9,690 nt of DNA from a bacterium (GTDB taxonomy: Bacteria > SZUA-182 > DTGQ01), in NCBI GenBank assembly GCA_040755755.1, contig JBFLZW010000083.1:1-9690 (forward strand), read 5' to 3'. The notes under the pieces were generated by a model. It was not told the origin of the DNA and searched no databases. It was given only the letters and a program-made list of their open reading frames with translations. Below are positions 1-9,690 of the stretch, in pieces; position 1 is the stretch's first letter, and every line of letters begins with the position of its first letter. Made by a program: the position numbers and the translations under genes.

Positions 1-265
1 GATAGGTCTTGCGCGGATCCCAGGTCAGACCGGGCTGTACGGGCAGAACGGTGCTCGGCTTGAGGTTACTGACAATCGGGGTGGGAAGTCCGGTCAGAGG
101 ATTAGTCGGCGAAAGAGGCGGAGACCATAGCGGCCATAAGGTATTATAAGGTGGGAGGTTGATCCAGTTCGCTGCCTGAACCATCGATGATGAAATCAAA
201 ACCAATCCCATGAGGATTGCCAAACTCAAGACAACTCTCTTTAACCAATTTTTTTTCAAATTCAT
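1..265 (-). CDS. Secreted proline-rich protein, 5' part only
   Basis: The first 88 codons of a gene reading leftwards out of the window. The protein opens MNLKKNWLKRVVLSLAIL, a basic n-region followed by a hydrophobic core to about residue 27. A likely signal-peptidase site falls after MVQA or MVQAA (residues 28-32), so the product is probably exported. The visible mature part is rich in Pro, Leu, Trp and Thr (NWINLPPYNTLWPLWSPP, then PLTGLPTPIVSNLKPSTVLP) and contains no cysteine. The start is supported by AAGGAG (complement of 275-280), 9 nt ahead of the ATG. It shares strand with the small cysteine-rich gene upstream, 211 bp away, and could lie on the same transcript. I recognise no family. 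A cell-surface or matrix role is suggested only by export and by its neighbours. Confidence 0.85.
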   Translation of the reverse strand, partial: MNLKKNWLKRVVLSLAILMGLVLISSSMVQAANWINLPPYNTLWPLWSPPLSPTNPLTGLPTPIVSNLKPSTVLPVQPGLTWDPRKTY

Positions 266-476
266 AATCAGAATCTCCTTACAGAACTTTTTGCGCTAAA
301 CCATGCTTGGGGAATCATACTCATGAACACAAACCATTAATGGCCACATTATCGGGGATTTTTCCATCTCAAAAGCCCAAGCGGGATCTTTCAAGACTCT
401 CTCACAAGCATTTTCACTCTCTTTTGGGTATATTCCTCTCTTCTCCTCTCATGATCAACGAAAGGTTATCATTGAG
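266..476 (-). other. Leader region between the Cys-rich gene and the secreted proline-rich gene
   Basis: On the minus strand this 211-bp stretch holds a long-range inverted repeat, GCTTGGG (382-376) with CCCAAGC (311-305). It encloses the 10-bp palindrome CCATTAATGG (334-343). Transcribed leftwards, it could fold into one arm-and-loop leader ending about 40 nt before the ATG at 265. I see no match to a riboswitch class I can recall. Two tiny overlapping reading frames also lie here: 452-393 (19 aa) and 394-296 (32 aa, TTG start). They are described in the findings and are not called as genes. No -24/-12 motif was found in this stretch. Confidence 0.35.
448..476 (-). other. Imperfect stem-loop directly after the Cys-rich gene
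   Basis: Arms 448-459 and 465-476 pair over 11 base pairs with two single-base bulges around the loop gaaag. The structure begins one base after the TAA of the 58-codon gene. No T-run follows on the minus strand, so it is not a classical intrinsic terminator. It may be a 3' stabilising or processing hairpin, or chance. Confidence 0.25.
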
Positions 477-653
477 TTAATAATACATGTTGCCGCACTT
501 AGCGCATCTTCCATCACCCCCTTTCCAGCAGAGGCATGCGTATCTTTTATCGCTGTCTCGCCGCAGTTTGCAATCCCGGCAGATACCCGGTATCGATCCA
601 TAAATTCTCTGATCATAAATATCATGGTCATAAATTTTATGACCACCAGACAT
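477..653 (-). CDS. Small six-cysteine zinc-ribbon-like protein, 58 aa
   Basis: The frame runs from ATG at 653 to TAA at 477 and encodes 58 residues. An in-frame TGA lies only 18 nt upstream of the ATG, and AGAGG (complement of 661-665) sits 7 nt ahead of it, so the start is well defined. The N-terminal third is a Tyr/Asp-rich stretch with IYD, IYD and IYG in series (residues 7-19). The C-terminal half carries six cysteines as C25-x2-C28-x11-C40-x-C42-x7-C50-x2-C53, in the context ICRDCK, ACLCWKGGDG and RCAKCGN. Two CxxC knuckles flanking a CxC are typical of zinc-binding ribbons or small metal-binding proteins. There is no signal peptide, so it is probably cytoplasmic. A longer 67-codon frame overlaps it (455-658), but that frame lacks the paired-cysteine pattern. 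A candidate sigma-54 promoter lies about 210 bp upstream. The family is not recognised; metal binding is inferred from cysteine spacing alone. Confidence 0.6.
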   Translation of the reverse strand: MSGGHKIYDHDIYDQRIYGSIPGICRDCKLRRDSDKRYACLCWKGGDGRCAKCGNMYY

Positions 654-1035
654 AGCACTGCCTCTACCTCACCGCATGAAGAAAATCACAGCAAAGCCTT
701 ATACAAGACTCTCCCTGAGCGATGGAGGGCCATGATCAGGCTAGTTTGTTACTCCATTAATTAAAGATTTCTTCAGGGAAGAATTTTTACAGAATAAATA
801 CGATAGAAAAAACTACCATCAAGATTTGGTAATTGCCAGATTCGATCTGTCTCTCAGAACGTATTTTATAATATGCATTTAATATGCCAAATTATTACAA
901 AGAAAACCAATCTTAACAAATTATTGATTTAGCTATAATTATATGCCTTGCCACCCGGACAGGATATGACGCGCGACAGACAAACTATAGGAAAAAGATT
1001 ACACATATGAAAAAAAATTAACTATCTCCATTCAA
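654..1035. other. AT-rich intergenic region between two minus-strand genes
   Basis: This 382-bp gap holds the 5' leader and candidate sigma-54 promoter (874-889) of the 58-codon gene. At its right end lies the region downstream of the sulfatase/TPR gene. There, an A-run on the plus strand (1011-1018), read as a T-run on the minus strand, follows a weak CAATgATTG palindrome. That is a poor candidate terminator. I found no convincing small gene on either strand. Confidence 0.4.
874..889 (-). promoter_or_regulatory. Candidate sigma-54 (-24/-12) promoter for the Cys-rich gene
   Basis: The minus strand reads TGGCATATTAAATGCA. GG and GC are separated by exactly 10 bases, and the site keeps TGGCA and TGCA of the consensus TGGCACG-N4-TTGCW; positions 6, 7 and 12 deviate. 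The predicted start is near 863, leaving a leader of about 210 nt before the ATG at 653. It is weaker than the sites at 4127 and 9208. Confidence 0.4.
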
Positions 1036-3981
1036 TCATTGATTTTCACTTCCCAGGGAGGATTGAATCTGGTCCAGAAGATCCTTGGCTGGCTGAAAAT
1101 CCGGTTTGACCCGCAAGGCTGCCTGCAGGTATTCGATACCCCTGGACAGATCCTGCTTCCACAGATAACAGTTAGCCATATGAAAGTACGTGACCGGATT
1201 GTCCGGGTTGTTCTGTATCGCCTGGCTGTATTCGGCAATGGCCCGATCAAATTCCTTCTGCTGAAAAAAAGTGAATCCCAAATTGATATGGGCAGCCTCG
1301 TTGGCTGGATCGATCTCCAGGATGCGCCTGCATTCTTCTATCCCCAGGTCTGTCTGCCCCAGTGCAAAGTACAGCAGGCTGAGTTTGATATGTGCATTCA
1401 GATGCCTGGCATCTTTGACCAGAACCTGTTTATAGATGTTGATGGCCTGCTCACTGTCTCCCTTATCCTGACAGGCTAATCCCAGTTGAAACAGGGTATC
1501 AATGTTGTCCGGATCAAGTTTCAGGGCAGACTGATAGGCATCGATAGCCTGGTCGAATTTTTGCTGATGGTGAAAGGTAACACCCAGACTGATGCGGGCC
1601 TTCAGATTTCCGGGATCAAGCTCAATGGCTTTTTGCAGCGATTGAACTGCCCGGTCGGAATCATTGAGACGAGAGTAGCACAGACCCAGGTTATAGAGAA
1701 TCTCGGCAGACCCCGGCTCCAGTTGCTGCGCTTTCTGGAACTGCCGGAGCGCCTGAGAATAATCCTCCTCTTTCAAAGAGATTATGCCCAGGGCATTATA
1801 CGCCTTGGCCACATCGGGATCGATTTCCTGAACCCGGCTGATCTCCTGTCTGGCCAGGCTGTATTCCTCCTTCTGAATGTGAACGTCTGCCAGGTTCAGC
1901 AGGGTATCGACTCTCCGGGAATCGAATTTTAAAGCCTGCCGTATCTTTTCTTCCGCCTCGGTAATCTTTCCCTGAGCGAGATAAATGGCTCCCAGAGTAT
2001 TGTAGGCATCCACGTTCTGGGGATCAAGCTCAATCGCCTTCCCGGCATGCTGAAGAGCGGCTGCATAATCCTTCTTTGCCAGATAAACACCGGCCAGGCC
2101 CCGCAGGGCCTCGATGTGCCTGGCATCCCTTTTCAAAGCCTCGTGAAAAGCCTCGATGGCCTTGTCGTATTCACCGCTGTAACTGTAGAGAACACCCAGA
2201 TTTTGATAGATCTCGATAGATTCAGGATCCAGTTTCCGGGCTTTCTCGATCTGCTCGAAGGCTTTCTCTTTCTGCCCCAGCTTCAAATACACCCCTCCCA
2301 GGTTGACATATCCGTTCAGGTAAGCCGGATCGAGACGGATGCATTCCAGAAATTCGTCCCGTGCCTTCTCGAATTGTCCGGTTTTGTTATAGATGAAACC
2401 AATCATAAAGTGAGCGAATACATCCTTGGGATCGATCTCCAGGCTCTTATGGAAAAAGCCGATAGCCTGGTCATATTCGTAGCGCAGGTAATGATAGGCA
2501 GCCACATTGAAATAGTTGAGAACGACGACCATATCCTTGGGATCCGGATAATTACCGATCTCCTTTTTTACGGGATCCTCCTGCGCCGGTGCGGTCCACA
2601 GATACCCCAGGCGTTCGAGCCTGCGCCGGGTATCCTCATCCATGACCATCACGTGGGCTTTTTCCCGGGAGCCCTGGAGTGAATACTTTTTTTTCATTCC
2701 ATCCAGGAGCTTCTCCATAACCGCGACCTGGTCCTGGCGGTAGGAAAAGAGGTTGGAAAGCTCCCGTGGATCGTTTGCAAGCTGGTAAAGCTCGGGTTTC
2801 GGGGCCTTGACATACTTCCACTCCGATGTTCTCACTCCCTGAAGCGGGCTCCAGTGATGATTATAGAAGGGGAAATAGGTTTCACAGTAAATCGCCTCCT
2901 TATCCGGATCCTGGGAAGAAGCCTGTCCCGCTGCTGTCTTCATCGACCAGAGAGACTCACCCTGCATTTTGGAATCGGCCAGATGAATCCCGGCCATATC
3001 CAGAATCGTGGGCGCAATACTCACACTGCTCACCTGACGCAGGAAACGCTCAGCACGGGGAATTTTTTCCGGATACCTGATGATAAGAGGGACATGAATG
3101 GTGCTGTCATAGACAAAAACTGAATGACTCGGCTCCCCATGCTCTCCAAGGCTCTCGCCATGGTCCGCTGTAAAGCAGATCAAAGTCTGGTCGAAAATTC
3201 CCAGCTCTTTCATCTTCTCAAACAGCCTGCCCAGGCAATCGTCGGTATAGGCGATTTCCTGGTCATAACAGGAAGCCAGATTGGCCGGGTCATCGCAGCC
3301 CTCTATTCCCCTCCCGTAAGGTGCAGGGGCATGATAGGGCGCATGGGGATCGAAGCAATGAATGAAGAGGAAAAACGGGCCGGGCTGCTTCTGGTCCAGC
3401 CAGTTACCGGCAGCCCCGATAACCTCTTCAGCCCGCCTCTCTTCAAACAGCAGGTCCGATTTCTTCCCCTCCAACTCCATCTGGTCATCATAAATGTCAA
3501 ACCCCTGGTCAAGGCCAAAGCGGGAGTCGAGCACAAAGGCCCCCACAAAGGCAGCGGTTTGATACCCCTTGCTTTTTAAAATCTCGGCCAGGGTCAGGCT
3601 CTCCTCTCCGAGACGGAAGGTCCCGTTGTCCCGGACATTATGGGCCAGAGGATACTGCCCGGTCATCAGGGTGGCATGACTGGGGAGGGTAATCGGAACC
3701 GGCGTGTAACAGGAAGTAACCAGCATACCCTCTCTGGCCAGATGATCGATGTGAGGGGTCGGAATCCCCCGATATCCATAGCACCCCAGATGGTCGGCAC
3801 GCAGGGTATCGATCGAGATCAGAAGAATATTGGGAAGCGGCTTGAGGTTTTTTCTTTCTCCATCTCCCGGCACAAGGACATTCCTGCTGACCGGCTTCCT
3901 GGGCCAGCAGCCGGAACTCAAAGCAGCCATGAAGATAACCGTCAAAATAACAGCTCTTTTTCTCGAGTATGCTACCTGCAT
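1036..3981 (-). CDS. Putative lipoprotein: sulfatase/alkaline-phosphatase-fold domain fused to 14 TPRs
   Basis: The product has 981 residues. Residues 1-25 form a lipoprotein-like signal (RKR, hydrophobic 10-21, LSSGC with Cys25); the -3 Ser deviates from the usual lipobox. Residues 51 to about 435 are an alkaline-phosphatase-superfamily sulfatase domain: LISIDTLRADHLGCYG (metal ligands near D58), DPHAPY (211-216) and TADHGESLGEHG (D273, H274), followed by the substrate-side HVPLIIRYP. At the usual formylglycine site C-x-P-S-R the protein has T98-L-P-S-H102. It therefore cannot carry formylglycine and probably uses Thr98, as phosphodiesterases, phosphoglycerol transferases and phosphonate hydrolases of the superfamily do. 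From about 487 to the end there are 14 TPRs in strict 34-residue register: 'LDP' helix ends at 517, 551, 585 and so on to 959, with no insertion. The start is supported by AAGGAG (3996-3991), 9 nt before the ATG. It is divergent from the 999-codon gene and probably sits on the periplasmic or outer-membrane face. The substrate is unknown. Confidence 0.95.
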   Translation of the reverse strand: MQVAYSRKRAVILTVIFMAALSSGCWPRKPVSRNVLVPGDGERKNLKPLPNILLISIDTLRADHLGCYGYRGIPTPHIDHLAREGMLVTSCYTPVPITLPSHATLMTGQYPLAHNVRDNGTFRLGEESLTLAEILKSKGYQTAAFVGAFVLDSRFGLDQGFDIYDDQMELEGKKSDLLFEERRAEEVIGAAGNWLDQKQPGPFFLFIHCFDPHAPYHAPAPYGRGIEGCDDPANLASCYDQEIAYTDDCLGRLFEKMKELGIFDQTLICFTADHGESLGEHGEPSHSVFVYDSTIHVPLIIRYPEKIPRAERFLRQVSSVSIAPTILDMAGIHLADSKMQGESLWSMKTAAGQASSQDPDKEAIYCETYFPFYNHHWSPLQGVRTSEWKYVKAPKPELYQLANDPRELSNLFSYRQDQVAVMEKLLDGMKKKYSLQGSREKAHVMVMDEDTRRRLERLGYLWTAPAQEDPVKKEIGNYPDPKDMVVVLNYFNVAAYHYLRYEYDQAIGFFHKSLEIDPKDVFAHFMIGFIYNKTGQFEKARDEFLECIRLDPAYLNGYVNLGGVYLKLGQKEKAFEQIEKARKLDPESIEIYQNLGVLYSYSGEYDKAIEAFHEALKRDARHIEALRGLAGVYLAKKDYAAALQHAGKAIELDPQNVDAYNTLGAIYLAQGKITEAEEKIRQALKFDSRRVDTLLNLADVHIQKEEYSLARQEISRVQEIDPDVAKAYNALGIISLKEEDYSQALRQFQKAQQLEPGSAEILYNLGLCYSRLNDSDRAVQSLQKAIELDPGNLKARISLGVTFHHQQKFDQAIDAYQSALKLDPDNIDTLFQLGLACQDKGDSEQAINIYKQVLVKDARHLNAHIKLSLLYFALGQTDLGIEECRRILEIDPANEAAHINLGFTFFQQKEFDRAIAEYSQAIQNNPDNPVTYFHMANCYLWKQDLSRGIEYLQAALRVKPDFQPAKDLLDQIQSSLGSENQ

Positions 3982-4015
3982 ATATCCACTCTCCTTGAAT
4001 GTTGTCCAATAATTG

Positions 4016-4082
4016 ATCTGTCCATGATTCTATCAATACCATTTCCTTATAGAACAGGGGAGTATTGGTGATATGGACTGAT
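4016..4082. promoter_or_regulatory. Dyad upstream of the sigma-54 promoter, possible activator site
   Basis: Outer arms ATCTGTCCAT (4016-4025) and ATGGACTGAT (4073-4082) match in 9 of 10 positions as an inverted repeat. Inner arms CAATAC (4034-4039) and GTATTG (4062-4067) are perfect. The dyad spans about -137 to -71 relative to the start predicted from the promoter at 4127. That is where sigma-54 enhancer-binding proteins usually bind. It also lies between the divergent starts, so it could influence the sulfatase/TPR gene. It could alternatively be an RNA hairpin in the leader of that gene. Confidence 0.4.
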
Positions 4083-4104
4083 TTAACTATTTGTTCTTAT
4101 TATG

Positions 4105-4121
4105 TTTTACCTTTGGTAAAA
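4105..4121. promoter_or_regulatory. Perfect inverted repeat just upstream of the -24 box
   Basis: TTTTACC (4105-4111), spacer TTT, GGTAAAA (4115-4121): 7-bp perfect arms ending 5 bp before the -24 element at 4127. This is a plausible operator for a dimeric regulator or an architectural protein. The symmetric AT-rich composition makes chance possible. Confidence 0.3.
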
Positions 4122-4126
4122 ACTTA

Positions 4127-4142
4127 TGGCACAGTTATTGCT
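4127..4142 (+). promoter_or_regulatory. Sigma-54 promoter for the propeller/repeat protein
   Basis: TGGCACAGTTATTGCT matches the consensus TGGCACG-N4-TTGCW at every defined position except position 7. GG and GC are 10 bases apart. The predicted transcription start is near 4153, giving a leader of about 73 nt before the gene at 4226. Together with the dyads just upstream, this is the best-supported promoter in the window. Confidence 0.75.
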
Positions 4143-4225
4143 CTCCCTGTGAGCTGAAACAAGAACCGGACGATGGGTTCCCTGTTCATGATGACGTACC
4201 GGCATCATAATATCCTGAAAGAAAG

Positions 4226-7225
4226 GTGATGAGACAGTTGAATAGGCTTATTTCCCGTATCCGTGAAAAAATCCATTTTATCACTTCATCGGCATTCTTG
4301 ATAGTGACAATCTTTCTTTCCGGGTCCTTTCTCTTCTTCACCTCTTCCCTGCCTGTTTATGGCTTGTACTTGGAACACGTCCTGGTCAGCGGAGGAAATC
4401 TCGATCAAATCCATCCCCAGGCTGCCTATTCAGGGCAGGGAACGATGCTGGTGGTCTGGGAAAACCTCAACAATGGAACATCCGATATCTACGGCCTTAT
4501 TCAGACCAACAATCAGCAGCAGCAGGCAACACCTTTTCCCATCTGTACTGCCCAGGGCGATCAGAGATCCCCGGCAGTAGCCTGGAACGGAAACAGCTAT
4601 CTCGTCATCTGGGAAGATACCCGCAACGGGAATGCCGATATCTACGGCACGAGGATAAACAGCACGGGCAGTGTCCTGGACAGCCCTGCTTCCCAGGGGG
4701 GCGGTGTGCCCATCTGCACGGTCGGTAATGACCAGATTCTGCCTGCTCTGGCCTGGAACGGCCAGGATCAGAATTACCTGGTCATCTGGCAGGACTACCG
4801 GACCACGCCAGCCAAAATTTATGGCATGAGGCTGACCGCCAATATGCAATTGCTCGATGGCACTGCCGCAAACGGCGGCCTGCTCATCGCCGCAGGCGGA
4901 GGGACAAATCCTCACCTGGCCTTTAACGGAACAGGTTATCTTGTGGTCTGGGAATACCAGACCAGTGAATCCTCCTGTGATATTTATGGCTGCCGGATAT
5001 CTCCATCGGGGCAGGTAACAGGCAGTCCGGCAATACCCATTTGCATAGGCGAGGATCTGAAATTCAATCCCATGGCCGTTTCAGACGGGCTGGATTTTCT
5101 GGTAGTCTGGGACGTCCATCTCCTGGATAATTTTACCGATATAGCGGGCATTCTGGTTTCCGCTGATGGGACCCCCGACTCCCGGGGGCCTTTTTTCATC
5201 GCCGAGGCCCTGCAGAACCAGACGAATCCTTCAGCCACATGGTGTGGAAATCATTACCTGGTAGCCTGGAAGGATGGCCGGTTCGGGAAACCTGAAATCT
5301 GCTCTGTCCGCCTGAGCAGCGCAGGCAGTTTTCTTGACAGTCAGAGCAGGTTTTCCGATTCCAATCTGCTGCATTTATGGGGTTTTTCACGCCTGGACTC
5401 TCCCGTTGCAGCCATATATAAGGCCGACACTAAAGAATATATGCTCCTCTGGGAGGAGAACCAGACGAATAATTATGATATCTATTCCTATCGCTTTCAG
5501 GCCACTCCTCCTCCGGTCCTTTCCTGGACCGGAGAGACCAATTATCAGAACGGCGGGGTCAATCCGGCCAGCGGCCCGGCGGGGACTTCCTTTGAGTTTC
5601 GGGTCAAATACCAGAACACGAGCGGCTCCCGCCCCCAAAAGTTTCAAGTCTGGATCGATCAGGATGACGATGGCATCTATTATATCAATCCGGCCAGTCC
5701 GATTAAGGATAAAATCATAGACATGGAGGAGTTGGGAAATAATTATCTCCAGGGAGTTATCTACAAAGCCACAACCCCCGTGGAATATGTCGGTACCGGA
5801 GATGGCAGAATCAACTACCGGTTTGTTTTCAGCGACGGAACAAATGAGGCAACGGGAGAACCGACCAAGAGTCATCAGGTTCTCCTGGGGAACAGCCCTC
5901 CCGCTCTGGAGTGGATGACCACTGCCGGATATGAGTCAGACGGAGTAAGTCCGGACACTGCCCCGGCAGGCACAGCCTTTACTTTTAAGGTCCGCTATCG
6001 CGATCTGGAGAATGAGTCGCCTGCCGTCACCGAGGTGTGGGTCGATGTAAACCGCAACAATACCTATGAGCAGGATGAAAAATTTCTCATGGAGGCCATC
6101 GATACTCAAAGCTTTTCTGCAGGCCGTGGATATCAGAAGTCGATTTCCTGCCTGTATCTGCCGGACTCGAATACGGTCGGCACAGTCAGTATCAAGTACC
6201 GTTTCAATTTTACCTGCGGCAATACTCCGGTCGCAGGAGAACCCGCGAACGATCATACCTTTTCCCTGACTCCCTATCTCTCCGTACCCGTTCTCTCCTG
6301 GGTCAGCGAGCCCGGATTCACCAAGGGTGTTCGCTTCAGGGGTGAAGCGGCAGGAAAAAACTACGAATTTCAGATCTCCTATCAGGATCAGGACAATGAT
6401 CTTCCGGCCACACAAGAGGTCTGGATTGACGAGAATGGAGACAATAACTTCAGCCAGAATGAAAAGCATGTCATGGAAGCGCTGACCCCGTCAGATACGG
6501 TTACAGCAGATGGCAAGATCTATCGTCTTCTGATTAACATCGTCTCTTCGGCAGCAGGCAGCATCTCGTATAAGTTCGTCTTCTCGGATGGGAAAAACAT
6601 GGCTATCGGCGAGCCTTTTCTGAGTGTCTCACAGCTTGCAGTCAGCTCTCCCGTTTATCTGACCTGGACCGGAGAGCAGGGTTATCTCCAGGATGGGGTT
6701 AATCCGGACAGCGGTCCTGGCCGGTCCCAGTTTCAGTTTCAATTTCAGGTGCAATATGTCAATTTGCACGATTTCCCCCCAAAAACCAAGAAACTATGGC
6801 TGGACGTAAACAATGATGGTATCTACCAGGGGGCCGAAGTCCACGACATGGAAGAGCTTGATCCCCTCGATATGGTCTATTCCGATGGCAAGATATATAC
6901 GAAATCGTTATCGATAGTTCCTTCAATAACGCCGCCGGTCAGTCTGAAATACCAGTTTATCTTTCAGGATATTTATTCCGAAGAGGCTACCGGCGAACCA
7001 GCGCAGGGCTTGAAGAGCGTGCTTGTCCTGGATCCGAATGCCCTGGCAGATCCCAATACCCCGGATCCGGATTCAGATCCCAACAGTCCCGATGACCCGG
7101 ATGGTACGGCTAATCCGGCTGATCTCTCTCATTCTTCCACCAGTGATGTGCACCGGGAGCTCAAATCATCCCAGGGAGGATGCTTCATCCGGTCCCTGCT
7201 GAAGAGATATTCCCTGCGCCGGTAG
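4226..7225 (+). CDS. Secreted seven-repeat propeller protein with four Ca-loop modules and a GGC tail
   Basis: The product has about 999 residues. Residues 1-46 are a long signal peptide (basic RLISRIREK, hydrophobic 21-40, possible cleavage after VYG). Residues 62-425 hold seven repeats of the 'YLVVWED...DIYG.R' type, with conserved Trp at 78, 129, 188, 242, 295, 348 and 409. This is the number expected for a seven-bladed beta-propeller. Four related beta modules follow (about 428-556, 557-686, 687-806, 807-935). Each starts '(L)SWTGE..Y..GVNP..GPAG..FEF' or a variant, carries a Trp-x-Asp loop such as WIDQDDDGIY (476-485), WVDVNRNNTY, WIDENGDNNF or WLDVNNDGIY, and ends near 'YRFVFSDG...GEP'. 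The acidic loops look calcium-binding. A Pro/Asp-rich linker (936-963) precedes the tail GGCFIRSLLKRYSLRR. The start is unsure: GTG at 4226, ATG at 4229, or TTG at 4238, the last being best spaced from AAAGGTGA. Likely an extracellular or surface binding or adhesion protein; the ligand is unknown. Confidence 0.93.
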   Translation: MMRQLNRLISRIREKIHFITSSAFLIVTIFLSGSFLFFTSSLPVYGLYLEHVLVSGGNLDQIHPQAAYSGQGTMLVVWENLNNGTSDIYGLIQTNNQQQQATPFPICTAQGDQRSPAVAWNGNSYLVIWEDTRNGNADIYGTRINSTGSVLDSPASQGGGVPICTVGNDQILPALAWNGQDQNYLVIWQDYRTTPAKIYGMRLTANMQLLDGTAANGGLLIAAGGGTNPHLAFNGTGYLVVWEYQTSESSCDIYGCRISPSGQVTGSPAIPICIGEDLKFNPMAVSDGLDFLVVWDVHLLDNFTDIAGILVSADGTPDSRGPFFIAEALQNQTNPSATWCGNHYLVAWKDGRFGKPEICSVRLSSAGSFLDSQSRFSDSNLLHLWGFSRLDSPVAAIYKADTKEYMLLWEENQTNNYDIYSYRFQATPPPVLSWTGETNYQNGGVNPASGPAGTSFEFRVKYQNTSGSRPQKFQVWIDQDDDGIYYINPASPIKDKIIDMEELGNNYLQGVIYKATTPVEYVGTGDGRINYRFVFSDGTNEATGEPTKSHQVLLGNSPPALEWMTTAGYESDGVSPDTAPAGTAFTFKVRYRDLENESPAVTEVWVDVNRNNTYEQDEKFLMEAIDTQSFSAGRGYQKSISCLYLPDSNTVGTVSIKYRFNFTCGNTPVAGEPANDHTFSLTPYLSVPVLSWVSEPGFTKGVRFRGEAAGKNYEFQISYQDQDNDLPATQEVWIDENGDNNFSQNEKHVMEALTPSDTVTADGKIYRLLINIVSSAAGSISYKFVFSDGKNMAIGEPFLSVSQLAVSSPVYLTWTGEQGYLQDGVNPDSGPGRSQFQFQFQVQYVNLHDFPPKTKKLWLDVNNDGIYQGAEVHDMEELDPLDMVYSDGKIYTKSLSIVPSITPPVSLKYQFIFQDIYSEEATGEPAQGLKSVLVLDPNALADPNTPDPDSDPNSPDDPDGTANPADLSHSSTSDVHRELKSSQGGCFIRSLLKRYSLRR

Positions 7226-7365
7226 TACTTGGCCGCGCTACCCAATCATACTCCCACACCACCACACAATAAATTATACCCTTAAAGTCATAGATATTTT
7301 CCTCCACCCTGCATAAAGGGATGATGCTGTATCCGGCAGTTGCCCCTCACTGCTGTTCATCCGGC

Positions 7366-7381
7366 TGGAACTAATTATGCA
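7366..7381 (+). promoter_or_regulatory. Candidate sigma-54 promoter for the small ORF/Tyr-rich gene pair
   Basis: TGGAACTAATTATGCA keeps the GG-N10-GC core, preceded by C, and the bases TGG-A-C and TGCA. It deviates at positions 4, 7 and 12 of the consensus. The predicted start is near 7392, so the leader would be about 205 nt and would include the 16-bp tandem array. Confidence 0.4.
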
Positions 7382-7497
7382 ACTGTGGCTTATCGGTTTA
7401 ATCATACAAGACGTTAAGGAGGGGAAAGAGAGTTTACTCAGAAAAAAGACATGGTTTTAAGCTGGAGGTCTGGGTTCTGAAAGTCAGGTTGAGTAAA

Positions 7498-7561
7498 GTC
7501 AGGGTTAGGCAAGGTTGAGGTTAGGTGAAGTTGAGGTTAGGTGAAGTTGAGGTTAGGTGGG
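7498..7561 (+). repeat. Short tandem array of a 16-bp unit
   Basis: GTTGAGGTTAGGTGAA occurs perfectly at 7514-7529 and 7530-7545. A third copy at 7546-7561 differs only in its last two bases. A diverged copy (GTCAGGGTTAGGCAAG) precedes them at 7498-7513, and a fainter one is at 7482-7497. The units are contiguous with no spacers, so this is not a CRISPR. It would be transcribed in the leader from the promoter at 7366. It may be a slippage-prone spacer or a set of binding sites. Confidence 0.8.
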
Positions 7562-7596
7562 GTAATTGTAATTGAACCAGCTCAAGGTTATAAAGG

Positions 7597-7719
7597 GTGA
7601 AAATCTGGCTGGGGAAATTTCTTGAAGCGACCATACTGTTTGCCCTCGGACGCATGGATTCTGAAGAAGGCAAGCCCGTTGGAAAAGCAAGCCCATATGA
7701 CGATACCATCAGCTCATGA
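7597..7719 (+). CDS. Small ORF, 40 aa, ahead of the Tyr-rich gene
   Basis: A GTG start at 7597 and TGA at 7717-7719 give a 40-residue product beginning MKIWLGKFLEATILFALGRM and ending ASPYDDTISS. An in-frame TAA lies 3 nt before the start. A weak purine-rich site (AAAGG, 7592-7596) abuts the GTG, and AAGG at 7584-7587 is better spaced. The first half is hydrophobic with two lysines, as in a short membrane-associated helix. The second half is polar (SEEGKPVGK). It stops 18 nt before the ATG of the next gene, whose ribosome-binding site is in the gap, so the two would be cotranscribed. It could be a genuine small membrane protein, a leader peptide coupled to the next gene, or a chance frame. 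I recognise no family. Confidence 0.4.
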   Translation: MKIWLGKFLEATILFALGRMDSEEGKPVGKASPYDDTISS

Positions 7720-7737
7720 CTGGAGGAAGTACAGACA

Positions 7738-8886
7738 ATGCTTAACAAACCTTATCTTTCAGTACAGCCGAAAGGAAAGGACAATATCCGGGTATTTCGT
7801 CTTTTTGTGAATACCCTGGTACTCGCCCTCATTTTCGGCACAACAGTCCGGATTGAATATGCTCACGGCTATTATGGCGTGCCCGGCAATTCATATTATC
7901 AGCCATCTGCCTCCGGCTACTATAATACCGGCAATACATACTCTGGTAACACTTATACTGGCTATCCTTATTCCTACAACAGCAACTCGTATACTCCATC
8001 ATCTTACTACTCGAATACCTCTGCTTATAGCACTGCATCACCCCAGAGTTATTATTACCAGAGTGGTTACAGTCCGTCGAGTGCTACCGCGTATACCACG
8101 CCGCAGTCTTCCTTTTATTATCCGAACAGCTATGCGGCTCAGAGTACGTATTCTCCTTATACATCTTATACATCCAGTGCCGCACAGGGATATTACGCCG
8201 GCGGCTCATCCGGCTACTACGCGGCATCGAATAATTCCTATTATGCCGGATCTTATGCTCCTGCCGCAAACGGTACCTCGTATTATTATCCGGCAGGCGC
8301 AACCTATTCTCCGAGCGCAGCTACCACCTACTATCGGGGTCCATATTCTACCGCCGGTTCAACTACCTATTATCCGGCTGCTCAAACCTATTATCCGGCC
8401 GCTGCAGGATATACTACCGCCGCCGTAACCGATATAACCGGTTCATATCAGGGCAGGTGGGTGAGAAACTACAGTTCCACCGGTGCACCAACCTCCGGAA
8501 GGACCACCAACACCGGTTCAATGCGGTCAAGCAATGGGACTACCTCTGCAACCGCCGGCACTTGCGGTGGCGGGGGCGGAGGCAATGGGACCGGTTTTCA
8601 GCCGATTACTCTTGAGCTGACACAGGTTGCGGCAGCCGTAAACGGCACCGTTACCTTCTTTTCCGATAATAGTGTCGTGAAAACGATTCCGGTGAATGGA
8701 ACACTGGAAAGCGGCGGTATTCTTAACCTTAACGGCACAACCGCTGGAAGTGTCTCTGACCCTATTCTTTACGGTATAAAAATTACTGCCACAGTCCAGG
8801 GGACATCCCTCCAGGGGGCCTATACCCTGACAAATACGGCAACCGGTACCAATATAGAATTAGGCACTTTTTCGGCAAGCAAATAG
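7738..8886 (+). CDS. Secreted tyrosine-rich low-complexity protein with C-terminal beta domain
   Basis: The product has 382 residues. The N-terminus has a long basic lead (KGKDNIRVFR) and a hydrophobic core (22-35), with a likely cleavage near YAHG (41-44). Residues 45-225 are low complexity: about a quarter Tyr, often as YY or YYY pairs, with Ser, Thr, Ala, Pro, Gly and Asn (units such as SYYYPAG, GYYAGG, TTYYPAA). Residues 228-382 form a different domain: ITGSYQGRWV, a Gly-rich stretch (CGGGGGG, single Cys276), then alternating strands with ITLELTQVAAAVNGTVTFFS, VNGTLESGGILNLNGT and LQGAYTLTNTATGT. This resembles small lipocalin-like 'G..W.G.W...L.L.Q.G..V.G' beta-barrel repeats. GGAGG (7722-7726) lies 11 nt before the ATG. 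Probably a structural surface or matrix protein; Tyr pairs could allow cross-linking or stacking, but that is conjecture. Confidence 0.9.
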   Translation: MLNKPYLSVQPKGKDNIRVFRLFVNTLVLALIFGTTVRIEYAHGYYGVPGNSYYQPSASGYYNTGNTYSGNTYTGYPYSYNSNSYTPSSYYSNTSAYSTASPQSYYYQSGYSPSSATAYTTPQSSFYYPNSYAAQSTYSPYTSYTSSAAQGYYAGGSSGYYAASNNSYYAGSYAPAANGTSYYYPAGATYSPSAATTYYRGPYSTAGSTTYYPAAQTYYPAAAGYTTAAVTDITGSYQGRWVRNYSSTGAPTSGRTTNTGSMRSSNGTTSATAGTCGGGGGGNGTGFQPITLELTQVAAAVNGTVTFFSDNSVVKTIPVNGTLESGGILNLNGTTAGSVSDPILYGIKITATVQGTSLQGAYTLTNTATGTNIELGTFSASK

Positions 8887-8898
8887 GCTCCCGTCATG

Positions 8899-8940
8899 AA
8901 ATCCAGGCAATATGCCTCATGAGGCATATTGCCTGGATTT
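8899..8940. terminator. 42-bp perfect palindrome after the Tyr-rich gene
   Basis: A perfect inverted repeat with 21-bp arms and centre tCA|TGa between 8919 and 8920 begins 12 bp after the TAG of the Tyr-rich gene. As RNA it would form a very stable hairpin with a minimal loop. The following bases (gcctttccct) are only moderately T-rich, so it is an imperfect intrinsic terminator. Equal alternatives are a 3'-end-protecting hairpin or a mobile palindromic repeat. Confidence 0.6.
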
Positions 8941-8985
8941 GCCTTTCCCTCCATGAGGCTCTCCACCCGCTCAGCCACCCCCAGG

Positions 8986-9030
8986 CTTTATCCTTGAATT
9001 CGATTTCGCTTGATAATGGATAAAGTTTTT
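8986..9030 (+). terminator. Possible intrinsic terminator, second after the Tyr-rich gene
   Basis: CTTTATCC (8986-8993) pairs perfectly with GGATAAAG (9018-9025) and is followed directly by TTTTT (9026-9030). The 24-nt loop is long and the stem is AT-rich, so it is weak. It could back up the palindrome at 8899-8940. Confidence 0.3.
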
Positions 9031-9207
9031 AGTATGCTAATTAATCGGAGAAAATCAGCTTCATAAGCCTTATGTCAGAGGTATAATAATTATCCTTAAT
9101 TGACAGTCTTGCAATACAGCATGAGCTCCCCAACCGGCAATACCTGAACGATTAAACAAAAGAGCGTATCCAATAATCCCGCAGCATTTTCTGTTGCCTG
9201 ATAATAC

Positions 9208-9223
9208 TGGCATTCCGATTGCA
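9208..9223 (+). promoter_or_regulatory. Sigma-54 promoter for the LYG-repeat gene
   Basis: TGGCATTCCGATTGCA, preceded by C, matches YTGGCACG-N4-TTGCW except at positions 6 and 7. GG and GC are 10 bases apart. The predicted start is near 9234, about 164 nt before the GTG start at 9398. Two direct GCAATAC copies lie 117 and 91 bp upstream of that start. CAATAC/GTATTG also forms the inner arms of the dyad upstream of the promoter at 4127, which hints at a shared activator. Confidence 0.65.
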
Positions 9224-9397
9224 CTCTTACCCGGCAGAAGGATTAAATAAGTTATGTCCCAGGTTTTGAAAGGGGGTGTAAATCATTAGCATGCGGATGG
9301 AGGATGATCTATAGAATTAATTATTATCTATAAGTTACATCTTCAGTTAAAGGTAATAAATTAGACTAACGTAACGTATAAGTGTGAGGGAGTAACA

Positions 9398-9690
9398 GTG
9401 GAAAAAAAATGGTTTTTGAAGGCACTCGTGGTAGCTTTTTCAATATCAATCATAAGCTCATTAACCTCATCTGCCCATGCTCAACTGGGATTGAGCAGTC
9501 TCTACGGCAGCAGTCTCTACGGCAGCAGTCTCTATGGTAGTGGGCTCAGCAGCCTCTATGGCCGGGGTATCTATGGCGCTGGACTCTACGGCGGGCTCTA
9601 CGGCGGTGGACTCTACGGCGGCCTCAGCAGCCTCTATGGCGGTGGCCTCAGCAGCCTCTATGGCCGGGGTATCTACGGCGCTGGACTCTA
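9398..9690 (+). CDS. Secreted Leu-Tyr-Gly repeat protein, 5' part only
   Basis: The first 97 codons of a gene running off the right edge. The GTG start at 9398 is supported by GAGGGAG (9386-9392), 5 nt upstream. Residues 1-28 are a signal peptide (MEKKWFLKALVVAF, cleavage after SSAHA). From residue 29 the protein is built almost only of Gly, Ser, Leu and Tyr with a few Arg, Ile and Ala: SSLYG three times, then SGLSSLYGRGIYGAGLYG, GLYGGGLYG, GLSSLYGGG and so on. There are 11 complete (L/I)YG triplets before the edge. No cysteine or charged cluster is visible in the repeats. Such Gly/Tyr repeats are typical of extracellular structural or self-assembling proteins, but no named family is recognised. 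It appears to have its own sigma-54 promoter. Confidence 0.88.
   Translation, partial: MEKKWFLKALVVAFSISIISSLTSSAHAQLGLSSLYGSSLYGSSLYGSGLSSLYGRGIYGAGLYGGLYGGGLYGGLSSLYGGGLSSLYGRGIYGAGL
9494..9538 (+). repeat. Three 15-nt tandem copies encoding SSLYG
   Basis: AGCAGTCTCTACGGC is repeated at 9494-9508 and 9509-9523. A third copy at 9524-9538 differs by two silent third-position changes (TAC to TAT, GGC to GGT). Near-identity at the DNA level, beyond what the protein requires, points to recent slippage or expansion. Confidence 0.85.
9545..9690 (+). repeat. 102-nt higher-order repeat in the LYG gene
   Basis: The 44 bases at 9545-9588 recur at 9647-9690 with a single silent change. The period is therefore 102 nt (34 codons), encoding the LSSLYGRGIYGAGL block. 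The second copy is cut by the window edge, so more copies may follow. Confidence 0.8.

Follow-up and report, generated by a model that had tools for sequence, protein, structure and literature searches.

Three sites in the DNA analysed here, a window of 9690 nt that forms the beginning of the 78.7-kb contig C83, are in all likelihood (probability about 0.85, judged from sequence comparison) sigma-54 promoters and part of a larger RpoN regulon concerned with the cell exterior; the genes behind them would answer to another activator than the PEP-CTERM genes of that regulon. That the sites at 4127-4142 (plus strand), 874-889 (minus strand) and 9208-9223 (plus strand) are promoters of the -24/-12 type is well supported by the comparisons given below. 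The preliminary description, which proposed a sigma-54 regulon in this window, made it depend on the presence of an rpoN gene; the genome (5.26 Mb, 98% complete) carries one copy (E 2.6e-60) and dozens of activator-type (enhancer-binding) genes.

The window encodes a secreted repeat protein of the PPYNTLWPLWSP (PPYNTLWPLW) family, cut by the contig end (2-265, minus strand), a sulfatase-TPR protein (1036-3981, minus strand), a 999-aa secreted protein with beta-propeller-like repeats followed by GEVED-type repeats (ORF 4226; 4226-7225, plus strand), a 382-aa secreted Tyr/Ser/Pro-rich protein (ORF 7738; 7738-8886, plus strand) and a secreted GLYGG-repeat protein (9398-9690 in the window, running to contig position 10249, plus strand).

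Sigma-54-like sites of the window

The four GG-N10-GC sites listed in the preliminary description were all found in the sequence, at its coordinates and on its strands. Site 4127 (TGGCACAGTTATTGCT) matches all 12 specified bases of TGGCACRNNNNTTGCW, sites 874 (TGGCATATTAAATGCA) and 9208 (TGGCATTCCGATTGCA) match 10 of the 12 each, and the weak site at 7366-7381 (plus strand; TGGAACTAATTATGCA) matches 9. The statement that 4127 and 9208 agree with the consensus at nine or more bases is therefore correct and both are indeed strong, but singling them out understated 874, which outranks 9208. The GG and GC dinucleotides at N10 spacing lie in a strong TGGCAC/TTGC context in 4127, 874 and 9208; site 7366 has the GG and GC, with a weak score. 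The same four sites come out as the four highest-ranking positions of the window when it is scanned with a weight matrix trained outside it. Trained on promoters from other contigs, the matrix gives 20.3 bits to 4127, 18.7 to 874, 17.5 to 9208 and 8.7 to 7366; with a slightly larger training set, the values are 21.7, 18.6, 15.5 and 8.2 bits, respectively.

The claim that such sites would hardly occur by chance holds for one way of counting but not for another. A blind count over the whole window, allowing up to three mismatches, reveals no enrichment (20 sites seen, 19.6 expected). By contrast, three intergenic and correctly oriented sites with at most two mismatches are present, while 0.20 are expected (P = 0.002, 2000 dinucleotide shuffles), and the expectation for a perfect site in such a position is 0.001 in shuffles of the same kind and number. 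Furthermore, nothing in the adjacent DNA (76 kb-strand) scores as high as 4127, 874 or 9208, whereas the score of 7366 is equalled or beaten there at five positions; thus, three sites stand above chance and 7366 is indistinguishable from background. Since 7366 is also absent from the orthologous region of the relative G001, its proposed role as a sigma-54 promoter was rejected on both grounds, the weak score (9/12, 8.2 bits) and the lack of conservation.

Conservation of the probable promoters and genes that they precede

Transcription of ORF 4226 from site 4127 is predicted to start at about position 4153. Orthologues of this ORF occur in four relatives, G001 to G004 (66, 54, 47 and 40% protein identity), and all of them are preceded by the site, which is letter-identical in G001 and G002 and reads TGGCATAGTTATTGCT in G003 (one mismatch) and TGGCATTTCAATTGCT in G004 (two mismatches). 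The flanking DNA has mostly diverged while the site itself is kept. Further upstream, with its first base 124 nt from the site, lies a conserved block, TGTCCAATAATTGATCTG (4003-4020, plus strand), which G001, G002 and G003 retain at a similar distance. In G001, this block is more than 400 nt away from the divergent sulfatase gene, suggesting that it belongs with the sigma-54 site and not with that gene; it is a candidate enhancer, likely the site at which an activator of 4127 would bind.

ORF 7738 is probably co-transcribed with ORF 4226, by read-through from 4127. This is the simpler reading because the stretch between the two genes revealed neither a terminator nor a stem, because they adjoin in G001 and G002 too, and because a 21-bp perfect palindrome (8899-8940, plus strand), likely the end of the unit, follows ORF 7738. 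The region between both ORFs also contains short tandem repeats of GTTGAGGTTAGGTGAA (7500-7560). The C-terminus of ORF 4226 (...QGGCFIRSLL) resembles the putative CFI-box sorting motif (NF041763), although it is below the cut-off of this family. The protein and two of its orthologues end in GGCFIRSLL or GCFISSLL, but two of these three scored 12.1 and 12.0 bits against a cut-off of 15.9 bits and the third gave no match. The GCFI-SLL ending is kept in three orthologues.

Site 874 precedes the PPYNTLW gene (ORF 2-265, minus strand), from which a leader of some 600 nt separates it, and is conserved in two relatives (TGGCATATTTAATGCA in G001 and TGGCATTTAAAATGCA in G003). In the same way, site 9208 lies 174 nt ahead of the GLYGG-repeat gene and is conserved in one relative, as TGGCATTTTGATTGCA ahead of the G001 orthologue (L241:1337), which is carried by a contig other than that of the 4226 orthologue. 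It could be argued that 4127 is alone in being a sigma-54 promoter and that 874 and 9208 resemble one by chance, their genes being expressed from sigma-70 promoters. Indeed, a sigma-70-like site (TTGGCA-16-TAAAAT, 10/12) overlaps 874, another one (TTCATA-16-TATAAT) is found at 9060-9087 ahead of gene 9398, and 10/12 matches to the sigma-54 consensus are common genome-wide. This explanation nevertheless appears improbable: both sites keep GG-N10-GC in the relatives while the spacer changes, the sigma-70-like -10 box at 874 is not kept in these relatives, and both sites have the scores relative to neighbouring DNA reported above.

The leader between 874 and the PPYNTLW gene includes a small Cys-rich ORF of 58 aa (MSGGHKIYDHDIYDQ..., 477-653, minus strand); a short counterpart, MPEGHKFYDHRIYDHKI, is found in G001 about 30 nt after its site. 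The length of the leader and the presence of this ORF count against the sigma-54 reading.

Distribution of predicted sigma-54 sites in the genome

Sites with at most one mismatch to the consensus number 119 genome-wide, compared to 38 when the two halves are moved 2 nt apart and 42 for the reversed pattern. The control by reversal is weak, because the genome G010, which is devoid of rpoN, gives nearly the same ratio (41 versus 16 reversed), and the plain count against the reversed pattern was therefore discarded as evidence. More informative is where the hits lie: 51 of 97 true hits are in promoter position, whereas the spacing control has 4 of 30 there (p 9e-5) and the reversed one 2 of 30. 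Products encoded downstream of hits have a signal-like N-terminus, according to a crude hydrophobicity test, in 28 cases out of 45, versus 13 out of 61 on C83 (p 2e-5).

An unbiased sample of 1.2 Mb, chosen without regard to sites and scanned with the matrix trained on other contigs, gave a similar picture. Strong sites are intergenic in 18 of 28 cases although 12.3% of the DNA is intergenic (p 1.6e-10). They precede 5 of the 14 genes encoding low-charge secreted proteins versus 14 of the 856 other genes (p 5e-6), the latter made up of 9 among 262 further genes for secreted or membrane proteins and 5 among the remaining 594; the cut-off of this low-charge class (6% charged residues) was not tuned, and the class was defined after the first hits had been seen, but for the most part on other contigs. 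Among the nine low-charge genes without a strong site, two are the second genes of a pair. Thus, the genome-wide scan with a weight matrix proposed in the preliminary description does place hits ahead of secreted genes, above all those for low-charge repeat proteins. The regulon of secreted repeat proteins proposed there is supported by this proportion (5/14 versus 14/856) and by the conservation of three sites, but it was drawn too narrowly on one side and too broadly on the other: other genes are included, and no more than about one repeat gene in three has a strong site in the sample. Surface proteins make up only part of the regulon, sites being also found ahead of glnB, dnaK, hsp20 and a number of regulator genes. 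The gene glnB is a classical target of sigma-54, and its site, like those ahead of PEP-CTERM genes, serves as an internal positive control.

The association with secreted genes might be a mere by-product of the long intergenic regions that precede them and offer more room for chance matches, as the distance from site to gene is 150 to 430 nt for many repeat-protein genes with a promoter, whose upstream regions are therefore long. This is very improbable: the enrichment remains when the comparison is limited to genes preceded by 100 nt or more of upstream DNA (5/13 low-charge secreted genes versus 14/482 others, p 5e-5), the spacing control made of the same half-sites shows no such association, and orthologous sites are conserved.

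Past the signal region, charged residues make up 0 to 5% of most repeat proteins encoded behind these sites, versus a median of 24% on C83. These repeat proteins are composed of about 45 to 60% Gly/Pro/Ser/Thr/Asn/Gln, often with more than 10% aromatic residues, and include the GLYGG, PPYNTLWPLWSP and Tyr/Ser/Pro types. ORF 4226, with 18% charged residues, is not of this type. The last residue of most low-charge secreted proteins is hydrophobic or aromatic (endings ALLL, AILL, FSWW, LYLF or ALGLW), possibly as a signal for sorting or folding.

Further along C83, genes that appear from their translations to encode polysaccharide export, glycosyltransferases and sugar-nucleotide enzymes start at 13.6 kb and continue as far as 46 kb or beyond. 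This group looks like an exopolysaccharide cluster, beginning about 4 kb downstream of the window, and a strong sigma-54 match (C83:13417, TGGCACTCGGTTTGCA) is located 182 nt ahead of its first gene (export). The same contig carries a repeat of about 5.6 kb present twice in tandem (C83:54018-65033), suspected to be an rRNA operon.

Activators and relationship to known systems

According to the proposed mechanism, RNA polymerase carrying RpoN would bind the GG and GC elements at -24/-12 in a closed complex, to be opened by an AAA+ enhancer-binding protein that acts from an upstream site; the secreted-protein genes of the window would thus be silent until a signal arrives. Site 4127 would drive ORF 4226 and, by read-through, ORF 7738, and the regulon of the cell exterior would gather low-charge secreted repeat proteins, PEP-CTERM proteins and the exopolysaccharide cluster. 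We infer from the sequences promoter activity, an activator, a shared signal and a role of these genes in an extracellular matrix. A more specific proposal, which we put forward tentatively, is that a dedicated sigma-54 circuit of this uncultured bacterial class, with its own enhancer-binding protein and apart from PrsR/exosortase, turns on near-uncharged secreted repeat proteins rich in aromatic residues, Gly, Pro, Ser and Thr, together with exopolysaccharide, as an extracellular matrix.

The closest known system is PEP-CTERM/EpsH with PrsK-PrsR (Haft 2006, PMC1569441; Aquincola pepA, PMC9850573), which also has sigma-54 promoters ahead of single secreted-protein genes, long upstream regions and a tie to exopolysaccharide loci. 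Moreover, this genome has genes of that kind outside the window: three matches to exosortase, seven to PEP-CTERM and two PrsR-like proteins over the family cut-off. However, neither Pfam nor NCBIfam gave a PEP-CTERM match for the window proteins. The preliminary view that these proteins lack such tails is thus upheld, except for the protein encoded at 2-265, whose C-terminus lies beyond the contig end.

The promoters differ as well. A perfect 17-nt palindrome, TGTAG-N7-CTACA, is found at four of the seven PEP-CTERM genes of this genome (stretches L280, L271, L262 and L257) and at PEP-CTERM loci of relatives from several genera (L256, L267, L268 and L282), including G002 and G004. In this genome, it is located about 50 to 95 nt before a sigma-54-like site and is in some cases repeated in tandem at an interval of about 82 nt. 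All exact copies within the 1.28 Mb scanned lie at PEP-CTERM promoters; the palindrome is the probable activator site of these genes. No copy was found on C83, window included, even when one mismatch was allowed. This suggests that the window genes share the sigma factor but probably not the activator with the PEP-CTERM genes. Placing the window genes in the same PrsK/PrsR circuit would agree with the shared sigma factor and genome, the two PrsR-like proteins and the presence of exosortase, but it seems unlikely given that the palindrome, found within about 100 nt of the site at four of seven PEP-CTERM genes, is missing from C83. The palindrome is similar to motif 1 of Haft 2006 (PMC1569441; 17 nt, mean spacer 63 nt) in length and distance, but the TTTACA end of that motif was not found in the upstream regions tested. 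The shared upstream motif was reported only in proteobacteria (PMC1569441).

Control of exterior genes by sigma-54 is already established (PMC3162934, PMC1569441, PMC9850573). As targets, the abstract of Francke 2011 (PMC3162934) names genes for the biosynthesis and transport of polysaccharide, flagella, lipids, lipopolysaccharide, lipoproteins and peptidoglycan. The RpoN promoters at exopolysaccharide and other exterior genes fit this view, while here low-charge secreted repeat proteins are prominent among the targets. A search of open-licence papers joining RpoN with exosortase or repeat proteins returned nothing on such a set. What is new here is the target class (near-uncharged secreted repeat proteins), the lineage and the split by enhancer. 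Several uncharacterised families of such proteins from an uncultured lineage are thereby tied to one switch and to an exopolysaccharide locus, which provides a first handle on their function, possibly a matrix or surface coat made on demand. In addition, two activator circuits under one sigma factor could be set apart, that of PEP-CTERM genes with TGTAG-N7-CTACA and that of window genes without it.

No enhancer sequence common to 4127, 874 and 9208 was found, a conserved candidate block lying ahead of 4127 alone, and this counts against the reading proposed here. Another palindrome, TGAAAA-N2-TTTTCA, is enriched (present in 5 of 27 upstream regions, including that of the polysaccharide promoter 13417, versus 0.18 expected), and 3 of its 17 genomic copies are near sigma-54-like sites. 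It was rejected as one enhancer for all promoters, being absent at those of the window and picked after the fact. As a lead only, a candidate activator for the window genes is the enhancer-binding protein encoded at C44:3424-4461 (within L174:1139-4461). Its gene has its own sigma-54 site, and so does the adjoining gene, which encodes a GLYGG-repeat protein.
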